DNA of 58,577 nt, taken from the IMG/VR virus record IMGVR_UViG_3300036851_000446, positions 1 to 58,577 of that record; one strand, given 5' to 3'. The DNA is from a virus. How positions within the stretch are numbered: position 1 is the first letter of the stretch; the number at the start of each line of letters is the position of its first letter. The notes under the pieces are model-generated. The model saw only the letters and a program-made list of their open reading frames with translations, was not told the DNA's origin and made no database searches. A program made the position numbers and the translations under genes. Shown here piece by piece: positions 1-58,577 of the stretch.

Positions 1-127
1 GACGATGATGGCGAGGAGGGCGACGACGCCGGTCGCTATGAGGGGGTCATGCATCGTCGGTGATCCAGCCTTCGAAGCACCCGTCGGGGCAGGCGTAGGA
101 CTCGTCGCAGAGGTCGCAGTGGGTGCC
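1..127. repeat. Terminal direct repeat, left copy
   Basis: Bases 1-127 are identical to 58451-58577. A 127-base exact overlap at contig ends is typical of a circular sequence closed by a k=127 assembler, so this is more likely redundancy than a biological terminal repeat. The unique genome is then about 58,450 bp, and the genes at the two ends join into one continuous minus-strand series. Confidence 0.95.
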
Positions 128-262
128 GATGCCGTCGGACATGGCGCCTCCGTCGCATTCGGGGCAGCGGCCGGTGCCGTTGCATGTCGAGCAGCGCCAG
201 GCGCAGCAGCCGTCGTGGCCTTCGTCCAATGCGCAGGAGCGGTAGTCGTCGACGGTGGTCAC
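47..262 (-). CDS. Small cysteine-rich zinc-finger protein
   Basis: 71 aa from a GTG start that overlaps the upstream stop (GTGA). Twelve cysteines are visible, arranged as CxxC pairs, including a DnaJ-like CSTCNGTGRCPEC block at about residues 24-36 and a second group, CDLC...CPDGC, near the C-terminus. This predicts a compact zinc-binding protein with no recognisable enzyme domain. Its stop overlaps by 8 bases the ATG of the next membrane protein across the circle junction (58504 in the second copy), so the two are probably co-translated. Function unknown. Confidence 0.75.
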   Translation of the reverse strand: MTTVDDYRSCALDEGHDGCCAWRCSTCNGTGRCPECDGGAMSDGIGTHCDLCDESYACPDGCFEGWITDDA

Positions 263-516
263 GGCTGGTCCTCCGGGCAGGCTGCGCCGCACTTGGGGTG
301 TTTCGGGCAGAACAGGAGCCGGCCGCTCTGGTACTGCGCCCGCAGGGCGGTGGTGAACCCGCGGCAGGTGTCGTGCTCGAGGCACCCTGGCGTGGTGCCG
401 ATCCGGACGATCCCGCGGCCCATGCTCACCCCGTGCAACCGGCCGAGTGACGCCTCGGCGTGGCGGCAGGTGCAGGGCTTGCGCTCGTAGGGCGGGCCCC
501 AGGGGAGCGCTGTCAC
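259..516 (-). CDS. Cysteine/histidine-rich hypothetical protein
   Basis: 85 aa from a GTG overlapping the upstream TGA. The open frame extends further upstream, but that part is arginine/proline-rich shadow sequence, so the GTG is preferred. Motifs include KPCTCRHAEASLGR near the N-terminus, GCLEHDTCRG in the middle and FCPKHPKCGAACP near the C-terminus, so it is probably zinc-binding. It lies in a tightly overlapping run of small early genes. Function unknown. Confidence 0.65.
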   Translation of the reverse strand: MTALPWGPPYERKPCTCRHAEASLGRLHGVSMGRGIVRIGTTPGCLEHDTCRGFTTALRAQYQSGRLLFCPKHPKCGAACPEDQP

Positions 517-713
517 GTCTTCGGCTCCGGGTACTCGGGCTGGTTGTCCTTCGACCAGATGGGCGCGAGGGACGAACCGACGTTGTCGATGATCCGGATC
601 GCCTGCGACAGGTCCGATTGCCAGTGGGCGGGGACGTGGACCGACGCCCGGCACAGCCGCTCCCGGGCGCCCTTGAGGTCGAGGTAGAGCCGGTCGTCGT
701 CGTACTCAGCCAT
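513..713 (-). CDS. Hypothetical protein, 66 aa
   Basis: Short acidic protein beginning MAEYDDDRLYLDL, with an amphipathic helical middle (about residues 30-50) and a charged proline-rich tail. The ATG lies inside the last codons of the upstream gene (8-base overlap), which favours translational coupling. No family recognised. The composition looks coding, unlike the arginine-rich overlapping frames. Confidence 0.6.
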   Translation of the reverse strand: MAEYDDDRLYLDLKGARERLCRASVHVPAHWQSDLSQAIRIIDNVGSSLAPIWSKDNQPEYPEPKT

Positions 714-891
714 CGGTCTGGTCCTCCCGACGTTCGCCCGGCCCGAGGACGTCGAGGCGCCAGCCGAGATCACGCAGGGCCCGGTGGAACCCTGTGGCCC
801 AGCCGCGGTCGACGGTCTGGCCGATCTCGTTGGCGGCGGCCTGGATGGCGTCGATCTCGTCGCTCCGGTTGCGCATGGCGTGGCTACCCAT
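706..891 (-). CDS. Hypothetical protein, 61 aa
   Basis: The preferred start, MGSHAMRNRSDEIDAI, overlaps the upstream stop. The body is predicted helical (EIDAIQAAANEIGQTVDRG, then FHRALRDLGWRL). No motif identifies a family. It is part of the early minus-strand run and overlaps both neighbours by a few bases. Confidence 0.55.
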   Translation of the reverse strand: MGSHAMRNRSDEIDAIQAAANEIGQTVDRGWATGFHRALRDLGWRLDVLGPGERREDQTDG

Positions 892-1405
892 CGGTCGCTT
901 CCCGGGTGACCACCACGTGGGTGCCAGGGTCCCAACCGCGGTCCGACGGCTTCCGGCCGAGCAGCGATGCAGCAAGCTGGCCCACCGGGCCCTCCCACAG
1001 CACGGTGGCCGGGGAGGACAGCAGCGCCATCACGGCGTCGACGGCCGCGTTCGCTTGGCCCGCCAGGTGAGGTGGCGCTCCGAGCGGTCCGTAGGCGCTA
1101 CCGATGGCCTCGGCCACCTGCTCACGGGTGGGGCCGGGTGTTGGTGGCGGCGCTTCTAACGCCCACAGGGCCTCGGAGGTCTCGTCACCGAGCCGGTCGT
1201 ACTCGACTCGCAGGGAGAAATGCGCCTCGGCCAGGCGGAGGGCGAGAGCGGCGTCCAATCGCACCGTCGTGTTGCCCTTGGCGATCGCTATCCCGGCCCG
1301 CTGGCGGACCTCGGCTGCGTCGTGCAGCGGGGACTCGACCAAGTGGTCCCGTCCGTCGCTCGTGGTCGGCCCGCCGGTGCCGTCGGTCACCCGGTCGGCC
1401 CTCAC
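884..1405 (-). CDS. Hypothetical protein, 173 aa
   Basis: Starts at a GTG that overlaps the previous stop at 1402. The middle is helical and alanine-rich (LDAALALRLAEAHFSLRVEYDRLG), followed by a proline linker (APPPTPGPT) and a second helical part. The linker is encoded by one of three copies of a short DNA repeat also found in the next gene upstream. No known domain seen. Confidence 0.6.
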   Translation of the reverse strand: MRADRVTDGTGGPTTSDGRDHLVESPLHDAAEVRQRAGIAIAKGNTTVRLDAALALRLAEAHFSLRVEYDRLGDETSEALWALEAPPPTPGPTREQVAEAIGSAYGPLGAPPHLAGQANAAVDAVMALLSSPATVLWEGPVGQLAASLLGRKPSDRGWDPGTHVVVTREATDG

Positions 1406-1815
1406 TGGTCGACCTCGGGTGCGGGTGTTGGTGGCGGTGACGTCAGGGCGAGGATGCGCTCGGTGAGGTCGTGCAGCCGGTCGTGCTCGGCGTCGTCGGT
1501 GCCGTCGAAGCCTTCGACCATCGACAGCTCGGAGAACACGTCGTCGTAGACCTTCTGCCGGTCGACCTTCGCCTGTTGCGCGTCGAAGATGCCTTGCCAC
1601 GCGGGTGTTGGTGGCGGTGAACCCGCCGCAGCCCGCCCGGAGCCGTTGCAGGATGAGCATGGGACAGGGACCAGCACCATGCTGTGTGACTGGTTGGTCC
1701 GCCGGTCGACGACCCGGTCCTTCCAGTCGTCGGCGTGGTAGCGGAAGCTGGTGCCGATGGCGATCTCGTCGAGCCAGGCGAACCGCCAGCCGTCGGGGGG
1801 TGTCAGCGTGGCCAC
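1402..1815 (-). CDS. Hypothetical protein, 137 aa
   Basis: Starts MATLTPPDGWRFAWLDEIAI. A single CxxC (PCSSCNGSGRA, about residues 53-63) is the only motif. The rest is a helical acidic region and two PPPTPA linkers encoded by near-identical DNA at 1421-1440 and 1605-1624. It overlaps both neighbours. Function unknown. Confidence 0.6.
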   Translation of the reverse strand: MATLTPPDGWRFAWLDEIAIGTSFRYHADDWKDRVVDRRTNQSHSMVLVPVPCSSCNGSGRAAAGSPPPTPAWQGIFDAQQAKVDRQKVYDDVFSELSMVEGFDGTDDAEHDRLHDLTERILALTSPPPTPAPEVDQ

Positions 1816-2632
1816 AGTTCCTCCGCGCAGATGTGGGCCGCCTCGGCGACGGTCTCCATGTCCCAGTCATCGTGATGCCGCTGCATCAGTGCCTTGCGGA
1901 ACCGCTCGACCATCTCGCTGCGTGTTACCTCGTCGTCTTCGCTGGCTGGCGCCGCAGCCCGCAGACGCTCGACCTCGGCCCGCTCCCGCTTCCATGCTGC
2001 GAGGTGGTCGTTCGCTCGCTCGGTCTGGTTGGCCAGCAGCTCGCGCAGCTGGTCGATGATCTCGCTCGGCGATCCTTCGAGCGGGCCGAGCACGCCGCGC
2101 CTGTTCTCGCGGCCAATGGCCAGGTCGTCGTCGGTGGGCTCGTCGGCCCGCAGCCGGTACTCCTTGGGGCCGGTCCACTCGATCTCGTCGTCGCCGGACT
2201 CGTCGGGTGTGCCACCGAAGCACGGACCGGGGTGGTTCGGTCCGCTGTCGCACTGCGAGTGGTGCGGGGTCTCGTCGGGTGCACCGACAGCGGCCGCCAG
2301 CACCTCGTAGGCGCCGTCGTAGATCGGCAGGTCCACCCGATGCATGTAGAGCGCACAGCCGGGTGTGTGGCATTCCTCACCGACGCCAGCCAGGGGCGGC
2401 AGATGTTGATGGCGACGCGCAGCACCTCTGGCTCGCGACCCAGCCGGGCGTTCGCCTCGGCGATGTCGTCCTGGCAGCCCGCGCGGTGCTCGACGTACTC
2501 GGCGAAGGGGATCGCCTTGTTGCAGCTCAGGCAGATCGTCGGCTTTCGCTCGTCGGCTCCCTGTGGGTCGGGAGCCGGACCGGCGCTCACACCGTGGACG
2601 GGGCATGCCAGGTCGGGGAGGTCAGGAAGCAC
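1803..2632 (-). pseudogene. CHTPGC-family protein interrupted by a frameshift
   Basis: Two frames must be joined to give a sensible protein. The first, from a GTG at 2632, has a zinc-like N-terminus (ACPVHG...CLSC) and ends INICRPW; the second carries ECHTPGCALYMHRVDLPIYDG and a long acidic C-terminus ending at 1803. The intact relative at 10408-10653 reads ICRPCLDGVGSECHTPGCAL in one frame. Comparing the two, this copy lacks four bases in about 30 (one codon plus one base) near 2385. Either a real frameshift or an assembly error; function unknown. Confidence 0.6.
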
Positions 2633-2799
2633 GCAGTTGCCGGTGCACTTCGGCGGCTCGGCGGCCCGCTCTGGAAGCCGACGCCGTAGGGCGGGTCGGT
2701 CACGACCAGGTCGATCGAGTCCCGACCCAGCAGCGGCAACACCTCGCGGCAGTCACCGTGATAGAGGGTGATGTCGCCGTCGTCGTAGTAGGCGTCCAT
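2587..2799 (-). pseudogene. Truncated DNA adenine/cytosine-N4 methyltransferase
   Basis: The first 45 residues read like the start of a phage N6/N4 DNA methylase: YYDDGDITLYHGDCREVLPLL, then LVVTDPPYGVGFQS, where DPPY is catalytic motif IV. Such enzymes normally run about 200-300 aa and later carry the FxGxG AdoMet-binding motif. Here the frame leaves recognisable sequence right after GFQS and stops at 70 aa. Downstream DNA belongs to a different Cys-rich gene in another frame. It looks like a deletion remnant and is probably inactive. Confidence 0.7.
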
Positions 2800-3365
2800 C
2801 AGTCTCTGATCCCCTTGTGGTCGGGTAGCACCCGGGCGGTCGTGGGCGGGTCGTCGTCGACGTTGGGCGCGGGGCATTCGTCGGCCGTGTGTGCATTCCG
2901 GATGGTCTTCTGGTTGTCGTGTTGCACGCACCCGGCTTTGGGTTCGACCAGCCCGCATGGCGCCAGTGGGCAGCCGCAGTGAGGGGCGTACGGGTCGGTG
3001 TCCCAGCCGCGGGACACGTGCATGCCGTGGGTGGCCGCCAGTGCCGTCCCCTCCTCGGCCGGGATGCCGTAGAAGTCGGCCGAGTCCCGTGGTGGCCAGT
3101 AGCCGCTGTCGGCCATGAACCCCGGCACCTCGATGGGCTCGACGGCCGGCTGCTCACCCGACGCCCGCTGCTCCAGCTTCTGGTTCTCGAACGCGAGTTT
3201 CAGCCCGTGCTCGGCCAGGGTCTCGCGACGCTTCTCGTCTTCCTCGGCCTGGCGGTCCCGGCTCCAGTTGACCACGAGGTAGGTGACGATCGCTCCGGCG
3301 CAGAAGCTGGTGAGGCAGCCCGCGGCGATGAAGATGGTCAGCTCGATCGAAGCGCCGGTCACCAC
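2799..3365 (-). CDS. Membrane-anchored protein with coiled coil and Cys-rich tail
   Basis: 188 aa. One N-terminal transmembrane segment at about residues 8-32 (ELTIFIAAGCLTSF...VTYLVV) is followed by a charged coiled-coil stretch (DRQAEEDEKRRETLAEHG) and a C-terminal region with several Cys/His residues (HCGCPLAPCGL, KAGCVQHD). Probably an inner-membrane protein with a cytoplasmic zinc-binding tail. It overlaps the next ATG by one base. Function unknown. Confidence 0.65.
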   Translation of the reverse strand: MVTGASIELTIFIAAGCLTSFCAGAIVTYLVVNWSRDRQAEEDEKRRETLAEHGLKLAFENQKLEQRASGEQPAVEPIEVPGFMADSGYWPPRDSADFYGIPAEEGTALAATHGMHVSRGWDTDPYAPHCGCPLAPCGLVEPKAGCVQHDNQKTIRNAHTADECPAPNVDDDPPTTARVLPDHKGIRD

Positions 3366-3607
3366 ACACGCTCCGTGGCCGACGAGATCTTGCCGTCGTC
3401 ATCCCGGCTCATCACGCCGGCCGACACGTCGACAGCGTCGAGCAGGCACCAGTCGTGGAACACCGTGCTCTTGCTGCCGCCCCGCAGCAGGACCGCTTTC
3501 ACGGCCTCGGCGGTGATGATCTCGGGGGCATCGCCGTCGGGCCACACCTCGTCGACCGTGAGAGCGATCGACCCCTCGAAGTCGATGAAGATGGTCGGGT
3601 CGCTCAC
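3359..3607 (-). CDS. Hypothetical protein, 82 aa
   Basis: Starts at a GTG overlapping the upstream stop. It begins SDPTIFIDFEGSIALTVDEVW and continues as an alternating strand/helix pattern (EIITAEAVKAVLLRGG, then VFHDWCLLDAVDV). No family recognised; small, soluble and acidic. Coding composition is clear compared with the overlapping arginine-rich frames. Confidence 0.6.
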   Translation of the reverse strand: MSDPTIFIDFEGSIALTVDEVWPDGDAPEIITAEAVKAVLLRGGSKSTVFHDWCLLDAVDVSAGVMSRDDDGKISSATERVW

Positions 3608-3825
3608 GTGGCGCTCCGTTCGGGGTGGTTGACCACGAGCACTGCGTGGCCCGACAGGGCGGTGACGTCGACGCTGGTCTGGCAGACCGGACACGAGCAG
3701 TGCCCGTGGCCATCGGTCGCACCCTCGGCCAACGCCCAGCCACTCGCTTGGCAGGTGGGGCGGGGATGGCGGCGGTGGACGCACGCGGCGAACACGGTGG
3801 CCGCATGGAGAGTGAGCGGGCTCAC
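3604..3825 (-). CDS. Small Cys/His protein, 73 aa
   Basis: Begins MSPLTLHAATVFAACVHRRHP and has a central zinc-ribbon-like CSCPVCQ (about residues 43-49), with a further Cys and several His near the N-terminus. Probably metal-binding. It sits in the tightly packed early operon with ATGA-type overlaps on both sides. Function unknown. Confidence 0.55.
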   Translation of the reverse strand: MSPLTLHAATVFAACVHRRHPRPTCQASGWALAEGATDGHGHCSCPVCQTSVDVTALSGHAVLVVNHPERSAT

Positions 3826-4220
3826 GACTCACCGCTCCGCTGACAGCGGGCGCAGCCGCCGGGGCAGAAGTGCAGTCCGAGCCAGGTGACCCCACCGTCG
3901 GCCAACAGAGCCATCGCAGCGAGTGCGTCGACCAGCGCATTGAACACCTCCGCCGTGCCCGGCAGTTGCTTGCCGCGGACGACGCGAGGCTTCTCTCGCC
4001 ATAGCAGTGCGGTACCGTGCTCACCGAGCAGGTCGGCCACCCCTTCGCACCGCGCCCTCAGGTAGTCGGTGTCGCCCGTCGGCATCTCGGCTATGCGCAG
4101 CGGCACCGCGACGGCGAGCGTGGCTTGCAGGAGCCCCGCCGTCGGGTCGATCAGTGTTTCGACGACCTCGGACGGATCGCGGTCGCCCTGGTCGAGGATG
4201 AGGTTCAGTCGTTCGGTCAT
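3822..4220 (-). CDS. Hypothetical protein, 132 aa
   Basis: Largely helical protein beginning MTERLNLILDQGDRDPSEVV, with hydrophobic helices (LLQATLAVAVPLRIAEM; ALVDALAAMALLADGG) and a C-terminal CPGGCARC tail that could bind zinc. No known family recognised. Start and stop overlap the neighbouring genes by four bases. Confidence 0.6.
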   Translation of the reverse strand: MTERLNLILDQGDRDPSEVVETLIDPTAGLLQATLAVAVPLRIAEMPTGDTDYLRARCEGVADLLGEHGTALLWREKPRVVRGKQLPGTAEVFNALVDALAAMALLADGGVTWLGLHFCPGGCARCQRSGES

Positions 4221-4822
4221 CCGGTCACCGCCGCTCGGACGTCGTCGGTGGTGAACGCCGGCGGGGTCGACGTGTGGCGCCAGGGGCGGCCGGTGGCGGC
4301 GACGCGGCGGAGCTTGGCGATCCCGGCCCGCAGGTTGGAGTTGGCGCCCTTGACCGAGAGCAGGCCGTTGTCGCTGCCCTGGCTGCCGAAGTGCTCACGC
4401 TTGGTGTGGGTGCCGGCGTGAACGGCCATCCACGCGATGACGTCGGCCTGGATGTCGGTCAGGTGCGCCATGTCGGCCCACCGCTGCAACGTGACCCGAT
4501 CGTCGATCTGGCGGTAGCCGGGGTCGACGGTGCGGGCGATCAGCCACTCGGGGTCGTGCAGCTCGTCGGCGACCTCTTCGTGGGCCATGACCCGTGCCCG
4601 CTTGGCGCGGCCGTGGCCGACCTCGCGGTCCATGTGGAGCCAGCACCACGACAGCAGCGACCGGCCACCGTCCTCGCGCCAAGTGGCGACACCGCAGGCG
4701 ATGCCGTATATGGCGTCGGACAGGACGTCGGCTTCGTCGCGGACGCCGAGCATGTGACGGTGGGCGAGGTACCGCTTGGCGAGGGCCATCGGATTGTTGA
4801 TGCCGCGCAGGTCGTCCGTCAT
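4217..4822 (-). CDS. Sigma-factor-like protein (tentative)
   Basis: 201 aa from the ATG at 4822, which overlaps the previous stop; the longer open frame has no matching upstream features. Residues about 30-75 (EADVLSDAIYGIACGV, then SLLSWCWLHMDREV) resemble sigma region 2, where a helix of the D-L-x-Q-E-A type is followed by the aromatic core-binding/-10 helix. The C-terminal LTDIQADVIAWM and NSNLRAGIAKLRRVA resemble region 4. Similarity is by eye only. If right it would redirect host RNA polymerase to phage promoters. An unrelated helical protein is the alternative. Confidence 0.4.
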   Translation of the reverse strand: MTDDLRGINNPMALAKRYLAHRHMLGVRDEADVLSDAIYGIACGVATWREDGGRSLLSWCWLHMDREVGHGRAKRARVMAHEEVADELHDPEWLIARTVDPGYRQIDDRVTLQRWADMAHLTDIQADVIAWMAVHAGTHTKREHFGSQGSDNGLLSVKGANSNLRAGIAKLRRVAATGRPWRHTSTPPAFTTDDVRAAVTG

Positions 4823-5025
4823 CAGCTGGCCTCCTTGGTGAATGCGGGGGCGACCAGCAACACCACACCGATCGACAACAGACCCGCGCCCGAGACGAAC
4901 ATCCCGCCCGACGGGGACGCCAACAACCACGGGGTGACCGCCAGACACGCCACCGCGAACACGACACGGACGTACCAGGCCGACTCGGCCGGGGAGAACG
5001 CCAGGGTGATGAGGTCGCCGGGCAT
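4822..5025 (-). CDS. Small membrane protein, 67 aa
   Basis: Two predicted transmembrane helices: about residues 18-35 (AWYVRVVFAVACLAVTPWLL) and 41-60 (MFVSGAGLLSIGVVLLVAPA), with a short charged C-terminal tail. Starts MPGDLI; the stop overlaps the sigma-like gene's ATG. No family assigned. It could be membrane-acting in early takeover or exclusion, but nothing in the sequence decides. Confidence 0.6.
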   Translation of the reverse strand: MPGDLITLAFSPAESAWYVRVVFAVACLAVTPWLLASPSGGMFVSGAGLLSIGVVLLVAPAFTKEAS

Positions 5026-5303
5026 CACTCGGCCGCCTCGGGGAGCACCTTCACCAGGGCGTAGCCGCAGCGGTACAGGTTCTCGATGACGGCCTGGCTG
5101 ATCCGGTTCTCGCTGTGGCCCCACTGGGGGTCCCAGTCGGGCCAGCGGCCCCAGTCGACCGAGTTGCTGGCGGCGGACAGGATCGGGTCGGCCCACGTCC
5201 ACGTGCCGCCGTTCTCCCACAGCCCGAACTCCGGGTTGTAGGTGCCGGGCCGGTCGACCGCGGTGGCTTCCTCGACGGGGATGGGGTCGCTGACGCGGAC
5301 CAT
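5025..5303 (-). CDS. Hypothetical protein, 92 aa
   Basis: Starts MVRVSDPIPVEEATAV. Tryptophan-rich centre (FGLWENGGTWTWADP; WGRWPDWDPQWGH) and a helical C-terminus (QAVIENLYRCGYALVKVL). No family recognised. It is flanked by one-base overlaps with both neighbours, so it is probably part of one translation unit. Confidence 0.6.
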   Translation of the reverse strand: MVRVSDPIPVEEATAVDRPGTYNPEFGLWENGGTWTWADPILSAASNSVDWGRWPDWDPQWGHSENRISQAVIENLYRCGYALVKVLPEAAE

Positions 5304-5500
5304 CACCGGCTCCGGGCCGGGCGGAAGCCGGCGGCGTCGAGGGTGTGCGGGCCGACCAGGTTCCGCTGGCGGGCCATGAACACGGCCTGCTGCAACTGGC
5401 GCATGCCGAACAGCCGGGGGTTGCGGCGGAAGCTGAGCTTGTGGCGGTTGGCGGCCTGGATGATCTGCCACCGGGCGTCCTTGCGGGCGTCGGTCTCCAT
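5303..5500 (-). CDS. Small basic protein, 65 aa
   Basis: METDARKDARWQIIQAANRH at the start, then basic helical sequence (KLSFRRNPRLFGMRQLQQAVFMARQ). High positive charge suggests nucleic-acid contact, but no HTH or zinc motif is seen. Function unknown. Confidence 0.55.
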   Translation of the reverse strand: METDARKDARWQIIQAANRHKLSFRRNPRLFGMRQLQQAVFMARQRNLVGPHTLDAAGFRPARSR

Positions 5501-5515
5501 CGGGTTACGCTCCGT

Positions 5516-5887
5516 TCATCGGTGGTCGCCGGTGGCCTTGCTGGGTTGGCCGGCGGCCATTGGTCTGTCGTGGGTGGTGCCCTGGGCTGCCAGAGGGGTC
5601 GGCAGCTCGGGGAGCCCACCGCGGGTGCGGTGTGCCGTTGGGGAGTCGGCGTGGCTCGCTGGACCAGGCGCACCCAGCGCGACCGGCAAGGGCGAGGCGG
5701 TGGGCCCCTGCCGGTCGCGCTCGATGTCCTGGAGGTCGTCGGCGATCTGCACCCACGCCTGCCGGTCCTCCCACAAGCGCAGCAACAGGTGGTCGCAGAT
5801 GAAGTCCCGGGTGGACCGGTCCTGGGGCACGCCACCGAGAGCGGCCCACCGTTCGAGCAGTTCGACATCGGTGCGGCAGAGGCTCAT
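5516..5887 (-). CDS. Hypothetical protein, 123 aa
   Basis: The start MSLCRTDVELLERWAALGG is preferred over the longer arginine-rich extension because the ATG overlaps the stop of the 32-aa gene before it. A helical N-terminal half (RDFICDHLLLRLWEDRQAWVQ) is followed by a low-complexity proline/alanine tail of about 60 residues. No known family. Confidence 0.55.
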   Translation of the reverse strand: MSLCRTDVELLERWAALGGVPQDRSTRDFICDHLLLRLWEDRQAWVQIADDLQDIERDRQGPTASPLPVALGAPGPASHADSPTAHRTRGGLPELPTPLAAQGTTHDRPMAAGQPSKATGDHR

Positions 5888-5982
5888 CGCCGGCGTCCGG
5901 TCCAGAACGGGCACCAGAGACAGAAGGCCGGCAGGCACACGGCCAGGCCGACGACACCGACGGTGCTCAGCGCGGCGGTCAT
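5884..5982 (-). CDS. Tiny membrane peptide, 32 aa
   Basis: M-T-A-A-L-S-T then a single hydrophobic span (VGVVGLAVCLPAFCLWC) and a basic end (TGRRR). Start and stop overlap the flanking genes (ATGA), so it fits the operon's pattern of coupled genes exactly even though it is very short. A single-pass membrane peptide is likely; function unknown. Confidence 0.55.
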   Translation of the reverse strand: MTAALSTVGVVGLAVCLPAFCLWCPFWTGRRR

Positions 5983-6146
5983 GACTGGCCGTCACAACTG
6001 GCGTCCGACGACAGCTCGCCGCACTCGCTGGGCTTGGTGCCGTCGTCGCGGTTCTCGCAGCCCATCGTGATGACGAGCAGGCAGAGGGTGAGGAACAGGG
6101 CGGTCCAGGTCAGCAGGACCGTGGCGGTGCGCTCGGCCGCGGTCAC
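5979..6146 (-). CDS. Small membrane protein or lipoprotein, 55 aa
   Basis: GTG start overlapping the upstream stop. One hydrophobic segment (TVLLTWTALFLTLCLLVITMG) ends at a cysteine (TMGC) followed by an acidic soluble tail with two more cysteines. This could be a signal-anchor or a weak lipobox; the -3 residue is not ideal for lipidation. Probably envelope-located. Confidence 0.55.
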   Translation of the reverse strand: MTAAERTATVLLTWTALFLTLCLLVITMGCENRDDGTKPSECGELSSDASCDGQS

Positions 6147-6514
6147 GGTGCACCGTCCAGCCACACAACCTCGGTGCGGCCATTGTGTCCGTGGACGTGC
6201 TCGACGGCCTCGGCGCCCCGGTCGTGGAACACGACACTGGTGGGCCACTCGGTGAGCCAGCGCAGAGCGACGACACCGTCGTCGAACTCGACCCCTTGGG
6301 CGACCACACCGGTGCCGGACACGCCCGACACGTCCTCGATTCGGATCAACTCGAACCGACGCAGGCGGGGCAGCGTCTGGCCCGTCCCCTCACAGTCGGG
6401 GCAGATCGGGGCCGGTTCGAGGCCGGCCACCATCTCGTAGTCGCTATCTCGTCCGACGGGAAGCGAGCCGGTACCGTCGCAACGACCACAGGGCGGACGC
6501 GTGCGAGCGGCCAT
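6143..6514 (-). CDS. DnaJ-type zinc-finger protein, 123 aa
   Basis: Starts MAARTRPPCGRCDGTGS. Two CxxCxGTG units (CGRCDGTG near residue 9 and CPDCEGTG near residue 38) form one DnaJ-like zinc site. The C-terminal half is a beta-rich domain (GVEFDDGVVALRWL; TSVVFHDRGAEAVEHVHG). The frame is open upstream into the truncated DUF2493 gene, but that stretch is arginine-rich shadow, so the internal ATG at the overlapping stop is chosen. Confidence 0.65.
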   Translation of the reverse strand: MAARTRPPCGRCDGTGSLPVGRDSDYEMVAGLEPAPICPDCEGTGQTLPRLRRFELIRIEDVSGVSGTGVVAQGVEFDDGVVALRWLTEWPTSVVFHDRGAEAVEHVHGHNGRTEVVWLDGAP

Positions 6515-6759
6515 CAGTCCTCGCTCTCGGTGACGTGGATGAGCGCCCGTCCGTCGGCGTCGTAGGCGCACGCCCCGACCTGGCCGCACTCGGGGCACGG
6601 CGTGGCGAGGCGGCGTTCGATGTCCATCTCGCTGATCTCGCCGTCGTCGGGATCGTCGGGCTCGTAGTCCCGGCTGGTTCCGGCGAAGTCCCGCGGTCGG
6701 GCAGAACGTCGAGCCGTCGCGGCGCTTGCGCCGATGTGTCGGCTTGCACTCGGGCGCAC
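6514..6759 (-). CDS. Small CxxC protein, start uncertain
   Basis: The acidic part DYEPDDPDDGEISEMDIERR and the CPECGQVGACAYDADGRA motif look truly coding. The first about 25 residues (MRPSASRHIGASAATARR) look like shadow sequence from the DUF2493 gene. A shorter start at MDIERR is possible. The stop overlaps the next ATG. This gene may originally have continued the DUF2493 frame before a deletion. Confidence 0.45.
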   Translation of the reverse strand: MRPSASRHIGASAATARRSARPRDFAGTSRDYEPDDPDDGEISEMDIERRLATPCPECGQVGACAYDADGRALIHVTESED

Positions 6760-7003
6760 ACATGTGCCAGTTCGCCGGGCAGCACCGGCCGATGATCCGG
6801 ACCGGGATCGTGTCGGGCCCCGTGCCCAACCACCGGTAGTCGAACTCGTCGGCCCAATCGTTGGCGATGGTGTCGGCGCCGGGCGCTCCGCCGTTGATGA
6901 CGATGAGCGGGTGTCGTGGGTCGGCGTCCATGAGGCCGGTCAGATAGCGCTCGACCACCTCAAAGTTGACGTAGCTCCGCGAGCCGAAGACGAGGACTCT
7001 CAC
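6674..7003 (-). pseudogene. DUF2493 (SLOG-like) protein, truncated
   Basis: Begins at a GTG at 7003 with VRVLVFGSRSYVNFEVVERYL and carries the nucleotide-binding core VINGGAPGADTIANDWADE (about residues 36-54), as in DUF2493/YspA proteins. A short Cys insert (CCPANWHMCAPECKPTH; FCPTAG) precedes LRRNQ, which matches the family's GPIRNQ motif. The final strand-helix segment usually found after that motif is missing and the frame runs on as arginine-rich noise. Probably out-of-frame deletion; the family is thought to bind nucleotide-like ligands. Confidence 0.55.
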
Positions 7004-7359
7004 GGCGCACCTCGTGGGTGGCCGGGCGCCGGTCGGCTTGGAGGTGCCGGCGCCCGGCCTTCGGGGTCGCTACCGCGTCGTCGACCGGGGGCTGCAACCC
7101 CCGCGCGGGGACCAGCCGAGGCTTCGACCACCCGGTGCGCGGTGGCCGGTGAGAATTTGACCGTGGGCCGGCCCGGCGGAAGACCGGACCCACGGTCGTC
7201 GCCACACCCAACGGCGGGAAGGGCGTGGGCGAGCTGGACGAGAGCGACAACGCAACTGGCGGCGAACACGGCGATCGCGCCGACGAACGCCCAGCCGTCG
7301 ACGTTGGGGGACACCAGCAGCCCGGCGAGCGCCGACAGGTACGGGAGCGCCGGCCTCAC
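7000..7359 (-). CDS. Membrane protein with disordered tail, 119 aa
   Basis: GTG start overlapping the upstream TGA. Two hydrophobic segments (LPYLSALAGLLVS; GWAFVGAIAVFAASCVVALVQLA) in the first 50 residues, then about 65 residues of proline, arginine and glycine-rich sequence. Likely a small membrane protein with a flexible cytoplasmic tail. No family recognised. Confidence 0.5.
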   Translation of the reverse strand: MRPALPYLSALAGLLVSPNVDGWAFVGAIAVFAASCVVALVQLAHALPAVGCGDDRGSGLPPGRPTVKFSPATAHRVVEASAGPRAGVAAPGRRRGSDPEGRAPAPPSRPAPGHPRGAP

Positions 7360-7493
7360 GACGCGGCGCTCCGGGTCTGTGCGGCGGCCTCGCGGGCGAG
7401 CCGTCGGTCGCGGGCGAAGCGGACGATCGCCGCGGCTTCCTCGAGGACGGCGGGGTCCTCCCACACCGACGGGCGGGTAGGGGCCGCCGTCAC
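7356..7493 (-). CDS. Small helical protein, 45 aa
   Basis: Starts at a GTG that overlaps the previous stop: VTAAPTRPSVWEDPAVLEEA, then an amphipathic basic helix (AIVRFARDRRLAREAAAQ). A 15-bp inverted repeat (7488-7527) covers its start codon and the upstream gene's last codons. Function unknown. Confidence 0.5.
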   Translation of the reverse strand: MTAAPTRPSVWEDPAVLEEAAAIVRFARDRRLAREAAAQTRSAAS

Positions 7494-7527
7494 GCCGGCC
7501 CCGAGGGGGTTTGGGGCCGGCGTGACG
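7488..7527. repeat. 15-bp perfect inverted repeat
   Basis: CGTCACGCCGGCCCC (7488-7502) and its exact reverse complement (7513-7527) are separated by a 10-base loop. It lies across the junction of two overlapping coding regions. There is no T-tract, so it is not a standard terminator. It could be an RNA hairpin that masks the GTG start of the 45-aa gene, or a protein-binding site. Confidence 0.6.
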
Positions 7528-7906
7528 CGGGCTCGACGGTGGAAGGGGGACGGGGCGTGTCTGGCCCTACCACCGCCGAGGACTTGCGGCGGAGCCACAG
7601 CCACTTCCCGACGAACGGGATCGAGTAGCGGTTGTCGGCCAGCCAGAGCACTTGGCCCACGACGGGGATGGCCATGGCGCAGCCGCGCTTGCGGTGCGGG
7701 ATGACCATTCGTCCGCAGTCACCGCAGCGGCCACGGTCGAGCGAGCCGATGCAGATGTCGTCGTGGAGGGTGATGAGCGACTCGTCGAGGTGGTGGACGG
7801 CGTCGAGGAGCACGCTGGCTTCGGTCGCGTCGGCCGGGGTCCCGAAGTGGCGGACGACGCCGTCAGCGCCATTGAGGAACCGGACGAGCGTCTCGGTCTC
7901 GGTCAT
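7490..7906 (-). CDS. Hypothetical protein with CxxC and hydrophobic segment, 138 aa
   Basis: Starts MTETETLVRFLNGADGV. A helical N-terminal half (ASVLLDAVHHLDESLITLHDD) is followed by CGDCGRMVIPHRKRGC (about residues 61-76), a hydrophobic stretch (AIPVVGQVLWL) and a proline-rich tail. Directly downstream of, and overlapping, the XRE regulator gene at 7903, so it is probably expressed with it. Function unknown. Confidence 0.6.
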   Translation of the reverse strand: MTETETLVRFLNGADGVVRHFGTPADATEASVLLDAVHHLDESLITLHDDICIGSLDRGRCGDCGRMVIPHRKRGCAMAIPVVGQVLWLADNRYSIPFVGKWLWLRRKSSAVVGPDTPRPPSTVEPASRRPQTPSGPA

Positions 7907-8130
7907 CCCAGCACCGCATCGATGTCGAACAGCTCGCGGTACGGGGTCTCAAGGGCTGCCGCGATAGCGAGCGACAGCTTGAGCGTCAGTTCCTGCTGGC
8001 CCAGCTCGACGCGGCTGATCGCCGCCTGACTGCAACCCACAGCGGCGGCCAGTTCCTCCTGGGTCAGCTTGCCCTCACGAGCCTGGCGGACGTTCTCGCC
8101 CCAGCGCTTTCGAACCTCGGCCACTTCCAT
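7903..8130 (-). CDS. XRE-family HTH regulator (candidate repressor)
   Basis: 75 aa, nearly all HTH: LTQEELAAAVGCSQAAISRVELGQQ (residues about 23-47) is a classic XRE helix-turn-helix, followed by a helix that supports dimerisation. The ATG lies 8 bases after a good -10 box, so translation is probably leaderless. It is divergent from a second XRE gene at 8227 and next to the integrase, the usual arrangement of an immunity region. Which of the pair maintains lysogeny cannot be told from sequence. Confidence 0.85.
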   Translation of the reverse strand: MEVAEVRKRWGENVRQAREGKLTQEELAAAVGCSQAAISRVELGQQELTLKLSLAIAAALETPYRELFDIDAVLG

Positions 8131-8138
8131 ACCGAGTG

Positions 8139-8167
8139 ACTCTACGCATGGTGTGAGTACACGTCAA
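8139..8167 (-). promoter_or_regulatory. Sigma-A-type promoter for the XRE gene, leaderless
   Basis: On the minus strand TTGACG (8162-8167), a 17-base spacer and TAGAGT (8139-8144). The gene's ATG follows after 8 bases, which places the transcription start at or just before the ATG. A GTGT-GAGT-ACAC inverted repeat lies in the spacer, and a TACGCAT copy overlaps the -10. Confidence 0.7.
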
Positions 8168-8226
8168 GCGTGTGGAGTTAACCCGAAGACGCCCGGGTAT
8201 ACGTCCCACGGATATGCGTATGATGG

Positions 8227-8568
8227 GTGACCGTGGGGACTGAGCAACTACGCCTGCACCTTGGACGCGCCATCCGCGACGCCCGCAAGCTGGCCAAACT
8301 CACCCAAGACGACCTCGCCGCGCTACTCCAAACCACCCAGGCAACACTGAGTCGGTGGGAGTTGGGCGACGTCCTGACGCTCGATCAGGTGTGCGCCATC
8401 GAGGATGCGCTACGACTCACGAGAGGCCATCTGCTCGTCGCCGCCGGCTATGTACCCCTGGGTACGTCGACCGAGGATGTCGTACGGCTCGACCCTGGCC
8501 TCGACGCACTCGACAAGGAGGCGCTGCTGCTGCTCTACAGCGTCTTCCTCAAGCGCTCGGCCGACTGA
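8227..8568 (+). CDS. XRE-family HTH regulator (Cro-like candidate)
   Basis: 113 aa. HTH at about residues 23-50: KLTQDDLAALLQTTQATLSRWELGD, then a helical region (LDQVCAIEDALRLTRGHLLVAAGYV) and an acidic C-terminal helix. The start could be the GTG at 8227 or at 8233. A TATGAT at 8219-8224 would give a leaderless transcript starting near 8233. Divergent partner of the 7903-8130 regulator; the two probably share operators in the 96-base gap. Confidence 0.8.
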   Translation: MTVGTEQLRLHLGRAIRDARKLAKLTQDDLAALLQTTQATLSRWELGDVLTLDQVCAIEDALRLTRGHLLVAAGYVPLGTSTEDVVRLDPGLDALDKEALLLLYSVFLKRSAD

Positions 8569-8750
8569 GCCACTCGCCCACAGGCACCCGAGGCCAGAGC
8601 CAGAACGGCGTCCACCTCGTGATGCATCTGCCGTAGCTTGGCGTTCTCGGCTTCGAGCCGGGCGATCATCCGTCGCGAGGGCCAGTGGGGCACAAGGAGG
8701 GCGGCGCCGACGTAGTGCTTGACCGCCCATGCCACGCGTAGAGCATTCAT
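8535..8750 (-). CDS. Small coiled-coil protein, 71 aa
   Basis: MNALRVAWAVKHYVG at the start, preceded by a GAGGCGAGG ribosome-binding site, so this ATG is preferred over a longer TTG-initiated frame. A coiled coil (RMIARLEAENAKLRQMHHEV) fills the middle. Converges on, and overlaps the last 34 bases of, the XRE gene on the other strand. Function unknown. Confidence 0.5.
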   Translation of the reverse strand: MNALRVAWAVKHYVGAALLVPHWPSRRMIARLEAENAKLRQMHHEVDAVLALASGACGRVAQSAERLRKTL

Positions 8751-8886
8751 CCTCGCCTCGGCCTCCCTGTCGCCCGCCGAATCGTCAGGTTGTGCCCACA
8801 GGGCCCCCTCCCCCACGGAGACCAACCACCACGTTTAGTCGCCGAAACGTCACGTGACAAGGATTATTTGATGATGGTCGCGTCAG

Positions 8887-10329
8887 CTATAGCTTCACCC
8901 CGTCGCGGTCGAACACGGCGATCCGGGACGTGTCGAACACCGAACCCCGCCGCGTCGAACGGGCCACGACCACCCGCGACAGGAACAGCCGCACCATCCG
9001 GCGGCGCTCGTCGCCGGTCATCCCGGGCCACTCCTCGGCGACCACCCCGGGGTCCACGTCCATGGTCGTCGGCGGGAGCGCCGCGAGCTCGGCGTTGATC
9101 CGGGCGCGTTCGGCCACCAGCTCTGCCCGGGCTTCCTCCCACTCGTCGTCGTCGAGGCCGTCGCCCCGGGCCCACCGCCCCGCCAGCCGGCGGCGGCGCC
9201 CCTCCAGTTCTCCCAGCGCAGCGGACAGCCGCTTCCTGTCCGCGGCGTGCACGTCCCCCGCTGCGACGCGGGCGGCGAACTCGTCGGACCGCAACCGCTC
9301 GAGCAGCACCGAGGTGACGTGTTCCTCGAGCGGCGCAGCGCCGACGTAGACGTGACCGCACGGCACACCGTCGGGGTGGACGGACCGGGCCTTGTGGCAG
9401 GCGTAGACGTTGCGGCGCTTTCCCCGGTTGGTGCTCGTCGAGCCGACCAGGTGAGCGCCGCACGCGCACAAGCCGAGGCCGCCGGTCAACAGGTAGCGCC
9501 TCGCCGGCCGCGACCGGGTCCGCGACTCGAACAGGTCGACGAGGCTTTGCCACGTGACCTCGTCGAGGATCGGCTCCCACTCCCCGTCGCCGATGACCTC
9601 GCCGCGGTGGACCCGCTTGCCGGCGATCGTCGGGGCTGACAGCATCTGGCGCACGGAGCCGACGGTCCAACGCCCGTTGCGGCGGCCCGTCGCTCCGCGG
9701 GCGTCCAGCTCGCGGCCGACCGCGGCGAGCGACCAGCCAGCCAGGACCGCTTCGGCCGCCCACCTGGCCGCGGCTGCCTCGTCGGCGACGACGACGAGCC
9801 GGGACCGCTTCCGTCCGTTCTCGATCACCTGATGGTGGCGGTAGCCGAACGAGTACCCGCCGGACGGCCGGCCCGACGAGGCGAGCCAGTCGAGCTTCTC
9901 GTTGGTCTTGACCTTGATCCCCTCCACGTACTCCTTGGCGCCGACGCCCTTGTAGCGGGCGCCGGCTGATTGGCCGGCGACGAGTGATGTCCAGCCGTCG
10001 CGGTAGCCGAGGACCCCTTCGACGCCGGCGGTGCGGAACACGGTGATGAGCCGCTCGAGCTCGTCGGGCCGGCGGGTCAGTCGTTCCTGGTCCGACGTCG
10101 TGACCTGGGTGACGGTCCGGGTGAGGACGTCAGCTTTGAGGCGCTCGTAGTCGTCGCGGACCACGTCTTCTCGTTCGCCGGAGGCGTCGGGGTCGGCGTA
10201 GTAGCGGATGGTGCAGCCGGGCCAGCGGCTGTGTGCGGCGGTGGTGCCCAGTTCGTGCTGGGTGTCGATGTTCTCGGTGCGTCCGCGTAGGCGGGAGAGA
10301 CGGGCGTAGACGCCGACGACCTCGGTCAT
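8887..10329 (-). CDS. int: Large serine recombinase (phage integrase)
   Basis: 480 aa. The N-terminal resolvase domain starts VGVYARLSRLRGRTENIDTQ, with the catalytic serine in ARLS. The recombinase domain follows, including SSGRPSGGYSFGYRHH, as does a zinc ribbon with CACGAH and YACHKARSVH...CGHVYV at about residues 285-330. A coiled-coil region (LEGRRRRLAGRW) comes before the C-terminus. Catalyses attP x attB integration through a serine-DNA intermediate. It is next to the immunity genes; attP should be close to one end of the gene. Length is at the short end for large serine integrases. Confidence 0.93.
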   Translation of the reverse strand: MTEVVGVYARLSRLRGRTENIDTQHELGTTAAHSRWPGCTIRYYADPDASGEREDVVRDDYERLKADVLTRTVTQVTTSDQERLTRRPDELERLITVFRTAGVEGVLGYRDGWTSLVAGQSAGARYKGVGAKEYVEGIKVKTNEKLDWLASSGRPSGGYSFGYRHHQVIENGRKRSRLVVVADEAAAARWAAEAVLAGWSLAAVGRELDARGATGRRNGRWTVGSVRQMLSAPTIAGKRVHRGEVIGDGEWEPILDEVTWQSLVDLFESRTRSRPARRYLLTGGLGLCACGAHLVGSTSTNRGKRRNVYACHKARSVHPDGVPCGHVYVGAAPLEEHVTSVLLERLRSDEFAARVAAGDVHAADRKRLSAALGELEGRRRRLAGRWARGDGLDDDEWEEARAELVAERARINAELAALPPTTMDVDPGVVAEEWPGMTGDERRRMVRLFLSRVVVARSTRRGSVFDTSRIAVFDRDGVKL

Positions 10330-10407
10330 ACCACTGGACTATAGCTGTATTAGGTGCTACCGTCCGACGGCGTAAGCACTCGATACAGATACGAAGGCGG
10401 AGCCCTG

Positions 10408-10653
10408 ATGCCTACCCCCATCCCCGATACCACACAACACCCGACCGGCGAGCAGGTCAACCCGCCGACCATCACACCAGACACCGGCGAGTACGAACTC
10501 GTCACGGTCCAGATGACCATCTGCCGCCCATGCCTCGACGGCGTGGGCTCTGAATGCCACACGCCCGGCTGCGCCCTGTGGATGCACCGGGTGGACCTGC
10601 CGATCCGGCCCGAGTTCTACCAGGTGGTCGTGTTCGACGAGGCCCGGTCGTGA
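10408..10653 (+). CDS. CHTPGC-family small protein (intact copy)
   Basis: 81 aa from ATG 10408, preceded by AAGGCGGAG; an upstream in-frame start lacks a site. The C-terminal half reads ICRPCLDGVGSECHTPGCAL then WMHRVDLPI, a four-cysteine motif that probably binds zinc. The same motif, in an inverted position and frameshifted, occurs in the gene at 1803-2632. It is the first gene of the plus-strand accessory run and overlaps the next GTG. Confidence 0.7.
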   Translation: MPTPIPDTTQHPTGEQVNPPTITPDTGEYELVTVQMTICRPCLDGVGSECHTPGCALWMHRVDLPIRPEFYQVVVFDEARS

Positions 10654-11000
10654 GCGACTCCACCACCGGCCGGACCGAGACCCTCGACGACTGGCTCGAG
10701 CAGTGGCGCCGGGACCCGTGGCACCCGCGGCTCGGAGAGGTCCAGGCCCTGGTCGACGAGATCGGCACGCTGCGCCTCCAAGTCGACGCCGGCCGGTTGC
10801 TGCTCGGAGCCGTCGCCCCGTTCGTCGAGTACTTCCGGGCGTCGAGCATGTCCCGGCAGCCCACGCTCCCCGACTCAATCGGCGTGGCCACCCACTCCAA
10901 CAGCCACGAGGGCGACACCGCGATCACAGTCGGCGACTTGCGGCATCTGGCTCGCATCGTCGGTGAGGCGTCGCGTGCGCTGTCCGGGAAGGAGGGGTGA
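10650..11000 (+). CDS. Hypothetical protein, 116 aa
   Basis: GTG start overlapping the previous stop (GTGA). Begins VSDSTTGRTETLDDWLEQW; helical middle (LVDEIGTLRLQVDAGRLLLG) and an acidic C-terminus (AITVGDLRHLARIVGEASRA). No domain recognised. Probably co-translated with its neighbours. Confidence 0.6.
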   Translation: MSDSTTGRTETLDDWLEQWRRDPWHPRLGEVQALVDEIGTLRLQVDAGRLLLGAVAPFVEYFRASSMSRQPTLPDSIGVATHSNSHEGDTAITVGDLRHLARIVGEASRALSGKEG

Positions 11001-11182
11001 TGGCCGGTTCACCGAAGCCGCGGCCGTACGGCCCGAGCACACGCCGTCATCCCGCGGAGGTCATCTCCGACCGGCTTGGCGATGCCGTCGAGCGCTGGCA
11101 CGAGAAGTTCACCGGCCAGGAGCGAGACGAGATCGCTGCCATCCGTCACGCCCTTTCCGAGATCGCCGAGGGCGAGCGATGA
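11000..11182 (+). CDS. Small basic protein, 60 aa
   Basis: ATG at 11000 overlaps the upstream stop and has GGAGG a few bases before it; a GTG three bases earlier is possible. MAGSPKPRPYGPSTRRHPAE, then a helical segment (RWHEKFTGQERDEIAAIRHAL). Function unknown. Confidence 0.55.
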   Translation: MAGSPKPRPYGPSTRRHPAEVISDRLGDAVERWHEKFTGQERDEIAAIRHALSEIAEGER

Positions 11183-11904
11183 GCGCCACCGAGCCCGACG
11201 TCCAGGTGAACCCTCGCGGCTGGCGCCAGCTGGTCAACAACACGAGCCGGGTCGGCGAGATCGACGCCGTCTACGCCGACCTCGTGTCCGCGCTCGGAGC
11301 CCCGATGGACCCCGGCTACGAGAAGTGCGACGCCTACTGGCTGATCCTCTGGCCCGACGGGATCGTCGCCACGGTCTACAACTACAAGGACGGCCGACGG
11401 TACCTCGGCGACGCGGGGCTGCCAGTCGAGCAGATCCGGGAGTGGCACATCGGCTCACATCCCGAGCAGTGCGAGCCCCGCGTGGTCGTCCGGGCGGTCG
11501 ATGGGCTGATCCGGTTGCGGCGAAAGGCCGACGAGCCCGACGACCAGTCCGAGCCGATCGATCAGTTCGGACGCACGCTGCTGAATCGCTTACGCAGTGA
11601 GAGCCAAGCCTACGGCGACCACCGGGGCGCTGGCGGGCTCTGCGGCGAGGCCGCTGACGAGATCGAACGTCTGCGCTCGGACCTGCACAACATGGGCGTG
11701 GGGCGGGAGAAGCTCCGTCAACGGCTGAGCGCCGACAACGAGAGGCTGCGGGGGCTGAACGACGAGGTCAATCTCAAGCTCGGTGGACTCGAAGGCGACC
11801 TGCACCTGATCGCCACCCGGCACGGCTTCCCCAACTGGAAGACCTACGCCGAGGATCTCGACAAGTGCCTGGTGATCCGGGAGATCGAAGATGACAATGG
11901 GTGA
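11179..11904 (+). CDS. Hypothetical protein, 241 aa, with coiled coil
   Basis: Starts MSATEPDVQVNPRGWRQLV. The first 110 residues form a mixed alpha/beta region with several tryptophans (YWLILWPDGIVATVYNY). The C-terminal half is helical and coiled-coil (EAADEIERLRSDLHNMG; LSADNERLRGLNDEVNLKL). Such coiled-coil proteins of the actinophage accessory arm are usually of unknown function. Overlaps both neighbours. Confidence 0.65.
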   Translation: MSATEPDVQVNPRGWRQLVNNTSRVGEIDAVYADLVSALGAPMDPGYEKCDAYWLILWPDGIVATVYNYKDGRRYLGDAGLPVEQIREWHIGSHPEQCEPRVVVRAVDGLIRLRRKADEPDDQSEPIDQFGRTLLNRLRSESQAYGDHRGAGGLCGEAADEIERLRSDLHNMGVGREKLRQRLSADNERLRGLNDEVNLKLGGLEGDLHLIATRHGFPNWKTYAEDLDKCLVIREIEDDNG

Positions 11905-12109
11905 CCTCGCCGCCGATGCCGCCGACGTGTGCGCCTGGGCGGCGGACCTGTCCAACCGGATGCGCCGCTTCGAACCCGTCCCCGACGACGAGCTGGCGGC
12001 GTTCGAGGCCCGCAAGGAGAGCGTGGTCGAACGCATCGAGCCGGGGTTCTATGAGGACTATGGAGACGACGATGCGGAAAATTCCGACCCTGTTCGTGCG
12101 CGACCCTGA
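11891..12109 (+). CDS. Small acidic protein, 72 aa
   Basis: MTMGDLAADAADVCAWAADL, then FEPVPDDELAAFEARKESVV and a strongly acidic C-terminus. The gene overlaps the end of the previous gene and the first 38 bases of the RNA ligase gene. No domain recognised; possibly a partner of the ligase by position only. Confidence 0.55.
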   Translation: MTMGDLAADAADVCAWAADLSNRMRRFEPVPDDELAAFEARKESVVERIEPGFYEDYGDDDAENSDPVRARP

Positions 12110-12638
12110 CGACATGCGCCGGGTCCTGCCCGAAGTGCACCCGGACTGCAAGTGGGTGCTCGACGGCGAGGGTACGGCCACCCGCAAGTACGACGGGATC
12201 TGCGTGCGCCTGACTCGCGACGGCCCCTGGTGGGCTCGGCGCGAGATCAAGCCCGGCAAGGAGGCGCCGGCCAACTTCGTGCCCGAGCAGCTCGACGAGG
12301 CCACGGGCAAGACGTTCGGCTGGGAACCGATCGAGCAGACCGGCTGGGTGAAGTACCTCAACGAGGCCACCACCGCGGCCATGCCCGGCCTGACGTCAGG
12401 CACCTACGAGCTGTGCGGACCCAAGATCAATCGCAACCCCGAGGGCTACCCCGGCCATCGCCTGATCCGCCACGAGGTCGCCGAGGTCGATGTGCTCACG
12501 TCCAACGGCGAGCCCCGGGACTTCGCGGGTTGCCGTAGCCGCGTGGTCCAGCTCGGCGAGCGTGGGTGGGAGGGCATCGTGTGGCACCACCCCGACGGAC
12601 GCATGGCCAAGCTCAAGGCGCGGGACTTCAAGTTCTAG
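12072..12638 (+). CDS. RNA ligase, RLIG1/DUF5565-like
   Basis: 188 aa. Nucleotidyltransferase motifs are in order: motif I KYDG with adenylated Lys39 (ATRKYDGICVRL), the ARREIKPG segment, motif III-like TYELCGPKINRNPEGYPGHR (about 111-130), motif IV EGIVWHHPDG (167-176) and motif V KLK at the C-terminus. The spacing and the GPKINRNPEGY and EGIVWH blocks resemble vertebrate C12orf29/RLIG1, a 5'-3' RNA ligase, rather than T4 Rnl1. Start 12072 has GGAG six bases upstream; 12060 is an alternative. It probably seals broken RNA, with tRNA a natural substrate. It lies 2 kb from the Ro60/Y-RNA locus on the same strand. Confidence 0.8.
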   Translation: MRKIPTLFVRDPDDMRRVLPEVHPDCKWVLDGEGTATRKYDGICVRLTRDGPWWARREIKPGKEAPANFVPEQLDEATGKTFGWEPIEQTGWVKYLNEATTAAMPGLTSGTYELCGPKINRNPEGYPGHRLIRHEVAEVDVLTSNGEPRDFAGCRSRVVQLGERGWEGIVWHHPDGRMAKLKARDFKF

Positions 12639-12850
12639 CGATGGCGGGGTGTTTCGCCGTGGCAGAGATCGCGGGCCGATTCGCTGAGCGCATCCAGCTC
12701 GTGCGCCAGCCGGTCATCGACCGGGCCGCAGTAGCCGTCGAGGCGTTCGGCCAGCAGCCGGGCGTCGAGGGTCAACCGTTCGCGGATGTCCGCCATGGTG
12801 GGTTCCGCGAGGCGTTCCTTCGCGCTCAACGGTCGCTCGGCGCGGTTCAC
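12635..12850 (-). CDS. Hypothetical helical protein, 71 aa
   Basis: GTG start overlapping the stop of the gene before it. Helical, charged sequence: SAKERLAEPTMADIRERLTL then LLAERLDGYCGPVDDRLAHE. Converges on the RNA ligase gene and overlaps its stop by 4 bases. Function unknown. Confidence 0.5.
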   Translation of the reverse strand: MNRAERPLSAKERLAEPTMADIRERLTLDARLLAERLDGYCGPVDDRLAHELDALSESARDLCHGETPRHR

Positions 12851-13047
12851 GTCGGGATCCCGCGGTCGGCGAGCTCGTGGCGGTACGCGGTGAGCCTCGC
12901 GTAGTCGGGGCTGTAGAAGTCCCGGTCGCAGTGTCGGAGCCGCCGGATCCGGTGTCGCAGCCGCCGGGTGCCGGCGCTCTGCGCCCACCCGCGGGCGTCG
13001 ATGAACGCCGCGTGGACCTCGTCGATCTGGGTCCTAGCCTGTGCCAC
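12847..13047 (-). CDS. Small basic protein, 66 aa
   Basis: MAQARTQIDEVHAAFIDARG, then a very basic segment (GTRRLRHRIRRLRHCDRDFY). High charge suggests nucleic-acid binding. First gene of a two-gene minus-strand unit divergent from the XRE-DUF5753 gene; the 147-base gap between them must hold the promoters. No strong TTGACA-type box is visible there. Confidence 0.5.
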   Translation of the reverse strand: MAQARTQIDEVHAAFIDARGWAQSAGTRRLRHRIRRLRHCDRDFYSPDYARLTAYRHELADRGIPT

Positions 13048-13221
13048 TGCCGCACCTTCCCTTTGTGGGTGGGGCCATGTCCCCGGTCGATGCCACTCGA
13101 CGCGGGGACCGTTCCGTTCAGGGTGCGCTTGGTTGCACGGACAGTTAAAGCCGCGTGACCGTGCAGAAACCGTGCCCCGTGTCGGCTACCGTGGGTGGCA
13201 ACAAAGGGAAGGGGCCGGACG

Positions 13222-14022
13222 GTGGCACGTCGGCAACGACTCGTCGACAGACGAGAGGAACTCGGGCTCACCCAAGAGGACGTCGCCCGCGCCGCGGGGC
13301 TCACCGCCAACAGCATCCGCCGCTACGAACTCGGGCTCTCGACCCCACGCGGCGGGGACCGGCGGGCGTACGCCGAGGCGCTGGGGTGGGAACCTCTCCA
13401 GCTCGCCATGGCGATGAGCGACGAACCTCAGCCGGTCAACGGCCACGCCGTCCCCGGGTGGCTGGGTCATCTAGCTTCCCTCGAGCAGGCTGCCGGCAGG
13501 GTGGCGGCGTTCGAACCCGTCGTCGTCCATGGCCTGTTGCAGACCGCTGCCTACGCCTGTGCGATCGAAGCCATCGGGCCCGACTCGGTCAGCGGGGACG
13601 CCGTAGCTCGCAAGGTCGAGAACCGTCTCGCCCGCCAAGCCGTCCTCGACCACAACCGCTTCGAGCTCGCGGTGGTGCTCGACGAATCCGTTCTCCGGCG
13701 ACAAGCCGGCGGCCGGGATGTGATGGCCGCGCAGCTCGATCACCTCGCCGAGATCAGCGCCCACCCTGCCGTCGATCTGCGGGTGCTGTCGCTCAGTTCG
13801 GGTGTGTTCTCCGCGGCGTTCGGGTCGTTCTCGTTGTTCGCCCAGCCGGGTGCCAGCGACCCGTACATGGCTGTAACGGAGGACCGTGCCGGCCCTCACT
13901 ACCTGGACCGCCCCCACGAGCTGGAAGCGCATTCAGCCCTGTTCGCCCACCTGTCCGACGCGGCGTGGCCACCGACGGCATCCGTTGACCTGATCCACGC
14001 TGTCTCCAAGGAGTACCGATGA
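13222..14022 (+). CDS. XRE regulator with DUF5753 (Scr1-family antitoxin-like)
   Basis: 266 aa from GTG 13222, which has AAGGGAAGG upstream; GTG 13195 is the alternative. N-terminal HTH (GLTQEDVARAAGLTANSIRR), then a DUF5753 sensor-type domain (FEPVVVHGLLQTAAYACAIE; VVLDESVLRRQAGGRDVMAA; LYLD-like HYLDRPHELEAHSALF). In streptomycetes this architecture pairs with a DUF397 protein encoded next to it, and some such pairs behave as toxin-antitoxin or developmental regulators. Here the partner follows with an ATGA overlap. It may control lysogenic genes or act as an addiction module. Confidence 0.85.
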   Translation: MARRQRLVDRREELGLTQEDVARAAGLTANSIRRYELGLSTPRGGDRRAYAEALGWEPLQLAMAMSDEPQPVNGHAVPGWLGHLASLEQAAGRVAAFEPVVVHGLLQTAAYACAIEAIGPDSVSGDAVARKVENRLARQAVLDHNRFELAVVLDESVLRRQAGGRDVMAAQLDHLAEISAHPAVDLRVLSLSSGVFSAAFGSFSLFAQPGASDPYMAVTEDRAGPHYLDRPHELEAHSALFAHLSDAAWPPTASVDLIHAVSKEYR

Positions 14023-14213
14023 CAACACCCCGTTGGCGCATCTCGTCGTTCAGCGGCCAGAACGGCTCGTGTGTCGCCATTGCACCCGTCGATGACGCGG
14101 TGCTGGTGCGCAACAGCGTCCACCCCGACCGCGGGACCCTCGCGTTCCCGGCTGGTGCGATGGCGGCGTTCGTCGCCGCGGCTAAGGCCGGCGAGTACGA
14201 CGACCTCGGTTAA
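14019..14213 (+). CDS. DUF397 protein
   Basis: 64 aa, full family length. Diagnostic features are WRISSFSGQNGSCVAIAP near the N-terminus, then VLVRNSVHPD and FPAGAMAAFVAAAKAGEYD at the end. The ATG overlaps the XRE gene's stop (ATGA), the standard arrangement for XRE-DUF5753/DUF397 pairs, in which the small protein may be the toxin or the ligand of its partner. It ends only a few bases before the promoter of the Y-RNA/Ro60 locus. Confidence 0.88.
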   Translation: MTTPRWRISSFSGQNGSCVAIAPVDDAVLVRNSVHPDRGTLAFPAGAMAAFVAAAKAGEYDDLG

Positions 14214-14217
14214 GCGC

Positions 14218-14246
14218 TTGACGCGATAAGCCGCTTATCGTACGGT
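14218..14246 (+). promoter_or_regulatory. Promoter of the Y-RNA/Ro60 transcript
   Basis: TTGACG (14218-14223), exactly 17 bases, TACGGT (14241-14246). It is the best plus-strand promoter in the window. The start point near 14253 coincides with the first base of Y-RNA element 1 (14254), so that RNA could be made without 5' processing. Confidence 0.75.
14224..14240. promoter_or_regulatory. Operator palindrome filling the promoter spacer
   Basis: CGATAAG-CCG-CTTATCG is a perfect 7+3+7 inverted repeat that occupies precisely the 17 bases between the -35 and -10 boxes. A dimeric repressor bound here would block RNA polymerase. Candidate proteins are the XRE regulator encoded just upstream or the HTH protein encoded after Ro60. 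Confidence 0.65.
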
Positions 14247-14253
14247 GGTCCTC

Positions 14254-14318
14254 GGTTCGGGCCGAAGCCTGCCGGTTACCTGGCATTGGACTCCGGTTGG
14301 TACTCACATGCCCGAGCC
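14254..14318 (+). ncRNA. Y-RNA-like element 1
   Basis: About 65 nt. The end helix pairs 14254-14262 (GGTTCGGGC) with 14310-14318 (GCCCGAGCC). An internal loop of CGAA facing ACTCACAT follows, then a second helix GCC-T-GCCGG/CCGGT-T-GGT with one U-U mismatch, and a short apical loop. The CCGAAG...GGTTA order is the Ro-binding signature of Y RNAs from bacteria and animals. It shares the linker ACAAGGTCT with element 2. Confidence 0.75.
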
Positions 14319-14333
14319 ACACAAGGTCTGTCC

Positions 14334-14403
14334 GTTGCGGGCCGAAGCGGTCTGGTTACCCACTCTTAATGGAACCTCCAGTCCGCACCCACATGCCCGC
14401 AAC
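14334..14403 (+). ncRNA. Y-RNA-like element 2
   Basis: About 70 nt. Perfect 9-bp end helix GTTGCGGGC/GCCCGCAAC, internal loop CGAA facing ACCCACAT, second helix GCGG-T-CTGG/CCAG-T-CCGC with the same U-U mismatch as element 1. Many helix bases differ from element 1 yet pairing is kept, which is evidence for selected structure. The apical hairpin CCA-CTCTTAA-TGG has the C-U-NNN-A-A form of an anticodon loop with CUU at the anticodon position. Confidence 0.78.
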
Positions 14404-14416
14404 ACAACAAGGTCTC

Positions 14417-14554
14417 GCGCTGCGGGCCGAAGCGATGCCGGTTACCACTTGTAATGGAGAGGCCCCGGGTTCGAATCCCGGTCGCTGCCCGAAAGGGTTG
14501 CGGTAGCTCAGCGGTAGAGCGCTTAACCCGGTTCGCACAACACGCCCGCAGCGC
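14417..14554 (+). ncRNA. YrlA-like Y RNA with permuted tRNA domain
   Basis: About 138 nt. Perfect 11-bp end helix (14417-14427 with 14544-14554), CGAA facing ACAACAC, then helix GCGA-GCC-GGTT/AACC-GGT-TCGC. Inside, in circularly permuted order, lies a full tRNA body. The anticodon-like loop CTTGTAA (14448-14454, UGU) with CCA/TGG stem comes first, then a 5-nt variable region, T stem CCGGG/CCCGG with loop TTCGAAT (14465-14481), acceptor-like helix 14482-14490/14495-14503 closed by GAAA, TA (U8-A9), and D stem GCTC/GAGC with loop AGCGGTA (14506-14520). This is the order seen in tRNA-mimicking YrlA RNAs. Confidence 0.85.
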
Positions 14555-14574
14555 TCAACCCCTTCGGAGCGCTC

Positions 14575-16155
14575 GTGAGCATCCTTGGCGACATCGGACC
14601 CCGCAGCACCCCGCAGACGGAGCGGGCCCACCCGGACCAGCGGGAGAACAACGCCGGCGGGTACTCCTTCACCGTCTCGGACTGGGATCGGCTCGCCCGG
14701 TTCCTCGTGCTCGGCGTCGACGCCGGCACCTACTACGTGCAGCCCCGCAAGCTCGCGGTCGACAATGCCGCTGTCGTGGTTCGCTGTCTCGACGCCGACC
14801 CTCGGCGGACCGTGGACCTGGCGGTCGCTGTGTCGACGGATGGCCGGGCGCCGAAGAACGACCCCGCCGTCTTCGTGCTGGCCATGGCCGCACGTCACTC
14901 GGACGTTTGGGCCCGGCGGTACGCGATGGACCATCTCGGCGATGTGTGTCGCATCGGGACGCACCTGTTCCACTTCGCCCAGTTCGTTCAGGCGCAGCGG
15001 GGTTGGGGTCGGCTGCTGCGCGACAGCATCGCCATCTGGTACGAGCGCGACGACCTCGACGGGCTCGCCTACCAGACCGTGAAGTACCGCCAGCGCGACG
15101 GCTGGACCCACCGGGACCTGCTGCGCAAGGCCCACCCCGCGGCGCCCACCGGCGGTCACAAGGCGCTGTACGACTTCATCTGCGGGCGCCCGGCCGAGAA
15201 CCTGCCCCGGATCGTCGAGGGCTACCTCAAGATGGTCGAGGCCAGCGACCCCGACGAGGCCGCCGCGCTTGTGCGCGAGTACAACCTGCCGTGGGAGACG
15301 GTCCCCTCAGACCTGCTCGACGCCACGGTGTGGGGAGCGCTGCTCGACTCGCATTCGCTGCCGCTCGGCGCGATGGTCCGCAACCTCGGCGTGATGACCA
15401 CCAAGGGCGTGCTCACCCAGGGGTCGAGCCGCACCGCGACGGTCACAGCGAAGCTCGCCGACGTGGAAGCGATCCGCAAGGCACGACTGCACCCGATCGC
15501 CATCCTCAACGCTCTCGTCACCTACAGCTCGGGTGCCGGGTTCCGCGGTGGGCTCACCTGGACGCCGGTCCCCCGCGTCGTCGACGCGTTGGACGCCGCG
15601 TTCTACACGGCGTTCGCCACGGTCGAGCCCGCGGGCAAGCGCACCGTCCTCGCCCTAGACGTGTCGGGGTCGATGCACGGCTATGAGGCAGTGCAGGGCT
15701 CGTCGTTCTCGGCCGCCCAGGGCGCCGCCGCGATGGCACTGGTGACCGCGGCGACCGAGCCCGAGACGATCCCTGTGGCGTTCTCGCACGAGATGATCCC
15801 GGTCGACGTGTCGCCCCGCCGCCGGCTCGACGACCAGATGCGGGCGCTGTCGGGCATCCCGTTCGGCCGAACCGACTGCTCGCTGCCGATGTTGTGGGCA
15901 CTCGAGAACAATGTGCAGGCCGACACCTTCGTCGTCTACACCGACTCGGAGACCTACGCCGGGCGGATGCACCCGCACCAGGCGCTCACCCAGTATCGGC
16001 AGCGGACCGGCATCGCCGCCCGGCTCATCGTCGTGGGGATGACCGCGGCCGAGTTCACCATCGCCGACCCCAGCGACCCGGGGATGTTGGACGTGGTCGG
16101 GTTCGATTCGGCTGCACCGGGGATCATGTCGGCGTTTTCGGCCGGCCGGTTCTAG
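14575..16155 (+). CDS. rsr: Ro60/Rsr protein (TROVE-VWA)
   Basis: 526 aa, close to human Ro60 (538). The N-terminal TROVE HEAT-repeat ring begins NAGGYSFTVSDWDRLARFLV then DAGTYYV, matching the GGY...RLxRFLxxG...GTYY block of Ro60. The C-terminal von Willebrand A domain has a full MIDAS: DVSGSM (362-367), the threonine in FGRTDCSLPM and YTDSETY. The ring binds misfolded or 3'-ended RNA and its outer surface binds Y RNA. Starts at GTG 14575 with GGAG five bases upstream. Three Y-RNA elements form its leader. In bacteria Rsr works with Y RNA and exonucleases in RNA decay and survival after stress. Confidence 0.95.
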   Translation: MSILGDIGPRSTPQTERAHPDQRENNAGGYSFTVSDWDRLARFLVLGVDAGTYYVQPRKLAVDNAAVVVRCLDADPRRTVDLAVAVSTDGRAPKNDPAVFVLAMAARHSDVWARRYAMDHLGDVCRIGTHLFHFAQFVQAQRGWGRLLRDSIAIWYERDDLDGLAYQTVKYRQRDGWTHRDLLRKAHPAAPTGGHKALYDFICGRPAENLPRIVEGYLKMVEASDPDEAAALVREYNLPWETVPSDLLDATVWGALLDSHSLPLGAMVRNLGVMTTKGVLTQGSSRTATVTAKLADVEAIRKARLHPIAILNALVTYSSGAGFRGGLTWTPVPRVVDALDAAFYTAFATVEPAGKRTVLALDVSGSMHGYEAVQGSSFSAAQGAAAMALVTAATEPETIPVAFSHEMIPVDVSPRRRLDDQMRALSGIPFGRTDCSLPMLWALENNVQADTFVVYTDSETYAGRMHPHQALTQYRQRTGIAARLIVVGMTAAEFTIADPSDPGMLDVVGFDSAAPGIMSAFSAGRF

Positions 16156-16370
16156 TGGTCGACCCCGAGCTTGCTCGCCGCATCGTGACAGCGGCCCGCA
16201 AGGGGCCCGAGTGGATCCGGCGCCGTGACGAGGCCATCGTCGAGGCGCTCGAAGCCGGCGGGTCACAACGCGAGGTGGCGCAGTTGGCCGGGCTGACACA
16301 GCCGGCGGTGTCCGGCATCCACCAACGGTGGCGCGAATCGCGGGCACCCAGCGGGGAGGACGAGCGGTGA
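16155..16370 (+). CDS. Small HTH protein, 71 aa
   Basis: GTG start overlaps the last base of the Ro60 stop. After a basic N-terminus (RRIVTAARKGPEWIRRRDEA) comes a clear helix-turn-helix: GSQREVAQLAGLTQPAVSGI then HQRWRES. It resembles the short Actinobacterial HTH_29-like or sigma region 4-like DNA-binding proteins. Co-transcribed with Ro60, so it may bind the palindrome in the promoter as an autoregulator. Confidence 0.75.
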   Translation: MVDPELARRIVTAARKGPEWIRRRDEAIVEALEAGGSQREVAQLAGLTQPAVSGIHQRWRESRAPSGEDER

Positions 16371-16735
16371 GCGCACTTCACGGCAAGGTCGAGCACGTGT
16401 CGGGCTACGACCCGCGCAGCGTCGTCATCGACCTGGACGACGGCGGCCACGACCTCAAGCCCGACGACGAGGTCGCCGTCCACGCGGTCAAACACGCTGG
16501 CGACGGCAGCAGCGAGATGTTCGACGAGGTGCTGGGCCGGATGCTGGGCGAGGCCTACGGCGGACGGCTCATCGAGCACCTGGAGACTCTTGAGGCCATC
16601 GTCCGGGACCTGGCCGTCCGGGACCCATACGTCGACGGCCATTGGTGCCGGCTCTGCGGTCGCAGCAATGGCCATGGCGACTCGTGCCCGTGGCGCCGCT
16701 CGGTCGACTGGATGGAAGCGAACGGCCGTGAGTGA
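16367..16735 (+). CDS. Hypothetical protein with Cys cluster, 122 aa
   Basis: GTG start in a GTGA overlap. N-terminal beta-rich part (HGKVEHVSGYDPRSVVIDLDD), a helical middle (MFDEVLGRMLGEAYGGRLIE), and a C-terminal CRLCGRSNGHGDSCPW cluster that probably binds zinc. No family recognised. Third gene of the Ro60 transcript. Confidence 0.65.
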   Translation: MSALHGKVEHVSGYDPRSVVIDLDDGGHDLKPDDEVAVHAVKHAGDGSSEMFDEVLGRMLGEAYGGRLIEHLETLEAIVRDLAVRDPYVDGHWCRLCGRSNGHGDSCPWRRSVDWMEANGRE

Positions 16736-16967
16736 CGGGACCCGGGGTCGGGTGTTGGCCGACACGCTCACGTCGTTCCTCGACGACGGCACCATCGACC
16801 GGTCGCAGGCCGACACTCACCAGGCGATCAGGTACACCCGACGGTCCCGTCGTTACCGGTGGGCGCTGCTCCGGAAGCGGATCGTGGAACGGTGGAGGGG
16901 GCAGGTCATCCTGAGCGCGAAGCGACCCCGAGCCGAAGCCCGGGGTCGCACGCTGGACGGCTGGTGA
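16728..16967 (+). CDS. Small basic protein, 79 aa
   Basis: GTG start overlapping the previous stop. VSDGTRGRVLADTLTSFLDD, then a strongly basic C-terminal half (YTRRSRRYRWALLRKRIVER; AKRPRAEARGR). Likely binds nucleic acid by charge. Last gene of the plus-strand accessory run; converges on the lysis genes. Confidence 0.6.
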   Translation: MSDGTRGRVLADTLTSFLDDGTIDRSQADTHQAIRYTRRSRRYRWALLRKRIVERWRGQVILSAKRPRAEARGRTLDGW

Positions 16968-16993
16968 TGAGCCCCCGTCCGAGAGCTTCGTAA

Positions 16994-17010
16994 CCTCTAG
17001 GGACTAGAGG
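16994..17010. terminator. Palindrome between convergent operons
   Basis: CCTCTAG-GGA-CTAGAGG, a perfect 7-bp stem with a 3-base loop, lies exactly in the 43-base gap between the last plus-strand gene (ends 16967) and the last late gene (ends 17011). The place fits a bidirectional terminator. There is no T-tract on either strand, so the strength is uncertain. Confidence 0.5.
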
Positions 17011-17178
17011 CTAGCTGGCCGGGGTGTTGCGGGCGGCGTACACCGCCCCGTAGGCGACGAGCACGGCGCCGACGATCACGCCGACCTCGGTGCCTTCGAT
17101 CTTGCCGTCCTCGAGCGCGGTGCCGACGGTGCCGAGCAACGCGATCAGCGCTGCGACGAACGCCTTGGCGGTAGTCAA
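17011..17178 (-). CDS. Small two-helix membrane protein (holin candidate)
   Basis: 55 aa from a TTG start with an excellent AAAGGAGGTG site five bases upstream, too short for many gene finders. Two transmembrane helices (KAFVAALIALLGTVGTAL; VGVIVGAVLVAYGAVYAA) flank a charged turn (EDGKIEGTE). Size, topology and place just after the endolysin genes suit a holin or one of the small Actinobacterial phage lysis membrane proteins. Confidence 0.65.
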   Translation of the reverse strand: MTTAKAFVAALIALLGTVGTALEDGKIEGTEVGVIVGAVLVAYGAVYAARNTPAS

Positions 17179-17249
17179 TTTGCACCTCCTTTGTTGTCGG
17201 GGGTTCGGTGGCCGGGCCGGCCTCACCGGACACGACCGGGCCACCGAGA

Positions 17250-17372
17250 TCACTTCTGCTTCGGGTTGTCCTTCGGCGGGTCGGTGGACTTGCCCAGCTT
17301 CTGGTTCTGCTGGTCCTTCCACGCCTGGTTCTGCGTGGTGGAACCGCTCTTGGGCGGCGGATCGTTGGCCAT
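17250..17372 (-). CDS. Tiny charged protein, 40 aa
   Basis: MANDPPPKSGSTTQNQAWKD, then a Lys/Gln/Pro-rich end (KSTDPPKDNPKQK). A clear AGGAG lies six bases before the ATG, which makes it a credible gene despite its length. Hydrophilic, probably disordered. Located between lysis membrane genes; function unknown. Confidence 0.55.
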   Translation of the reverse strand: MANDPPPKSGSTTQNQAWKDQQNQKLGKSTDPPKDNPKQK

Positions 17373-17422
17373 GACGTCTCCTGCTAGCCGGCTGCGGATT
17401 GGTACGAAATTTGTAGGACCGG

Positions 17423-17773
17423 TCACGGCGGTCCCTCCGCCCCCGGACGCAGCTCGATTGCTGGGACATCGAGGCCGGCGGCTTGCATCTGGCCGGCGAG
17501 GTAGACGATCCAGTCGGTGGCCAGCTCCTCGATCTGCTCGTGCTTCTCGTTGGTCTCCTCGAGCTCGGCGTTGCGGTCCTCCAACACGGCCCGGTCCTTG
17601 ACCGCCGAGTTGGTGTCGAGGGTGATCCGCACGATCCCACCCAACGTCGCCAACGTGAGCGTGATCGAGGCAGCGAACCCGACGGCGATCAGCTTGGCGA
17701 GGGACACGGACCGGCCGAGCGACACAGCGATGCGCTCACGGACCTCCGCTCCGGTGGGGTCAGTCGTGGCCAT
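17423..17773 (-). CDS. Membrane protein with coiled coil, lysis region
   Basis: 116 aa. One transmembrane helix at about residues 27-50 (LIAVGFAASITLTLATLGGIV), then a coiled coil (RAVLEDRNAELEETNEKHEQ). Similar single-span proteins are common after actinophage endolysins, where they act as holin partners or pinholin-like proteins. Assignment by position and topology only. Confidence 0.6.
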   Translation of the reverse strand: MATTDPTGAEVRERIAVSLGRSVSLAKLIAVGFAASITLTLATLGGIVRITLDTNSAVKDRAVLEDRNAELEETNEKHEQIEELATDWIVYLAGQMQAAGLDVPAIELRPGAEGPP

Positions 17774-18122
17774 TGACGATCCCCCTCAAACGCTCCACCT
17801 CACGCTCCAACGGCAACAACCGCTCGACCTCGGCCTCGAGCACGGCGACCCGCTCGCGGAGCTTGGCGTTGTCCTCCCGGAGCGTCGAGTTGTCCGACTC
17901 GACCCGCACCATCACCCGGTCGTAGGCGTCCCACAGCTTCCCCGCCTCCGACGTCGCGACGGTCCCCGACTCGCGGCGCCGACCCAACAGCCACGTCGCC
18001 AACGCGACGGCGCCGGTCCCCCCGCCCGCGGCGAGCGCCACCCACACCGGCTGCCACTGCACACCCAACACCAGGCTCGCCGCACCGACCAGCCCAGCGA
18101 CAAGGACCCGCCACACCGTCAA
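17760..18122 (-). CDS. Membrane protein with coiled coil, lysis region
   Basis: 120 aa. Two N-terminal hydrophobic segments (VWRVLVAGLVGAASLVLGV; WVALAAGGGTGAVALATWLL), then a long coiled coil (LREDNAKLRERVAVLEAEVE). Its GTGA-style overlap with the endolysin stop points to co-translation. Holin is plausible; the neighbouring gene is an equally good candidate. Confidence 0.6.
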   Translation of the reverse strand: MTVWRVLVAGLVGAASLVLGVQWQPVWVALAAGGGTGAVALATWLLGRRRESGTVATSEAGKLWDAYDRVMVRVESDNSTLREDNAKLRERVAVLEAEVERLLPLEREVERLRGIVNGHD

Positions 18123-18886
18123 CCCGTCGACGGGGCGTCGCGCTCGTCGAGGAACGCGGTCAGCTCGTCACGCAACTGGCCGTCGGTCGGGTTCTTCGCC
18201 GACGGCTTGCGCAGCGACCGCTGCAACGTCCCCGTGATCAGGTTCATCAACGTCTCACGCAGCTCACCGTGCTTGAGCGCCTCGTTCAGCTCGGCCTCGG
18301 TCATGTCGTCGTCCTCCTGGGGTGGGGTGGCGCCCATGCGCCGGGCGTACTCGGTCAAGAACTGGGCCCACGGGAACTCGGCGCCGGGGTCCGAACGTCG
18401 GGCGGGGTCACGCTCAGCGTGCGAGATGAACCCGGGGATGCGGGCTTCGGACTGGGCCCGGTTGATCCTGCGTGCCGGCACGGTGATGCCGTGGGTGGCC
18501 TTGACCCAGCGGGCGTAGCGGGCCGCAGCGGCCGCCAGCTGGCCGATGGCGCCGTCCCGCCACGCCTTGGGCGCGAGGGGCCACACGTCGGCCCTGGTGG
18601 CCACGGAGCCGCCCCAGGCGTGCGGATTGGACCCGGTGCCGTCCTGGTACGCCTCGCACGTGTAGGCCACCAGGTTGATGCACGAGTCGCTGTCGACGAG
18701 GTCGTGGTACGAGCCTGGCGTGGTGCGGGTGCGGATGAAGTTGGCGACAGCTTCGGCGCCACCGTCGAGGGCCACGAAGTCAGGGGTGTTCTCGGCGGTG
18801 TGCACACACATCACGCCACTCGGCTTCTCGCGGCGGGGGCAGCGGAACTGATCGCGGACCGGGGGGTGGTCGTCGAGCCAGGCCAT
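18119..18886 (-). CDS. Endolysin, N-acetylmuramoyl-L-alanine amidase
   Basis: 255 aa. Amidase_2/PGRP-type domain: VMCVHTAENTPDF (first zinc His about residue 29), SYHDLVDSDS, HAWGGS and HAERDPARRSDPG (about residues 160-172), which supply the zinc ligands and catalytic region. The last about 65 residues (after MTEAELNEALKHGE) are helical and charged, a possible wall-binding or oligomerisation part. Cuts the amide bond between muramic acid and L-Ala of the stem peptide. AGGAGG lies before the ATG. Followed directly by two membrane protein genes. Confidence 0.87.
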   Translation of the reverse strand: MAWLDDHPPVRDQFRCPRREKPSGVMCVHTAENTPDFVALDGGAEAVANFIRTRTTPGSYHDLVDSDSCINLVAYTCEAYQDGTGSNPHAWGGSVATRADVWPLAPKAWRDGAIGQLAAAAARYARWVKATHGITVPARRINRAQSEARIPGFISHAERDPARRSDPGAEFPWAQFLTEYARRMGATPPQEDDDMTEAELNEALKHGELRETLMNLITGTLQRSLRKPSAKNPTDGQLRDELTAFLDERDAPSTG

Positions 18887-18894
18887 GTTCCTCC

Positions 18895-20859
18895 TCAGGA
18901 GACGGCGGCCCAGAGGGCCAGGGCGAGCAGGGTGTTCGAGGCAGGGGTGAGCGACGCCGGGAGGGCGGTCTGGCCGGTGCCGGCGGTAGCGAACCGGGCT
19001 CGGGCAGCGGCGTTGCCGAGGTTGACGAAGCTGGCGCCGGCCTGGTTGTTGGCCCGGGCCAGCGACGGCCCGTTGCCGGCCGACACGTTGAACAGGAACG
19101 CGGCCCACACGAACCCGGGCCCGACCGTCACCGGGGTGATCGCCGTCGTTTTCAGGCCGGTCGAGTCGCTGGCCGTGGTGACGTCGACCGCGGCACCGAG
19201 CCGGGCCCCGGTGTGGTCGTAGAGCGCGACCTCGTTCTGCCCGGCTTGGGGGGTCCCGGCGTCGGTGACGACCGCCCACAGGATGTTGCTGACCAGCGCC
19301 GCCTCCCGCAGCAGGAGCTTGACGAGATAGATGGTCCCGTCGGTCAGCGCGGTCTGGCTGACCGCGAGCGCGGCGTCGTACGCCCACGACACGACCCCGG
19401 CGTCGGCCGGCGTGAACTGGCCGCGCCGGTAGGGGTCGAGGTCGTCGACCCGGGCGGCCACCAGCCCGCTCTCTTCGAGGGCGGCAGTGTCGTCGGTGAC
19501 CGGGCCTGGTGGCACCGCGTCGAGTGGGTCGAGGTTCGTGACCCGCAGGTCGTTGACCCGGATGACCCCGTCGTCGGCGAGATGGGCGATGAGGATCCCG
19601 ATCTTCCCGTCGGCCGGGGGCGGGCCACCGGACTCGGCCAGGGTGGCCGGGAGCGTGTTGGTCTCGGCGTAGTCGGGGTCGTCCCAGGTTGGCTCGTCCT
19701 GCCACGGCAGCCACTGCTTGAACACGATGGTGTCGCCGATGAGGCGCACGCCGACCTTGCGGCGCCCGGGGGTGAAGATGTGGTTGACCGTCCCCCCCGA
19801 CCACGACCCCGCCGTCGCGGAGGCGAACGTGAACGACGTGTCGTTGGGGACCGAGACGACGGTGACCTGACCGAACGCACCGACCCCCGACAGCGAGGCG
19901 AGGTCGCCACCGTCGAGGTGGTGCGGCAACTCGGTGCGCACCGTCACCGCCGCCCCGTCGCCGACCGCGGAGACCACGCCGGTGGGGAACCCGGTGACCG
20001 ACCCGGCGTCCTGGTTGATGTCGAGCAGCTCGGTGCCGTCGAACTCCCACACGCCTTGCAGGAGGTTGACGTTGACCCCGAAGATGATGTTCGACCATAC
20101 GATCACCGCGGTGTCGTCGTCGCCCCGCAGCGCTACGCCCGCCTGGCAGTTCCCCGCGGCGATCTCCCAGTCGAGGTACACCTCGCTGTCGGCGATGCCG
20201 TCGGTGTTCTGGAGGTAGTAGATGCGCCGGTCGTCGCCGCCGGGCTCCGGCGGCCCGTGGGTGGCGACACCGAACCCGTCGCTCGTCGTGAGCACCGGCG
20301 TGGAGTCCTCGGGATGCGACACCGGCACTTCGTCGAACCGGTCCCACCCGTCGGGGTCGATCCAGGTCACGAGCCGGGGCGCATCGAGCACATCGAGCCG
20401 GGTCTCGTGGTCTGCGGCGGTGGCTTCGAGCGTGACGATGTCGGCCTCGGCCACATCGAGGCGGGCGTCGAGGGCGACGACCGAGGCCTGTCCGGACACG
20501 ACGGTTACGGCGACGTCGACCGTGTCCACGGTGACCGTGAGGGCGAGGCTGGTGGGTGTGCCCGGCCGGGTGGACGGCGACCACGTGCCGATCAGCAGAT
20601 CGTTGGTGGCCCCTGCGGTGGTCTCGGTGAGCAACCACGCTGCCGGGACGTCGACCGCCGCTGTCTGCGCTTCGGTGGCCTCGATCGTCATCACGTCCCC
20701 GATGACAGCCAGCCCGAGAGCGAGACCGCCGAGGGTCGTGGTGAACGTGCGGCCGGCCAGGTCCCCGGTCGGCCACGTCAACTCGACCGACAGCGTGTTG
20801 CCGGGTCGGAATGAGACGTTCAAACCTTGGGGCCGGGCATCGGCTACGACGGCGGTCAT
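18895..20859 (-). CDS. Tail fibre or receptor-binding minor tail protein
   Basis: 654 aa. A BppU-like N-terminal beta domain (NVSFRPGNTLSVELTWPTGD) is followed by a short coiled coil (ARLDVAEADIVTLEATAADH, about 130-150) and then long beta-rich domains, including a lectin/concanavalin-like block (YYLQNTDGIADSEVYLDWEI). The C-terminus is a beta domain ending WAAVS. Last and most distal of the tail genes, just before the lysis genes, the usual place for receptor-binding proteins. Confidence 0.7.
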   Translation of the reverse strand: MTAVVADARPQGLNVSFRPGNTLSVELTWPTGDLAGRTFTTTLGGLALGLAVIGDVMTIEATEAQTAAVDVPAAWLLTETTAGATNDLLIGTWSPSTRPGTPTSLALTVTVDTVDVAVTVVSGQASVVALDARLDVAEADIVTLEATAADHETRLDVLDAPRLVTWIDPDGWDRFDEVPVSHPEDSTPVLTTSDGFGVATHGPPEPGGDDRRIYYLQNTDGIADSEVYLDWEIAAGNCQAGVALRGDDDTAVIVWSNIIFGVNVNLLQGVWEFDGTELLDINQDAGSVTGFPTGVVSAVGDGAAVTVRTELPHHLDGGDLASLSGVGAFGQVTVVSVPNDTSFTFASATAGSWSGGTVNHIFTPGRRKVGVRLIGDTIVFKQWLPWQDEPTWDDPDYAETNTLPATLAESGGPPPADGKIGILIAHLADDGVIRVNDLRVTNLDPLDAVPPGPVTDDTAALEESGLVAARVDDLDPYRRGQFTPADAGVVSWAYDAALAVSQTALTDGTIYLVKLLLREAALVSNILWAVVTDAGTPQAGQNEVALYDHTGARLGAAVDVTTASDSTGLKTTAITPVTVGPGFVWAAFLFNVSAGNGPSLARANNQAGASFVNLGNAAARARFATAGTGQTALPASLTPASNTLLALALWAAVS

Positions 20860-20868
20860 CGCGCTCTC

Positions 20869-21339
20869 CTAGTTGTCGGGTCTGACGATGACGACGCGGT
20901 TCGAGAAATGCCCGATGCCGCCACTGACCCTGTGCTCGAGCCGGACGTTGTAGGTGTCCCCGGCCACGAGCCCGTCGACCGGGACCGGGACACCCCACCG
21001 GAACCCGGTGTTGTTCACGTTGCCGACGTTGCGGTAGGCGTTCTTCGCGTCCGCCGCGACGATCGTCGACCCCGATCCGACGGTCCCACCGGTCCGCACG
21101 ACCGGGGCCACCACGACCGACGCGCTGGCAGTCTCGTTCCAACCCTCGGCGCCGAACAGGATCGTGACCCGCTCCGTGTACGGGGCGACGAACTCGACGC
21201 CGCAGTCGTTGTAGGTGCCGCCCGTCGTACCGACACCGAACGTGGTGTTCGTGGCCGTGTAAGCGTCGACCTGTTCGTCGTCGGCACGGGGCAGGAAATC
21301 GAGGGTGGTGAGCCGGTGACCGGCCGCGATGTCGGGCAT
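20869..21339 (-). CDS. Minor tail protein, 156 aa
   Basis: Begins MPDIAAGHRLTTLDFLPRAD; all-beta composition (EFVAPYTERVTILFGAEGW; TYNVRLEHRVSGGIGHFSNR). Resembles small beta-sandwich tail accessory proteins encoded between the large minor tail genes of actinophages. No catalytic motif. Confidence 0.65.
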   Translation of the reverse strand: MPDIAAGHRLTTLDFLPRADDEQVDAYTATNTTFGVGTTGGTYNDCGVEFVAPYTERVTILFGAEGWNETASASVVVAPVVRTGGTVGSGSTIVAADAKNAYRNVGNVNNTGFRWGVPVPVDGLVAGDTYNVRLEHRVSGGIGHFSNRVVIVRPDN

Positions 21340-21349
21340 TCCGTCTCCC

Positions 21350-24229
21350 TCAGAGAGCGACCACGGCGCCCTGCCACAGGCGCACTCTGGTCCCGGCCGG
21401 GATGGTCTTGGTGACCCCGTTGACCGGGGTCTGGGTGATCGTGAACGTCTGCGGCGAGCTGGCCCCGGTGATGTTCGTCACCGTCAAGCGGACTCCGGCG
21501 GCTTCGATGTCGAACGGGAAGTCGTCGGACTCGACCGTCCACAACGTCCCTAGCGTGGTGGCGACGCTCATGCTGGTGTCGGCCCCCGCGACGAACTGCG
21601 ATGCGAGCTCGGCGCCCGCGGTGTCGACCCGCCCGAACTCCCCGTCATCGACCACCGACGTGTCCCACGGGCGGGCCGGCCGGCCGTTGAAGCTCGCCTT
21701 CCACTTGAACTTCGTCAGGTCTTCGGTGATCCCGTAGGCCAACTGGTCGACCGGCTCCGGTGCGTGGCCCGGGGGTGGGTCCGGGATCCGGAACCGGTCG
21801 CCGGCGGCGAAGCCCAGGATGTCCTCGACCGGTGCCGCCGGGCGGGACACGTCGGTGCGGATCTCCGGATAGCGCATCTCCTGCCAGACACCGAGGTGGT
21901 AGCGCCACCCGGCCTGCCCGGGTAGCAGAAGATCCGACTTGACGTTGACCTCGACCGAACGGGAGTAGCGCTCCTCGTCACCGGTCGCGATGTCGGGGTC
22001 CTCGATCCGGTACGACGAACCGTCGGTGCGTTCGACGGTGACGTCGTTGACGAACCGCTGATCGTCGTCGGCCGGCTGGAACGGGTCGTCGACCAGCCGG
22101 CCGGCACGGGGCAGGGAGAGCCGCACCGGCTGCTGCTTCAACGTCGCACCCGACCGGTAGGCGAGGCCGAGCGCACCACGCTGCTCGGTGAGGATCCCCA
22201 AGTCGGCGTCGACGCATTCGGTCAGCAGTTCGAGGAGCTTCGCGGGGCGCTGCGGGCCCATCGGAACCGCGCCTTCCCGGACCGCGGCCGGCCAGCTCGT
22301 GGTGTTCCCCGGCCCGTAGGGGCCGTGCACCGCGACCGGGACGTGGTTCTCCTGGCACAACCGGAACACCCGCTGCGGCGCGGGCTCGCCCACGTACGCG
22401 GTGTCCGCGGGTGCCAGCCACCCGATCGGTGCCCCGGTCGACACGATCACCGGACCCAACGAGATCCCCGACGGCGGCCCCGTGCACGAGTTCTTGAACC
22501 TCGTCGGGATGCCCGTGTTCCCCGCGTAGGTCCCGGAGGTGGCGAAAACGAGGCCCAACGGGATCGGAATAAGACTCACCGCCCAGTCGACGTTCGCGCC
22601 GTCGTCGGTGACCTCGAGGACGATCATCGCTTCGGTGTCGAAGAACCGTGCATCGGCAGCGATGGTGTCGAGCACCACCCCTGTGCCGTCGATGTCGAAA
22701 CCGGCGATGGTGATCTGGGTGTCGTTGATCGAGAGCGCCCACGTCGCGACCTCGCCGTTCGACGACACGGCCATCAAACCGGTGACCGCCGGGGACACCG
22801 CGGGTTCGTCGATCCGGAACAGCTTGGTGATCTGCCAGTTCACCCCCACCACTTGGGGGATCTCCGGGATCGGCGCCGTCATCAGCGCGTTGTCACCAGC
22901 GGCGACCGTCATCTGCTGCGACACCGCTGCGTACGATGTGTCCCCGCCGAAGGTGTAGTCCCCCTGGATCGACATCGGCGCCGCCCCGGCGATCACCTGC
23001 CCGACCCGGGTGGCGTCACGGTTGTCCTCGAACGGCCAGCACGCCACCACCAGATCGGCGTTGGTCGGTGCCGTCACGATCCTGGTGAGCGTCGAACGCA
23101 CCGGATCGGACTGGGCGAGGCGCTGCAAGGTCCCTTCGGCGGCGACCTGCACGTGGGCGACCGTCGGCATCAACGGGTTGCCCTCGTCGACGAGGTCCCA
23201 TGTCGGTTCGGCTTTGGTGACGCGCACGCACGCACGCGGCCGCCAGTCCGTGACCTGCGCGTCCGCGAACGACCAGACACGCCCCGCCGAATCGGTTGTC
23301 CCCGTCGCCCCGGGGGTGAGGGTTGTGCAGTCGAGATCGGCGACAACCGTCCCCGAGGTGAGGTCCCCCGAGCGGAGCTGGAGGCGGTTGAGGCGCCCCG
23401 GGTAGGGCGAGAACCCGAACGTCACGTCACCGACCTGCAACGGCGCCGACCCCGAGAAGAACGACGTCACCCCCGGATCGATGATCGGATCGGCGAACAG
23501 CGACCCGTCGAGATCGCCGAGCAGCCCATCGCGGTCACCGCGGTGCACGTAGAAAGTGCAGATGTTCTCGCCGCCGTTGCTGACGTCGAACTCCCACCCG
23601 ATCGACAACGGCCCGGCCTCGGGGCACGGCAACCCGAGCGGCTGGATCTTGTAATCGAACGTCGTTCCGTCCGTCGACCACAACAAGATCAGCGACCCGT
23701 TGAGCAGGTGCAGGATCCACGAGATATTCCCCGACGTCGACTTGCCCGCCAGGTCGTACGTCACGCCCGACGGTGGCATCTGCACCGGCGACAACAGCTC
23801 GATCACCCCGGCCAGGTCGCCGGTGATGTCCAGCGCCGGATCATCGGGTGTCGACGCACGGGACCCGGAGACACCCCGGAACACCAGATGCGGTAGCCCG
23901 GCCTGCACCGACACCCGCAGCGGCGTCTTGCGCCGCAACCCCGGGTAGTAGATCGACGACGGGTTGTACGGGGTGAACGCCTGATCGCCGTTCCCCAACA
24001 GCAGGTCGACGGCGGTCGGGTCGCCGACGAGCGACTCGTCGGTGTCGCCGGTGATCCCCGACGTGATCTTGACCGTCTGGTCCAACACCCGCGGGCGAGT
24101 CCGGCCCGCGTCGGTGTAGTCGCCCAGCACGATCCAATCCCACGACTCCGACGGGGCCGTCAGATCCGCGCCGACCGCGACCTCGGCTCTGGTCTGGATC
24201 ACCGGGGTCGCGGGGGTGATGAGGCTCAC
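21350..24229 (-). CDS. Large minor tail protein (baseplate/tip)
   Basis: 959 aa, immediately after the tape measure gene with a 4-base overlap. Begins with a segment common in Streptomyces phage tip proteins (WIVLGDYTDAGRTRPRVLDQ; VDLLLGNGDQAFTPYNPSS). The middle has a LamG-like beta region (NGSLILLWSTDGTTFDYKIQ), and the C-terminal 350 residues resemble hub-like tail proteins (LLELLTECVDADLGILTEQR). Likely tail tip/hub. Confidence 0.8.
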   Translation of the reverse strand: MSLITPATPVIQTRAEVAVGADLTAPSESWDWIVLGDYTDAGRTRPRVLDQTVKITSGITGDTDESLVGDPTAVDLLLGNGDQAFTPYNPSSIYYPGLRRKTPLRVSVQAGLPHLVFRGVSGSRASTPDDPALDITGDLAGVIELLSPVQMPPSGVTYDLAGKSTSGNISWILHLLNGSLILLWSTDGTTFDYKIQPLGLPCPEAGPLSIGWEFDVSNGGENICTFYVHRGDRDGLLGDLDGSLFADPIIDPGVTSFFSGSAPLQVGDVTFGFSPYPGRLNRLQLRSGDLTSGTVVADLDCTTLTPGATGTTDSAGRVWSFADAQVTDWRPRACVRVTKAEPTWDLVDEGNPLMPTVAHVQVAAEGTLQRLAQSDPVRSTLTRIVTAPTNADLVVACWPFEDNRDATRVGQVIAGAAPMSIQGDYTFGGDTSYAAVSQQMTVAAGDNALMTAPIPEIPQVVGVNWQITKLFRIDEPAVSPAVTGLMAVSSNGEVATWALSINDTQITIAGFDIDGTGVVLDTIAADARFFDTEAMIVLEVTDDGANVDWAVSLIPIPLGLVFATSGTYAGNTGIPTRFKNSCTGPPSGISLGPVIVSTGAPIGWLAPADTAYVGEPAPQRVFRLCQENHVPVAVHGPYGPGNTTSWPAAVREGAVPMGPQRPAKLLELLTECVDADLGILTEQRGALGLAYRSGATLKQQPVRLSLPRAGRLVDDPFQPADDDQRFVNDVTVERTDGSSYRIEDPDIATGDEERYSRSVEVNVKSDLLLPGQAGWRYHLGVWQEMRYPEIRTDVSRPAAPVEDILGFAAGDRFRIPDPPPGHAPEPVDQLAYGITEDLTKFKWKASFNGRPARPWDTSVVDDGEFGRVDTAGAELASQFVAGADTSMSVATTLGTLWTVESDDFPFDIEAAGVRLTVTNITGASSPQTFTITQTPVNGVTKTIPAGTRVRLWQGAVVAL

Positions 24230-27102
24230 GCCGCCAACCCCGGCCGGGTGCGGCGCAGATCGTTGAACGCCTGCTGCACCGCATCCTTGAACTCGCGCCG
24301 GCTACCGACGAACACACCGCGACCCATGTCCACCGTGATGTTCGTGACGCTCCCACCGCCGTAGGCGGCACCCGATGTCATCGGACCCGCGGGGATCACC
24401 GTGCCGTTCGACCCCGGGATCAAATAGGACCGGCCGCGCATCTCCAGCAGTTCCGCCCGCCCTTGCTCGGCGACCTCGTACAGGCGCCCGGCGCTCACCG
24501 GCCCACCGGACGCGCGACCGGTCAGACCGAAGACACTCCCCCAACTCCCACCAAGACGGGCGTTCAGATTGACCGTCTTGTTCGACGGGATCTGACTGAT
24601 CAACCCGATCATGTTGCCGATCGTCGTGGACGCCGCGGCGAATCCGCTGGTCGACATGTGGGTGTTGCGTCTCGGCGGGACCCGGTTCGCGCTGTTCTCG
24701 ACCTGCGTCAGCTGGTCCCTGGTCCGGCGCGAGCCGGTCTCCGTGACCTCGACGGTCGGGTCCGTCTCGCCGAGCGCCTTCGCTTGCAACGCGGTGACAT
24801 CGAACTGCTCGGCGAGGAACCCGGCCTGCTCCTGGGTCAGCAAACCCTGCGCGACCCACTGCTCGAGCGACGCCTTCGCCGAGTCGACCAGCGCCGGGTT
24901 CTCCGCGACGGCAGCGTTCAAACCCGCCGCGGCGACCTGCACGCCCGCCGCGCTCTCACCCACGGCAATGAGCGCCGACTGGTACTCGACCTCCGCCGCT
25001 GCCGCCTCGGCGCTGTTACGGCCGTGCTCCTCGCGTGCCTCGGTCAAGGCGGTGAGGGATTCCGTGACAGTCCGCTGCGCCTCGTCGTTCTGGCGCAGCG
25101 AGTTGAGCAGCCCGAACACCGGGTCGAACGTGGCCTTCACCGTGTCCGCGTAGTTGGCGAACGCCGCGGCGGCCTCGTTGACGGCCTGCTCCTGGTCGGC
25201 CATCGCCTCCGTCTCGGACTCCGTCGCACCCTCAGCTGTGCGGTTCGCTGTCTCGGCGCCGGCGACAGCCGAGGAGTAGTCATCGAACGCGTCTTTGACG
25301 TGGCCGCTTTGCACGCCCATGTCGCCGAGCTGGTCGGTGATCTCCCGGAACACCTTCGCCGCCATCTCCGGATCCCGGCCGGCCAGCTGGGCGAGTGCCT
25401 TGTCGACGTCGTCGATGACGTCCTTCGACTTCTCCAGTTCGTTGATGTCCCCGGCGATCAGGCCGTGCAGTGACCCGACGTCTTCCCACGTGTGGGTCCA
25501 CTGATCACCGAGGCTCGGGTCGAACACCTCCTGCATCGCGTCATGGAGCTTTCCGAGATCGTCGCCGGCGACCTTCGAGAACTCGCCCACGACCTTGCTC
25601 GAATCAGCGAAGTCCAACAGGGCGTTCTCGAGCTTCGTGATGTCCGCCGGGGTCCGACCGAACGCCTTCTCCGCTGCCTCACCGACGAGCATGAAACCGG
25701 TGACGATGATCCCACCCGCAGCGACCAGCCGGCCCACACCGGCGAGCCGGGAGCTGAGAGTCGACGTGGACGTCGCTGCGCCGTTCATGGCATCGGCGAA
25801 CGCCTGCCCACCGGCGGAGGACCAGTTGTCGAACAGCTTCATCGCTCCACCCCACGCCGTGATCAGCCGTCCGCCGACCGACAACACGGGCCCGACCGCG
25901 GCCATGAGCCCAGCGAAGGCGATGACGAGGTTCTGCACCGGCTCGGGCAGATCACCGAACGCCGACACGACCGACGCAGCGAACGAGAGCAGGTCGGCAG
26001 CGATGGGGGCGATGACCTCGCCCAGCTTGATCAACGCGACCTGGAAGTCGGCGAACGCCCTGGCGTTCTGGGCACCCATCGACTCAGCCCAGGTGGCGAA
26101 CGCCTTGTCGGTGGAACCGACCGAGTCGTTGACCTGCTCGAAGATGTCCCGGGTCTTGTTGAGATCGCCGCCGGTCAAGGCCAGCGCACCCTGGACAGCC
26201 TGCTGATCCTCGAAGAACTTGGTGAACCCCGAATCGCCCAGACGGTCCTTGAGGATCTCCAGGGTCCCGAGCAGGCCCTTCTCGGCGATGAGCTCGCGGA
26301 TCCGCTCCGTCGACAGGCCGACGCCTTCGAGCGCCTCGTTGGCCTGCTGCGAGGGCTTCATCAGCTTGCCCATGACGTTCGTCAGCTGCGTCGTCGCGGC
26401 GGCGGCGTCGTTGCCCTTGGTCGACAGCGCGGCGATCGCGCCGCCGACATCAGCGAAGCTGATCCCCAGTTCGGCAGCGGTCGGGATCAGCCGACCCATC
26501 TGCGCCGCGAGCTCCGCTGGCTCGGCCTTACCGGCCCGGGCTGTGGCGATCAGGATGTCGGTCGCCTCGGCGGCCTTCAGCCCCGACTCGGCGTAGCCGA
26601 GCATCGCCGAGGACACCGCGTCGGCGATGACCTCGGTCGGCCCGAGCCCGGCGGCGCTGGCCTTCGCCGACACCTCCAGGGCGTCCATGGCCTCAGCTGC
26701 TTCCAAGCCCGACGAGGCAAGGAAGTAGTACGCGTCGGCGAGTTCCTGAGGGGCACGGCCGGTCTCGCTCGCAAGGGCGAGTACCTCATCCTTCAACCCG
26801 GCCACCGCATCGCCGGACAGACCGGCAAGGGTCTGCATCTGAGTGAACGAGGCATCGAAGTCGGCGGCGGTCTTGACCGCGATCGCTCCCAGGCCGACGA
26901 TCGGCAGCGTCAGCTTCGTGCTGAGTGAGTCGCCCAGCCCGGAGACCGACTTTCCGAGCTGCTGCCAGCTGTCGCCGGTACGCTTCGACGTCTTCGCTGC
27001 CTGATCGCCGATGCCCTTGAGGCTGTCGGCCGAAGCCTTGGCACCCTTGGTGAACGAGTCATGAACGAGTCGCAAACGGGCTGTAATGGTTCGGTCTGCC
27101 AT
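24226..27102 (-). CDS. Tape measure protein
   Basis: 958 aa from ATG 27102 with AAGGAG upstream; the longer frame starts lack a site. Helical and alanine-rich throughout. Typical tape-measure pieces: LSTKLTLPIVGLGAIAVKTA, then the PhageMin_Tail segment (YYFLASSGLEAAEAMDALEV; LGISFADVGGAIAALSTKGN) and hydrophobic segments (VQNLVIAFAGLMAAVGPVLS). It sets tail length; about 958 residues would correspond to a tail of roughly 140 nm at 1.5 Angstrom per residue. Preceded by the frameshifted chaperone pair. Confidence 0.93.
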   Translation of the reverse strand: MADRTITARLRLVHDSFTKGAKASADSLKGIGDQAAKTSKRTGDSWQQLGKSVSGLGDSLSTKLTLPIVGLGAIAVKTAADFDASFTQMQTLAGLSGDAVAGLKDEVLALASETGRAPQELADAYYFLASSGLEAAEAMDALEVSAKASAAGLGPTEVIADAVSSAMLGYAESGLKAAEATDILIATARAGKAEPAELAAQMGRLIPTAAELGISFADVGGAIAALSTKGNDAAAATTQLTNVMGKLMKPSQQANEALEGVGLSTERIRELIAEKGLLGTLEILKDRLGDSGFTKFFEDQQAVQGALALTGGDLNKTRDIFEQVNDSVGSTDKAFATWAESMGAQNARAFADFQVALIKLGEVIAPIAADLLSFAASVVSAFGDLPEPVQNLVIAFAGLMAAVGPVLSVGGRLITAWGGAMKLFDNWSSAGGQAFADAMNGAATSTSTLSSRLAGVGRLVAAGGIIVTGFMLVGEAAEKAFGRTPADITKLENALLDFADSSKVVGEFSKVAGDDLGKLHDAMQEVFDPSLGDQWTHTWEDVGSLHGLIAGDINELEKSKDVIDDVDKALAQLAGRDPEMAAKVFREITDQLGDMGVQSGHVKDAFDDYSSAVAGAETANRTAEGATESETEAMADQEQAVNEAAAAFANYADTVKATFDPVFGLLNSLRQNDEAQRTVTESLTALTEAREEHGRNSAEAAAAEVEYQSALIAVGESAAGVQVAAAGLNAAVAENPALVDSAKASLEQWVAQGLLTQEQAGFLAEQFDVTALQAKALGETDPTVEVTETGSRRTRDQLTQVENSANRVPPRRNTHMSTSGFAAASTTIGNMIGLISQIPSNKTVNLNARLGGSWGSVFGLTGRASGGPVSAGRLYEVAEQGRAELLEMRGRSYLIPGSNGTVIPAGPMTSGAAYGGGSVTNITVDMGRGVFVGSRREFKDAVQQAFNDLRRTRPGLAA

Positions 27103-27162
27103 ATGCGACTCCTTCCAAGGAGCTGGTGTGGGGCGCACAGCGCCCGAGGGCGGGCTACCGTC

Positions 27163-27193
27163 TCCCGCCAGGCGGACACCGGAGGTGGCGGGA
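27163..27193 (+). promoter_or_regulatory. Hairpin over the lipoprotein start codon
   Basis: TCCCGCCA (27163-27170) pairs with TGGCGGGA (27186-27193). The Shine-Dalgarno GGAGG falls in the 15-base loop and the A of the ATG in the stem, so folding of the mRNA would hide the start. Confidence 0.45.
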
Positions 27194-27678
27194 TGAGACA
27201 GGCAGCGGTGGTTCTGGCGTTAGCGCTGGGGGCTTGTGGCGGGGGTGCGGCTCAAGCGACAGCGCCAACCACGACAGAACGCTCGACGACGGTGCCAACC
27301 ACGACAGAACGCTCGACGACGGTGCCGCTGACCCCGGATGAGGCTTATCTCGCGGACCTTCACGAGCACGTCGACTTCAACAATCCCGAGTGGGGACAAC
27401 AAGCGCTCGACCTGGCCGAGCAAACCTGCGAGACGCTCACGGGGAGTCGAGCCGTCATGACCGACGACGCCGCCAACGACACGCCCCAGACGGACGCTGC
27501 GATCGCCGATTCCTATGTCGATTCGACCCTGGCGGTGATCTACGACCGCGCCGGCGATGACCTGAACTTGACTGCCGCGGTGCTCGTGATCGGAGCCCAA
27601 CACTTCTGTCCGGAGTGGTCAGCGACCGTCGAAGGTGACGCGGCTTCCCGGGGTCTGACGGTCAGCCCTTCGGGGTGA
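27193..27678 (+). CDS. DUF732-like lipoprotein, lysogenic conversion candidate
   Basis: 161 aa, the only plus-strand gene within the late operon. A signal peptide (QAAVVLALALGAC) ends in a lipobox LGAC, with Cys17 to be lipidated. A Thr/Pro/Glu linker made of a perfect 30-bp tandem repeat (PTTTERSTTV twice) comes next. The mature domain (EAYLADLHEHVDF; EQTCETL; QHFCPEW) resembles mycobacterial DUF732 with two cysteines. GGAGGTG lies before ATG 27193. Such reversed genes beside tail genes are usually expressed by the prophage; a surface lipoprotein next to the tape measure gene suggests superinfection exclusion. Confidence 0.75.
   Translation: MRQAAVVLALALGACGGGAAQATAPTTTERSTTVPTTTERSTTVPLTPDEAYLADLHEHVDFNNPEWGQQALDLAEQTCETLTGSRAVMTDDAANDTPQTDAAIADSYVDSTLAVIYDRAGDDLNLTAAVLVIGAQHFCPEWSATVEGDAASRGLTVSPSG
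27264..27323 (+). repeat. Tandem 30-bp repeat, two perfect copies
   Basis: 27264-27293 and 27294-27323 are identical and encode PTTTERSTTV twice in the lipoprotein linker. The unit is a multiple of three, so copy-number change would alter linker length without breaking the frame. Confidence 0.9.
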
Positions 27679-28575
27679 CCGTGTAGTAACGGCCGAGCGG
27701 CGGCTTACCGTCGTTGCTCTCGACGGCGTCACGTGCGTAGAGGTCGCGCATGTAGCAGGCGTGGCACGCGAGCTTATGGACCTCGTAGATCGGTGCGTCG
27801 TCCTCGTCGACCATCGACTCGTCGCGGGGTTGCCCGCAGCCCGGGCAAAGGAGGTTCTGTTCGGCCTGCCAGTCGAGCGCCGCCTGTAGATCGCTGGTGG
27901 CCCAGTCGGATTCTTCCTCGGTAACCCAGCCGGTCAGTCGTCCGTTGTCGTCTCGGACGACTCGGGTGACGGATCGGCGAGCGTGCCCGAGGAGTCGCCG
28001 TCGGGGGATTCCGCGGGCAGCCCCGTAGTCGAGGAGCCGTCTCTCAGACGGCTGCGATCGGTAAGGGCTGCCAGGACCGATTTTGGGGCGCCGATCACCT
28101 CGCTGTTGGCCTGGCGCACCGCGATGAACAGCTTCTCGAACTCGCCGACCGGGAGCTTCCGCATGAGCGTCTGCGCCTGCGGGAGGGTGATCTTCGGATC
28201 GAGCGAGCACTCGGCGACGACGACCGGGGCCCAGGCTTCGAGGTTGACCTCGTCGCCGGCCTCACGCTGCGCCTGCGTGGGTGGGTACTTGCGCTTGAGG
28301 TTCTGCCACTGCTCATGGCCGACGCCGGTGAACTTGAACGTCTTCTCCGACGCGGCGATCTCGGCTTCGCACGCCCGGAGCGCCGCCTCAGCTTCACCGG
28401 CGGCGGGGTCGTGCATGACCTCCACCGACGCGGCTTTGGCGGTGATCCAGGCGTGCTCGAGCCGGGTGTGCTCGGAGATGAGCGCGGCCTTCTGGACGAT
28501 CCTGGCTTCAACGACGAGGGCCTGGTAGCCGTCGAGCCAGGTGTCGAGGTCGAAGTCCCCGTTCGTCGTCGACAT
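27662..28575 (-). CDS. Tail assembly chaperone fusion (gpG-T type), -1 frameshift
   Basis: 304 aa product made by reading 28575 to 28081, slipping back one base on CCCAAAA, and continuing in the -1 frame to 27662. The junction reads SEVIGAPK then IGPGSPYRSQ. The T part has the usual features of Actinobacterial phage T domains: GAARGIPRRRLLGH, VTRVVRDDNGRLTGWVTEEE, then LCPGCGQPRDES and CHAC zinc ligands. The T frame has no convincing start of its own. G and G-T chaperones load the tape measure protein for tail tube assembly; the tape measure gene follows. Confidence 0.85.
27934..28575 (-). CDS. Tail assembly chaperone (gpG type)
   Basis: 213 aa, zero-frame product. Starts MSTTNGDFDLDTWLDGYQAL; helical, including KAALISEHTRLEHAWITAKA and the conserved PVGEFEKLFIAVRQANSEVI just before the slippery site. 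Past the site the zero frame runs through a disordered acidic tail (SPDGDSSGTLADPSPESSET) and stops at 27934. It follows the tail tube gene by a one-base overlap. Confidence 0.85.
   Translation of the reverse strand: MSTTNGDFDLDTWLDGYQALVVEARIVQKAALISEHTRLEHAWITAKAASVEVMHDPAAGEAEAALRACEAEIAASEKTFKFTGVGHEQWQNLKRKYPPTQAQREAGDEVNLEAWAPVVVAECSLDPKITLPQAQTLMRKLPVGEFEKLFIAVRQANSEVIGAPKSVLAALTDRSRLRDGSSTTGLPAESPDGDSSGTLADPSPESSETTTDD
28081..28087 (-). promoter_or_regulatory. Programmed -1 frameshift site CCCAAAA
   Basis: On the minus strand the zero frame reads gcC-CCA-AAA, the canonical X-XXY-YYZ slippery heptamer. It is the only such site before the gpG stop and the -1 frame gives the T domain directly. 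About 25 bases further on, CCGTCTGAGAGACGG can form a short stimulatory hairpin. Confidence 0.85.
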
Positions 28576-29066
28576 CAGCTGGCGACGACGATGCCGTCGA
28601 GCTCGGGCTCCTCGGACCCGAAGATCGTGATCATGAACTTGGCCTGCTCGTTGCTGGCCGAGTCCGCGGGGCGGCGGATGCCGAGCGACCCGGGGTACGA
28701 CTCGACCGGCTGGCCGGCGGTCGCGGCGGTATCGGCTTCGATCCCGCGGCGGATCACAAGGGTCCCGGTCTCGGCGCGAGTGGAGAACAGGTTCCACGCC
28801 AGGTCGGTGTCGCCGCCGACGGTGTTGCGGCGCTTCAGCGTGAGTTCGACGGCGGTGCCGAACGAACCGGGGAGGACGGCGTCGAAGACCTCGCAGAGGG
28901 CGCCGTCGTCCACCGGGTTCTCGGTGAAGCCGGTCTTCAGGCCGTCCTTGGTGAGGTGGCACGCGAGTTCGACTGCGGCGTTGAGCTCGGACTGGGCGAC
29001 GAACGCGGGGTCGGCGACGTCGGCCCACCAGGCCTGGAGGAATCCGTCATTGGCGTAGCGGGGCAT
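28575..29066 (-). CDS. Major tail (tube) protein
   Basis: 163 aa, MPRYANDGFLQAWWADVADP at the start; beta-rich with AVELACHLTKDGLKTGFTEN, DTDLAWNLFSTRAETGTLVI and SNEQAKFMITIFGSEEPELD. Size and position (two genes before the tape measure, directly before the chaperones) fit the tail tube of long-tailed phages. Confidence 0.75.
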   Translation of the reverse strand: MPRYANDGFLQAWWADVADPAFVAQSELNAAVELACHLTKDGLKTGFTENPVDDGALCEVFDAVLPGSFGTAVELTLKRRNTVGGDTDLAWNLFSTRAETGTLVIRRGIEADTAATAGQPVESYPGSLGIRRPADSASNEQAKFMITIFGSEEPELDGIVVAS

Positions 29067-29090
29067 GGTGTTCTCCTTGGGCGCGAAGCA

Positions 29091-29108
29091 GCCCCGCTAT
29101 CGCGGGGC
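29091..29108 (-). terminator. Hairpin before the tail tube gene
   Basis: GCCCCGC (29091-29097), loop TATC, GCGGGGC (29102-29108). It lies between the hydrolase stop and the tail tube ATG. With no T-tract it may be a weak terminator, an mRNA-processing site or a 5' stabiliser for the abundant tail tube message. Confidence 0.4.
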
Positions 29109-29134
29109 CGTCAGCTGGAAGGGGGGCTAGAGGT

Positions 29135-29893
29135 TCAGGACCGGATGGTCTGGTCGAGCCACTCGGCGACGACGAACGGTGGGGTGTCGTAGCCATCCGC
29201 GTGGGTGCCGCCGATCACCTCGAGCTCGATGCCGAGCTGGCCGGCGAACCCGGCGGTGATCGTGAGGGGGAAGAACTCGTCGCTGGCGGTGGCCCAGATG
29301 CGGGTCCGGCTGCGGAACCGGCGGACCGTCGCGGTGTTGCGGACCGGGTCGTAGGTGTCGTACTCGGCCTGCGAGACGCTGCCGCCGTAGGCCGCGTCGA
29401 TCAGTCCGGAGAACAGGGCGACGTTGTCGTGGGTCCATTCGAGGCCCAGGCACGGGACCCTCAGCCACAGGGCGGCAACCTGGGTGGGGTTCTGGATGGC
29501 CCAGTTGAGAGCGGTGAGGGCGCCCATGGATTCGCCGGCGAGGGCCACGTAGTCGGTGCGGGTGCCGTACGCGGTCGCCGCCCAGGTCAGGATGGCATCG
29601 ACGGCGTCGATGCTGGTCTGGTTGCCCCACGTGGAGACACCACCGAGGTTGGGGATGAACACGGGGTGACCCCACGCCGCGATCGGGCGCAAGTCGTCGG
29701 CAGCGATGGTGTTGTCCAACCACGCTGCGTCGGTGCCGGACCCGAGGACACCGTGGCAGTAGATGACCGGCGCCGCACCGGCGGTGGGTGTGGTGCGCCC
29801 GGTGAACACGGTGACGTCCTCGGTGCCGGTCACGTCGACGCGAACCGAGGTGGCGGCAGAGAGCCGGGACCCAGACGGGTAGGGGATGGTCAC
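29135..29893 (-). CDS. Alpha/beta-hydrolase (esterase-like) in the tail operon
   Basis: 252 aa from a GTG overlapping the upstream stop. Oxyanion-hole region APVIYCHGVLGSG (residues about 41-53), nucleophile elbow GESMG with Ser122, an acid residue in the NVALFSGLIDAAYGG to TASDEFFPL region, and the catalytic His in GGTHADGYD near the C-terminus. No signal peptide. Structural-operon hydrolases can be virion enzymes that act on host mycolate or other surface esters. LysB-type esterases are normally beside the endolysin; this one is not. Confidence 0.75.
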   Translation of the reverse strand: MTIPYPSGSRLSAATSVRVDVTGTEDVTVFTGRTTPTAGAAPVIYCHGVLGSGTDAAWLDNTIAADDLRPIAAWGHPVFIPNLGGVSTWGNQTSIDAVDAILTWAATAYGTRTDYVALAGESMGALTALNWAIQNPTQVAALWLRVPCLGLEWTHDNVALFSGLIDAAYGGSVSQAEYDTYDPVRNTATVRRFRSRTRIWATASDEFFPLTITAGFAGQLGIELEVIGGTHADGYDTPPFVVAEWLDQTIRS

Positions 29894-30480
29894 GCCGGTA
29901 CCGCACGGATCGACGACGGGGCGATCGACGACGCGATGCAGGTGACGTTGCCGGTGGTGGGAGCGGTGACGAAGACCTGCCATTGGGTCTCGGCCGCACC
30001 CGCCGCGATCCGGTGGAACGGGTACGAGGTTGCGAAGTCGGCGGTGGCCCGGTGGGTGGTATAGCCGGGGCCGCGGGCGTTCAGGACGCTGGTCTCACCT
30101 ACAGGAGCGAAGATCGCTGCGGCTGTCGCGGATGCGACGCTGTGGGTGAGGTGGACTTGGCCGAGCAGGTAGATGGGGCGTAGCAGCGCCGGGACGGTGA
30201 CGACGAGACTCGGGACGGCGGCCATCGTTATCGCCGACACCGCGAGGGCGCTGCTGTTGGTGGTGCGTTGGGCGTAGGCGATCTCGATGCCGCCGCCGTG
30301 GAGGGTGTTGTCACCGACGTGCGGGTTCGGTGCCTCGGAGCCTTGGCCGGTCCATTCGGGGTCGTCGGCGGAGCGCCAGCCTTCCTCGTAGTAGCCGCCG
30401 TACCGGTAGGCGTTGATGCTCGTGGTCTTGACCACCCCGGGCAGATCCTCGTGGGTCATGTCAACCAGGGTCAGGGTCAT
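29890..30480 (-). CDS. Virion-associated beta protein, 196 aa
   Basis: Starts MTLTLVDMTHEDLPGVVKTT. Beta-rich sequence with VVTVPALLRPIYLLGQVHLT and an alanine-rich C-terminus (GNVTCIASSIAPSS). Encoded between the tail completion genes and the hydrolase. Possibly a tail or head decoration protein; no specific family recognised. Confidence 0.55.
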   Translation of the reverse strand: MTLTLVDMTHEDLPGVVKTTSINAYRYGGYYEEGWRSADDPEWTGQGSEAPNPHVGDNTLHGGGIEIAYAQRTTNSSALAVSAITMAAVPSLVVTVPALLRPIYLLGQVHLTHSVASATAAAIFAPVGETSVLNARGPGYTTHRATADFATSYPFHRIAAGAAETQWQVFVTAPTTGNVTCIASSIAPSSIRAVPA

Positions 30481-30950
30481 GAGCCGCCTCCGAGGGGCAC
30501 AGAATCGACGCGGTAGCGGGGGGTGGCGATGAACACCGGGGGCTGGACGGTGTCGTCACGCCTGACGCCACCGCCGGCCATGTCCGCCCACACCCTCGTC
30601 ACGAACCTGCCCGGGATCGTGAGGGGCTGACCGACCAGGACTTCGTTGGCCCGGTCGACCGCCGCCTCGCATTGCCGCGCGGTAGCGCCGACGCAGGTGA
30701 CCTGCCAGATCAGCGAGGCATCGTCGTCAGGGCAGCCAAGCGGACCGTCGAAGATGCCGCCGGGGAGCGGGTAGACGACGTAGTAGGCCTTGAACTTCGA
30801 TGTACCCGGGGTGCCCTGCCAGCCCCACGCCCCTTCGGCACCGGGGTTGACGTTCAGGTCGGGGGCGCCGGTGTCGAAGGTCTTGAGCTCGACGTCGAGC
30901 GCGTCGAGGAGCGCCGTGCTGTGGGCGTTCAGGCTGGCGAGGTCAGCCAT
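30477..30950 (-). CDS. Tail terminator-like protein
   Basis: 157 aa from ATG 30950 with GGGGA upstream. N-terminal helix (MADLASLNAHSTALLDALDV), then the strand-rich block typical of tail-completion proteins (TSKFKAYYVVYPLPG; SLIWQVTCVGATARQCEAAV; DRANEVLVGQPL). It follows the HK97 gp10-like gene, the expected order for tail completion/terminator proteins. Confidence 0.65.
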   Translation of the reverse strand: MADLASLNAHSTALLDALDVELKTFDTGAPDLNVNPGAEGAWGWQGTPGTSKFKAYYVVYPLPGGIFDGPLGCPDDDASLIWQVTCVGATARQCEAAVDRANEVLVGQPLTIPGRFVTRVWADMAGGGVRRDDTVQPPVFIATPRYRVDSVPLGGGS

Positions 30951-31362
30951 CGTCATCCCCGACATCCGGACCAGCCGAGCCCGAGAAGGGTTCGATCGCG
31001 GCGAGGACAGCGGGCGGGAACGTCGACTCCGCGGGTGTCATGGCCGGGGTGATGAAGTCCTGCGGCGGCATCTTCGACGTGCCGTAGACGACGAACACGG
31101 CGACCGGTCGACCCTCGGGGTCGGGGGGCGAGTAGACGGACCCGACGATGGCGTCGCCGTAGGTACGCATGGATTTGCGGATGCCGGCGCCGGTGGAGAG
31201 CCACGGCCGGTCCTTCGGCGCGCCGGCCTGGGCACGGGACCGCACCTGGGTGGTCTCGACCCGCACCACGGCGCGGACAGCGTTCTTCATCTGCTTCGGC
31301 GCGACGGTCTCGAGGTCGTTCGCCAGGTCGAGGATCTCGGACACGTCGATGTCGAAACTCAT
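30943..31362 (-). CDS. HK97 gp10-like neck/tail completion protein
   Basis: 139 aa from ATG 31362 (ATGA overlap). MSFDIDVSEILDLANDLETV, then KQMKNAVRAVVRVETTQVRS, as in HK97 gp10-like proteins; ends with a flexible acidic tail. Position between the head-tail adaptor and the tail terminator supports this. Confidence 0.7.
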   Translation of the reverse strand: MSFDIDVSEILDLANDLETVAPKQMKNAVRAVVRVETTQVRSRAQAGAPKDRPWLSTGAGIRKSMRTYGDAIVGSVYSPPDPEGRPVAVFVVYGTSKMPPQDFITPAMTPAESTFPPAVLAAIEPFSGSAGPDVGDDDG

Positions 31363-31811
31363 GACGCGCCTCCGATCCCTTCGGGTTGCTCCCGGTTCTC
31401 GAGCCCCAGCCGTCGGTCGATCTGCCACGACGACAGACCGAGGTGGCGGATCTGGAATGACCGGCCGACCATCGCCGGGTCCGTCGAGGTGACGACGGTC
31501 AGGTAGTCGTCGACGAGCACATCGTTCGGGTCGCCCGCGGTCACACCTTCGTGTGACGCCACGGCGGGGAGGGTGCCGACGTAGGGACTGAGGGTCTCGT
31601 GGAGGTCACCGACCTGGGAGTCCTGCTCTTCGGACTCGCGGGGGCGCACGCGGCAGATACCGGCGTAGACCGTCACCGATCCGGCCGGGTCCAGGTCGAG
31701 GGTCACGGTGTCAAGGGTGGGTTCGCCGGACGGGCGGGTGATGGTGCACGTGTCCGGCAGGGCGCTGGCGGAGGTGAGGTGCATGCCGTCGATCTCGGCT
31801 TGGGTCAGCAC
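31359..31811 (-). CDS. Head-tail adaptor/stopper
   Basis: 150 aa. MLTQAEIDGMHLTSASALPD, then TCTITRPSGEPTLDTVTLDL and a C-terminal beta domain with DDYLTVVTSTDPAMVGRSFQ. This is the layout of DUF6093-like head-tail stoppers. The upstream neighbour is the start of the glycosylation cassette, which separates it from the other connector genes. Confidence 0.65.
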   Translation of the reverse strand: MLTQAEIDGMHLTSASALPDTCTITRPSGEPTLDTVTLDLDPAGSVTVYAGICRVRPRESEEQDSQVGDLHETLSPYVGTLPAVASHEGVTAGDPNDVLVDDYLTVVTSTDPAMVGRSFQIRHLGLSSWQIDRRLGLENREQPEGIGGAS

Positions 31812-32509
31812 AGCACCCTCCCTTCATCGATCAGCGCCCGCATCTGCTCGGGGCGGCGCTTCGCTCGGGCGTAGCGCTTGTAGAGGGCGAGCCCTGCTTC
31901 GCTCCCTGTGCCCCGGTTGAGCCTCGGCTGTGGTGGGTGCCAGAGATGCCACAGCGGCGCTGAGAGGCGCACAGGCGGCCCGTAGAGGCAACGCAGGGCC
32001 AGCCCGAAGGCCTCGTCTTCTTGGCCCCAGCCGACGAACCTCGGGTCGAGGGGGCAGGCCTCGTAGAGCTCGCGGCGGAGGACGACGATGCCGCCGCCCA
32101 TAACGCCGGTGTAGGCGATCCCGGGGAGGCCTTCGGTGAACGGGTCGAGCAACATGCCCACGTTCGGTGGTCGGCCGGCGAGTACGTCGCGGGTGGCTTC
32201 GGGGGTGAGGCGATGAACTCGGTGGTGAGGGATGACCCACGGTGCGCCGTCACGAACTCGCTGGATGGCTTCGACCACACCGTCTGACCAGACGTCGGCG
32301 TCAGCGACAACGAGGATGTCGCCGGGTTGGTCTGCGATGGCGTTCGCTACCGCCTCGGCCTTGCACCACGTGTCGGTGTTGGGCTTGCCCAGCCTGATGC
32401 CTACGTGGCCAATGGCTGCCCATTGGCGGGCGACCCAGGCGAGAGCGGCTTGCCGGTGCTCGCACCAACTGGCCCAAGGGACGGCAACTAGCAGGTCGTC
32501 CACCAGCAC
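31805..32509 (-). CDS. Family-2-like glycosyltransferase
   Basis: 234 aa, GT-A fold. DILVVADADVWSDG holds the DxD metal/sugar-nucleotide motif (about residues 64-77). GVMGGGIVVLRRELYEACPL and FVGWGQEDEAFGLALR (about 163-178) match the galactosyltransferase C-terminal block, whose Glu-Asp supplies the catalytic base. Adds a sugar from a nucleotide donor. One of five such genes in the cassette, so phage virion proteins, host wall polymers or phage DNA are possible acceptors. Confidence 0.8.
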   Translation of the reverse strand: MLVDDLLVAVPWASWCEHRQAALAWVARQWAAIGHVGIRLGKPNTDTWCKAEAVANAIADQPGDILVVADADVWSDGVVEAIQRVRDGAPWVIPHHRVHRLTPEATRDVLAGRPPNVGMLLDPFTEGLPGIAYTGVMGGGIVVLRRELYEACPLDPRFVGWGQEDEAFGLALRCLYGPPVRLSAPLWHLWHPPQPRLNRGTGSEAGLALYKRYARAKRRPEQMRALIDEGRVLC

Positions 32510-32524
32510 CTCCAGCTACGCTGA

Positions 32525-32695
32525 TCAAACCCAAGCCTGCGGGTGGGCATCCACGCCGCAGGGGGTCCCGGCCGGACAATCGCCTGCTGCCACGAAGCGG
32601 GAGGCCACCGCGGATACATGTGCGGCGACCGGACGGGACTCGCCAACACGCCTCGCATCTGGAGATGCACTGGGTGCGTGGCGTGGCCTTGGGGG
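32525..32695 (-). other. Possible small gene or C-terminal extension
   Basis: The 186 bases between two glycosyltransferase genes contain, in the frame of the upstream one and directly after its TGA, a readable stretch HAPSASPDARRVGESRPVAA and then CPAGTPCGVDAHPQAWV before a stop at 32525. There is no ATG, GTG or TTG near its beginning. It could be a remnant of a small Cys protein, or be reached by UGA readthrough. An overlapping GTG frame is arginine-rich and less convincing. Confidence 0.3.
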
Positions 32696-33724
32696 TCACC
32701 AGCACGCCCTAGCTAGTTCCTCCAGCCACATCGGCTTGAGCGTCGCCCACGAGTTCGCTGTCGCCCATTCGGTGGCCTCCTGGCGCAGCTTGTCGACCAG
32801 CTCCGGGTTCGCCGCCAGTTCGTCGAGCGTCGCCGCGAGCGCACGAGGGTCGGTGTCGTGTAGGGGGATGGGCCCGGCCCGGGTGCCCACGGTTGCCGTG
32901 CTCGTGGTCGGCACCCTCGGGCCGGGCCACACCTCGTTCGGTGAGCAGTCCGGCATCACCACAGGTATCCCCAGAGCGAGCGCTTCGAGGACCGGGAGAC
33001 AGAGACCGCCGAACCGGCGGGGCATCACCAGCACGTCCACCTCCCGGTAGAGGTCCCAATAGTCATCGACGCACCCGGCCTCCACGCTGAGACCGGGGCG
33101 CCGGAACCTCTCGACATCACGATGCTGACCCCGGATCACGCATGTCACTGCCGAGCCCACGGTCGTCATGCCTGCCGCCTGGGCGAAGATCTCAGTCCCG
33201 TTGCGGTCCGCTACCGCCGGCCACCCGGCGGCGTGGCCGAACCGCAACCGGACATGCGGGGGCGGTATCCGCTCGGCCATCCACGGTGGGTCGGGGACCG
33301 GCATCGGGACCACCCGCGTGCGGGCCGGCAGGTGCTCCATCCGCCACGGCGTCGCCACCCACCAGGTGACCGCGGCCTTGGCGTCGGTCGGCGACAGGAA
33401 CTCCGGGTTCGCCTGGACCACGACCCCGCACCCGGCCTCGGCCGCCCACTGCGGCAGGCGTAGGTCGTAGGGCGTCTCAGCGCTGTAGACGACGTCCAGG
33501 CCGTCGAGCCACTTGCGTGCCGCTTGCTCGTCGAGCCGGCCGCCGTTCCACCGGACCGTCGTCGTGTCCCACCCGGCGAACCGCTCCGGGTGCTGCGTGA
33601 ACCGCCCGTCCCGGCCCGGGTCGACCAACAGCACCCGCTCCGGGTCGAGATGCCGGCACACCTCCCAGGTCTGGTTCGCCAGCCCGCGGCCGGCCTCGGT
33701 TCGGGCAATGACTCCAAACCTCAT
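32696..33724 (-). CDS. GT-B glycosyltransferase
   Basis: 342 aa from the ATGA-overlapping ATG at 33724. GT1/GT4-like: N-terminal MRFGVIARTEAGRGLANQTW; C-terminal donor site VDVLVMPRRFGGLCLPVLEA then LALGIPVVMPDCSPNEV, with the conserved E in PVLEAL that contacts the nucleotide sugar. Likely transfers a sugar in the cassette's glycan pathway. Confidence 0.82.
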   Translation of the reverse strand: MRFGVIARTEAGRGLANQTWEVCRHLDPERVLLVDPGRDGRFTQHPERFAGWDTTTVRWNGGRLDEQAARKWLDGLDVVYSAETPYDLRLPQWAAEAGCGVVVQANPEFLSPTDAKAAVTWWVATPWRMEHLPARTRVVPMPVPDPPWMAERIPPPHVRLRFGHAAGWPAVADRNGTEIFAQAAGMTTVGSAVTCVIRGQHRDVERFRRPGLSVEAGCVDDYWDLYREVDVLVMPRRFGGLCLPVLEALALGIPVVMPDCSPNEVWPGPRVPTTSTATVGTRAGPIPLHDTDPRALAATLDELAANPELVDKLRQEATEWATANSWATLKPMWLEELARACW

Positions 33725-33912
33725 TGATCGGCCAACCATCGTCCGCGCCGGACGAGATACCGCACAAGAGCGAGATATGCGACAGACGGGGCGGCCCGTG
33801 CCACCACGTCAACGAGCTGGTCATCATCAGCCAGCAGCGATGCGAACGTGTCAATGCCTGACTGTAGGTGCGCCCAGGCTCTCTCGTTCATTGCGGCCAG
33901 GTCACTCATCAT
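33721..33912 (-). CDS. Small helical protein, 63 aa
   Basis: Starts MMSDLAAMNERAWAHLQSGI (an ATG three bases later is also possible). All helical, ending VRYLVRRGRWLADQ. Encoded inside the glycosylation cassette with overlaps on both sides. Function unknown. Confidence 0.55.
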   Translation of the reverse strand: MMSDLAAMNERAWAHLQSGIDTFASLLADDDQLVDVVARAAPSVAYLALVRYLVRRGRWLADQ

Positions 33913-34327
33913 CGCTTCGCACTAGATCAAGTAGCGCCACCCAATCGGTGACGCGGACTCGGTCGTCAGTCGTGCGCTCCACGACTCCAGCACTCTCAAG
34001 ACGCTTCAAGTCGTGCTTGAGTCGATCCGATGAACGCCGACCATCTGACTCGCCGGCGCGCTTCCGGCGAGCACCTGAATACCAACGGACGCCGCGCATC
34101 TCTGATCGAAGATTTCGATAGGCCCTGCGTCCATCTGAGTCAGATCTGACCGTGCCGGCGTCGAGGGGCTCCTGCGTTCCGCCGATGCGAGCCGAACCCG
34201 CTGGTGTCGCTTCTGCGTACGCAGACCGCAGCGCTTCTCGGTCTGCGTAGTCCTCAGCGTCAACGTTGGCGCAGATCAGACGTGCGAGCATCCCGAGCCG
34301 CGGAGGCTTCGTCTTGGGTTCGTTCAC
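33902..34327 (-). CDS. Winged-helix-like protein, 141 aa
   Basis: GTG start overlapping the upstream stop. VNEPKTKPPRLGMLARLICA, a variable middle, and C-terminal SSDRLKHDLKRLESAGVVER then TTDDRVRVTDWVALLDL, which looks like the recognition helix and wing of a winged helix. Base use is less GC-rich than its neighbours, so it may be a recent arrival. Could regulate the cassette. Confidence 0.5.
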   Translation of the reverse strand: MNEPKTKPPRLGMLARLICANVDAEDYADREALRSAYAEATPAGSARIGGTQEPLDAGTVRSDSDGRRAYRNLRSEMRGVRWYSGARRKRAGESDGRRSSDRLKHDLKRLESAGVVERTTDDRVRVTDWVALLDLVRSDDE

Positions 34328-35958
34328 GAGTCCACCCACTTTTCGTCGGTACCACGGCCGTCGACGGTGTACGAGCGCTTGATCTGCCCGTCCGGCGAGT
34401 ACATCCACAACCGGTACCGGTGCCACCCGGCCAGCCCGTAGTCGCGCCAAGCGGACTCGACGACGCTGTGGAGCTTGTCTTCGATCATCCCGACGTAGCC
34501 CTCGGGGAAGTCCTCGGCCAGTAGGCGCCGGTAGAACCCGGTGTTCGCCAGATGGGGGCGCTGCGACCACTGCACCGTTCGCAACAGAGGCGCACCATGG
34601 ATGTCCTGCGGGTCCCGGTCAAGCATCAGGTGCTCGTGATCCGGAAGCACCAGCGCTTCGTGATGCAGGCGGATCAGGTCAGCCTCACCCGACAGACACG
34701 TCGCGATGAGCGCCGGCCAGTCGATCGGGCAGTCGGTGACGATCGGGCAGTCGTGCTCCACGAACAGCACCAGCGGTGTGCGCACCATGTCCAGAGCCCG
34801 GCGGGTCAACCCGACCTGGTGTAGGTGCTCGTCGTGGACGACAGGCAGGACCCGGTCCCATTTCGTGCCGCTGAGCCAGAGCAGCCGGTTCAGGTACTCC
34901 TCGTAGCGGGGCCGGTAGTGCTCCTGCTCAGGGCGGACCCCGTCGCACATGACCAGGATCTCGGCGTCGGGCAGCCAGTGACGCACCGACCCGATGGTCT
35001 GCTCGATGATCGACGTGTCCGGATGGGCGGCGATCGGCGACGTCGGGACCACTACCGTGATCTCGCCAGGTTCCGGTAGCTGCTCGGAAAGGCGCCTGAC
35101 CGTGTCGCTCACCCGCGTCGCCAGGTCCCGCTTGTAGCGCTGCCACCAGGCCGAGCACCGGTTCGCCAACCTCGGCCACGTCGCGTCGACCAGCTCGACA
35201 TGCCGCGGGAACGTCTCCCACGCCGAGAGCCGCGGGAACGGCGCACCCGGCAGCACCAGCGGCCAGTACCACGCCTGGTCGTCGCCGTGCGTCACGTCGT
35301 CCACGACCGGCACGCAGCCGGCCTCGAGCGCCTCGGCGACCCGGAACGTGTCGACCGTCTGCGGACCCGCCGGGCACGGGATCAGGCGGACGCCCGCCAG
35401 CCCGCGTGCGTACTCGCCGTGGCCGAGCCCCTGCGTGAACCCCGGCGTCTCCACCAGCCGCCCGCCGGGTAGATCGCGCAGCGCTTCGACGCAGGCCTTG
35501 CGGCGGGAGTTGTTGACCTGGCCGGCGAAGAACCATCCTCCCTTGTCTGGACGGTCGATGTCGCGGAGCAGACCGGGGAGGTGCGGGGGCCAGCCCACCG
35601 GTAGCACCCAGTCGACCCGGTCCGAGTCGTGCGGGGTCTGCACCCACACGGCCATGTTCGGATGGTTGAGCTTCTCCAGCGGGAACACCCGCTCCTCGTC
35701 GCTGGTGAGGATGACCAGCGCCCAGTCGAGTTTGGACAGCTGCTCGTTGATGTCGTCGACGTCGTCGGCGTGGTGGCGGGCCGGGATGACCAGGACGGCG
35801 CCAGCCGATTCGCTCTTCTCCCACTGGATGATGCGCCCGTCGTAGATATGGTGCTCGAACTCGTAGCCCGTCGCCCACGACCGGCCCGACAGGACGGCGT
35901 CGACCATGGCCTGGTCCCAACACGTGATGTGGCTGTCCCACCAGATGACCGGGATCAC
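34324..35958 (-). CDS. Two-domain glycosyltransferase
   Basis: 544 aa from a GTG overlapping the upstream stop. The N-terminal half looks exostosin/GT-B-like (GWFFAGQVNNSRRKACVEAL; DTFRVAEALEAGCVPVVDDV, the donor-site E). The C-terminal half starts EITVVVPTSPIAAHPDTSII, has LVLFVEHDCPIVTD (GT-A DxD-like site) and ends with KWVDS. Fused enzymes of this kind build disaccharide units. Central member of the cassette. Confidence 0.75.
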   Translation of the reverse strand: MIPVIWWDSHITCWDQAMVDAVLSGRSWATGYEFEHHIYDGRIIQWEKSESAGAVLVIPARHHADDVDDINEQLSKLDWALVILTSDEERVFPLEKLNHPNMAVWVQTPHDSDRVDWVLPVGWPPHLPGLLRDIDRPDKGGWFFAGQVNNSRRKACVEALRDLPGGRLVETPGFTQGLGHGEYARGLAGVRLIPCPAGPQTVDTFRVAEALEAGCVPVVDDVTHGDDQAWYWPLVLPGAPFPRLSAWETFPRHVELVDATWPRLANRCSAWWQRYKRDLATRVSDTVRRLSEQLPEPGEITVVVPTSPIAAHPDTSIIEQTIGSVRHWLPDAEILVMCDGVRPEQEHYRPRYEEYLNRLLWLSGTKWDRVLPVVHDEHLHQVGLTRRALDMVRTPLVLFVEHDCPIVTDCPIDWPALIATCLSGEADLIRLHHEALVLPDHEHLMLDRDPQDIHGAPLLRTVQWSQRPHLANTGFYRRLLAEDFPEGYVGMIEDKLHSVVESAWRDYGLAGWHRYRLWMYSPDGQIKRSYTVDGRGTDEKWVDS

Positions 35959-36596
35959 GTGTCCCACCGTTCGCCTTCGAACTCGGGCCAGTAGCCGACC
36001 GGGTTGTCGGCGTTGTCGAACGGGTGCTCGTAGGTGGGTTCCTGCCACGCACCGGGGTGGCGGCCCCATTTCTTCTCGAAGTAGACGATGCGGGGCTCGG
36101 CCGGCGCCACGACACGCCCTTGACGCACCGAGTGCCCCATGCCGGCGTCGGCGACGTCGACGGGGACCTTGTCCCACAGCTGGCCGCCGTTGCCGTAGAC
36201 GAGCTGGTAGCGGACGCTCAGATCCAGGTCGTCGAACCCGTACGGCGAGTAGTTCGGATCCCACTTCCCCACCGCAGCGATCGTGTCGCAGTGGAAGGCG
36301 ATGAGGTGCCAGCCGAACACCCCGGCGGCTTCGACCACCCGGTGGCCGTCCATGCGGTCGAGGTGGTCGATGAAGTCCAGACCGCCGGCGGGACCGAACC
36401 GCAGCGCGGCCGACATGACAACCAGCCACTCGGTGCCGTTGACCCGCATCTGGTCGATGCCGAGGTTCGTGGCCCGCATGATCCCGATGTTGTGTTCGCT
36501 GTTGTCGACCTCGTACACGTTGAGCCGACACGTCTCGGCGAATGCGTCGCGGTAGGACCGCAGCACCCAGGGCAGCACCGCCGTGTAGGTGGTCAT
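35955..36596 (-). CDS. Family-2-like glycosyltransferase, short
   Basis: 213 aa. MTTYTAVLPWVLRSYRDAFA at the start; NSEHNIGIMRATNLGIDQM and WLVVMSAALRFGP correspond to the GT2 nucleotide-binding region, with the DxD position replaced (MSAALRF). YGFDDLDLSVRYQLVYG matches the acceptor-side ED motif. The missing Asp at the metal site makes activity uncertain. Confidence 0.68.
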   Translation of the reverse strand: MTTYTAVLPWVLRSYRDAFAETCRLNVYEVDNSEHNIGIMRATNLGIDQMRVNGTEWLVVMSAALRFGPAGGLDFIDHLDRMDGHRVVEAAGVFGWHLIAFHCDTIAAVGKWDPNYSPYGFDDLDLSVRYQLVYGNGGQLWDKVPVDVADAGMGHSVRQGRVVAPAEPRIVYFEKKWGRHPGAWQEPTYEHPFDNADNPVGYWPEFEGERWDT

Positions 36597-37171
36597 GCGC
36601 CCGCCGCTCTCTTGCGTTCCTGATATGCCCTCTGCCTCAGCAGATTGCAGGCTCGGCAGCTACGGCTACCGCGGTAGACGTACGTGTTCCGCGGGGTGAA
36701 CTCGTGGCCGCGCTCGCAATGCGTCTTCGCTGCGTTGATCGTCGCCAGGTTGGTCTCGCCGCGTCGGACGTTGGTGCGCTGGGTAACCGGCTCCAGGTGC
36801 GCTGGGTTGACGCATGGCGGGTTGCAGCAGAGATGGTCGATGACAAGCCCGGCGGCGATCGCCGCCGCAGACTCTGCTTCGTAGGCGTACCGGTGCGCAG
36901 GCCGATTGACCTGGCGACCTTCGCCTGGATACACGAAGAAGATGCCATAGCCAGCCGGGTTCCGCGGTCCCTGCCAGAGCCAGCACTCGTTGGGCTCTCG
37001 GCGATCAACCTTCGACCAGAACCGCTCGACTTCACTCGGCCGCACCAGGCGGAGGCCAAGCGCGTCCCCGGTCTTCCGCCAGCGCTGGTAGTGCTTTCCG
37101 CACAGACCTCGGATATTCGCTGGGCGAGTGCAGTCGTCTTCGGCGACACAGATAGCGTCCGGGTCGGCCAT
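36593..37171 (-). CDS. HNH homing-type endonuclease
   Basis: 192 aa from ATG 37171. N-terminal zinc part (CVAEDDCTRPANIRGLCGKH), an HNH_3 core (PAHRYAYEAE; VIDHLCCNPPCVNPAHLEPV then TQRTN) and a C-terminal ribbon CERGHEFTPRN...SCRACN. Free-standing HNH nucleases of this form are selfish elements of phage genomes. It lies within the glycosylation cassette beside a strong inverted repeat. Confidence 0.85.
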   Translation of the reverse strand: MADPDAICVAEDDCTRPANIRGLCGKHYQRWRKTGDALGLRLVRPSEVERFWSKVDRREPNECWLWQGPRNPAGYGIFFVYPGEGRQVNRPAHRYAYEAESAAAIAAGLVIDHLCCNPPCVNPAHLEPVTQRTNVRRGETNLATINAAKTHCERGHEFTPRNTYVYRGSRSCRACNLLRQRAYQERKRAAGA

Positions 37172-37234
37172 GTGGACCTCCTGACAGGTTCCTTGGCTGG
37201 GGGGCCTCCGGGTGCAACCGGGGGCCTCCACCGA

Positions 37235-37270
37235 TTTTACTCCAATCACGTTCGCTCGATTGGAGTAAAA
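37235..37270. repeat. 13-bp perfect inverted repeat, AT-rich
   Basis: TTTTACTCCAATC (37235-37247) and GATTGGAGTAAAA (37258-37270), loop ACGTTCGCTC. It spans the 3' end of the methyltransferase gene and its stop codon at 37246. The A/T ends give no downstream T-run in the minus direction beyond AAAATCGG, so it is an unusual terminator at best. Confidence 0.7.
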
Positions 37271-37974
37271 AGGTGGTGTTCTTCGTGATCGATGGCGAGC
37301 ACTTCCTCGCGGTAGCCGCAGTCGCCCATGAAGGCGCTGAGCTGGGCGGGAGTGTCACGGTGGGTGTCCATCATGAACTGGGGATGGACGCTGATCCACA
37401 CCATGGGTCGGTGCTGCTTCAAGACCCTTTCAGCGCCGATCATGACTCTCAATTCGGCGCCTTCGACATCGCAGCTGATCGCGTCAGGCGGCTCGATGAT
37501 CGTGGCCACGGTGTCGATCCGCAGACGCGGGATGTCCGGGCGCTCGCACAGGTTGCAGAACCCGTGGTCACCGATGATCGGCCCGAGTGACGACGTCGGC
37601 CACAGAATCCCGGGCCACTCGCGTCGCCCGAGGTGCTCGACGTCACGTTCGCCGTCGTGGTCCGCGGCGAAGCCGGGGAACGTCGCTAGCGGAGTCAGTT
37701 CGTTGGCCTCGAAGATCGCCCTCGGGTTCGGCCAGACCCTCGCGTTCGGCTCGAACAGAGCGACGTCGTTGCCCCACGACGCCCACAGGGCCGGGAGGTC
37801 GCCTTCCTCTGCTCCGATGTCGTACACCGTGTGGCCGCCGTCACCCAGGTGGTCGTACATCGACGCGATCCGCTCCTTCTCCCAGAACGGCCACTCGGGG
37901 CGGACCGCTCGATGCTCTGGAAGGCGCAGGCTCCAACGCTCGTTGATGAGCGTGTCGATCATCGGGACCGTCAC
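37246..37974 (-). CDS. FkbM-family methyltransferase
   Basis: 242 aa. AdoMet motif I TVYDIGAEEGDLPALWASWG (about residues 48-67), motif with FEPNAR, and the FkbM signature AISCDVEGAELRVMIGAERV followed by PMVWISVHPQF. FkbM enzymes methylate hydroxyl groups of sugars and polyketides. Within a run of glycosyltransferase genes it most likely O-methylates the glycan. Confidence 0.85.
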   Translation of the reverse strand: MTVPMIDTLINERWSLRLPEHRAVRPEWPFWEKERIASMYDHLGDGGHTVYDIGAEEGDLPALWASWGNDVALFEPNARVWPNPRAIFEANELTPLATFPGFAADHDGERDVEHLGRREWPGILWPTSSLGPIIGDHGFCNLCERPDIPRLRIDTVATIIEPPDAISCDVEGAELRVMIGAERVLKQHRPMVWISVHPQFMMDTHRDTPAQLSAFMGDCGYREEVLAIDHEEHHLFTPIERT

Positions 37975-38942
37975 AGCACACCCCGCTCAGTCAACACGTC
38001 GACGAGCTGGCGCATGCGGACCTCGTAGGTGGCTGTGGCGAGGACGTGCTCCCGGCCGGCCTTCGATATCCGGTCCCGCAGACCGTCGTCGTGGAGCGCA
38101 CGATCGATCTGGGCCCGCAGCCCGGGCCAGTCGCCTGCTTCCCAGCAGAGCAGGTGCTCGCCGTCCTCGTAGAGAGTCCCGTCGGTCACGCCCTCGACGT
38201 GCGGGTGGACTAGCACCCCACCCCGGCCGACACATTCCGGAACGCGGTCCGAGATGTAAGCCCGGTTCTTGCCGGTCCCGACGAGGCAGGAGTCGCCGAC
38301 GAGGACGTGGACGCTGGCGTACAGGTCCCGCAGGGCCTCACCACGCACCGCGGGTTCGCCGGGCGCCGGCCAGAACTTGCAGCGCTCGCCGTAGATGTCA
38401 CCCAGCCAGGCGATCAGCTCGGCACGGTGCGCCGATTCGGGGTGGTAGCCGCCCTGCCACGAGCCGACGAACGCAACCTCGGAGGCGAGATTGGCTCGGT
38501 ACGTCCCCGGCTCGCACTCGGCCTCGGACATCCCCGGCGGGAACCACACATGATTTATCCCGAGGGCCTCGAACCGATCCTGATTGCCACCATCGGCGGT
38601 GCACACCAGGTCGCACTGGAAGAACGGCTCCGACAGTTGAGGCTCGCGGCGCAGGTCGAACCAGCGGTCGAGGTGGTAGCCGACGGTCGGGACGCCACGG
38701 CGCCGCAGAGCCTCCAGGAACCGGCTCTGGCGCTCGTGTGTGCGCTCGGGGGCGAACCCGTGCGTGTGGGTCCACAGCAGCACGTCGACGTCGTCAGGGA
38801 CCGCTCCCGGCGACCAGTCGAAGCGCTGCTCGTGGAGCGGCAGCACCCTGTGGCCGTTGGTCTCGAGCGCTCGGGCGACGTGGTTCTCCGTCGAATGCGG
38901 AGCCGAGTCGGGGCCGACGTTGCCAACATAGACAACGCGCAT
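37971..38942 (-). CDS. GT-B glycosyltransferase (CgeB-like)
   Basis: 323 aa. MRVVYVGNVGPDSAPHSTEN, N-terminal Rossmann half with DDVDVLLWTHTHGF, VGYHLDRWFDLRREP and EVAFVGSWQGGYHPESAHRA, which resembles the CgeB/GT4-like join. The donor half has SDRVPECVGRGGVLVHPHVE with the conserved Glu. First gene of the cassette in the direction of transcription. Confidence 0.78.
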   Translation of the reverse strand: MRVVYVGNVGPDSAPHSTENHVARALETNGHRVLPLHEQRFDWSPGAVPDDVDVLLWTHTHGFAPERTHERQSRFLEALRRRGVPTVGYHLDRWFDLRREPQLSEPFFQCDLVCTADGGNQDRFEALGINHVWFPPGMSEAECEPGTYRANLASEVAFVGSWQGGYHPESAHRAELIAWLGDIYGERCKFWPAPGEPAVRGEALRDLYASVHVLVGDSCLVGTGKNRAYISDRVPECVGRGGVLVHPHVEGVTDGTLYEDGEHLLCWEAGDWPGLRAQIDRALHDDGLRDRISKAGREHVLATATYEVRMRQLVDVLTERGVL

Positions 38943-39217
38943 CAGTCGAAGTCCTCATCCGTGCCGAGCTTGGCTACCTCGGCCCGCAGTCGCTTCATCC
39001 CCCACCGGCCGTCGACAGGGATGCCGGCGGCCTCGAGCTTCGCCGTCAGCGCCGCCTTCTCGTCGAGCGGCGGGTCGACGACTGCCGCGGCCTCGGGCGT
39101 GTTCGAGGCGAGAATCCAGCCGAGCTTCGACGAGCGTTGCTCGAACGCTCGCCGGCTCACGCGGGATGTCACACCCGGGTGGTCGGGGTGCCGGATCTCG
39201 ACGAGCTCAGCTTTCAC
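38942..39217 (-). CDS. SAP-like connector region protein, 91 aa
   Basis: GTG start overlapping the upstream stop. N-terminal VKAELVEIRHPDHPGVTSRV is beta-like and the C-terminus TAKLEAAGIPVDGRWGMKRL then RAEVAKL is a SAP-type helix-hairpin, common in small head-region proteins of actinophages. Between the connector gene and the glycosylation cassette. Confidence 0.65.
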   Translation of the reverse strand: MKAELVEIRHPDHPGVTSRVSRRAFEQRSSKLGWILASNTPEAAAVVDPPLDEKAALTAKLEAAGIPVDGRWGMKRLRAEVAKLGTDEDFD

Positions 39218-39567
39218 GAGGTCGCTCCGAGGGTCGATGGGGACACGGGCACACGCCGGGCCCACAGACGGCGCTGCTGGTCGATCTGGTCGAGGATCTG
39301 CTGGCGCCGAAAGGTCTGGCCATCGGTGATGAACTCGAACCGGCCCACGGCCTTGCCCCGCTTGCGCAGCCATCCCTCGGCGATCGCGCGTGCGCACCCG
39401 CGGCGGTCGTAGGTCGGGGTCCACGCGTCGAGGTCGGGTGTGTTCCCGTCTGCGTCGTCGACCTTCGCGAGGTCGAGGAGGGAGACGACCTCGTCCGGGG
39501 ACAGGACGGGGTCGCTGTCGGGTTGGAGGTTGTCGGTGATGTAGGCGAGCGCCTCGGCCTGATTCAT
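39214..39567 (-). CDS. Head-tail connector (gp6-like)
   Basis: 117 aa from ATG 39567. MNQAEALAYITDNLQPDSDP, then VVSLLDLAKVDDADGNTPDL and YDRRGCARAIAEGWLRKRG; all helical, the pattern of HK97 gp6-like head-completion proteins. Directly follows the capsid gene and its terminator hairpin. Confidence 0.65.
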   Translation of the reverse strand: MNQAEALAYITDNLQPDSDPVLSPDEVVSLLDLAKVDDADGNTPDLDAWTPTYDRRGCARAIAEGWLRKRGKAVGRFEFITDGQTFRRQQILDQIDQQRRLWARRVPVSPSTLGATS

Positions 39568-39586
39568 CGCCACCTCCAAGGTCGAT

Positions 39587-39620
39587 GTGACCCGGCCGAC
39601 GTCCGTGTCGGCCGGGTCAC
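39587..39620 (-). terminator. Strong hairpin after the capsid gene
   Basis: 14-bp perfect stem (GTGACCCGGCCGAC at 39587-39600 with 39607-39620) and a 6-base loop, starting 6 bases after the capsid stop. Probably a partial terminator or 3' stabiliser that keeps capsid mRNA more abundant than connector mRNA. Confidence 0.65.
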
Positions 39621-39625
39621 GGGGT

Positions 39626-40570
39626 TCAGCTCGACGCCGGGGTCAAGACGCCGAAGTAGCTCCGGTTGTCTGCGGTCGTCTCGACCGGGTTGACGGGGTT
39701 GGCGATCTGCCACCCGAACCGTGCCGTGACGCGCAGGGCGATGGAGTCCTGCTGCATCAGGTTCAGCACGACGTTGCCGGAGTCGTCGGAGATGACGCCC
39801 TCGGTGAACACCTTGAACGTCATGTCCTGACGGACACCCCAGATCGCCTTGGTCCAGTCGCCGACGATCAGCGACGCGACCGTCGGGAACCAGCCGCCGT
39901 TCATGATCTGCGGCAGCGGCTGGCCGTACAGGGTCCCGGGCTGCGCACCCGCGGGCGGGGCGTAGATCGGCAGCCCGTCGGTCGACCTCAGGCGGGTGAG
40001 CCGCCAGTGGAACCCGGGGGCGGTGGCGAACCCGTTGGGGTTGGCACCCTCCTCCGCCAGGGTCTGGAGCAGTTCTGCGACCTCTTCGGCCAGATCCTCG
40101 CCGGTGCCTTCGACGACGGAGTTGCCGGCGGCGATCGCCGAGTTCACGACAGCCTCACCCCACGTCGAGGGGCGGGCCTCGTTGAACAACGCGGTCTTGT
40201 CGAGCCGGCGGCCGAACGCCTCCGAGATGTAGGGGCGCACCTCGGACCACACGGGGATCTCGGCGTCGTCGAGGTAGGACTCGGGGATCGGGACGATCAC
40301 CGCGATCTCCTCGGCGACGAGCTCGAGGTTGTCCCACTCGGCGTGGGTCGTCTGCTTGCGCCCGGTGTCACCGGTGACGAAGTAGGCCTCGGGCAGCACG
40401 CTCATGACGGGCTGCCGCGACGTCTTGGTCGACATCGGGACGCGTCGCGCCAGGTTCATGATCGCCGAGGACTTCGGCATCTCCTTGATGACCTCGGCGA
40501 CGAAGGGCTCCGGGACCAGGGGGTCGGAACCCGAACTGGCCCGGTTGATCGATTCTGAGAAACCGGCCAT
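39626..40570 (-). CDS. Major capsid protein (HK97 fold)
   Basis: 314 aa. MAGFSESINRASSGSDPLVP, then IMNLARRVPMSTKTSRQPVM, ELVAEEIAVIVPIPESYLDD, VWSEVRPYISEAFGRRLDKT and near the end LNLMQQDSIALRVTARFGWQ, all in the order typical of HK97-like capsids of this length class. Preceded by the scaffold gene. Its good ribosome site (GAGGAGGT) and flanking hairpins suit a highly expressed gene. Confidence 0.92.
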   Translation of the reverse strand: MAGFSESINRASSGSDPLVPEPFVAEVIKEMPKSSAIMNLARRVPMSTKTSRQPVMSVLPEAYFVTGDTGRKQTTHAEWDNLELVAEEIAVIVPIPESYLDDAEIPVWSEVRPYISEAFGRRLDKTALFNEARPSTWGEAVVNSAIAAGNSVVEGTGEDLAEEVAELLQTLAEEGANPNGFATAPGFHWRLTRLRSTDGLPIYAPPAGAQPGTLYGQPLPQIMNGGWFPTVASLIVGDWTKAIWGVRQDMTFKVFTEGVISDDSGNVVLNLMQQDSIALRVTARFGWQIANPVNPVETTADNRSYFGVLTPASS

Positions 40571-40602
40571 GCCGGGTTACCTCCTCGTGGGGGTACGCGA
40601 GA

Positions 40603-40625
40603 CGACCCGCCGGACTGGCGGGTCG
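40603..40625 (-). terminator. Hairpin between scaffold and capsid genes
   Basis: CGACCCGCC (40603-40611), loop GGACT, GGCGGGTCG (40617-40625): a perfect 9-bp stem in the 86-base gap. It would cap the 5' end of a processed capsid message or lower readthrough from scaffold to capsid. Confidence 0.45.
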
Positions 40626-40656
40626 CTTGGTTGCTGCCCCCCGGTGAGGGGGCGGT

Positions 40657-41250
40657 TCAGCGGCGGCGCTGCTGGTCCAGCCACGCTGCGAACGCCTGGT
40701 CGGCGTTCATCTGCGGGCTGGTCGGGGAACGGGCGCCGAAGTCGGGGTCTCGTGGGACCGTCTGGGAAGCCAGGTGGGGCTTGGCCTTCACGAGATCGTC
40801 GACGGCCTTCGTGATGGCCTTGGTGTCGACGTTGCCGTCATCGTCGATCTCGATGCCGGCGATGGTCCCGTCGGCAGTGAGGATCGCGAAGACGTCGCCC
40901 GGGTCTGCGGCCTTCCCGGCGGCGGTGGCGATGACCTCGGCCCGTACGAGCCGCTGGTTCGCCTTCGACATGCCTTCGGTCAGGCCTTCCTGGCGGGCGG
41001 CGACCACCAGCTTCTCCTGCTCGGAGAGCTGGGCGGTCCTGAGCTTCTCCAGTTCGGACTCGGCCTTCTGGGCCCGCTTCTGGTACTTGGTGGATTCCTG
41101 GGTCTTGGAGCGCAGCTTGGACACCAGGTCATCTGGCGACTCGTTCGGCTGCGTCTCGGTGGTGGATTCTTCGACCGTGCCCTCGGTGGGCTCGGGGGTG
41201 TCCGTGGTGGACTCGTTGCCCTCAGTGGGCGTCGTGTCGGCGTCAGCCAC
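40657..41250 (-). CDS. Scaffolding protein
   Basis: 197 aa from GTG 41250 with GGAGGAA upstream. An acidic Thr/Glu-rich N-terminus (TEGNESTTDTPEPTEGTVEE), a long coiled coil (YQKRAQKAESELEKLRTAQL), then a helical segment (KAITKAVDDLVKAKPHLASQ) and a basic end (AAWLDQQRRR). This is the standard layout of phage capsid scaffolds, just upstream of the capsid gene. Confidence 0.85.
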   Translation of the reverse strand: MADADTTPTEGNESTTDTPEPTEGTVEESTTETQPNESPDDLVSKLRSKTQESTKYQKRAQKAESELEKLRTAQLSEQEKLVVAARQEGLTEGMSKANQRLVRAEVIATAAGKAADPGDVFAILTADGTIAGIEIDDDGNVDTKAITKAVDDLVKAKPHLASQTVPRDPDFGARSPTSPQMNADQAFAAWLDQQRRR

Positions 41251-41297
41251 GCAGGCTTCCTCCGGTGTTGGTGCACCCCGGGACAGGGTGCGAGATC

Positions 41298-42035
41298 TCA
41301 GGCCGCGACGAGCGTCGGGCCAAGCTCCGGCGTGTCGATGACCTCTGCGGCCGGGAGCTGCCCGGCCTTCACGCCCGGTGGGAGGTCGGCGTCGTCGACG
41401 GTGATGCGGCCCAGCGACCGGGCGTCGGTCCTGCCGCTGGCGCGGGCGTAGAGGTTGTTCAGCGCATCGTTGGTGGGTTTCGCCCAACCGGCTGGTTCCT
41501 GGAGCGAGTAGAGCGGCTGGGTCGTGCACCCGCACTTCCGGTGGATCGGACGGAGCTCACGCTTGAAGTAGGCCCGGGTCGCAGCCGCAACACAGAGCCC
41601 GCAGTTCGGGCCCGACCCGAGGACCCGGCGGGTGCCGACGATCCGATTGTCGCCTTCGGTGTGGACGAACCCGGCGCCACGGTCGGCCAACGAGATGTCG
41701 GTGTTGACCTCGCGGGTGATCCGACTGGCGAACGTCCCGAACGTGCTGACCCAGTTGGCGCCGTACACGTCCTCGAGCGGCCGGCCGCGTCGGGCTGCTG
41801 CGCCGATCAGCGGGTCGGGGTTGAGACCCCACGGCTCGGTGCTGGTCCCGGTGGCGAGACCGGCCTCCATCGACATGTAGGCATCGACGTCGGCGACCGT
41901 CTGGCGCTGGGCCGACAGGATGACCTGGACGGCCCCCTCGGGGTTCTCGGCCTGCAACGCTCGTGCCACCGCCGCGGCTCGTAGCCGGTCGAGCCTGGCC
42001 CGGTACGCAAGGTGCAAGCGGGTGACGTCAGGCAA
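41298..42035 (-). CDS. MuF-like minor capsid protein
   Basis: 245 aa. An N-terminal helical portion (HLAYRARLDRLRAAAVARAL) and the MuF-type core: GPNCGLCVAAATRAYFKREL then RPIHRKCGCTTQPL, with paired Cys/His. Encoded between portal and scaffold. Thought to enter the prohead with the portal. The start overlaps the portal stop by 8 bases. Confidence 0.8.
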   Translation of the reverse strand: MPDVTRLHLAYRARLDRLRAAAVARALQAENPEGAVQVILSAQRQTVADVDAYMSMEAGLATGTSTEPWGLNPDPLIGAAARRGRPLEDVYGANWVSTFGTFASRITREVNTDISLADRGAGFVHTEGDNRIVGTRRVLGSGPNCGLCVAAATRAYFKRELRPIHRKCGCTTQPLYSLQEPAGWAKPTNDALNNLYARASGRTDARSLGRITVDDADLPPGVKAGQLPAAEVIDTPELGPTLVAA

Positions 42036-43581
42036 CGAGCGCCTCGTCGGGGTTCGCCGGCGCCGGTTCCTCAGCCAACGGCTCCTCTGGAACCTCGAAC
42101 CCAGGTGGCGCGGTCATCGCCGACGCTTCGTTGACGATGCTCTCTTGGGCAAACAGGGCGTCCATGCGGTCGATCTCGGACGGCGAGTAGCCGAGCTTCT
42201 CCTGCCCGACCCGCCGCGGGATAAGCCCAGCGGCGACCTGCTTGATCGTGGCGTCGGTGAGCTCGGCGAGGGTCCGGAACTCGGGGTCGGACCAGATCAC
42301 TTCCATCCGTTGTGGCTCCCGTCCAGCGAGAACGTCCCGCAACCGGACGACCTCGGCGAACGCCCGACCCAGGTACAGCTGCTTCTCCATCACCTTCGCC
42401 ACCAGGCCGGCCTCAGCCGACTTGATCGCATCCCCGCTGGGGCTCTGACCCTGCTGGAGGAAGTAATGCCTGGGCGTCCTCGTCTGGACGGCGATGTGCT
42501 GGACGTCCTCTTCGACCGACTCGATGTACGGCTTCAGGTCGGTTGCACCGAACTCGCCGAACTTCGTGTTGGGGTCCTCCGATATCCACAGCCGGTCAAT
42601 CGCCGCCTCGAACGGCTGCACCGGCTTCCCGTTTGCGTCGACGGGGATGTCGAGACCGGTCGCCCACTTCTGGCGGTACGCGGTGGTCCACGCGGCAAGT
42701 GCCCGGTTGAACAGCATCTCGTTGATGCGATCCTGGGTCAGGTACACATCGTCGAGCTCGGACTCGCCGTCAGGTTGTTTGAGCGTCGACGGGTAGTTGA
42801 CCATCGGCACGAGAGGGATCTCACCCGACGGGTTCGGGGTCTGTTCCAGCTCGGTCCACTGGTTCACCCACTGGAGCACCGACGCCGCGGGGTCTTCTCG
42901 CAACACCAGATCCGTGTATCGAACCTGGGTGTCTTCAATCGGATAGGCCGGCTGCCAGAACTGCGGCCACAGCTCCGAGCACGCGATCTGCTGAGCGCGA
43001 GCCTGATAGTGGAAGCACCCGTCCGGCAACCAGACATCCGCCATAACAAGGCTGGTCCACTCGTCCAACCACAGTCGCAGCCCGGCGACCCGCTTGTGCC
43101 GGTCCCGGGGATCGCGTTCGGTGATCGTCGTGCGGGGGTCCTCGATCTGCGCCCGCGGCTCGTCTTCGCCCTTGAACTTCCACACCGACAGATACGAACG
43201 ACCCATCGCCATCGAATCCGAGATCGCCAGGTTCCCGTCGACGTCCAATTCGCACGTGTCGGTCCACCAGTCCCACACGTCGCGATCGGCGTCCTCGGCG
43301 CCCTTCGGGCGGAACCCCTGGACCCGCAGCCGCTCTGATGGGGCCTGCACCACGATCCGCATGAAGTTGCTGCGCGAACGGCGGAGCATCCGCTCGAACT
43401 CGGTCTTGAGCACCCTCGGCACGTACGGCAACGGGTGGTCGCCCCGGTAGTACCGGTCCATCAACGCCAGGCGGGGCTGATCCAGCGCGAGCTTCCCGCA
43501 CAGGCGATGCAACCACCAGCCAGGCGACTGAGGGCGGATCCGGTCCTCCGTGGAGGCCAGCTCGATGTCGACAACGCTCAT
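42028..43581 (-). CDS. Portal protein (SPP1 gp6-like)
   Basis: 517 aa from ATG 43581 after GAGGAGGGT. N-terminal LALMDRYYRGDHPLPYVP and the hallmark LRRSRSNFMRIVVQAPSERL; middle GRSYLSVWKFKG; C-terminal TRTPRHYFLQQGQSPSGDAI then EAGLVAKVMEKQLYLG. Forms the dodecameric DNA channel and head-tail vertex. In order after the terminase gene. Confidence 0.93.
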   Translation of the reverse strand: MSVVDIELASTEDRIRPQSPGWWLHRLCGKLALDQPRLALMDRYYRGDHPLPYVPRVLKTEFERMLRRSRSNFMRIVVQAPSERLRVQGFRPKGAEDADRDVWDWWTDTCELDVDGNLAISDSMAMGRSYLSVWKFKGEDEPRAQIEDPRTTITERDPRDRHKRVAGLRLWLDEWTSLVMADVWLPDGCFHYQARAQQIACSELWPQFWQPAYPIEDTQVRYTDLVLREDPAASVLQWVNQWTELEQTPNPSGEIPLVPMVNYPSTLKQPDGESELDDVYLTQDRINEMLFNRALAAWTTAYRQKWATGLDIPVDANGKPVQPFEAAIDRLWISEDPNTKFGEFGATDLKPYIESVEEDVQHIAVQTRTPRHYFLQQGQSPSGDAIKSAEAGLVAKVMEKQLYLGRAFAEVVRLRDVLAGREPQRMEVIWSDPEFRTLAELTDATIKQVAAGLIPRRVGQEKLGYSPSEIDRMDALFAQESIVNEASAMTAPPGFEVPEEPLAEEPAPANPDEALVA

Positions 43582-43591
43582 CGAACCCTCC

Positions 43592-45184
43592 TCAACGGAA
43601 GCCCATGGCCCTCGCCTTACGCAACCGCATGCCCGAGGCGATCGCGTCCGTGCGTGCTTCCCAAGCCAGAACGAGTGCCATCGCGACGTCGATCTTGCGG
43701 CCCGGCGCCGGCTTGGCGATCGTCCACAACTGCCGGCCGTGCTCATCGCGGGCGTTGACCGGACGCTTCACAGCGTTACGGACATGCCGCAAGAGAACAT
43801 CGTCGCCGTCGTCTTCCTGACGGTGGATCTGTCCGCCCCGGATCGCCGAACCGACCGCACGACAGGCGTAGCCGACAGCCCGCCACCGATTCGTCCACCA
43901 CGGCACCACCGCCTGCTTGCGGTCAGCGCCCTTGTACTTCGCTTCCCACCCCGCGACCGAGGACTCCCAATAGGGCGGGTCGCAGTAGAACCGCCACACC
44001 CGCCAGTTTGAGAACAGATCAGCGACGGCCCGGTCGACGTCGGACTCGTCGATCTCCCAGTCCTCGCCGGCCTTGTCCGGCTTCTCCCACACCGCGTGGA
44101 GCCAGGTGTTGCCGGTCTCCACCTCGACGCACACGATCCCCGTCGAGTCATCGAAGCGGGCGCCGTCGAACCCGGCCACCACGAGCTGATCGCCCTGCGG
44201 GATGAGCCCGGTCTCGCCGAGCTGCGTGAACTTCTCCCGGTCCCACGCCCAATCGCTCGACGGCGCTGCCGTGTTCAGGTAGTAGCGCTTCGCGTCCGAC
44301 GGGTCGGTGTCCGGGTCGAGGATCTCCTCGACCAACCGCTCGAGGTCGACCCACCCGCCCTTCGAACGAGCGGACTCGCCGTAGGCGAACTCGAGCGCCG
44401 GAAGCAGCTGCACGGGATCGGTCATGTCGACCCGGTCGACACCCGGCGGCTCACGGGTATCGAAGTACACGCCGGCAGACCGGCGATCGGAAGCCTTGCC
44501 CGTCTTGTCCGCCACCGACCCGTCACCCAGGCCGGGAGCGTTCTGGAGCTCCAACGACCAGCCGCCCATCTTCGCGGCGTTCCGGCGCAACGTGTCGGCG
44601 AGACGCCACCCGCCGTTCTCCTTCATCCAGCTCTCGGACTGGTCGAGCACCGCGAACTTGATCGGCTGACCTTCACGCGACCCGGCGGCAGCGGTGACCG
44701 GTTCGAGGCGGCCCGGGCGGCCGATGAGATAGATGCGTGTCCGGCCGAGGTCGATGCCTCGCTCGCGGCAGACGTCGGGCCGACCGGACAGGGTGTCGAA
44801 CAGCCAGACCATGACGTTGTCGGTCTGGTCCTCGGACACGGCAGCGAACTGCACCCAGGGGTCGGCCCACGGTGCACCGACCGGCTGGCCGTCCTCCGAC
44901 CAGCCGGCGAACGACACCGGCCCGACCAGCTCGGCGTACCCGCAGTACGCACCCTCGGGACTCTTGCCTGCGCCCTTCGGCCGGCGGATCGCTGCACGCC
45001 GGTTCACCCGCCGACCGGTCTGCGGATCGAGCCGCCAGTACTCGATGACCCGATCCTGCTGCTCACCCGTCAGTGTGATCCCCAGATCAGCCTCGATCAA
45101 CGGGCCGACCTGGTAACCGAGCGAACACACCTGCCCCGGCCACGCCGGGACGAAACCGGCCGGACGCTCCACGACGAGCGTCAC
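43592..45184 (-). CDS. terL: Terminase large subunit
   Basis: 530 aa. ATPase domain with Walker A RRPKGAGKS (residues 67-75) and a Walker-B-like KFAVLDQSES (176-185), where the catalytic Glu appears as E184 after D181-Q-S. The C-terminal RuvC/RNase-H-like nuclease begins VVAGFDGARFDDSTG (D340) and ends with KIDVAMALVLAWEARTDA. Cuts concatemers and powers packaging. This form is typical of Streptomyces/Gordonia phage terminases. Confidence 0.93.
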   Translation of the reverse strand: MTLVVERPAGFVPAWPGQVCSLGYQVGPLIEADLGITLTGEQQDRVIEYWRLDPQTGRRVNRRAAIRRPKGAGKSPEGAYCGYAELVGPVSFAGWSEDGQPVGAPWADPWVQFAAVSEDQTDNVMVWLFDTLSGRPDVCRERGIDLGRTRIYLIGRPGRLEPVTAAAGSREGQPIKFAVLDQSESWMKENGGWRLADTLRRNAAKMGGWSLELQNAPGLGDGSVADKTGKASDRRSAGVYFDTREPPGVDRVDMTDPVQLLPALEFAYGESARSKGGWVDLERLVEEILDPDTDPSDAKRYYLNTAAPSSDWAWDREKFTQLGETGLIPQGDQLVVAGFDGARFDDSTGIVCVEVETGNTWLHAVWEKPDKAGEDWEIDESDVDRAVADLFSNWRVWRFYCDPPYWESSVAGWEAKYKGADRKQAVVPWWTNRWRAVGYACRAVGSAIRGGQIHRQEDDGDDVLLRHVRNAVKRPVNARDEHGRQLWTIAKPAPGRKIDVAMALVLAWEARTDAIASGMRLRKARAMGFR

Positions 45185-45187
45185 GAC

Positions 45188-45604
45188 CTACCCCGTGTCC
45201 CGGCGCCAACGATCAGGCGTCACGACCGAAGCCAGTTCGGCCTTCGTCTCAACAGCCGGCGGCTTCCAACGACGATCCTGCTGACCCTTCGGGGTGATCC
45301 CGTAGGTGTCCATCGTCAGCCGCAGCTCGCTAGACCGCTGGAACTCACCCCGCTCCACCTGGTCGTACAACCGGACGCACTGCCGCAAACCAGGCAGATC
45401 CTCCGGCCGCCAGTGCGCAGCGAACCACGCCGTGAGCCACGTGTGCCACGCATCCCTCGACGCCTTCAACAGACCGTCCGGCGGCTTCGGCAGGTCGCCG
45501 TGCTGCCAGCCGGAACCCTCCGTCGGCTGCCACTCATGGGTCGGCTTCGAGCGGGGGTTCAGCCGCTTGTCCGGGTCCTTCGGCGTCTTGCCTCGACCAG
45601 CCAC
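45188..45604 (-). CDS. Terminase small subunit (likely)
   Basis: 138 aa from GTG 45604 with GGGAGGTGAT upstream. VAGRGKTPKDPDKRLNPRSK, then WHTWLTAWFAAHWRPEDLPG and VRLYDQVERGEFQRSSELRL, ending in a short strand-rich tail. The basic N-terminus and the helical middle, and its place directly before the large terminase, are those of P27-like small terminases. Confidence 0.75.
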   Translation of the reverse strand: MAGRGKTPKDPDKRLNPRSKPTHEWQPTEGSGWQHGDLPKPPDGLLKASRDAWHTWLTAWFAAHWRPEDLPGLRQCVRLYDQVERGEFQRSSELRLTMDTYGITPKGQQDRRWKPPAVETKAELASVVTPDRWRRDTG

Positions 45605-45662
45605 GGCATCACCTCCCGAGATCTTGAACGAGTCCAGAGTCCGACAGAGGGCGATTCTGTGA

Positions 45663-45684
45663 CCAGGCGCCTGGGTTATCCACA
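45663..45684. promoter_or_regulatory. 12-bp palindrome joined to a DnaA-box sequence
   Basis: CCAGGCGCCTGG (45663-45674, perfect palindrome) is followed after one base by TTATCCACA (45676-45684), the consensus DnaA box. It lies in the 125-base gap between an HNH gene and the small terminase gene, a usual place for a cohesive-end or packaging-initiation site. Only one box is seen, so an origin is less likely than a packaging or regulatory role. Confidence 0.45.
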
Positions 45685-45728
45685 GGCTAGGTTGAGTACC
45701 CCAGCCCCTTCCATTGCATTCCATGTCA

Positions 45729-46481
45729 TCACAGCATCCTGAGCTGCTCTGCACCGTTCCAGGCGTTGTCACGCTTCAGGCTGTTGCAACCGAAGTGCGC
45801 GAGTTGGAGGTTCGCCTCGGTGTGCGCACCGCCTTGGGATGCAGGAAGGATGTGGTCCAGCGTCCTGGCTAAGGGATGCGGGACCTGAGCGTCACGTGGA
45901 ACCTTCTTGCCGCAGAGCTGACACGTCCACTGGTCACGCACGTAGATGCGCCACCGGTTGACCCTGGCGCTCGTAGGTGAGCCCCGTCTAGCAATGCGAT
46001 GTCGACTTGCTGCCTCACGCCTATTGCATCTCTTGCTGCAATAGACGGCGAAGTGGGCACTGAGACAGGGTGGGACGAAGGGGACGCCACAGGAGTGGCA
46101 CGGACGGGGTGTCATGTCGGGGGGTGGCTTGCGGGGGTGATCACTCTGGTGCGGGCAACTGCCGTGGCAGTAGGTCGTGTCGCACGTCTTGCACACGCGC
46201 CACTTGAGCTTCACCTCAAGGCGAGCCCGTCCCGAGCCGTACATGTGACAGCTGTTCGAGCAGTAGCGCCCGTCATACCTCGTGGTCGAGTAGGTGCGGT
46301 CACACCATGCACAGCGCTTCTCGACGGGTACGAGCGGGGCTCTGGGCACCCTCGCTCGCCTGCGACGTTGAGCGTCGTTGTTGGCACATCGTGTGCTGCA
46401 CCACTTCGATGGGCCTCGACGACCAGGCGGTGGAGTAGGCAGCGTGGCGCCGCAGCCGGCGCAGGTTCTAGCGTCGGCCAT
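45729..46481 (-). CDS. HNH endonuclease with multiple zinc fingers
   Basis: 250 aa from ATG 46481 (GAGAGGTG upstream). Four zinc knuckles in the N-terminal 170 residues (CAGCGATL; CAWCDRTYS; CKTCDTTYCHGSC; CHSCGVPF), then the HNH core: CQLCGKKVP, ARTLDHILPASQGGAHTEAN and LQLAHFGCNSLKRD. DNase probably acting on packaging substrate or as a selfish element. A second HNH gene lies just upstream. Confidence 0.85.
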   Translation of the reverse strand: MADARTCAGCGATLPTPPPGRRGPSKWCSTRCANNDAQRRRRARVPRAPLVPVEKRCAWCDRTYSTTRYDGRYCSNSCHMYGSGRARLEVKLKWRVCKTCDTTYCHGSCPHQSDHPRKPPPDMTPRPCHSCGVPFVPPCLSAHFAVYCSKRCNRREAASRHRIARRGSPTSARVNRWRIYVRDQWTCQLCGKKVPRDAQVPHPLARTLDHILPASQGGAHTEANLQLAHFGCNSLKRDNAWNGAEQLRML

Positions 46482-46555
46482 GTCGGCACCTCTCAAGCAG
46501 GTATCGACCAGACCCCCGGCCGTTGGAGCGGTGCGGGGGTCGCTATGTCAAGGAG

Positions 46556-46984
46556 CTAGGGGTGGCTCATCGCCTCTTCGGCGAGCGTCTGTGCGTCCTC
46601 GCCTTCACGCCAGCGTCGCAGCAACGGCTGGTCGATGAGCTTGGTGCGTCGGCTGTGGCAGGGCTTGGCCATGGCGTGCAGCCACTGCGGGTCATCCGGG
46701 TTGTGGATGCCGAGGGCGACGAGGAGCTGGCGTGGTGGCCTGTGGTCGACTTCGGTCGCTGGTTGTCCGCATCCGCATTCGCAGGTTGGGTGGGTGTGGA
46801 GGTAGTCCCTGCGGGTGTGGCGCCACTGGTCCGTCGAGTAGACGGACATGGACGGGTCACCTGCTGCTCTGCGCTGTGCTGCTTGGATGCGTTTGCGTTC
46901 ACGGCGATGCAGGTCGCACGCACCGCTGGGCACGAGGGTGGGGCATCCGGGGGTGGAACAAGGGGAGGGTGCACGGGGGGGCAT
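46556..46984 (-). CDS. HNH endonuclease (terminase-linked)
   Basis: 142 aa. N-terminal CSTPGCPTLVPSGACDLH, then VYSTDQWRHTRRDYLHTHPT, CECGCGQPATEVDHRPPRQL and MAKPCHSRRTKLIDQPL. HNH proteins encoded next to terminase genes are needed with the terminase for DNA packaging in several cos phages, so this is the better candidate of the two for that role. Confidence 0.85.
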   Translation of the reverse strand: MPPRAPSPCSTPGCPTLVPSGACDLHRRERKRIQAAQRRAAGDPSMSVYSTDQWRHTRRDYLHTHPTCECGCGQPATEVDHRPPRQLLVALGIHNPDDPQWLHAMAKPCHSRRTKLIDQPLLRRWREGEDAQTLAEEAMSHP

Positions 46985-47245
46985 CAGCCCGGGGGGATCA
47001 GATCGTCAGATGACAGCATCCGCACGCTGTCGCCAGGCAGCGCCCGTTGGCACCGTGTGATTCCGGCAGATGGGCACACTTCATCCTTGAGCCCGGACGC
47101 CAGTCGCTCTGGCAGCGCCACGGTGGTGGGTCGAAGAGGATGCCTCGTGCGAGGCCTCGCCTCAACCGAACCTTCAAGGTGCGACACCACGGGCCACTTA
47201 GCGAGATGTACTGCGTTCTAGCACAAGTCATGGAAGACATGCAGG
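46985..47245. other. Gap before the late operon
   Basis: 261 bases without a convincing gene on either strand, ahead of the packaging and head genes on the minus strand, so the late promoter or a packaging signal would be expected here. A perfect 12-bp palindrome GCGAGGCCTCGC (47149-47160) overlaps a second hairpin GCCTCG-TG-CGAGGC (47142-47155). No TTGACA-type promoter stands out. Confidence 0.5.
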
Positions 47246-47848
47246 TCACGTGTCTTTCGGTGTCTTGCGCCAACCACGCTTCTCGCGCCGTGGTTGGTCG
47301 GGTAGCTGGCGCTCGAGGTGGTCGACCTTGCGTTGGAGGGCGTCGCGTTCGGCGATGACGCGGGCGAGGACGCGGGCGGTCATGTCGGCGTTGGGTTGGG
47401 CGTTGGTGGGGATGGACTCGTTCTCGCCTCGTGCGATGCGGGTGGCCTTGGCTGCGAGGGCGACGGCGAGCTCTTCGTCGTTGATGTAGTGCCGGGACTT
47501 GGTGTGGTCGTGGTCGCCGTCCTTGAGCAGCCGTGTGACGTCGTGGGCTGCTTCGGCGAGTAGTTCGCAGGCGTCGATGGTGGCGAGGGCGAGGTGCTTG
47601 TACGCGGTGCGGGCCCGCGGGTCGCCGTGCGTGTCGAGGGCGTAGTCGCGGTCGCCGCCGTTGACGGCTTCCCGGCGTGCGGTGGCGCGGTCGTAGGCGA
47701 GGGCGTGGAGGTCGGCAAGGTGGGGTTGGACGTCACCGAGGAGCGTGACGGTCGCTGCGAGCCGGTTGCGGATGGTGTCGATCCGTGGTGTGGCGCCGAA
47801 GTCCCGGAGCGCTGCAAGCTCGTCGAGCAGATCCGTGCGTCTAGTCAC
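47246..47848 (-). CDS. Hypothetical helical protein, 200 aa
   Basis: GTG start overlapping the previous stop. VTRRTDLLDELAALRDFGAT, a helical middle with LATIDACELLAEAAHDVTRL, and a C-terminal coiled coil (RVIAERDALQRKVDHLERQL) ending in a basic tail. Last gene before the late operon gap. No family recognised. Confidence 0.6.
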   Translation of the reverse strand: MTRRTDLLDELAALRDFGATPRIDTIRNRLAATVTLLGDVQPHLADLHALAYDRATARREAVNGGDRDYALDTHGDPRARTAYKHLALATIDACELLAEAAHDVTRLLKDGDHDHTKSRHYINDEELAVALAAKATRIARGENESIPTNAQPNADMTARVLARVIAERDALQRKVDHLERQLPDQPRREKRGWRKTPKDT

Positions 47849-48273
47849 GCCGTCTTCCTCATCGCGGTGACCTCGGCGTCCATCGAAGTGCGTTGGAGCG
47901 TCCCCCACCATCCGCGCCAGGTCTTGGCGCTGGGTGCGCCCGACCAGAGGTACGCCCAGCGATAGTCCGGCTCGAACGGCGTCAGTCCCAGCCCTCGCAT
48001 CGAGAGCGGGAGCCAGGCGCCGGGGCGGCGGTAGTCCCACCGGTAGCGGGGGGTGGTGAACGTGGCGCCGTGGGAGTCGACGATGAGCTGACGGGCGACA
48101 GGGGTCGTGCGTCCGGCTCGCACTGGCGGCTGAACGGTCTTGCAGCGGTGGTTGTCCATCTCGCGGGTGAGGTTGTCGATTAACTCGGTCGAGACGCTAC
48201 GGGACCAGCCGCAAAGACCGCAGGTCACGGTCTGGAGGTCATTCGAACGGCGGATCCAACTCACGGTGTCCAT
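47845..48273 (-). CDS. Hypothetical protein with CxxC, 142 aa
   Basis: From ATG 48273. MDTVSWIRRSNDLQTVTCGL, then CGLCGWSRSVS and HRC (a possible zinc site in the first 45 residues). The C-terminal half is rich in aromatic residues (YRWDYRRPGAWLPLSMRG; YRWAYLWSGAPSAKTWRGWW). Function unknown. Confidence 0.55.
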   Translation of the reverse strand: MDTVSWIRRSNDLQTVTCGLCGWSRSVSTELIDNLTREMDNHRCKTVQPPVRAGRTTPVARQLIVDSHGATFTTPRYRWDYRRPGAWLPLSMRGLGLTPFEPDYRWAYLWSGAPSAKTWRGWWGTLQRTSMDAEVTAMRKTA

Positions 48274-48467
48274 CCCGGGTACGGGGGGTTCTCGCCTTCG
48301 AGGAAAGCGGCTGCACGGTGACCAAGCTCGAAGACGTCGATCTCGTCCTGGTGCTCGCCCGAGAAGTAGAAGCCCACTGTGGGGTGGCCTTCGCCGCGGA
48401 TGTAGGCGTCCACAGCCCACCATTCGCCGGCATGGGGCCAGTGCTCGGGGAAGGCCAAGCCGGTCAC
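48261..48467 (-). CDS. Small aromatic protein, 68 aa
   Basis: MTGLAFPEHWPHAGEWWAVD, then GFYFSGEHQDEIDVFELGHR; strand-helix pattern. Overlaps both neighbours. Function unknown. Confidence 0.55.
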   Translation of the reverse strand: MTGLAFPEHWPHAGEWWAVDAYIRGEGHPTVGFYFSGEHQDEIDVFELGHRAAAFLEGENPPYPGWTP

Positions 48468-48718
48468 GCATCACCGTCCTCGGGTGCCGTGAGAGCCCCG
48501 TGGTTGGCCGCTGGGGGCGTTTCGGGGGCCTGTGGGGTGGTGTGGGTGCCGGGGACGCTCTCAGGGGCGTGTGCGTGGTCGATCTGGTCGAGGGTGGTGA
48601 GGCCGGCTCGTAGCTCGGCCGCGGTGCGTTCGAAGCTGTCGGCGAGGGCCTCGACTTGGCGACGGATGTCGTCGGTCTTGAGGCGGGTGGTGATCTCGAT
48701 GGTCTGGTGGCTGGCCAT
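48464..48718 (-). CDS. Coiled-coil protein with disordered tail, 84 aa
   Basis: MASHQTIEITTRLKTDDIRR, a coiled coil (QVEALADSFERTAAELRAGL), then about 40 residues of Pro/Thr/Ala-rich sequence. Two bases separate it from the gene before. Function unknown. Confidence 0.55.
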   Translation of the reverse strand: MASHQTIEITTRLKTDDIRRQVEALADSFERTAAELRAGLTTLDQIDHAHAPESVPGTHTTPQAPETPPAANHGALTAPEDGDA

Positions 48719-48720
48719 GC

Positions 48721-48903
48721 TCACGCACCGTCCTCGGCCGGTCCGGTGGGGTAGCGCTCGCGTAGCTCGGCGTGCAGCTCGGTACGCAACCGGGTGTGCT
48801 CGGCCAGCAGTTGCCGTACGGCGTCGGAACCCACGCCGATGGGGCCGTGGTAGTCGGGGTTCGCCGGGAGGGCGTCGTGGAGGGTCTGGGCGGGGGTGGT
48901 CAT
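48721..48903 (-). CDS. Small helical protein, 60 aa
   Basis: MTTPAQTLHDALPANPDYHG, then GSDAVRQLLAEHTRLRTELH, a charged helix. ATG overlaps the upstream stop. Function unknown. Confidence 0.55.
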   Translation of the reverse strand: MTTPAQTLHDALPANPDYHGPIGVGSDAVRQLLAEHTRLRTELHAELRERYPTGPAEDGA

Positions 48904-49328
48904 GTCGGGTCCTGGTGGTCGCAGATGGTCTGGACGTTGAACGTGGGGTCGACGCCGTAGCGCTCGGCCAGGAAGCGCAGGACCCTGCGCACGGCGCCGG
49001 TGTCGCTGAGCGTGAACGAACTGCTGCTGCCGCCGTAGCCGCTGCTGGTGCCCGCGTGCCGGTCGGCGAACGCATCCAGGGCTCGGACGCAGCCGGCAAT
49101 GGCTTCGGCTTCCTTGTCGGGCAGCCGTGCCACGCGCCAAGCGTCGCGGTCGGCTTTCGCTGCGGCGAGCTGGCTGCGTAGCGCTTCGACGTGTTGCTCG
49201 TTGTCGGTGATGAGGGCGCAGACGAGGCAGCGTCCGTCGTCATCGAGCACCGGTCCGATGTCGGGCTCGTGGGGGTGTGCTTGGAGGGCGTCGTTTTCGC
49301 CGAGCGTCTGTTCGGTGGCGTCGGTCAT
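48900..49328 (-). CDS. Hypothetical protein, 142 aa
   Basis: MTDATEQTLGENDALQAHPH, a CLVCALITD motif near residue 34, coiled coil (QHVEALRSQLAAAKADRDAW), a Ser/Gly-rich spacer (SSGYGGSSSSFTLS) and a C-terminal helix with C and H (ICDHQDPT). Perhaps zinc-binding; function unknown. Confidence 0.6.
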   Translation of the reverse strand: MTDATEQTLGENDALQAHPHEPDIGPVLDDDGRCLVCALITDNEQHVEALRSQLAAAKADRDAWRVARLPDKEAEAIAGCVRALDAFADRHAGTSSGYGGSSSSFTLSDTGAVRRVLRFLAERYGVDPTFNVQTICDHQDPT

Positions 49329-49588
49329 GGCGTGCTCTCCTTCTGGCCGAGGAACTCGTCGCCGGTCATGGCGCCCTTGGCCGTGTCGCAGAACTTGCAG
49401 GCGAGCACCAGGTTCGAGAGGTCGTTGCTGCCGCCCCGGGACTTCGGGGTCCAGTGCTCGAGGATGGGCCGGAACATGTCGGGGCCGTCCTCGTCGAGTG
49501 CGGCCCGGCAGTAGCGGCAGCGCATCCCGTCGCGCTGGGCAAGGGAACGGATGCGGCGGGCCTTGTCGCTGACGGACATCCGGGCCAT
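49325..49588 (-). CDS. HNH endonuclease, short
   Basis: 87 aa. RDGMRCRYCRAALDEDGPD, then LEHWTPKSRGGSNDLSNLVL and ACKFCDTAKGAMTGDEF, which is the full HNH core with the CxxC pair on each side. The start ATG at 49588 overlaps the stop of a six-codon minigene; a second ATG at 49579 is possible. Minimal HNH nuclease, perhaps for DNA processing in replication or packaging. Confidence 0.8.
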   Translation of the reverse strand: MARMSVSDKARRIRSLAQRDGMRCRYCRAALDEDGPDMFRPILEHWTPKSRGGSNDLSNLVLACKFCDTAKGAMTGDEFLGQKESTP

Positions 49589-49608
49589 CAGCTGCGGGTC
49601 CAGTTCAT
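49588..49608 (-). CDS. Six-codon minigene between RuvC and HNH genes
   Basis: ATG AAC TGG ACC CGC AGC TGA (MNWTRS). Its ATG overlaps the RuvC-like gene's stop (ATGA), its own TGA overlaps the HNH gene's ATG (TGATG), and AAGGAG stands at the right distance before it. It may only couple translation of the HNH gene to the gene upstream. Confidence 0.35.
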   Translation of the reverse strand: MNWTRS

Positions 49609-50123
49609 GTCGGCTCCTTGGTAAGGATCGGGACCTCGAGCTTGTCGAGGGCCCGTCGGTGGACCTTGGGGAGGTCGAGCAGCGGTTCGCCGCACAGGTC
49701 GTGGGCGAGGGCACGCAGCCACCAGGCGTCGACCTGGTTGTCGTCGGCGACGTCGAGGCCGGTGCGCTTGTAGAGCTCCATGCGCATGTCGGGTTTGGGG
49801 GCGTTGCCTCGGCCGGTGGCGTAGGTCTTGAGCGTGGCGGGCGTGATCGTCAGCCACGGCAGCGTCAGGTAGTCGAGGATCGCCACCCGGATGGCACCAT
49901 GGAGCATCCCGAGGGCGCCGGCCGCGGCGTTGCGGATGCCCATCGGCAGATCCTCGAACACGACAAGGGTGGGGGTCGTCTCGTCGATCAGGTTGCCCAC
50001 GGCGTCACGGAGGTCCTGGAGGCGCCAATCACCCTTGGCCTTCGTCCTGATCGTCGAGAGAGCGCCGTCGGGCCGGGCGATGCCGGTGGCGCTGATGGAC
50101 AGGTCGAGGGCGAGGACCTTCAT
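49605..50123 (-). CDS. RuvC-like Holliday junction resolvase
   Basis: 172 aa. KVLALDLSISATGIARPDG carries the first catalytic Asp (D7), VVFEDLPMGIRNAAAG the catalytic Glu, and DVADDNQVDAWWLRALAHD the C-terminal Asp pair of the RNase-H fold. Resolves recombination and replication junctions before packaging. Starts at ATG 50123, overlapping the CoiA-like gene's stop. Confidence 0.82.
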   Translation of the reverse strand: MKVLALDLSISATGIARPDGALSTIRTKAKGDWRLQDLRDAVGNLIDETTPTLVVFEDLPMGIRNAAAGALGMLHGAIRVAILDYLTLPWLTITPATLKTYATGRGNAPKPDMRMELYKRTGLDVADDNQVDAWWLRALAHDLCGEPLLDLPKVHRRALDKLEVPILTKEPT

Positions 50124-51403
50124 GCGCTCTTCTCCACATGGATCGCCTCGAACCGAACCGGCGTGCCGCAACGTTCTGCCTGAGCCCTGCACCGACGACA
50201 GCAGAGCCATCGCTCGTCCTCGTGGCGATGGATGGCCACGTACGCGGCTTCGGTCTCCCGGCAGGTATCGCAGGTCGCCTTCAGCGATGGCGGCTTGCTG
50301 CGGTGGTCGTTGGGCGGCCAGTGGCGCCCTCGGCATCGAGCGGTCATCTCGCACAGCACGCCCAGGCGGTTGGTCGGTAGCCACATGGCCTCCCCGCAGA
50401 CATCGCAGGGCGCCCAGTGGTGGGTGTGCGTCTGGGCGCGCAGCCTCTTGGGCGACTTCGTCAGGTCGGGGTACTCGACCCGCAGGCCGCCGTTGAAGAG
50501 ACCGCACAGCGCCAGGACGACCTGTCGTTCGGCTGCCTTGGTCAGCTTGGGCAACGTCTCGACGAACGACACCTTCGCCGGATCGGGGATCTCGCGCAGC
50601 TCGATCGACTGCTCGAGGTCGATGACGGCATGACGCTCGCACTCCTGGACGTACTTACCGCGAGCGTGGGGTGAGATGCGCTGGCGGCTGAGGCGTCGAG
50701 CCGTGCTGCCCGACGAGGCCGCCAGGTCGAGATAGAACCCGAAACTCTCGAGGAAGACGTACCGGAGCTCCTTGCGGAGGATGCGCGGGATCACCGCCTC
50801 GATGGGTTGCGCCGGCGCCCGTAACCCCGTCTGGTCGAGGGCCACGCCATCCACGACGATCGACAGGTCGTCGTCGACCCGGAGTGCCTCGACGTCCTTG
50901 GACCGGTTCGCCCATCCACGCGGGCCCTGATGGGTCCAAGTGACTCGACCGCCGAAGTTGTCGATGTAGCGCTGTGTACGATCGTGAACGTCGGCTGCGG
51001 TGATATGTGAAACCTGCGCTTCGAGCACTCGGCTCGCGTTGGTCTTTGGATCTACCGCCAACACATCAGCACGGCAGTTGTTACCGAAGACCTCAACATC
51101 AACACTCCAACCGGCATCTCGCGCCGCTTGAGCGAGAGCCGACTTGAGCATGCCGTGCTCCACCGACTCGTCGGTGTGGTAGCCGAGCGCTCGGCAGCGT
51201 TCAGCCTCGCCGGGGTTGTGGGCGAAGATCATGAACGGGTCGGGGCCATCGACAAGATTCTTGATGTGAGCCCTGCCCTTGCACCCCGCACAACGGATCG
51301 CCGGGGGGTCGGCGTGCAAGGCTCGCTTGTCCGCCGGCGAGAGGCCACCCGGGTGTTTCGAGTCGAGGATCGTCAGCTCACCCTCGACGAGCGCCGTGAT
51401 CAT
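50120..51403 (-). CDS. CoiA-like nuclease family protein
   Basis: 427 aa. N-terminal CAGCKGRAHIKNL zinc site (about residues 38-50), then the PD-(D/E)XK core resembling competence protein CoiA: AARDAGWSVDVEVFGNNCRA, DVLAVDP and SRVLEAQVSHIT (E-x-Q). The C-terminal region has three further Cys groups (CDVCGEAM; CDTCRET; CCRRCRAQAERC). Such proteins occur in Streptomyces chromosomes and phages; a role in DNA processing is inferred. Directly downstream of the candidate origin. Confidence 0.7.
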   Translation of the reverse strand: MITALVEGELTILDSKHPGGLSPADKRALHADPPAIRCAGCKGRAHIKNLVDGPDPFMIFAHNPGEAERCRALGYHTDESVEHGMLKSALAQAARDAGWSVDVEVFGNNCRADVLAVDPKTNASRVLEAQVSHITAADVHDRTQRYIDNFGGRVTWTHQGPRGWANRSKDVEALRVDDDLSIVVDGVALDQTGLRAPAQPIEAVIPRILRKELRYVFLESFGFYLDLAASSGSTARRLSRQRISPHARGKYVQECERHAVIDLEQSIELREIPDPAKVSFVETLPKLTKAAERQVVLALCGLFNGGLRVEYPDLTKSPKRLRAQTHTHHWAPCDVCGEAMWLPTNRLGVLCEMTARCRGRHWPPNDHRSKPPSLKATCDTCRETEAAYVAIHRHEDERWLCCRRCRAQAERCGTPVRFEAIHVEKSA

Positions 51404-51436
51404 GACTGACGGTCCCTTTCGGTCGCGAAAAGGGGC

Positions 51437-51606
51437 GCGCGGGGACCGCGGGGAGACGCGGGGAGCTTTTCACCCACTCCTATATGAAAAACACTAATCA
51501 TGATCCAAAATCTTCCTCGCGTTGGATAGAGAGGTCCCCGCGTCTCCCCGCGGTCCCCGCGCTTTGTTGTCCGTTCGAGTGCACATCGGTCCCCGCGGTC
51601 CCCGCG
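51437..51606. repeat. Candidate replication origin: iterons around an AT-rich core
   Basis: A 28-bp perfect inverted repeat (51437-51464 and 51535-51562) made of CGCGGGGA-type units encloses 70 AT-rich bases (51465-51534), very unlike the GC-rich surroundings. Two more GGTCCCCGCG units lie at 51588-51606. The element lies beside, and partly within, the 3' end of the primase-helicase gene, in the 94-base gap before the CoiA-like gene. This layout resembles iteron origins with an unwinding element. Confidence 0.6.
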
Positions 51607-54161
51607 GGCGCAGCGGCCTGTACGCCACCGAGCGGAACCACCGTCCACGCCTTGGTCTTGTTGCGGTTGAGGCCGGCCTCCACGACCGCCATCTCGAGGG
51701 CCCCGTGGCGTCGTCCATCCCGGCGCCTGAACGCCTCTCCGAGCCTCTTGGCGAGCTGTGGGCGCCCGATCGCGTCCACGAGCTCGGCCGGCACCACGTA
51801 GCGGAGATCGGTGTACTCCGACTCGATCTCGTGGGCGATCTCGGACGCCGAGACACTGCGCGAGCCAAAGTGCTCATGTAACGCCGACAGGAACGCTTCC
51901 CATGATTCGGTTTCAACATCAAGACTGGTATGAAGCTGTTCGAGATTAGCGAGGAACGCTCCCAGCCCGGCATGGTGCAAGGTGCCTGCGATCGCATGAG
52001 CCCATGGGGTGAAACCACCGATGGTGGGCTCCTTGGGGGCCGCAGGTCGACCCGCAACCCACCACGAGCGACAGATGGTCAACAGGGCGGCCACGAGGTC
52101 CCCCCGGTGGATCTGGGCCCAGCCAAGAAGGTCGGGGTGTTTGAAGCCACTACGGGTGTAGGGACGGGCCTGGTGGGCGTCGAGCCTTATGCGGTAACAG
52201 CGCCGGCCGATGTCACCGCCGACGGCGATGTTGTTGCCGGTGGCCACCCAGGTGCAGCGGTTCGGCACGGCGATGGTCTCGGTACGTCCGAGGAGGCGGT
52301 CGGTCCACTCGTCGGTCGTCAGTACCGCCGCAAGGCTCGGTGAGCGGATCGCGTCGTCGATGTTGTCGAGCACCACGAGGGTGGGGCCTTCGATGAGGAC
52401 TGCCGTGAGCATCTTGCGGATCTCGTCGTCCATCTTGGCTAGTGGCCGAGCTGCTGCTGGGCGCCCGGTGGCGATCACGGCGGCCACGTTGGCGAGCAGC
52501 CCCTTGCCTGTGCCCGGTTCGGGGGCATCCACGAGCGCCAGCGGCACCTGGCCGCTGATGGCTGGCCGCATGAGCGGCGTCAGCAGCAGCCCGAGAGCGT
52601 TGACGCGGTCGTCGGGGGTGTCGAACGGGAAGTCGGCGAGCAGCTCGAGTAGCAGGCCGCCGGCGGTGGCCACGTCGTCACTGGACGGCCGCTGCGGGAT
52701 CGTCGGCACCTCGAGGCCGTTGGGGATGTAGAGGCGCCGGGTGACCGGGTCGTAGCCGGGCTCGTCGTGCACGGTGCCGTCGGGCCTCAGGGTGGGCAGC
52801 TCGGTGACGGCCTCGAGTGGGGGGAAGGGCCAGCCTGGCGTGGCGAGGACGTCGTTGACGATGTCGAGCGGCGGGGGGACGTGGCTGACGTTGCCGTCCT
52901 TGTTCATTCGTACGGTGCGGCTCACGGCCGAGATGCGGTTGCGCAACTGGTAGGCGCCGACCGGCTCGACGATCGGGCGGCCGTTCTCGTCGACCCGCAC
53001 CCGGGTGAGCGCTCCGGCCCGGATGAACAGCGATGGCGGGTCATTGGCCGCCAGGAGGCAGGCGATCGTCTCGATCGCCACGTCCGCGAAAGGGCGGCTG
53101 TTGACCTGGATCACCACTGCACCGCGCTTGAGGACTTCGCCGGTGGCCGGGTCGATATCGAGCGGCAGGACGTTGACGTGCTCGCGGCGCCACTCGGCGG
53201 CGGCCTCGGTGAAATCGCCGTCGTGGTTGAGCCCGACGTGCAACTGCCAAGCGGTGAGCAGCCGCCGGCCGGTGACGAACTCGGACGGCATGGCGATCGA
53301 TGTCGACCATGGTGTGGCCCTGCCGTTGTCGGCCCACACGGTCAGTGATGAGCCCTCGGCGAGCTCCTTGCCCGGGCGGGTCCAGTGCATGTTGCCGTTC
53401 CGGTCGACGTGGTGACGCCGGAACCCGGCCACCTCGAGCACGTCGTCGACGCCCAGATCGAACCCGGGCAGGGTGCCGCCATCGCCGGACTCCCCTACCG
53501 GGATGGTTCGCTGCTCGAGCTCGTGGTCCTCTTCGAGCATGTCGAATCCCCGGGCGACGGCAAACAGGGCGTCGCGCTGGGCGGGGCTGATGGTGGCGAT
53601 CGTCTCGAATCCACCCTCGACGAGTACCCACGGCCGGCCGCTCGAGTGCGTGCGTCCCCTCGATGGGGCAACGACGACGAACCCACCTTCACCGCGGGTC
53701 TCGATGAGAACCTTGATCCGCTCTTCGGGGTTGGCGATGAGCTCGATCGAGGTGGCAGGCCGGCGGGCCAGCTTGGTGTTGCCGGCGACCTGCTCGCAGC
53801 GATAGAGGACGTGCCATCCGAGGCTGGGGGTGCGCTCGGCGTAGCCGCTAGCGATGTGCGCCCAGAGATCGAAGATGCCGGCGAGCTGCATGCGCTCGCG
53901 GAACGCGGCCACGACGCCCTCGTCGACGGCCCGACCCTCGAACTCGAGCATCTCGAGGTCACCCGAGACGCGACCGCAGACGATGCCCATGCCACGGTGG
54001 TCCTCGTCGTCGAACCACTGCTGCACCTGGGCGCGCTGGGGGCGTTCTTCCTGCCACTGCTTCCACTCCCCCAGCGGCTTCTTGGTACCGTCGCCGGCGG
54101 CACGGATGACGCAAAGACCCGCGTCGTAGGCCTCGAGAGCTGCGTCGGCAACTTCGGTCAT
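51498..54161 (-). CDS. Primase-polymerase/helicase replication protein
   Basis: 887 aa from ATG 54161 (GAGGAGGG upstream). The N-terminal prim-pol-like domain has MGIVCGRVSGDLEMLEFEG (where DxD is usual, ExE is seen) and IETRGEGGFVVVAPSRGRTH (about 153-172). The C-terminal helicase has Walker A DAPEPGTGKG (545-554), Walker B PTLVVLDNIDD (593-603) and a sensor TWVATGNN. The last 45 residues (AGTAGTD; SAGTAGRRGD) are encoded by the origin-like iterons. Primes and opens phage DNA for replication. Confidence 0.8.
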   Translation of the reverse strand: MTEVADAALEAYDAGLCVIRAAGDGTKKPLGEWKQWQEERPQRAQVQQWFDDEDHRGMGIVCGRVSGDLEMLEFEGRAVDEGVVAAFRERMQLAGIFDLWAHIASGYAERTPSLGWHVLYRCEQVAGNTKLARRPATSIELIANPEERIKVLIETRGEGGFVVVAPSRGRTHSSGRPWVLVEGGFETIATISPAQRDALFAVARGFDMLEEDHELEQRTIPVGESGDGGTLPGFDLGVDDVLEVAGFRRHHVDRNGNMHWTRPGKELAEGSSLTVWADNGRATPWSTSIAMPSEFVTGRRLLTAWQLHVGLNHDGDFTEAAAEWRREHVNVLPLDIDPATGEVLKRGAVVIQVNSRPFADVAIETIACLLAANDPPSLFIRAGALTRVRVDENGRPIVEPVGAYQLRNRISAVSRTVRMNKDGNVSHVPPPLDIVNDVLATPGWPFPPLEAVTELPTLRPDGTVHDEPGYDPVTRRLYIPNGLEVPTIPQRPSSDDVATAGGLLLELLADFPFDTPDDRVNALGLLLTPLMRPAISGQVPLALVDAPEPGTGKGLLANVAAVIATGRPAAARPLAKMDDEIRKMLTAVLIEGPTLVVLDNIDDAIRSPSLAAVLTTDEWTDRLLGRTETIAVPNRCTWVATGNNIAVGGDIGRRCYRIRLDAHQARPYTRSGFKHPDLLGWAQIHRGDLVAALLTICRSWWVAGRPAAPKEPTIGGFTPWAHAIAGTLHHAGLGAFLANLEQLHTSLDVETESWEAFLSALHEHFGSRSVSASEIAHEIESEYTDLRYVVPAELVDAIGRPQLAKRLGEAFRRRDGRRHGALEMAVVEAGLNRNKTKAWTVVPLGGVQAAAPAGTAGTDVHSNGQQSAGTAGRRGDLSIQREEDFGS

Positions 54162-54235
54162 GCCCTCCTCTTTCGCTGCGATACGTAGATGAGGTGGTCG
54201 GGGCCGGGACCCCAGAGCCCCGGCCCCCGCCGATG

Positions 54236-54484
54236 TCAGGTGCCGACGAGGAGAGGCTTCTCCACGGCCCACAGGTACACCGGCTTGTCACCGAAGAAGC
54301 CCTGTTCCTCAGCCGGCCCGATGCGCCAGACGTCAGCACTCAGCTGCTCCAATGGATATTTGGTGTTGGCCTTGCCAATGCGCTCGACGCGGGCTTCTAG
54401 AGCGGCCCGATCCGAGTAGACGGCATGGACCACGCGGTCATCGTCGCTCTCCTTGAGCAGCACCCAGACGGTCTCGTCAGCCAT
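54236..54484 (-). CDS. Hypothetical protein, 82 aa
   Basis: From ATG 54484. MADETVWVLLKESDDDRVVH, AVYSDRAALEARVERIGKAN, then KPVYLWAVEKPLLVGT; an alpha/beta pattern. It follows the OB-like protein and lies just before the primase gene. Function unknown. Confidence 0.6.
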   Translation of the reverse strand: MADETVWVLLKESDDDRVVHAVYSDRAALEARVERIGKANTKYPLEQLSADVWRIGPAEEQGFFGDKPVYLWAVEKPLLVGT

Positions 54485-54704
54485 GGGTCGCCTCGTCGAG
54501 CCGTCGCTCCAGGTCGTTGACGACGTCGTTGGCATCGTCGGCCAGCCGCATCAGCTCGACGATCTCCTCGTCGCGGGCGGCGACGGTGTCGAGCAGGCGC
54601 CAGACGTCCTCCTTGGACGAGAGGTAGTGGGCGTGGCAGCTGAGCTTGCGCAGCTCGGCGACGCCGTTGGGGCTCATGCAGCCCTGGCGTGAGAGGTCAG
54701 CCAT
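54477..54704 (-). CDS. Small helical protein, 75 aa
   Basis: Starts MADLSRQGCMSPNGVAELRK; coiled coil in the second half (LLDTVAARDEEIVELMRLAD; NDVVNDLERRLDEATHG). Overlaps both neighbours. Function unknown. Confidence 0.55.
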   Translation of the reverse strand: MADLSRQGCMSPNGVAELRKLSCHAHYLSSKEDVWRLLDTVAARDEEIVELMRLADDANDVVNDLERRLDEATHG

Positions 54705-55105
54705 CACACGTCGTCCGCCGTGACCGCCTGCGATGCCCGGGCGATGAGGACGTCGATGACCTTGCCGGTGCCCTTGGCGGTCTTGTAGACGTCGTTGAAG
54801 TCCATCTTCACGATGTCTCCCGGCTTGGGGTCCGCCGCCAGGAGCCCGGCCTTGAGGTTGGCGATGCCGGCGGTGACAGTGACGAGGTCGCCGGCCTTGA
54901 GGTCACGCACAGTGGCGCCGTTGTCGCGGTAGCTCTTGGTGTCCTCGGTGAGGGTGCCGACCATCTGGGGGCAGGGCTTGTCGTTGGCGTCGGTGCCGCC
55001 GAGGGGATCGAAGCTCTGGACCTTGACGATGACGGTCTGGGGCGGCTTGGGCGCCCAGCCGATGAAGTCGCCCCGGGCGACCTCGACCTTGGTGAACTCA
55101 GTCAT
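54704..55105 (-). CDS. OB-like replication accessory protein (tentative)
   Basis: 133 aa. Beta-rich, MTEFTKVEVARGDFIGWAPK, QTVIVKVQSFDPLGGTD, then DLKAGDLVTVTAGIANLKAG and GDIVKMDFNDVYKT. It resembles small OB-fold, single-strand-binding-like proteins encoded near phage primases. No aromatic DNA-binding signature is certain, so the role is inferred from fold impression and place. Confidence 0.45.
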   Translation of the reverse strand: MTEFTKVEVARGDFIGWAPKPPQTVIVKVQSFDPLGGTDANDKPCPQMVGTLTEDTKSYRDNGATVRDLKAGDLVTVTAGIANLKAGLLAADPKPGDIVKMDFNDVYKTAKGTGKVIDVLIARASQAVTADDV

Positions 55106-55142
55106 GGGGTTATTTGTCCTTTGTTGGGGGTGTGTTTGGAGA

Positions 55143-55355
55143 TCAGATCGGGTAACGCTCTCGGTCCTCTTCGTAGGCAGCGAGCATCGTCTTACAAGGT
55201 TCGCAAGGCTCGTTCGTCGTGATGGTCGCTACCGATCCGTCGGGCCAATAGGGTTCGGAGTCGGTCGTCCATTCGCAGCAGTTGGGCCAGTCGACCGACT
55301 TGCAGCCTGCGCATCTCCACTGCACGCAGTAGGCGCACACAGGGGTCTTGCTCAC
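55143..55355 (-). CDS. Cysteine-rich zinc protein, 70 aa
   Basis: GTG start overlapping the exonuclease stop. VCAYCVQWRCAGCKSVDWPN, then CCEW and CEPCKTM: nine cysteines in about 55 residues, likely two zinc sites. Ends DRERYPI. Function unknown. Confidence 0.65.
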   Translation of the reverse strand: MSKTPVCAYCVQWRCAGCKSVDWPNCCEWTTDSEPYWPDGSVATITTNEPCEPCKTMLAAYEEDRERYPI

Positions 55356-56770
55356 ACCAGCCCCTTCGCCTTCGCCTCGGCCTCGAACGCCACGACAGCG
55401 GGGTCGTCGGTGTCGGGAAACGGCATGCGGTGTTCCTTCTCGGTGTCCCAACAGATCCGGGAGACGACGTCCATCTCGGCGGCCGTCGTGGGCCCGCCCT
55501 TCGGGAACGTGGGCACCTCCGGATGCTCGGACCAGAACCGGGCGAGGGTGGCGGCGTGGCCGGCGGCCTTGATGGCGTCGACCCTGTCTTGGAGCCACTG
55601 GACCCGACTACGGAGCAACGCCCGCTCCTCAGGTGGGGTTCCGGGGTCCCTGGTCGGCACGCAGACCGCCGTGATGTGCGCCATGCCTGGAGCCACGTCG
55701 CACGTGGCGCAGCGCATCTCCGGCTCGTCGAAAGGTGGCGTCCAGATGTCGGGAGTGGGGCCGGCCGCCGGTTCGCTCTCCGAGGCGGTAGCGCCGCCGT
55801 CGGACCCGGTGGCCGGTTGGTCCCCGTTCTCCCTCGACGGGGTCGCCGGCGGCGGCTCAGAGAGCGTCTGCCGTTCCGCGGGGGTGCCCGTCGTGGTTGT
55901 GCCGCCGGCGGGCAGCAGGATGTTCTTGCGAGCCCGCCGGGCGGCCTTGGTGCCCTCGCGGTGGCTCTCCCAGCCAGACCGCATCGCCAGGAACGCTGCC
56001 TGCGCCTCGGCCAGGTCGACGGGGTACAGCTGGTAGCTGTCGGCTGTCAGCGAGACGAGGAGACCCGTGTCGAGCGCCGGCAGCTCCATGCGCATGGGCC
56101 GACCGTCGATGGGTGAGGCGACCACGACATACTCAGCCAGCGAGTACCCGCCTATCTGGGCGGCGTCCTCCTCGTAGCAGCCGTGCTCACCGCCCCTCGA
56201 TTTGTAGTCGACGAGTGCGTTCAGCGGCTTGCCGTCCACCTCGATCGTCCAGATGGCGTCCGCAGTGCCCCCGAAACCGATCGTGCGGTTGATGCAGACG
56301 ATCTCGGTGGCGACCCACGTCGGGTTCCAGTCGGCGACGAGCGCCGCGCAGGCCGGCAGGAAGGGCTCTGTCGCGACGTTGACGAGGATGTCGCCGAGCG
56401 CCTTGCCGGCGCCCAGCTCCTCGAGCACAGTGTGCACGCCATCGCCGCGTTCCGCTGCTCGGTTGAGCGTGCGGGTAGCGCTGGTGGCCACGAGGGTCAC
56501 AGCCGCCGCTCGGTCCTCGCCGAGCGCCTGGATGGCGTCGACCTTGTCGACGGCGAACTCGGCTGCCCAGAAGGCGTCGAGCGGCACCCGCTCACCAGTC
56601 GGCAGCGTCTTGCGGAACGGCTTGCTCCAGGCTTTCTTGACCGTCGTGATCGCCGGCCAGCGGTCCTCTGTGACCTCGGCGATGTCGTCGGCCGGCAGCG
56701 GATCGCAGTACCAACGTGCTCCGTACACCTTCGTCCGGAAGAGGTCGGGATCGGGGCCTGTGAGGGTCAT
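55352..56770 (-). CDS. PD-(D/E)XK exonuclease (Cas4/RecB-like)
   Basis: 472 aa. The catalytic core is near residues 170-215: FGGTADAIWTIEVDGKPL then NALVDYKSRGG (D-x-K) and EEDAAQIGGYSLAEYVV, the QIxxY motif. N-terminal part helical (TVKKAWSKPFRKTLPTGERV). The last 150 residues are Pro/Ser/Glu-rich with CATCD. Probably processes DNA ends in replication or recombination with the primase and RuvC genes. Confidence 0.8.
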   Translation of the reverse strand: MTLTGPDPDLFRTKVYGARWYCDPLPADDIAEVTEDRWPAITTVKKAWSKPFRKTLPTGERVPLDAFWAAEFAVDKVDAIQALGEDRAAAVTLVATSATRTLNRAAERGDGVHTVLEELGAGKALGDILVNVATEPFLPACAALVADWNPTWVATEIVCINRTIGFGGTADAIWTIEVDGKPLNALVDYKSRGGEHGCYEEDAAQIGGYSLAEYVVVASPIDGRPMRMELPALDTGLLVSLTADSYQLYPVDLAEAQAAFLAMRSGWESHREGTKAARRARKNILLPAGGTTTTGTPAERQTLSEPPPATPSRENGDQPATGSDGGATASESEPAAGPTPDIWTPPFDEPEMRCATCDVAPGMAHITAVCVPTRDPGTPPEERALLRSRVQWLQDRVDAIKAAGHAATLARFWSEHPEVPTFPKGGPTTAAEMDVVSRICWDTEKEHRMPFPDTDDPAVVAFEAEAKAKGLV

Positions 56771-57276
56771 CGCACGTGGCTCCAGGTCTGACGCCGATGC
56801 AGCATCGAGATGGTGCTGAACCTGACCCCGAACTCAGTTGCGAGGTCGACCTGCTTCTCGCCGGCGACGATCCGCTCGCGGATCTCGCGCACCTGGCCCT
56901 CGGTCAGCTTGGCCATAGGGTGCAGGTCGCCGGGCCGGTGTCGGGTAGCCCCCCGCCCCTTGCGGGCCATGTCGGCCATGTTCTGAGCGTGGGTCCCGAG
57001 GAACAGGTGCTCGGGGTTCACGCACGACGGGCGATCGCAGGTGTGACAGACCTCGAGCCCCTCGGCGATAGGCCCGCGGTACAACTCGTAGGCCAGTTGG
57101 TGGGCGTAGCGCCGGGTGCGACTCACTCCAAGCTGGCCATATCCCGCCTTGTTCGTGGAGCCGAGCCAGATCCAGCACGTATCCCCTCGGTCGGTGCGCC
57201 GCTCGAACTCCTCGCGAAGGTTGTCTCGCGTGATCGGAGTGTTGGGCCACCGGGACTTCGTGCGGACGACGCTCAC
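56767..57276 (-). CDS. HNH endonuclease with HTH (homing type)
   Basis: 169 aa. TCWIWLGSTNKAGYGQLGVS, AHQLAYELYRGPIAEGLEVC, HTCDRPSCVNPEHLFLGTHA then QNMADMARKG make the HNH_3 core. The C-terminal AKLTEGQVREIRERIVAGEK and VDLATEFGVRFSTISMLHRR form a DNA-binding HTH. This architecture is that of free-standing homing endonucleases. Confidence 0.88.
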   Translation of the reverse strand: MSVVRTKSRWPNTPITRDNLREEFERRTDRGDTCWIWLGSTNKAGYGQLGVSRTRRYAHQLAYELYRGPIAEGLEVCHTCDRPSCVNPEHLFLGTHAQNMADMARKGRGATRHRPGDLHPMAKLTEGQVREIRERIVAGEKQVDLATEFGVRFSTISMLHRRQTWSHVR

Positions 57277-57566
57277 GTCGTGCCCTTAGCCAGCGCCTCG
57301 ATGTCGGCGAGAGCCTCGTCGTAGCCCTCCTGACGACCGATCTCCTTGGCCTCGTCGACATCGCGCTCGTGGTCCTCGATGTAGACGCAGTCGTCGTGCT
57401 GATCCTCGCCTTCGACGGTACCGACCAGCCGGTCAAGCGCCTCCGTGCTCAGCTCGACCACCGCCCGTCGACTGCCGCCGAAGCTCGTCTTGACGTCGGC
57501 CTCGACCCCGAGGTCGGACAGCTCCTTCTGGCGGATGGGGTCGGGGCTGTACTTCAGGTCGCTCAC
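57273..57566 (-). CDS. Hypothetical protein, 97 aa
   Basis: MSDLKYSPDPIRQKELSDLG, a central strand part (SRRAVVELSTEALDRLVGTV) and an acidic helical end (DVDEAKEIGRQEGYDEALAD). Function unknown. Confidence 0.6.
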   Translation of the reverse strand: MSDLKYSPDPIRQKELSDLGVEADVKTSFGGSRRAVVELSTEALDRLVGTVEGEDQHDDCVYIEDHERDVDEAKEIGRQEGYDEALADIEALAKGTT

Positions 57567-57781
57567 GTCGATCTCCTCAGTCGCTGTCGTCGTTCTCGTT
57601 GGGCCTCGGTCCGCTGCCGGCGGTACTCCACCTCGCCCACCTCGGCGGCCTGGCGCTCGTGGTACTCACGCACCCGGGTGGCCTCGCACCCCTTGCATGC
57701 CGACTCGATGGTTCCGTCGACACACGTCGAGAACTCCTCGAGCGGCTTGCGCTGTTCGCACTTCGTGCACGTGCGGGTCAT
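57563..57781 (-). CDS. Zinc-finger protein, 72 aa
   Basis: MTRTCTKCEQRKPLEEFSTC and SACKGCEATRVREYHER give two CxxC pairs at about residues 5-8 and 29-32, then a highly basic helix (RRQRTEAQRERRQRLRRST). The pattern is that of small HNH-like or zinc-ribbon proteins without the nuclease core. Probably DNA-binding. Confidence 0.65.
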   Translation of the reverse strand: MTRTCTKCEQRKPLEEFSTCVDGTIESACKGCEATRVREYHERQAAEVGEVEYRRQRTEAQRERRQRLRRST

Positions 57782-57930
57782 GTCGTCACCCACCCACGGT
57801 TGGTGGCTTCGGCGATGGCCCTCAACCGGCGCCTGGCATCGGCGGCCAGGGCGGCGACCTCGTGGTCCTCGAGCCCGTCGAGGTCGACCCGGTGCACGGT
57901 GTGGCCGGCGGCCTCGAGGCGGGCGGTCAT
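57778..57930 (-). CDS. Small helical protein, 50 aa
   Basis: MTARLEAAGHTVHRVDLDGL, then HEVAALAADARRRLRAIAEA. ATGA overlaps at both ends. Encoded directly after WhiB. Function unknown. Confidence 0.5.
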   Translation of the reverse strand: MTARLEAAGHTVHRVDLDGLEDHEVAALAADARRRLRAIAEATNRGWVTT

Positions 57931-58193
57931 GCCACGCCTCGTTGCTCTCGGCGCATTCGCTCGCGTTCGCGTCGGGACTTGCCGCCCCAGATACCGAACT
58001 CGATGTTCTCGTCGAGGGCGTACGCAAGGCAGGGCCCACGGGACACACACCCGGAGCACACTTGGCGGGCTTCCTTGGTCGACTGGCCCAGCGACGGGAA
58101 GAAGAGATCGGGGTCGAGCCCGAGGCAGTTGGCCCGGTCCATCCATGAGAGGTCGCGAGCCTCGGGGATGCGGGGCATCTGTCGTGGCCACAT
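57927..58193 (-). CDS. whiB: WhiB-family transcription factor
   Basis: 88 aa. All four cluster cysteines are present: ANCLGLDPDLFFPSLG, VCSGCVSRGPCLAYAL; then EFGIWGGKSRRERERMRR, the family G-I/V-W-G-G turn and basic tail. WhiB proteins hold a 4Fe-4S cluster and bind the host sigma-A; phage copies (for example in TM4) can act as dominant regulators and cause superinfection exclusion. Start ATG 58193 overlaps the preceding stop. Confidence 0.9.
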   Translation of the reverse strand: MWPRQMPRIPEARDLSWMDRANCLGLDPDLFFPSLGQSTKEARQVCSGCVSRGPCLAYALDENIEFGIWGGKSRRERERMRREQRGVA

Positions 58194-58504
58194 CACGCCG
58201 CCGCCCGTTCGTGGATGCGCCGCCGGACCATCCACCGGTCTTCGCAGCCGGGCACGGTGTAGAGGGGGCAGACAACCCGGGCGAGCTCGAGCGGCGTGGG
58301 CGCCTTGGCCCGGGCGACGGCGGGTCGTGCGACGCGGGTGTGGCGGGTGCGGCCGTTGTGGGTTCGGCGGAGGTCGCGTTCGGCGGCGGCGAGCTCGACC
58401 TCCGCGTGGTGGGCCCGGTGTAGGGCTGCGGCGCGTTCGTGGTCGAGCCAGACGATGATGGCGAGGAGGGCGACGACGCCGGTCGCTATGAGGGGGTCAT
58501 GCAT
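58193..58504 (-). CDS. Small membrane-anchored basic protein, 103 aa
   Basis: MHDPLIATGVVALLAIIVWL forms an N-terminal membrane anchor; then a coiled, basic cytoplasmic region (ERAAALHRAHHAEVELAAAE; GRTRHTRVARPAVARAKAPT) with two cysteines (VCPLYTVPGC). Its 5' end lies in the terminal repeat, so the upstream neighbour is the gene at 47-262 across the junction. Directly upstream of WhiB and overlapping it by one base. Confidence 0.65.
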   Translation of the reverse strand: MHDPLIATGVVALLAIIVWLDHERAAALHRAHHAEVELAAAERDLRRTHNGRTRHTRVARPAVARAKAPTPLELARVVCPLYTVPGCEDRWMVRRRIHERAAA

Positions 58505-58577
58505 CGTCGGTGATCCAGCCTTCGAAGCACCCGTCGGGGCAGGCGTAGGACTCGTCGCAGAGGTCGCAGTGGGTGCC
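58451..58577. repeat. Terminal direct repeat, right copy
   Basis: Exact copy of bases 1-127. It contains the start of the membrane protein gene that ends at 58193 and the 3' end of the zinc-finger gene that ends at base 47. The reading frames match across the junction, which supports a circular genome or a circularly permuted or concatemeric one. Confidence 0.95.

What the first reader, a model, noticed from the sequence alone, without database searches (positions are those of the whole stretch)
14218..16155. Phage-borne Ro60 RNP: three tandem Y RNAs ahead of a full-length TROVE-VWA gene
Seen: a 526-aa protein with the Ro60 N-terminal block and a complete MIDAS, preceded by three elements that each fold into the Y-RNA two-helix stem with CCGAAG...GGTTA. 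Helix sequences differ among the elements but pairing is kept, including a shared U-U mismatch in elements 1 and 2. Known: bacterial Rsr acts with a Y RNA encoded nearby, and some actinophages carry Ro60 genes. Three tandem Y RNAs of two kinds in one leader seem unusual; the copies could give RNPs with different partners.
Basis: partly seen in the sequence, partly recalled or inferred. Interest (0 to 1): 0.9.

Follow-up and report, generated by a model that had tools for sequence, protein, structure and literature searches.

The report
Phage Ro60 gene with three Y RNAs
A bacterial virus carries a complete copy of the RNA-handling protein Ro60 with three of its small partner Y RNAs (two short, one containing a tRNA look-alike) in front of the gene; this is real and well supported, but the same arrangement occurs in many other phages, so it is a new example of a known system.

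Summary
The 526-aa protein (14575-16155) is a full Ro60/Rsr: phmmer E 1e-133 to D. radiodurans Rsr, Pfam TROVE and Ro60-vWA, MIDAS complete. A covariance model built only from other loci finds Y1 (E 4e-10) and Y2 (E 1e-11). A second one finds the tRNA-like domain of Y3 (E 1e-10). All 18 Y-stem pairs covary across 144 sequences. Y1 and Y2 are short (mini) Y RNAs; Y3 is a YrlA-type Y RNA whose loop is a permuted tRNA (T arm, acceptor closed by GAAA, D arm). Three Y RNAs of two kinds are not unusual: 22 of 89 Ro60 loci with enough sequence have three or more within 1 kb upstream (up to six), and 32 of 89 mix the two kinds, including the well-known mycobacteriophage cluster C1. Most likely function: a phage-encoded RYPER-like RNP, Y3 tethering Ro60 to host PNPase, Y1 and Y2 gating Ro60 (inferred). 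Side finds: a phage Y RNA with a whole tRNA-Ile in its loop, Y genes interleaved with tRNA genes, and Y RNAs misannotated as tRNAs or ORFs.

The parts
14218..14246 (+). candidate promoter: TTGACG (14218-14223), 17-nt spacer, TACGGT (14241-14246); predicted start at about 14252-14254 coincides with the 5' end of Y1; perfect palindrome GATAAGCCGCTTATC (14225-14239) in the spacer is a candidate operator
   Evidence: sequence and coordinates; palindrome occurs once in the window; below the generic promoter-scan threshold; inference
14253..14319 (+). Y1, short (mini) Y RNA, two-helix stem with CCGAAG...GGTTAC
   Evidence: independent CM R1 E 4.2e-10; Rfam RF01656 29.9 bits; fold z -2.7
14333..14404 (+). 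Y2, short (mini) Y RNA
   Evidence: independent CM R1 E 9.8e-12; Rfam RF01656 36.5 bits; fold z -4.3
14417..14554 (+). Y3, YrlA-type Y RNA with 11-bp outer helix; loop holds a tRNA-like domain
   Evidence: R1 finds the 5' arm (E 0.019); RF02553 YrlA 28.2 bits; helices
14463..14520 (+). tRNA-like domain of Y3: T arm 14465-14481, acceptor-like helix closed by GAAA 14482-14503, linker UA and D arm 14504-14520 (permuted tRNA order)
   Evidence: independent CM R2 54 bits, E 1.3e-10; acceptor helix covaries at all 7 pairs in 22 relatives
14321..14329 (+). ACAAGGTCT spacer between Y1 and Y2, repeated exactly at 14407-14415 between Y2 and Y3; duplication scar or processing site
   Evidence: role inferred
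14575..16155 (+). Ro60/Rsr gene (TROVE + vWA), 526 aa; K170, R174, H187 and MIDAS conserved
   Evidence: phmmer to 2nvo E 1.2e-133; PF25045 E 4e-65, PF05731 E 4e-36; phrog_850; alignment A1
16155..16370 (+). 71-aa HTH protein whose GTG start overlaps the Ro60 stop codon (probably translationally coupled)
   Evidence: no relative found next to other phage Ro60 genes

Best explanation
The phage makes its own Ro60 ribonucleoproteins. One promoter just ahead of Y1 probably transcribes Y1, Y2, Y3 and the Ro60 mRNA; the Y RNAs are cut out of the leader. Each Y stem binds the outer surface of the Ro60 ring. Y3 carries a tRNA-mimicking effector domain that, as in Deinococcus RYPER, tethers Ro60 to host polynucleotide phosphorylase so that structured RNA is threaded through Ro60 and degraded. 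Y1 and Y2 have no effector domain and most likely act as gates that occupy or stabilise Ro60 and limit substrate access. Shown here: the protein family, the three Y folds, covariation and the tRNA-like domain. Inferred: transcription unit, processing, Ro60 binding, PNPase tethering, gating.
For: Ro60 identity. Independent covariance-model hits for Y1, Y2 and the Y3 tRNA-like domain. Covariation at all 18 Y-stem pairs, 84% of cells paired against 36-45% when slid, and at all 7 acceptor pairs of the tRNA-like domain, 97% against 29-49% for that whole domain. In 100 Ro60 loci all 174 R1 matches lie on the Ro60 strand. K170, R174 and H187 are conserved; a Ro60 H187S mutant loses mouse Y3 RNA binding (PMC11277228). 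Y RNA tethers Rsr to PNPase in D. radiodurans, and the tRNA-like domain is reported as the PNPase-binding effector (PMC8394870, PMC7790460, PMC4726728).
Against: No expression or binding data. No PNPase was seen among the window proteins examined (not searched for exhaustively), so the exonuclease would have to come from the host. The mini Y RNAs have no tested role in any phage. The promoter is weak by consensus.
Confidence: 0.55

Rival explanations
1. The tRNA-like Y3 is a decoy or guard: Ro60 plus Y RNAs protect phage translation from tRNA-cleaving host defences or serve as an RNA-repair platform.
For: Hughes et al. propose that the YrlA tRNA-like domain could competitively inhibit the anticodon nuclease (PMC7790460); a jumbo-phage survey files TROVE proteins with RNA repair (PMC7824862); the window has an RLIG1-type RNA ligase at 11904-12638, about 2 kb upstream.
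Against: RLIG1 is found in 1 of 50 Ro60 virus records, RtcB in 1 of 50; PF09414 RNA ligases in 14 of 50, mostly far from Ro60 in large phages. The Y3 domain lacks an anticodon arm, so it is a poor decoy for an anticodon nuclease.
Confidence: 0.2
2. The Y elements act mainly in cis, as a leader that stabilises the Ro60 mRNA or lets Ro60 control its own translation.
For: Y3 ends 20 nt before the GTG start; its 3' strand can also pair with the ribosome-binding site region.
Against: That alternative hairpin is no better than shuffles (z -0.69). In several phages the Y RNAs lie downstream of Ro60 or inside tRNA clusters away from its leader, and the tRNA-like domain has no obvious cis role.
Confidence: 0.1
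3. The array is a by-product of Y duplication with no separate roles; one Y RNA would be enough.
For: The identical ACAAGGTCT spacer between the copies suggests duplication; array size varies from 0 to 6 among relatives.
Against: Helix sequences differ but pairing is kept in all three copies; mixed arrays recur in 32 of 89 loci.
Confidence: 0.15

Closest known systems
YrlA-type bacterial Y RNA with Rsr (Salmonella, Mycobacterium, Deinococcus; Rfam RF02553; Chen et al. 2014; structure 6CU1)
   Same: Ro60 gene with adjacent Y RNA; Y stem plus T arm, acceptor-like helix and D arm in permuted order.
   Different: Below the Rfam gathering cut-off; on a phage; accompanied by two short Y RNAs.
Cluster C1 mycobacteriophages (e.g. 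Essence, MK359358): three Y RNAs ahead of the Ro-like gene
   Same: mini, tRNA-like, mini array directly upstream of a 45%-identical Ro60.
   Different: Order mini-tRNA-mini instead of mini-mini-tRNA; a much larger phage (156 kb) than this integrase-bearing one.
RYPER (Ro60, Y RNA, PNPase) of Deinococcus radiodurans
   Same: Rsr homologue (best solved match 2nvo) and tRNA-like Y RNA.
   Different: PNPase partnership not tested here; phage origin.
Nematode stem-bulge RNAs and vertebrate Y RNAs (RF01656)
   Same: Two-helix stem with CCGAAG and GGUUA; RF01656 is the Rfam family nearest to Y1 and Y2.
   Different: Match is below cut-off; bacterial-virus setting.
Putative Y RNAs of Listeria phage CKA15 (PMC12282133)
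   Same: Phage Rsr-like gene near abundant small RNAs suggested to be Y RNAs.
   Different: That proposal rests on transcription, this one on structure and covariation.

Membership tests
Ro60/Rsr protein family | TROVE domain plus Ro60 vWA domain over the whole length | tested here: met
   PF05731 and PF25045 above cut-off; phmmer to 2nvo residues 3-525, E 1e-133
Ro60/Rsr protein family | complete MIDAS DxSxS...T...D | tested here: met
   D362, S364, S366, T433, D457 invariant in 26 sequences
Ro60/Rsr protein family | Y-RNA-binding residues (K170, R174, H187) and RNA binding | tested here: inconclusive
   residues present; binding itself not testable
Y RNA (Ro60-binding stem) | outer helix, asymmetric internal loop with CGAA, inner helix, GUUA loop, supported by covariation | tested here: met
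Y RNA (Ro60-binding stem) | encoded next to a Ro60 gene | tested here: met
   14253-14554, ending 20 nt before the start codon
Y RNA (Ro60-binding stem) | stable RNA bound to Ro60 in vivo | not testable with these tools
   needs RNA sequencing or pull-down
YrlA (Y3) | tRNA-like domain with T arm, acceptor-like helix and D arm in permuted order | tested here: met
   CM R2 E 1.3e-10; covariation
YrlA (Y3) | Rfam RF02553 at its gathering score | tested here: not met
   28.2 bits against a cut-off of 69; matches in L003, L025 and L106 also fall short at 35-41 bits, so the cut-off looks too strict for phage members; this is a database threshold, not a structural feature
YrlA (Y3) | substrate of tRNA-modifying enzymes (TruB, DusA) | not testable with these tools
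   needs biochemistry
YrlA (Y1, Y2) | tRNA-like domain | tested here: not met
   17- and 22-nt loops without T or D arms; they are Y RNAs but not YrlA
RYPER complex | Y RNA tethers Ro60 to PNPase | not testable with these tools
   inferred by analogy

The most novel reading that the evidence does not exclude
Phage Ro60 loci are combinatorial: one Ro60 is loaded with an array of Y RNAs whose effector ends differ (none, permuted tRNA mimics with different acceptor helices, or even a complete tRNA), giving several RNPs with different partners, perhaps used against tRNA-targeting host defences.
Probability: 0.25. Interest if true: 0.7.

Novelty: new member of a known kind. Interest (0 to 1): 0.4.

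Why it matters
Ro60 and Y RNAs are best known as human lupus autoantigens, and what phages use them for is unknown. This small integrase-bearing phage offers a compact version with both kinds of Y RNA, so the roles of the short and tRNA-like kinds could be separated by deletion. The survey shows that mixed Y arrays are common in phage Ro60 loci, that Rfam cut-offs miss them, and that annotation pipelines record some of them as tRNAs or as spurious ORFs.

Tried and rejected
Rfam at gathering thresholds and ARAGORN on the window: nothing. Chance: rejected by independent models, strand bias and covariation. Rarity of three Y RNAs: rejected. A conserved HTH partner downstream of Ro60: no relative at other loci. 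Linkage with RNA ligases (RLIG1, RtcB, RNA_ligase): not general. SD-sequestering alternative fold: not better than shuffles. Chen et al. 2014 and Sim and Wolin 2018, the key papers, are not held; their content is taken from citing papers and from memory.

Full report
What was claimed. A phage-borne Ro60 gene preceded by three tandem Y RNAs of two kinds, presented as unusual.

The protein. ORF 14575-16155 (+) starts with GTG and encodes 526 aa. Its best solved relative is the D. radiodurans Rsr 2nvo (E 1.2e-133 over residues 3-525), then vertebrate Ro60. Pfam finds TROVE and the Ro60 vWA domain and PHROGs phrog_850, an RNA-binding protein. In an alignment of 26 relatives the MIDAS residues D362, S364, S366, T433 and D457 are invariant; K170 and R174 are invariant and H187 nearly so. 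H187S in Ro60 abolishes binding of a mouse Y RNA (PMC11277228); the roles of K170 and R174 are from memory.

The record. It is an IMG/VR virus record of 58,577 bases with terminase, portal, major head protein, tape measure and a serine integrase, so 'phage-borne' holds. The genes just before the leader are an XRE-DUF5753/DUF397 pair, which from general knowledge is typical of actinobacteria.

The Y RNAs. Rfam at its curated cut-offs finds nothing. With lax thresholds Y1 and Y2 match the nematode stem-bulge family RF01656 and Y3 matches YrlA RF02553. To test this without circularity, a covariance model (R1) was built from 30 short Y elements of other loci, with the window left out. It finds Y2 at E 9.8e-12, Y1 at E 4.2e-10 and the 5' arm of Y3 at E 0.019. 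A second model (R2) of the tRNA-like domain, again without the window, finds 14463-14520 in Y3 at E 1.3e-10. In Y3 the order is T arm (CCGGG UUCGAAU CCCGG), an acceptor-like helix closed by GAAA, the UA linker that corresponds to positions 8-9 of tRNA, and the D arm (GCUC AGCGGUA GAGC). The place of the anticodon arm is taken by the Y stem. This is the YrlA architecture.

Covariation. In 144 distinct Y elements all 18 stem pairs show changes on both sides; 84% of cells pair against 36-45% when the partner is slid (the alignment is fitted to the model, which favours pairing). In 22 tRNA-like domains the acceptor helix covaries at all 7 pairs; over the whole domain 97% of cells pair against 29-49% when slid, on an alignment not fitted to the structure. 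In 100 Ro60 loci all 174 R1 matches at E up to 1 lie on the Ro60 strand.

How unusual is it? Not very. 438 virus contigs encode a relative and 342 phage records do. Among 89 loci with at least 900 nt upstream, the number of Y RNAs within 1 kb is 0 in 25, 1 in 16, 2 in 26, 3 in 14, 4 in 5, 5 in 2 and 6 in 1; 32 of 89 mix both kinds (these counts include the window and a few bacterial contigs, come from the loci fetched rather than an even sample, and probably undercount because divergent Y RNAs are missed). Mycobacterium phage Essence, of the heavily sampled cluster C1 group, has mini, tRNA-like, mini directly ahead of its Ro gene. Y RNAs in mycobacteriophages were reported in 2014 (Chen et al., cited in PMC12282133).

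The U-U mismatch is at inner pair 4 in Y1 and pair 5 in Y2, so it is not shared in register; Y3 has a bulged inner helix.

Expression. TTGACG-17-TACGGT (14218-14246) would start transcription at the 5' end of Y1; a perfect palindrome sits in its spacer and is unique in the window. The generic scan does not reach threshold, so this is inference. The spacers between Y1/Y2 and Y2/Y3 share the identical 9-mer ACAAGGTCT, suggesting duplication or a processing site. In Gordonia phages Y genes lie end to end with tRNA genes, which suggests that tRNA-processing enzymes release them there (inference).

Mechanism. The best-supported model is a phage RYPER-like particle: Y3 tethers Ro60 to host PNPase, and the short Y RNAs gate Ro60. 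Tethering and gating by Y RNA are described for D. radiodurans (PMC4726728, PMC8394870) and are inferred here; assigning the gate role to the short Y RNAs is my own inference. A defence-related role (tRNA mimic as decoy, RNA repair) has been proposed for related systems (PMC7790460, PMC7824862). The RLIG1-type RNA ligase in this window is suggestive, but it is found in only 1 of 50 Ro60 virus records, so linkage is not general.

Verdict. Real and well supported; a new member of a known kind, with a wider pattern of mixed Y arrays that deserves a census.

Noticed in passing
L106 (IMGVR_UViG_3300021181_000012) 4974-5118: A Y RNA stem whose loop holds a complete, non-permuted tRNA-Ile(GAU) (ARAGORN 5020-5094, Rfam tRNA 46.9 bits), inside an array of six Y elements downstream of Ro60. 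The last Y stem is followed by a T run like a terminator.
   Followed up: partly
L003 (IMGVR_UViG_3300037510_000569) 4143-4939: Six tandem Y RNAs (mini, four with whole or partial tRNA-like domains, mini) ahead of Ro60; most are preceded by TAGACT/TAGGCT, possibly their own -10 elements.
   Followed up: partly
L017, L020, L021 (Gordonia phages Mareelih, Sixama, GMA2): Y RNA genes lie end to end with tRNA genes inside tRNA clusters downstream of Ro60.
   Followed up: yes
L022 1501-1567 (Microbacterium phage SM23), L023 1050-1128 (prophiGD43A-5): Annotated tRNA-Asn and tRNA-Thr overlap YrlA-type tRNA-like domains, so they are probably misannotated Y RNAs.
   Followed up: partly
L025 1422-1583 and 1588-1761 (Mycobacterium phage Essence): Annotated hypothetical proteins 229 and 230 lie over the Y RNAs and are probably spurious ORFs.
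   Followed up: partly
window 11904-12638 (+): RLIG1-type RNA ligase (PF17720 E 1.8e-7; KYDG, EGIVW, AKLK motifs) about 2 kb upstream of the Y array; absent from 49 other Ro60 virus records.
   Followed up: yes
window 13195-14213 (+): XRE-DUF5753 regulator followed by DUF397 directly upstream of the candidate Y promoter with its palindrome.
   Followed up: no
L023 1100-1478 (M. abscessus prophage prophiGD43A-5): Three tRNA-like domains preceded by a variant 5' arm (GGAC...CGGTTACC) without CGAAG, perhaps a divergent Y stem class.
   Followed up: no

Follow-up and report, generated by a model that had tools for sequence, protein, structure and literature searches.

Ro60-linked Y RNAs of phages and bacteria present varied tRNA-like anticodon loops and may serve as anticodon decoys

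The window that we analysed is a whole IMG/VR virus record of 58,577 bases. It encodes a Ro60/Rsr protein of 526 amino acids (14575-16155, with TROVE and Ro60 vWA domains, Pfam PF05731 and PF25045) and, upstream of this gene, three Y RNAs at about 14252-14319, 14333-14404 and 14417-14554; these, their parts and the RNA ligase gene described below lie on the plus strand. The last of them, Y RNA 3, raises the question of why an RNA linked to Ro60 would carry a tRNA anticodon loop. Bacterial Y RNAs are already known as tRNA mimics, with only D, T and acceptor arms mentioned in the published passages that we cite: YrlA is described in these terms in an excerpt of PMC8394870, and one of PMC11472068 states that the structure of a Salmonella Y RNA matches tRNA in circularly permuted form. 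No description of anticodon-bearing Y RNAs was found among the titles, abstracts and passages searched, a scope that left the founding YrlA papers outside.

A permuted tRNA body in Y RNA 3

Y RNA 3, delimited by sequence, Rfam and ARAGORN, is closed by an outer Y stem of 11 bp (14417-14427 with 14544-14554; sequence and folding), inside which lies the conserved Y core CGGTTAC (14439-14445), whose probable partner is TTAACCCGG (14523-14531). The sequence, read together with its relatives, then gives an anticodon hairpin, CCA-CTTGTAA-TGG (14445-14457; strands at 14445-14447 and 14455-14457, loop at 14448-14454), with the threonine anticodon TGT (UGU in the RNA) at 14450-14452 and a loop identical to that of actinobacterial tRNA-Thr(TGT). 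It is followed by a 5-nt variable region, AGGCC, equivalent to tRNA positions 44-48 (14460-14464; sequence and comparison) and, as supported by sequence and folding, by a T arm (positions 49-65; 14465-14481), an acceptor-like helix (14482-14503) and the U8-A9 and D arm segment (positions 8-25; 14504-14520, with U8-A9 at 14504-14505 and the D arm at 14506-14520). The acceptor-like helix runs from its 3' strand (66-72; 14482-14488) through a CC-GAAA-GG closure (14489-14496) to its 5' strand (1-7; 14497-14503). Direct reading of the sequence confirmed the order that an earlier note on this DNA had claimed, namely tRNA positions 27-73 followed by 1-26, and comparison shows that the predicted Y stem is inserted where the tRNA body opens, between positions 26 and 27.

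The same note had described an apparently intact anticodon arm in a Thr(UGU)-like body. The loop and the hairpin stood up to scrutiny; the stem has three standard pairs and not five, with A facing A at 28-42 and U facing G at 27-43, and the UUA found at 27-28 is part of the conserved Y core GGUUAYC. The acceptor has a single U-U mismatch. The minimum-energy fold of Y RNA 3 forms the T, acceptor and D helices and places the anticodon hairpin in a different register, so that the 7-nt register rests on comparison. Once rearranged to 1-26 plus 27-73, the sequence was identified by ARAGORN as tRNA-Thr(tgt), and ARAGORN found 0 tRNAs in the window in its native order. The Rfam tRNA model scored 26.9, below its threshold of 29, and the YrlA model (RF02553) scored 28.2 bits on Y RNA 3, below its gathering value of 69.

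By its 11-bp outer stem, its inner GGUUAYC core and its position next to the Ro60/TROVE gene, Y RNA 3 belongs to the bacterial Y RNAs in the broad sense. It shares with YrlA of Salmonella and other bacteria the location beside Ro60/Rsr, the Y stem and the permuted order of T, acceptor-like and D helices. However, YrlA opens inside the anticodon stem-loop, so that in its model the anticodon-like stem strands lie outside the T and D arms without any anticodon loop, whereas Y RNA 3 opens at 26/27 and its anticodon hairpin is intact. As a permuted tRNA, it provides the whole body on re-ordering, although the anticodon stem is limited to 3 bp and the acceptor has one mismatch. In red algae, circularly permuted tRNA genes likewise have the 3' half before the 5' half; Y RNA 3 differs from them in the Ro60-type Y stem that holds its ends. 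It also differs from the Y RNA of Deinococcus, which links Ro60 and PNPase in RYPER and is portrayed, in the extracts available, as a tether of Ro60 to its partner, in that the head of Y RNA 3 is an anticodon-bearing tRNA mimic. From its sequence, we regard it as near certain that Y RNA 3 is a Ro60-linked Y RNA that would present a tRNA anticodon loop in a whole permuted tRNA body.

The two preceding RNAs are simpler. Y RNA 1 (14252-14319) folds into a Y stem without a U33 anticodon-type loop. Y RNA 2 (14333-14404) has no T or D arm and carries an anticodon-type hairpin, CCA-CTCTTAA-TGG (14360-14372; Lys CUU), which is found in its minimum-energy fold (z -4.94) and has the same loop as actinobacterial tRNA-Lys(CTT). 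Directly 5' of the Y RNAs are genes for an HTH-DUF5753 regulator (13195-14022) and a DUF397 protein (14019-14213).

Anticodon hairpins in other Ro60 loci

Searching with the Ro60 protein by tblastn retrieved matches in 342 phage records, all below 60% identity, with hosts that are chiefly Mycobacterium and Streptomyces. We compared loci from 21 annotated phage stretches, IMG/VR and 80 bacterial or archaeal genomes, and collected heads in which the Y core GTTAYC (or one of two variants) lies 15-21 nt 5' of a T arm. This yielded 311 heads from phages, metagenomic viruses and bacterial chromosomes, reduced to 196 after thinning at 93%; a copy of the window (L187) was excluded from most counts. 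Downstream of the T arm, 165 of the 196 heads have a permuted acceptor and D arm, 1 is a canonical tRNA (L093, removed from later loop counts, which thus refer to 124 and not 125 heads) and 30 have neither. The RF02553 model at its gathering value had 0 matches in 13 related loci.

In 133 of the 196 heads, a 3-bp, 7-nt hairpin precedes the T arm with exactly the spacing of a tRNA, and 125 of these 133 have U33. When hairpins were counted for each length of the variable region, 51 were found at 4 nt (46 with T33) and 89 at 5 nt (81 with T33); each of the other six spacings (1-3 and 6-8 nt) had 8-36 hairpins, with T33 in 1-10. For heads that fit both lengths the U33 register was chosen, which slightly biases the total (at most 7 heads) and does not affect the counts per spacing. 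U33 loops accumulate solely at variable lengths 4 and 5, and the anticodon hairpin at tRNA spacing is not due to chance. Its stem pair 31-39 also covaries (AT 25, CG 24, TA 16, GC 9 and TG 1 in 75 heads). A pattern made of the Y core and T arm only, carrying no Ro60 and no loop information, recovered 50 new heads from viral contigs, 35 of them with the hairpin and 31 with U33; in 62 of the 79 matched loci, Ro60 was located at a distance of 135-1321 nt, several of the others being incomplete.

The U33 heads display 38 different anticodons; in bacterial genome loci, 30 U33 heads were found. Upstream of Ro60, we found CTGTTAA (GUU) in FuzzBuster and SM23, CTGCTAA (GCU) in BearBQ, CTGCAAA (GCA) in Cashline, ATTGCAA (UGC) in Sparky, CTTGTAA (UGU) in prophiGD43A-5 and, in the nearest relative found (L027, Ro60 72%), CTCTTAA (CUU). 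The proposal that Y RNA 3 goes beyond YrlA in its mimicry by retaining an anticodon arm was borne out; both phages and bacteria carry further examples. Homologues keeping the T and D arms and lacking the anticodon-like loop had been named beforehand as evidence against a permuted tRNA that would leave YrlA mimicry standing; the 226 permuted heads gave a mixed picture, with 139 carrying the hairpin, 24 being YrlA-like, that is, opened in the anticodon loop, and 63 neither.

The loops follow several rules of tRNA. G37 follows G36 in 30 of 33 heads and occurs otherwise in 4 of 92 (p 3e-21). The dereplicated heads still share kinship, which makes the p-values rough; this rule persists among the 72 distinct heptamers and on stricter dereplication at 75%, down to 26 heads. 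It holds without exception in the 64 tRNAs of two actinobacterial genomes. A34 is scarce (7/125), as are stop anticodons (4/124). Loops identical to one from the two actinobacterial genomes were found in 53 of the 124 heads, against a mean of 21 and a maximum of 33 in column shuffles; 54 of 124 were identical to loops among the 265 tRNA genes of the fetched loci themselves (mean 35 and maximum 49 in shuffles). Within these 265 genes, a mixture from phages and other sources, G37 followed G36 in only 27 of 77 cases; this set contains many odd phage tRNA calls, so we used the two-genome reference instead, a choice that favours the reading of the heads as anticodon displays.

A tRNA search tolerant of permutation, which the earlier note had recommended, was informative in part. 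ARAGORN accepted re-ordered Y RNA 3 and, among the compared heads, 54 of 58 once re-ordered; left in native order, 0 of the 58 were accepted, and random rotation gave 0 of 1160. Controls in which the anticodon arm had been shuffled were nevertheless accepted in 726 of 1160 cases. ARAGORN thus backs the tRNA body more than the anticodon arm, for which it is too lenient to count as proof, and we based the case for this arm on geometry, base rules and covariation.

Anticodon-type hairpins were also found in Y RNAs without a tRNA body. Among 303 called Y RNAs that lack the T arm (with L187 representing the window), 67 had a U33/R37 hairpin, a count that still contains a few T loops, against 4.25 expected from shuffles. 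After removal of TTCGA-starting loops (T loops), which reduced the hairpin-only loops from 78 to 71, the 36/37 rule was again followed (11/18 vs 1/53); 25 of the 71 loops equalled tRNA loops of the fetched loci (shuffle mean 15, maximum 26), which is not beyond the shuffles. These predicted RNAs are a sister class that displays the anticodon hairpin alone, and Y RNA 2 of the window belongs to it. In a third class of permutation, the opening lies in the D loop; it comprises 13 candidates (in L163, L166, L173, L203, L255 and others), with anticodon loops mostly of 3-5 nt and of 7 nt in only 1 of 11. The D-loop-opened heads and the hairpin-only Y RNAs indicate that the body needs no anticodon loop and the loop needs no body; judged from this comparison, the putative payload of Y RNA heads is the loop.

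Rate of change across the head

Across 32 independent pairs of heads, changes affected 25 of 96 anticodon sites, 2 of 192 in the anticodon stem, 28 of 544 in the T arm and 0 of 160 in the Y core. The acceptor 3' strand (47/224, 21%) and the outer Y stem (174/944, 18%) changed as well, so that the anticodon is not unique in its rate; in these alignments, the predicted anticodon is the quickest-changing part within the tRNA-like head, and the acceptor 3' strand and the outer Y stem are also fast. Among the 14 pairs at least 90% identical, 7 of 37 changes fell in the three anticodon bases, where a share of 3.8% was expected (p 5e-4). A single base out of 201, at anticodon position 36, separates Essence from Nappy (UGC to UGU), and one of the six differences of HyRo is also at this position (UGA). 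In another near-identical pair, L233 and L267, the loops are CTGCGGA and CTGCTAA, with 36 and 37 altered jointly and the tRNA rule kept.

Possible functions of the anticodon-bearing heads

Many copies with differing, fast-changing anticodons in viruses and bacteria suggest a decoy role. The Y stem would dock the RNA onto the Ro60 ring, and the head would present an anticodon loop that host enzymes may mistake for that of a real tRNA. Its likeliest use would be as a decoy or competitive inhibitor of anticodon-reading enzymes, foremost the anticodon nucleases activated in antiphage or stress defence, and by changing the anticodon rapidly while the scaffold stays constant, the heads would follow the tRNAs that host nucleases attack; charging or decoding by the head would not be expected. 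We give about even odds to the proposal that Y RNA heads are decoys for anticodon nucleases or other loop-reading enzymes, and a probability of roughly 0.45 to the fuller reading, in which Y RNA arrays held by Ro60 would form a fast-evolving panel of anticodon decoys in phages and bacteria, with or without the tRNA body, each Y RNA offering one loop that might occupy or disarm the enzyme that reads or cuts the matching tRNA.

The tRNA loop geometry, U33, the 36/37 rule, the rarity of A34, the matches to actinobacterial loops, the hairpin-only class and the fast change of the anticodon all argue for decoys. The anticodon stem of only 3 bp argues against them, as does the minimum-energy fold of Y RNA 3, which does not choose it. 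According to passages of PMC7790460, YrlA may competitively inhibit an anticodon nuclease by which it is left uncut; the lack of cleavage, seen with Salmonella YrlA and the SOS anticodon nuclease, counts against a decoy role, though that RNA is without an anticodon arm. Portions of PMC10264068 and PMC12409363 report that anticodon nucleases act against phages and that phage tRNAs evade them, and TROVE proteins are placed among the RNA-repair systems of phages in part of PMC7824862. The evading tRNAs of mycobacteriophage cluster C1 and of T5 resemble the Y RNA heads in that anticodon loops are proposed to be engaged in conflict with host enzymes that cut tRNA; they differ in being ordinary tRNAs for decoding, whereas the heads are permuted, Ro60-linked and closed at their acceptor ends. 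Heads are also present in bacterial genome loci, and a solely antiviral role would require every one of these to be a prophage.

The enzymes that make m1G37, t6A37 and i6A37 have determinants at positions 36 and 37, and the 36/37 rule, which modification enzymes alone could maintain, fits them. The loops might then be kept for tRNA-modifying or tRNA-binding enzymes that dock on the Ro60 particle, as a handle or a modification sink and not as nuclease bait. YrlA is indeed modified by DusA and TruB, according to an extract of PMC8394870, and heads in bacterial loci fit as well, but docking or modification alone leaves the 38 anticodons and the fast change of 34-36 unexplained, and we consider it a less probable explanation, with something over a one-in-four chance. 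The diversity of anticodons would also be expected if the U-turn hairpin were structural only, its three anticodon bases varying freely by neutral drift, and a stable 3-bp, 7-nt hairpin could be selected by itself. The avoidance of A34, the strict 36/37 rule, the few stop anticodons and the number of real actinobacterial loops, above the shuffle maximum, make such drift improbable.

The earlier note had also envisaged a true permuted tRNA gene that would need circularisation, for which it considered the nearby RNA ligase suitable. The halves would be released at the acceptor loop and joined at 26/27 with the help of the ligase to give a working tRNA-Thr. The tRNA-Thr call on the re-ordered sequence and the similar calls for most other heads favour this, as do the RLIG1-family RNA ligase encoded 2 kb upstream (12072-12638; PF17720, 30.8 bits) and the ACCA retained after the acceptor in some heads, although those calls carry little weight given the acceptance of shuffled-arm heads. 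In L034, L040, L133, L136 and L024, ACCA comes right after the acceptor 3' strand, resembling a tandem or circularised tRNA gene that encodes CCA. Overall, CCA follows the acceptor in just 14 of 165 heads, the acceptors have stable GAAA or UUCG closures, the anticodon stem has only 3 bp, the junction coincides with the Y core common to all Y RNAs called, hairpin-only Y RNAs occur, and in the 10 of 58 heads listed the host tRNA closest by body does not track the anticodon. Nor is the ligase a conserved partner: RNA_ligase (PF09414) was detected in 4 of 30 related records, and tblastn with the window ligase found a homologue in just 1 of the other loci, the flanks fetched being limited. A scan for the RLIG1 family had 0 hits in 30 records and carries no weight, as its control was silent too. 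We reject the ligase-assisted gene as very unlikely. Phages carry 3' halves of host tRNA genes at their attachment sites, and an apparent tRNA 3' half next to the tyrosine integrase genes of BearBQ (L009, about 2540-2590) is probably an attP. That the heads are such remnants is nevertheless effectively refuted by their permuted D arms and by the several distinct heads per phage, each with a downstream D arm and a surrounding Y stem; the best identity to tRNAs of the two actinobacterial genomes is only 0.69-0.78 (10 heads) and the integrase of the window is of the serine type.

Under the decoy reading, the varied anticodon loops would give a testable reason for mimicry by Y RNAs, since each head names the tRNA that it imitates. 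If the heads are decoys, they would join spare tRNAs and RNA ligases as an RNA-based counter to tRNA-cutting immunity, and the Ro60 genes that hundreds of sequenced actinophages carry, so far unexplained, would gain a function. There is also a gain for annotation, as three deposited phage tRNA genes resemble Y RNA heads: the tRNA-Thr of prophiGD43A-5 (L014, 2250-2328), the tRNA-Asn of SM23 (L013, 2701-2767) and the tRNA-His of Blueeyedbeauty (L015, 1908-1980) each overlap a head and are probably misannotated Y RNA heads.

Follow-up and report, generated by a model that had tools for sequence, protein, structure and literature searches.

A mirrored array of short iterons at the 3' end of a Prim-Pol/helicase gene: a probable phage replication origin

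The stretch of DNA considered here, called the window, is an entire virus record of 58,577 bases. It carries an exact direct terminal repeat of 127 bp and for this reason probably represents a complete phage genome of 58,450 bp. The genome is about 68% GC and encodes tail, portal, and terminase proteins. It also encodes a WhiB-type regulator and a large serine recombinase (Table 1), a combination suggestive of a temperate actinobacterial phage. Searches of the window for Rfam families, tRNAs, and tmRNAs gave nothing. Two long open reading frames have no Pfam match above the curated cut-off (34324-36531, minus strand, 735 aa; 37328-39412, plus strand, 694 aa); the latter overlaps long minus-strand frames and may be no gene at all.

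The feature of interest lies at the end of a gene that encodes a primase-helicase, P0001. The first-pass annotation had described perfect 28-bp arms made of CGCGGGGA units around 70 AT-rich bases in a GC-rich genome, and scans for inverted repeats and for GC content confirm that description. The arms lie 70 bp apart, contain three copies each of the 8-bp unit, and can be extended without gaps to 40 nt at 88%. The next best perfect inverted repeat in the window (spacer up to 300 bp) has arms of 17 bp, 11 bp shorter, and of the two pairs of that length, one is a 28-bp arm pairing with extra CGCGGGGA units. In 20 Markov-1 sequences, the longest inverted arm was 15. The core between the arms coincides, but for a shift of one base, with the 70 bp that have the lowest GC content anywhere in the window (51464-51533). 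The unit itself is not over-represented, since it occurs 13 times in the window versus 10.8 expected, a count reached by 34 of 100 shuffles. Eight of these 13 copies, however, crowd into 170 bp in mirror order, and it is this clustering and order, not the frequency, that is unusual. Three pairs of units are mirrored about a dyad centre at the stop codon of the gene. As a single strand of DNA, the region could fold into a 28-bp stem with a 70-nt loop (-60.8 kcal/mol, z -8.5).

Table 1. Positions of the proposed origin, the initiator gene, and other features of the window.
Feature	Position	Strand	Basis or remark
Large serine recombinase	8887-10329	minus	PF07508, PF00239
Neighbouring gene downstream, outside the origin; weakly resembles CoiA nuclease	50120-51403	minus	PF06054, E 0.00023
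Outer arm, three CGCGGGGA units (51438, 51447, 51457)	51437-51464	plus	Non-coding, 34 bp before start codon of next gene
Core of 41% GC (AT-rich), where strands are proposed to open; holds initiator stop codon	51465-51534		GC scan
Initiator gene (P0001): Prim-Pol, D5/SF3-like helicase, C-terminal fold	51498-54272	minus	PF09250, phrog_19930, predicted structure
Residues 885-924 of P0001, tail partly encoded by units, predicted disordered	51501-51620	minus	pLDDT under 50
CCAACGCGAG, match to degenerate core motif CacACGCGCG of relatives	51516-51525	minus	Motif EM search
Second arm, three CGCGGGGA units (51535, 51545, 51554)	51535-51562	minus	Inside initiator reading frame
Two extra CGCGGGGA units without mirror partner	51590-51606	minus	Inside reading frame
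Part of P0001 homologous to pWTY27 RepA (helicase plus C-terminal domain, residues 392-879)	51636-53099	minus	BLAST, structure match
WhiB-type regulator	57927-58235	minus	PF02467, E 1.9e-20

Counted from the first GTG, P0001 has 924 aa. Translation more likely begins at the ATG at 54161 (Met residue 38), since disorder is predicted for the initial 35 residues and Prim-Pol starts at residue 45. The Prim-Pol domain is recognized by PF09250 (E 2.3e-12) and the helicase region by phrog_19930. The usual motif I of Prim-Pol domains is D-x-D, a form observed also in relatives considered here; in P0001 the motif (residues about 104-119) reads LEFEGR, that is, E-x-E, and similar E-x-E motifs occur in four relatives (L066, L067, L071, and L076). 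An AlphaFold2 model based on 46 sequences is of high confidence over approximately residues 395-880. The solved structures closest to it, by VIA-align, are the SaPI5 primase-helicase (7ola_C, Z 15.1 over 364 residues), poxvirus D5 (8apl_A, Z 14.2) and E5, AsfvPrimPol, PriRep1 with dsDNA (Z 13.1), and the helicase region of NrS-1; MCM chains gave Z 11.9 and below. According to the model, then, P0001 has the core fold of a D5/SF3-type helicase. A confidently predicted fold of a helix and two strands continues up to residue 880, and whole-chain alignments with 7ola and 7pds reach residues 871-885. A search of PDB sequences by hmmsearch, using an alignment of eight sequences (A1), gave no useful match; entries of the Cake/Scone type matched over a stretch of 26 residues only and were disregarded.

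Since the stop codon of P0001 (51498-51500) sits within the core, not only the two extra units but also the right arm is translated. The first-pass annotation had placed the extra units in the 3' end of the primase gene, which is correct, but the right arm is coding as well. It had also read the coding units as AGTAG/GTAG repeats. This holds for the first four of the five, which share one frame and are translated as (A)GTAG-type repeats, but the fifth reads R-G-D in another frame, because the spacer between units goes from 1 to 2 bp. In a relative, L021, units use all three reading frames. Because units switch frame within one gene and the other arm is non-coding, the repeat pattern is maintained at the level of DNA.

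Relatives of the helicase gene were collected in two ways. By tblastn, 92 phage and 22 plasmid matches were found, and ten of these records were examined. A search of viral contigs with A1 gave 93 matches, 80 of which were kept; the same contigs yielded no relative to P0001 alone, and P0003 alone found only itself. The resulting 91 loci (80 viral, 10 annotated records, and the window) were reduced to 88 in 64 clusters by dropping three that had no 3' region (L081, L097, and L100). The clusters span phages, plasmids, and one Methanosarcinales virus. At each locus, the region from -350 to +350 bp around the stop codon was compared with control stretches of the same locus. A first test covered -150 to +350; all controls were beaten by 49 of the 80 non-identical loci, but the closest relatives were missed, and the region was widened after inspection of where their arrays lie.

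In 49 of the 64 clusters, the test region beat every control of its own locus by at least one of two measures, as opposed to 1 of 64 when a single control stretch per locus was drawn at random. Taken separately, the repeated-word and the dyad-symmetry measures each succeeded in 37/64 clusters, and both did in 25/64. One locus (L036) is the same contig as another (L006) first found through the repeat, and leaving out L036 and the window gives 47/62. Seven of the 49 positives (L033, L051, L061, L087, L088, L089, and L099) appeared doubtful or unusual by eye and were kept out of the analysis of cores. Neither measure detected an array in the other 15 clusters, including L030 and the phages phiAsp2 (L012) and Shambre1 (L015). 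L044 was scored negative; its array is intact but 3.8 kb downstream of the helicase gene, from which it is separated by two inserted minus-strand reading frames (L044:5673-8895 and 9273-9467), ImmA/IrrE-like and HD-like by eye.

The closest viral relatives have helicases 45-49% identical to P0001. Among them, conservation of the repeats, a check that the first-pass annotation had proposed, was examined. The array lies wholly within the 3' coding end in L021, L022, L023 and its duplicates, and L006/L036, and more weakly so in L029 (those of L022 and L029 were recognized by eye, and neither beat its controls in the counted test), but none is visible in L030, whose helicase is 45% identical, or, by eye, in L033 (42%). 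A 17-mer scan of the viral contigs reached seven loci. In just one of them, L006, is there an inverted pair at a related gene; the single matches in L001-L005 and L007 were read as chance. In most relatives, the array falls entirely after the stop codon, with the dyad centre 60-230 bp past it.

The sequence of the unit varies from relative to relative while the geometry remains constant. Units are GTGGGAAC in the plasmid pWTY27, AAACCCGG in pCM32, GAGTGACAC in Constance, TACCCGCA in vir525 (host given as Methanosarcinales), and GCAGGGACC, ACTACCCGC, and GCGGGGAC in L011, L019, and L037, respectively. There is a family resemblance among them in their richness in G: 19/64 test regions contain CCCCGCAA, and the corresponding counts for two control regions are 0/64 and 3/64. 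Another conserved element, TGACCTGCGG/CCGCAGGTCA, was observed in 8/64 test regions and in 1/64 of each of two control regions. In L014, L018, L021, L069, and L074 it is found close to where the helicase gene ends, and it or its core lies inside the mirrored runs of L014, L018, and L069; none was seen in the array of the window. Units mirror one another about one exact point: there are six such pairs in L037 (the most symmetric array), and L014 and L069 have five each.

The cores were compared after 18 clusters without a clear array had been dropped by hand and after setting aside two without an inner arm (L057 and L060) and nine with cores exceeding 130 bp. Of the 35 that remained, 33 are lower in GC than their flanks (median difference 0.11). 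They share a degenerate motif, CacACGCGCG, with an EM score of 66.4, the highest score in 12 null sets being 35.7. Some cores (L020, L034, L063, L083, and others) are less AT-rich and consist of alternating pyrimidines and purines (CACACGCGCG, TACGCGCG), possibly another route to easier strand opening.

The primase joined to the helicase is not always the same. It is Prim-Pol in the window, L022, and L085, a DnaG-type zinc ribbon/Toprim primase in L037, and an NrS-1-type primase in L057. The counted test was positive in the window, L037, L057, and L085, and the array of L022 was found by eye. Judging from these cases, the array goes with the helicase, whichever primase is fused to it.

One relative found by tblastn, pWTY27 of Streptomyces sp. 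Y27, has been studied experimentally. Its RepA is 31% identical to residues 392-861 of P0001 over 486 aa (E 7e-68), and its RepB shares PF09250 with P0001, although the direct BLASTP match is weak (E 3e-4). Replication of pWTY27 is reported to be bidirectional and to need repA, repB, and a non-coding stretch of 300 bp (321-620) directly 3' of repA; RepA binds this stretch, leaving footprints at 405-447 and 462-509 (PMC3583192, Wang et al. 2012). A symmetry scan using only the sequence places the dyad centre of pWTY27 at 453.5, which falls in the gap between the footprints, and of the unit pairs that the scan found, precisely the two inner ones are covered by the footprints. The likeness to the window extends to the homologous helicase, the Prim-Pol partner, the inverted, short GC-rich iterons where the helicase gene ends, the exact dyad, and the core between arms. 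The differences are that pWTY27 is a plasmid while the window is a phage, that pWTY27 has two separate proteins in place of one fused protein, that its unit is GTGGGAAC rather than CGCGGGGA, that it has five mirrored pairs rather than three plus two unpaired units, and that its array is non-coding whereas that of the window is partly inside the gene. In having a RepA homologue, a Prim-Pol partner, and 3' inverted iterons on one dyad centre, the window resembles a RepAB-iteron replicon of the pWTY27 type.

The first-pass annotation had taken the locus for a likely replication origin, and that reading gains support both from the tested homologue and from the presence of an array at the same gene end in 49/64 clusters. 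Given the arrangement, its conservation, the homology to a tested pair of initiator and origin, and the predicted fold, all computed here, 51437-51606 is very probably a theta-type replication origin bound by P0001. We infer that it works in the following way. The C-terminal domain of P0001 would bind the CGCGGGGA units as double-stranded sites, and the inverted arms would set helicase assemblies face to face across the 70-bp AT-rich core. The core would melt, two D5/SF3-type hexamers would load so as to face in opposite directions, and priming by Prim-Pol on the exposed strands would lead to bidirectional replication. Since such an origin overlaps the end of the initiator gene, part of the disordered tail of P0001 would be nothing other than translated repeats. 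GC skew, which the first-pass annotation had suggested as a check, did not bear out the position: the detrended skew has its minimum at 45,791 and its maximum at 7,888, with no extreme near 51.5 kb. The test is a weak one, because nearly all genes of that part lie on one strand.

Perhaps the locus is an origin but the initiator recognizes an extruded stem-loop (cruciform) and not units in duplex DNA. The 28-bp stem that the arms are able to form would allow it, and the spacers between units of the window are complementary too, as are 9/9 spacer bases in L059. There are precedents: the Sulfolobus plasmid pRN1 requires an intact stem-loop of 100 nt located 3' of orf904 (PMC4234260), and the authors of the pWTY27 study suggest that a folded structure is recognized by RepA (PMC3583192). 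In the 40 clusters with at least two mirrored pairs of units, complementary bases amount to 249/572 (44%) in the spacers between mirrored units, 363/1069 (34%) in the core, and 219/823 (27%) in the outer flanks. Units keep their exact mirror positions even where the spacers are mostly unpaired (10/48 complementary in L020, 6/32 in L023). Since unit positions are kept better than spacer pairing, the comparison speaks more for an initiator that reads units in the duplex than for one that reads a pure hairpin. Also, the window has extra units beyond the palindrome, and pRN1 is described as having no iterons (PMC4234260). Recognition of a cruciform is for these reasons unlikely.

A palindrome between two co-directional genes might instead be regulatory, either a terminator or attenuator or else an operator through which the replication operon regulates itself. 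As a side function, the initiator could indeed act as a transcriptional repressor at the site it binds. But a scan for terminators gave only an antisense match on the plus strand, no promoter-like site was found, and a loop of 70 nt is unlike a terminator. Moreover, the entire array is within the reading frame in L021, L022, and L023, and the arrays of relatives extend over 300 bp with mirrored spacing. A regulatory element in place of an origin therefore seems very improbable.

Clusters of repeats also mark centromere-like and attachment sites, so the locus might serve in partition or incompatibility, in the manner of parS, or in recombination, as attP does. Among the genes scanned, no adjoining partition gene was recognized, the serine recombinase is far off, and the conserved neighbour of the arrays in relatives is the initiator helicase. 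The equivalent stretch of pWTY27 is reported to be needed for replication itself (PMC3583192), and a site of either kind is extremely improbable. Finally, that the repeats are nothing but the coding sequence of a low-complexity protein tail, as the translation of five units, four as AGTAG-like repeats, might suggest, deserves practically no credence: it is largely refuted by the changes of frame and by a non-coding arm perfectly complementary to the other, and, besides, the tail is predicted to be disordered and in most relatives the array comes after the stop codon altogether.

Several other systems combine these elements in their own ways. In phage lambda, the origin lies within the initiator gene and its iterons are bound by the initiator, but these iterons are in the middle of the gene and the initiator, O, is no helicase. 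Phage P4 (alpha/ori/crr) likewise has iterons bound by its initiator, alpha, which has a Toprim primase. The SaPI Rep and PriRep1 proteins (PDB 7ola, 7pds) resemble P0001 in their D5/SF3-type helicase fold. SaPI Rep and SCCmec Cch2 are described as having a C-terminal DNA-binding domain and a short-iteron origin downstream of the helicase gene, but their iterons (AAGTG in SCCmec) and their hosts are different (PMC7581432). The orf904 protein of pRN1 unites Prim-Pol and an SF3 helicase with a winged helix, which in P0001 is putative, and in pRN1, as in the window, a large palindrome lies 3' of the gene, where in pRN1 it forms the origin; it is the eight CGCGGGGA units within 170 bp that set the window apart from this plasmid, described as iteron-free (PMC4234260). 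The idea of an origin at this place is not wholly new, because similar stem-loop origins, palindromic and in the same position, have been proposed in several bacteriophages (PMC4234260). In the literature searched, no description was found of a dyad-iteron rule for phages. As far as these searches show, three things are new: a phage member that straddles the place where its initiator gene stops, the array's shift into the reading frame within this clade, and a rule counted over the whole family.

One may go further, albeit tentatively, with a view whose chances we put somewhat below even. According to it, a dyad of G-rich units of 7-9 bp, together with a core bearing a shared opening motif, would form an exchangeable origin module. 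The module, read by the C-terminal domain, would travel with the D5/SF3-type helicase through actinophages, actinobacterial plasmids, and Methanosarcinales viruses, whatever the primase. By its exact mirror geometry, a pair of helicases would come to stand head to head, as a viral counterpart to the double hexamer of MCM or T-antigen. In the clade of the window, the array would have slid into the reading frame of the initiator, and the protein tail would therefore be a by-product of the origin.

A guess made at first look has thus become a concrete candidate for an origin, one with an experimentally tested homologue. It also raises a question that can be put to the test, whether such initiators read units in the duplex or an extruded stem-loop, as there are relatives that keep the geometry without the pairing of spacers. 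For phages and plasmids that have not been cultured, the arrangement offers a rule by which origins may be located: look to the 3' end of the gene encoding the D5-like helicase.
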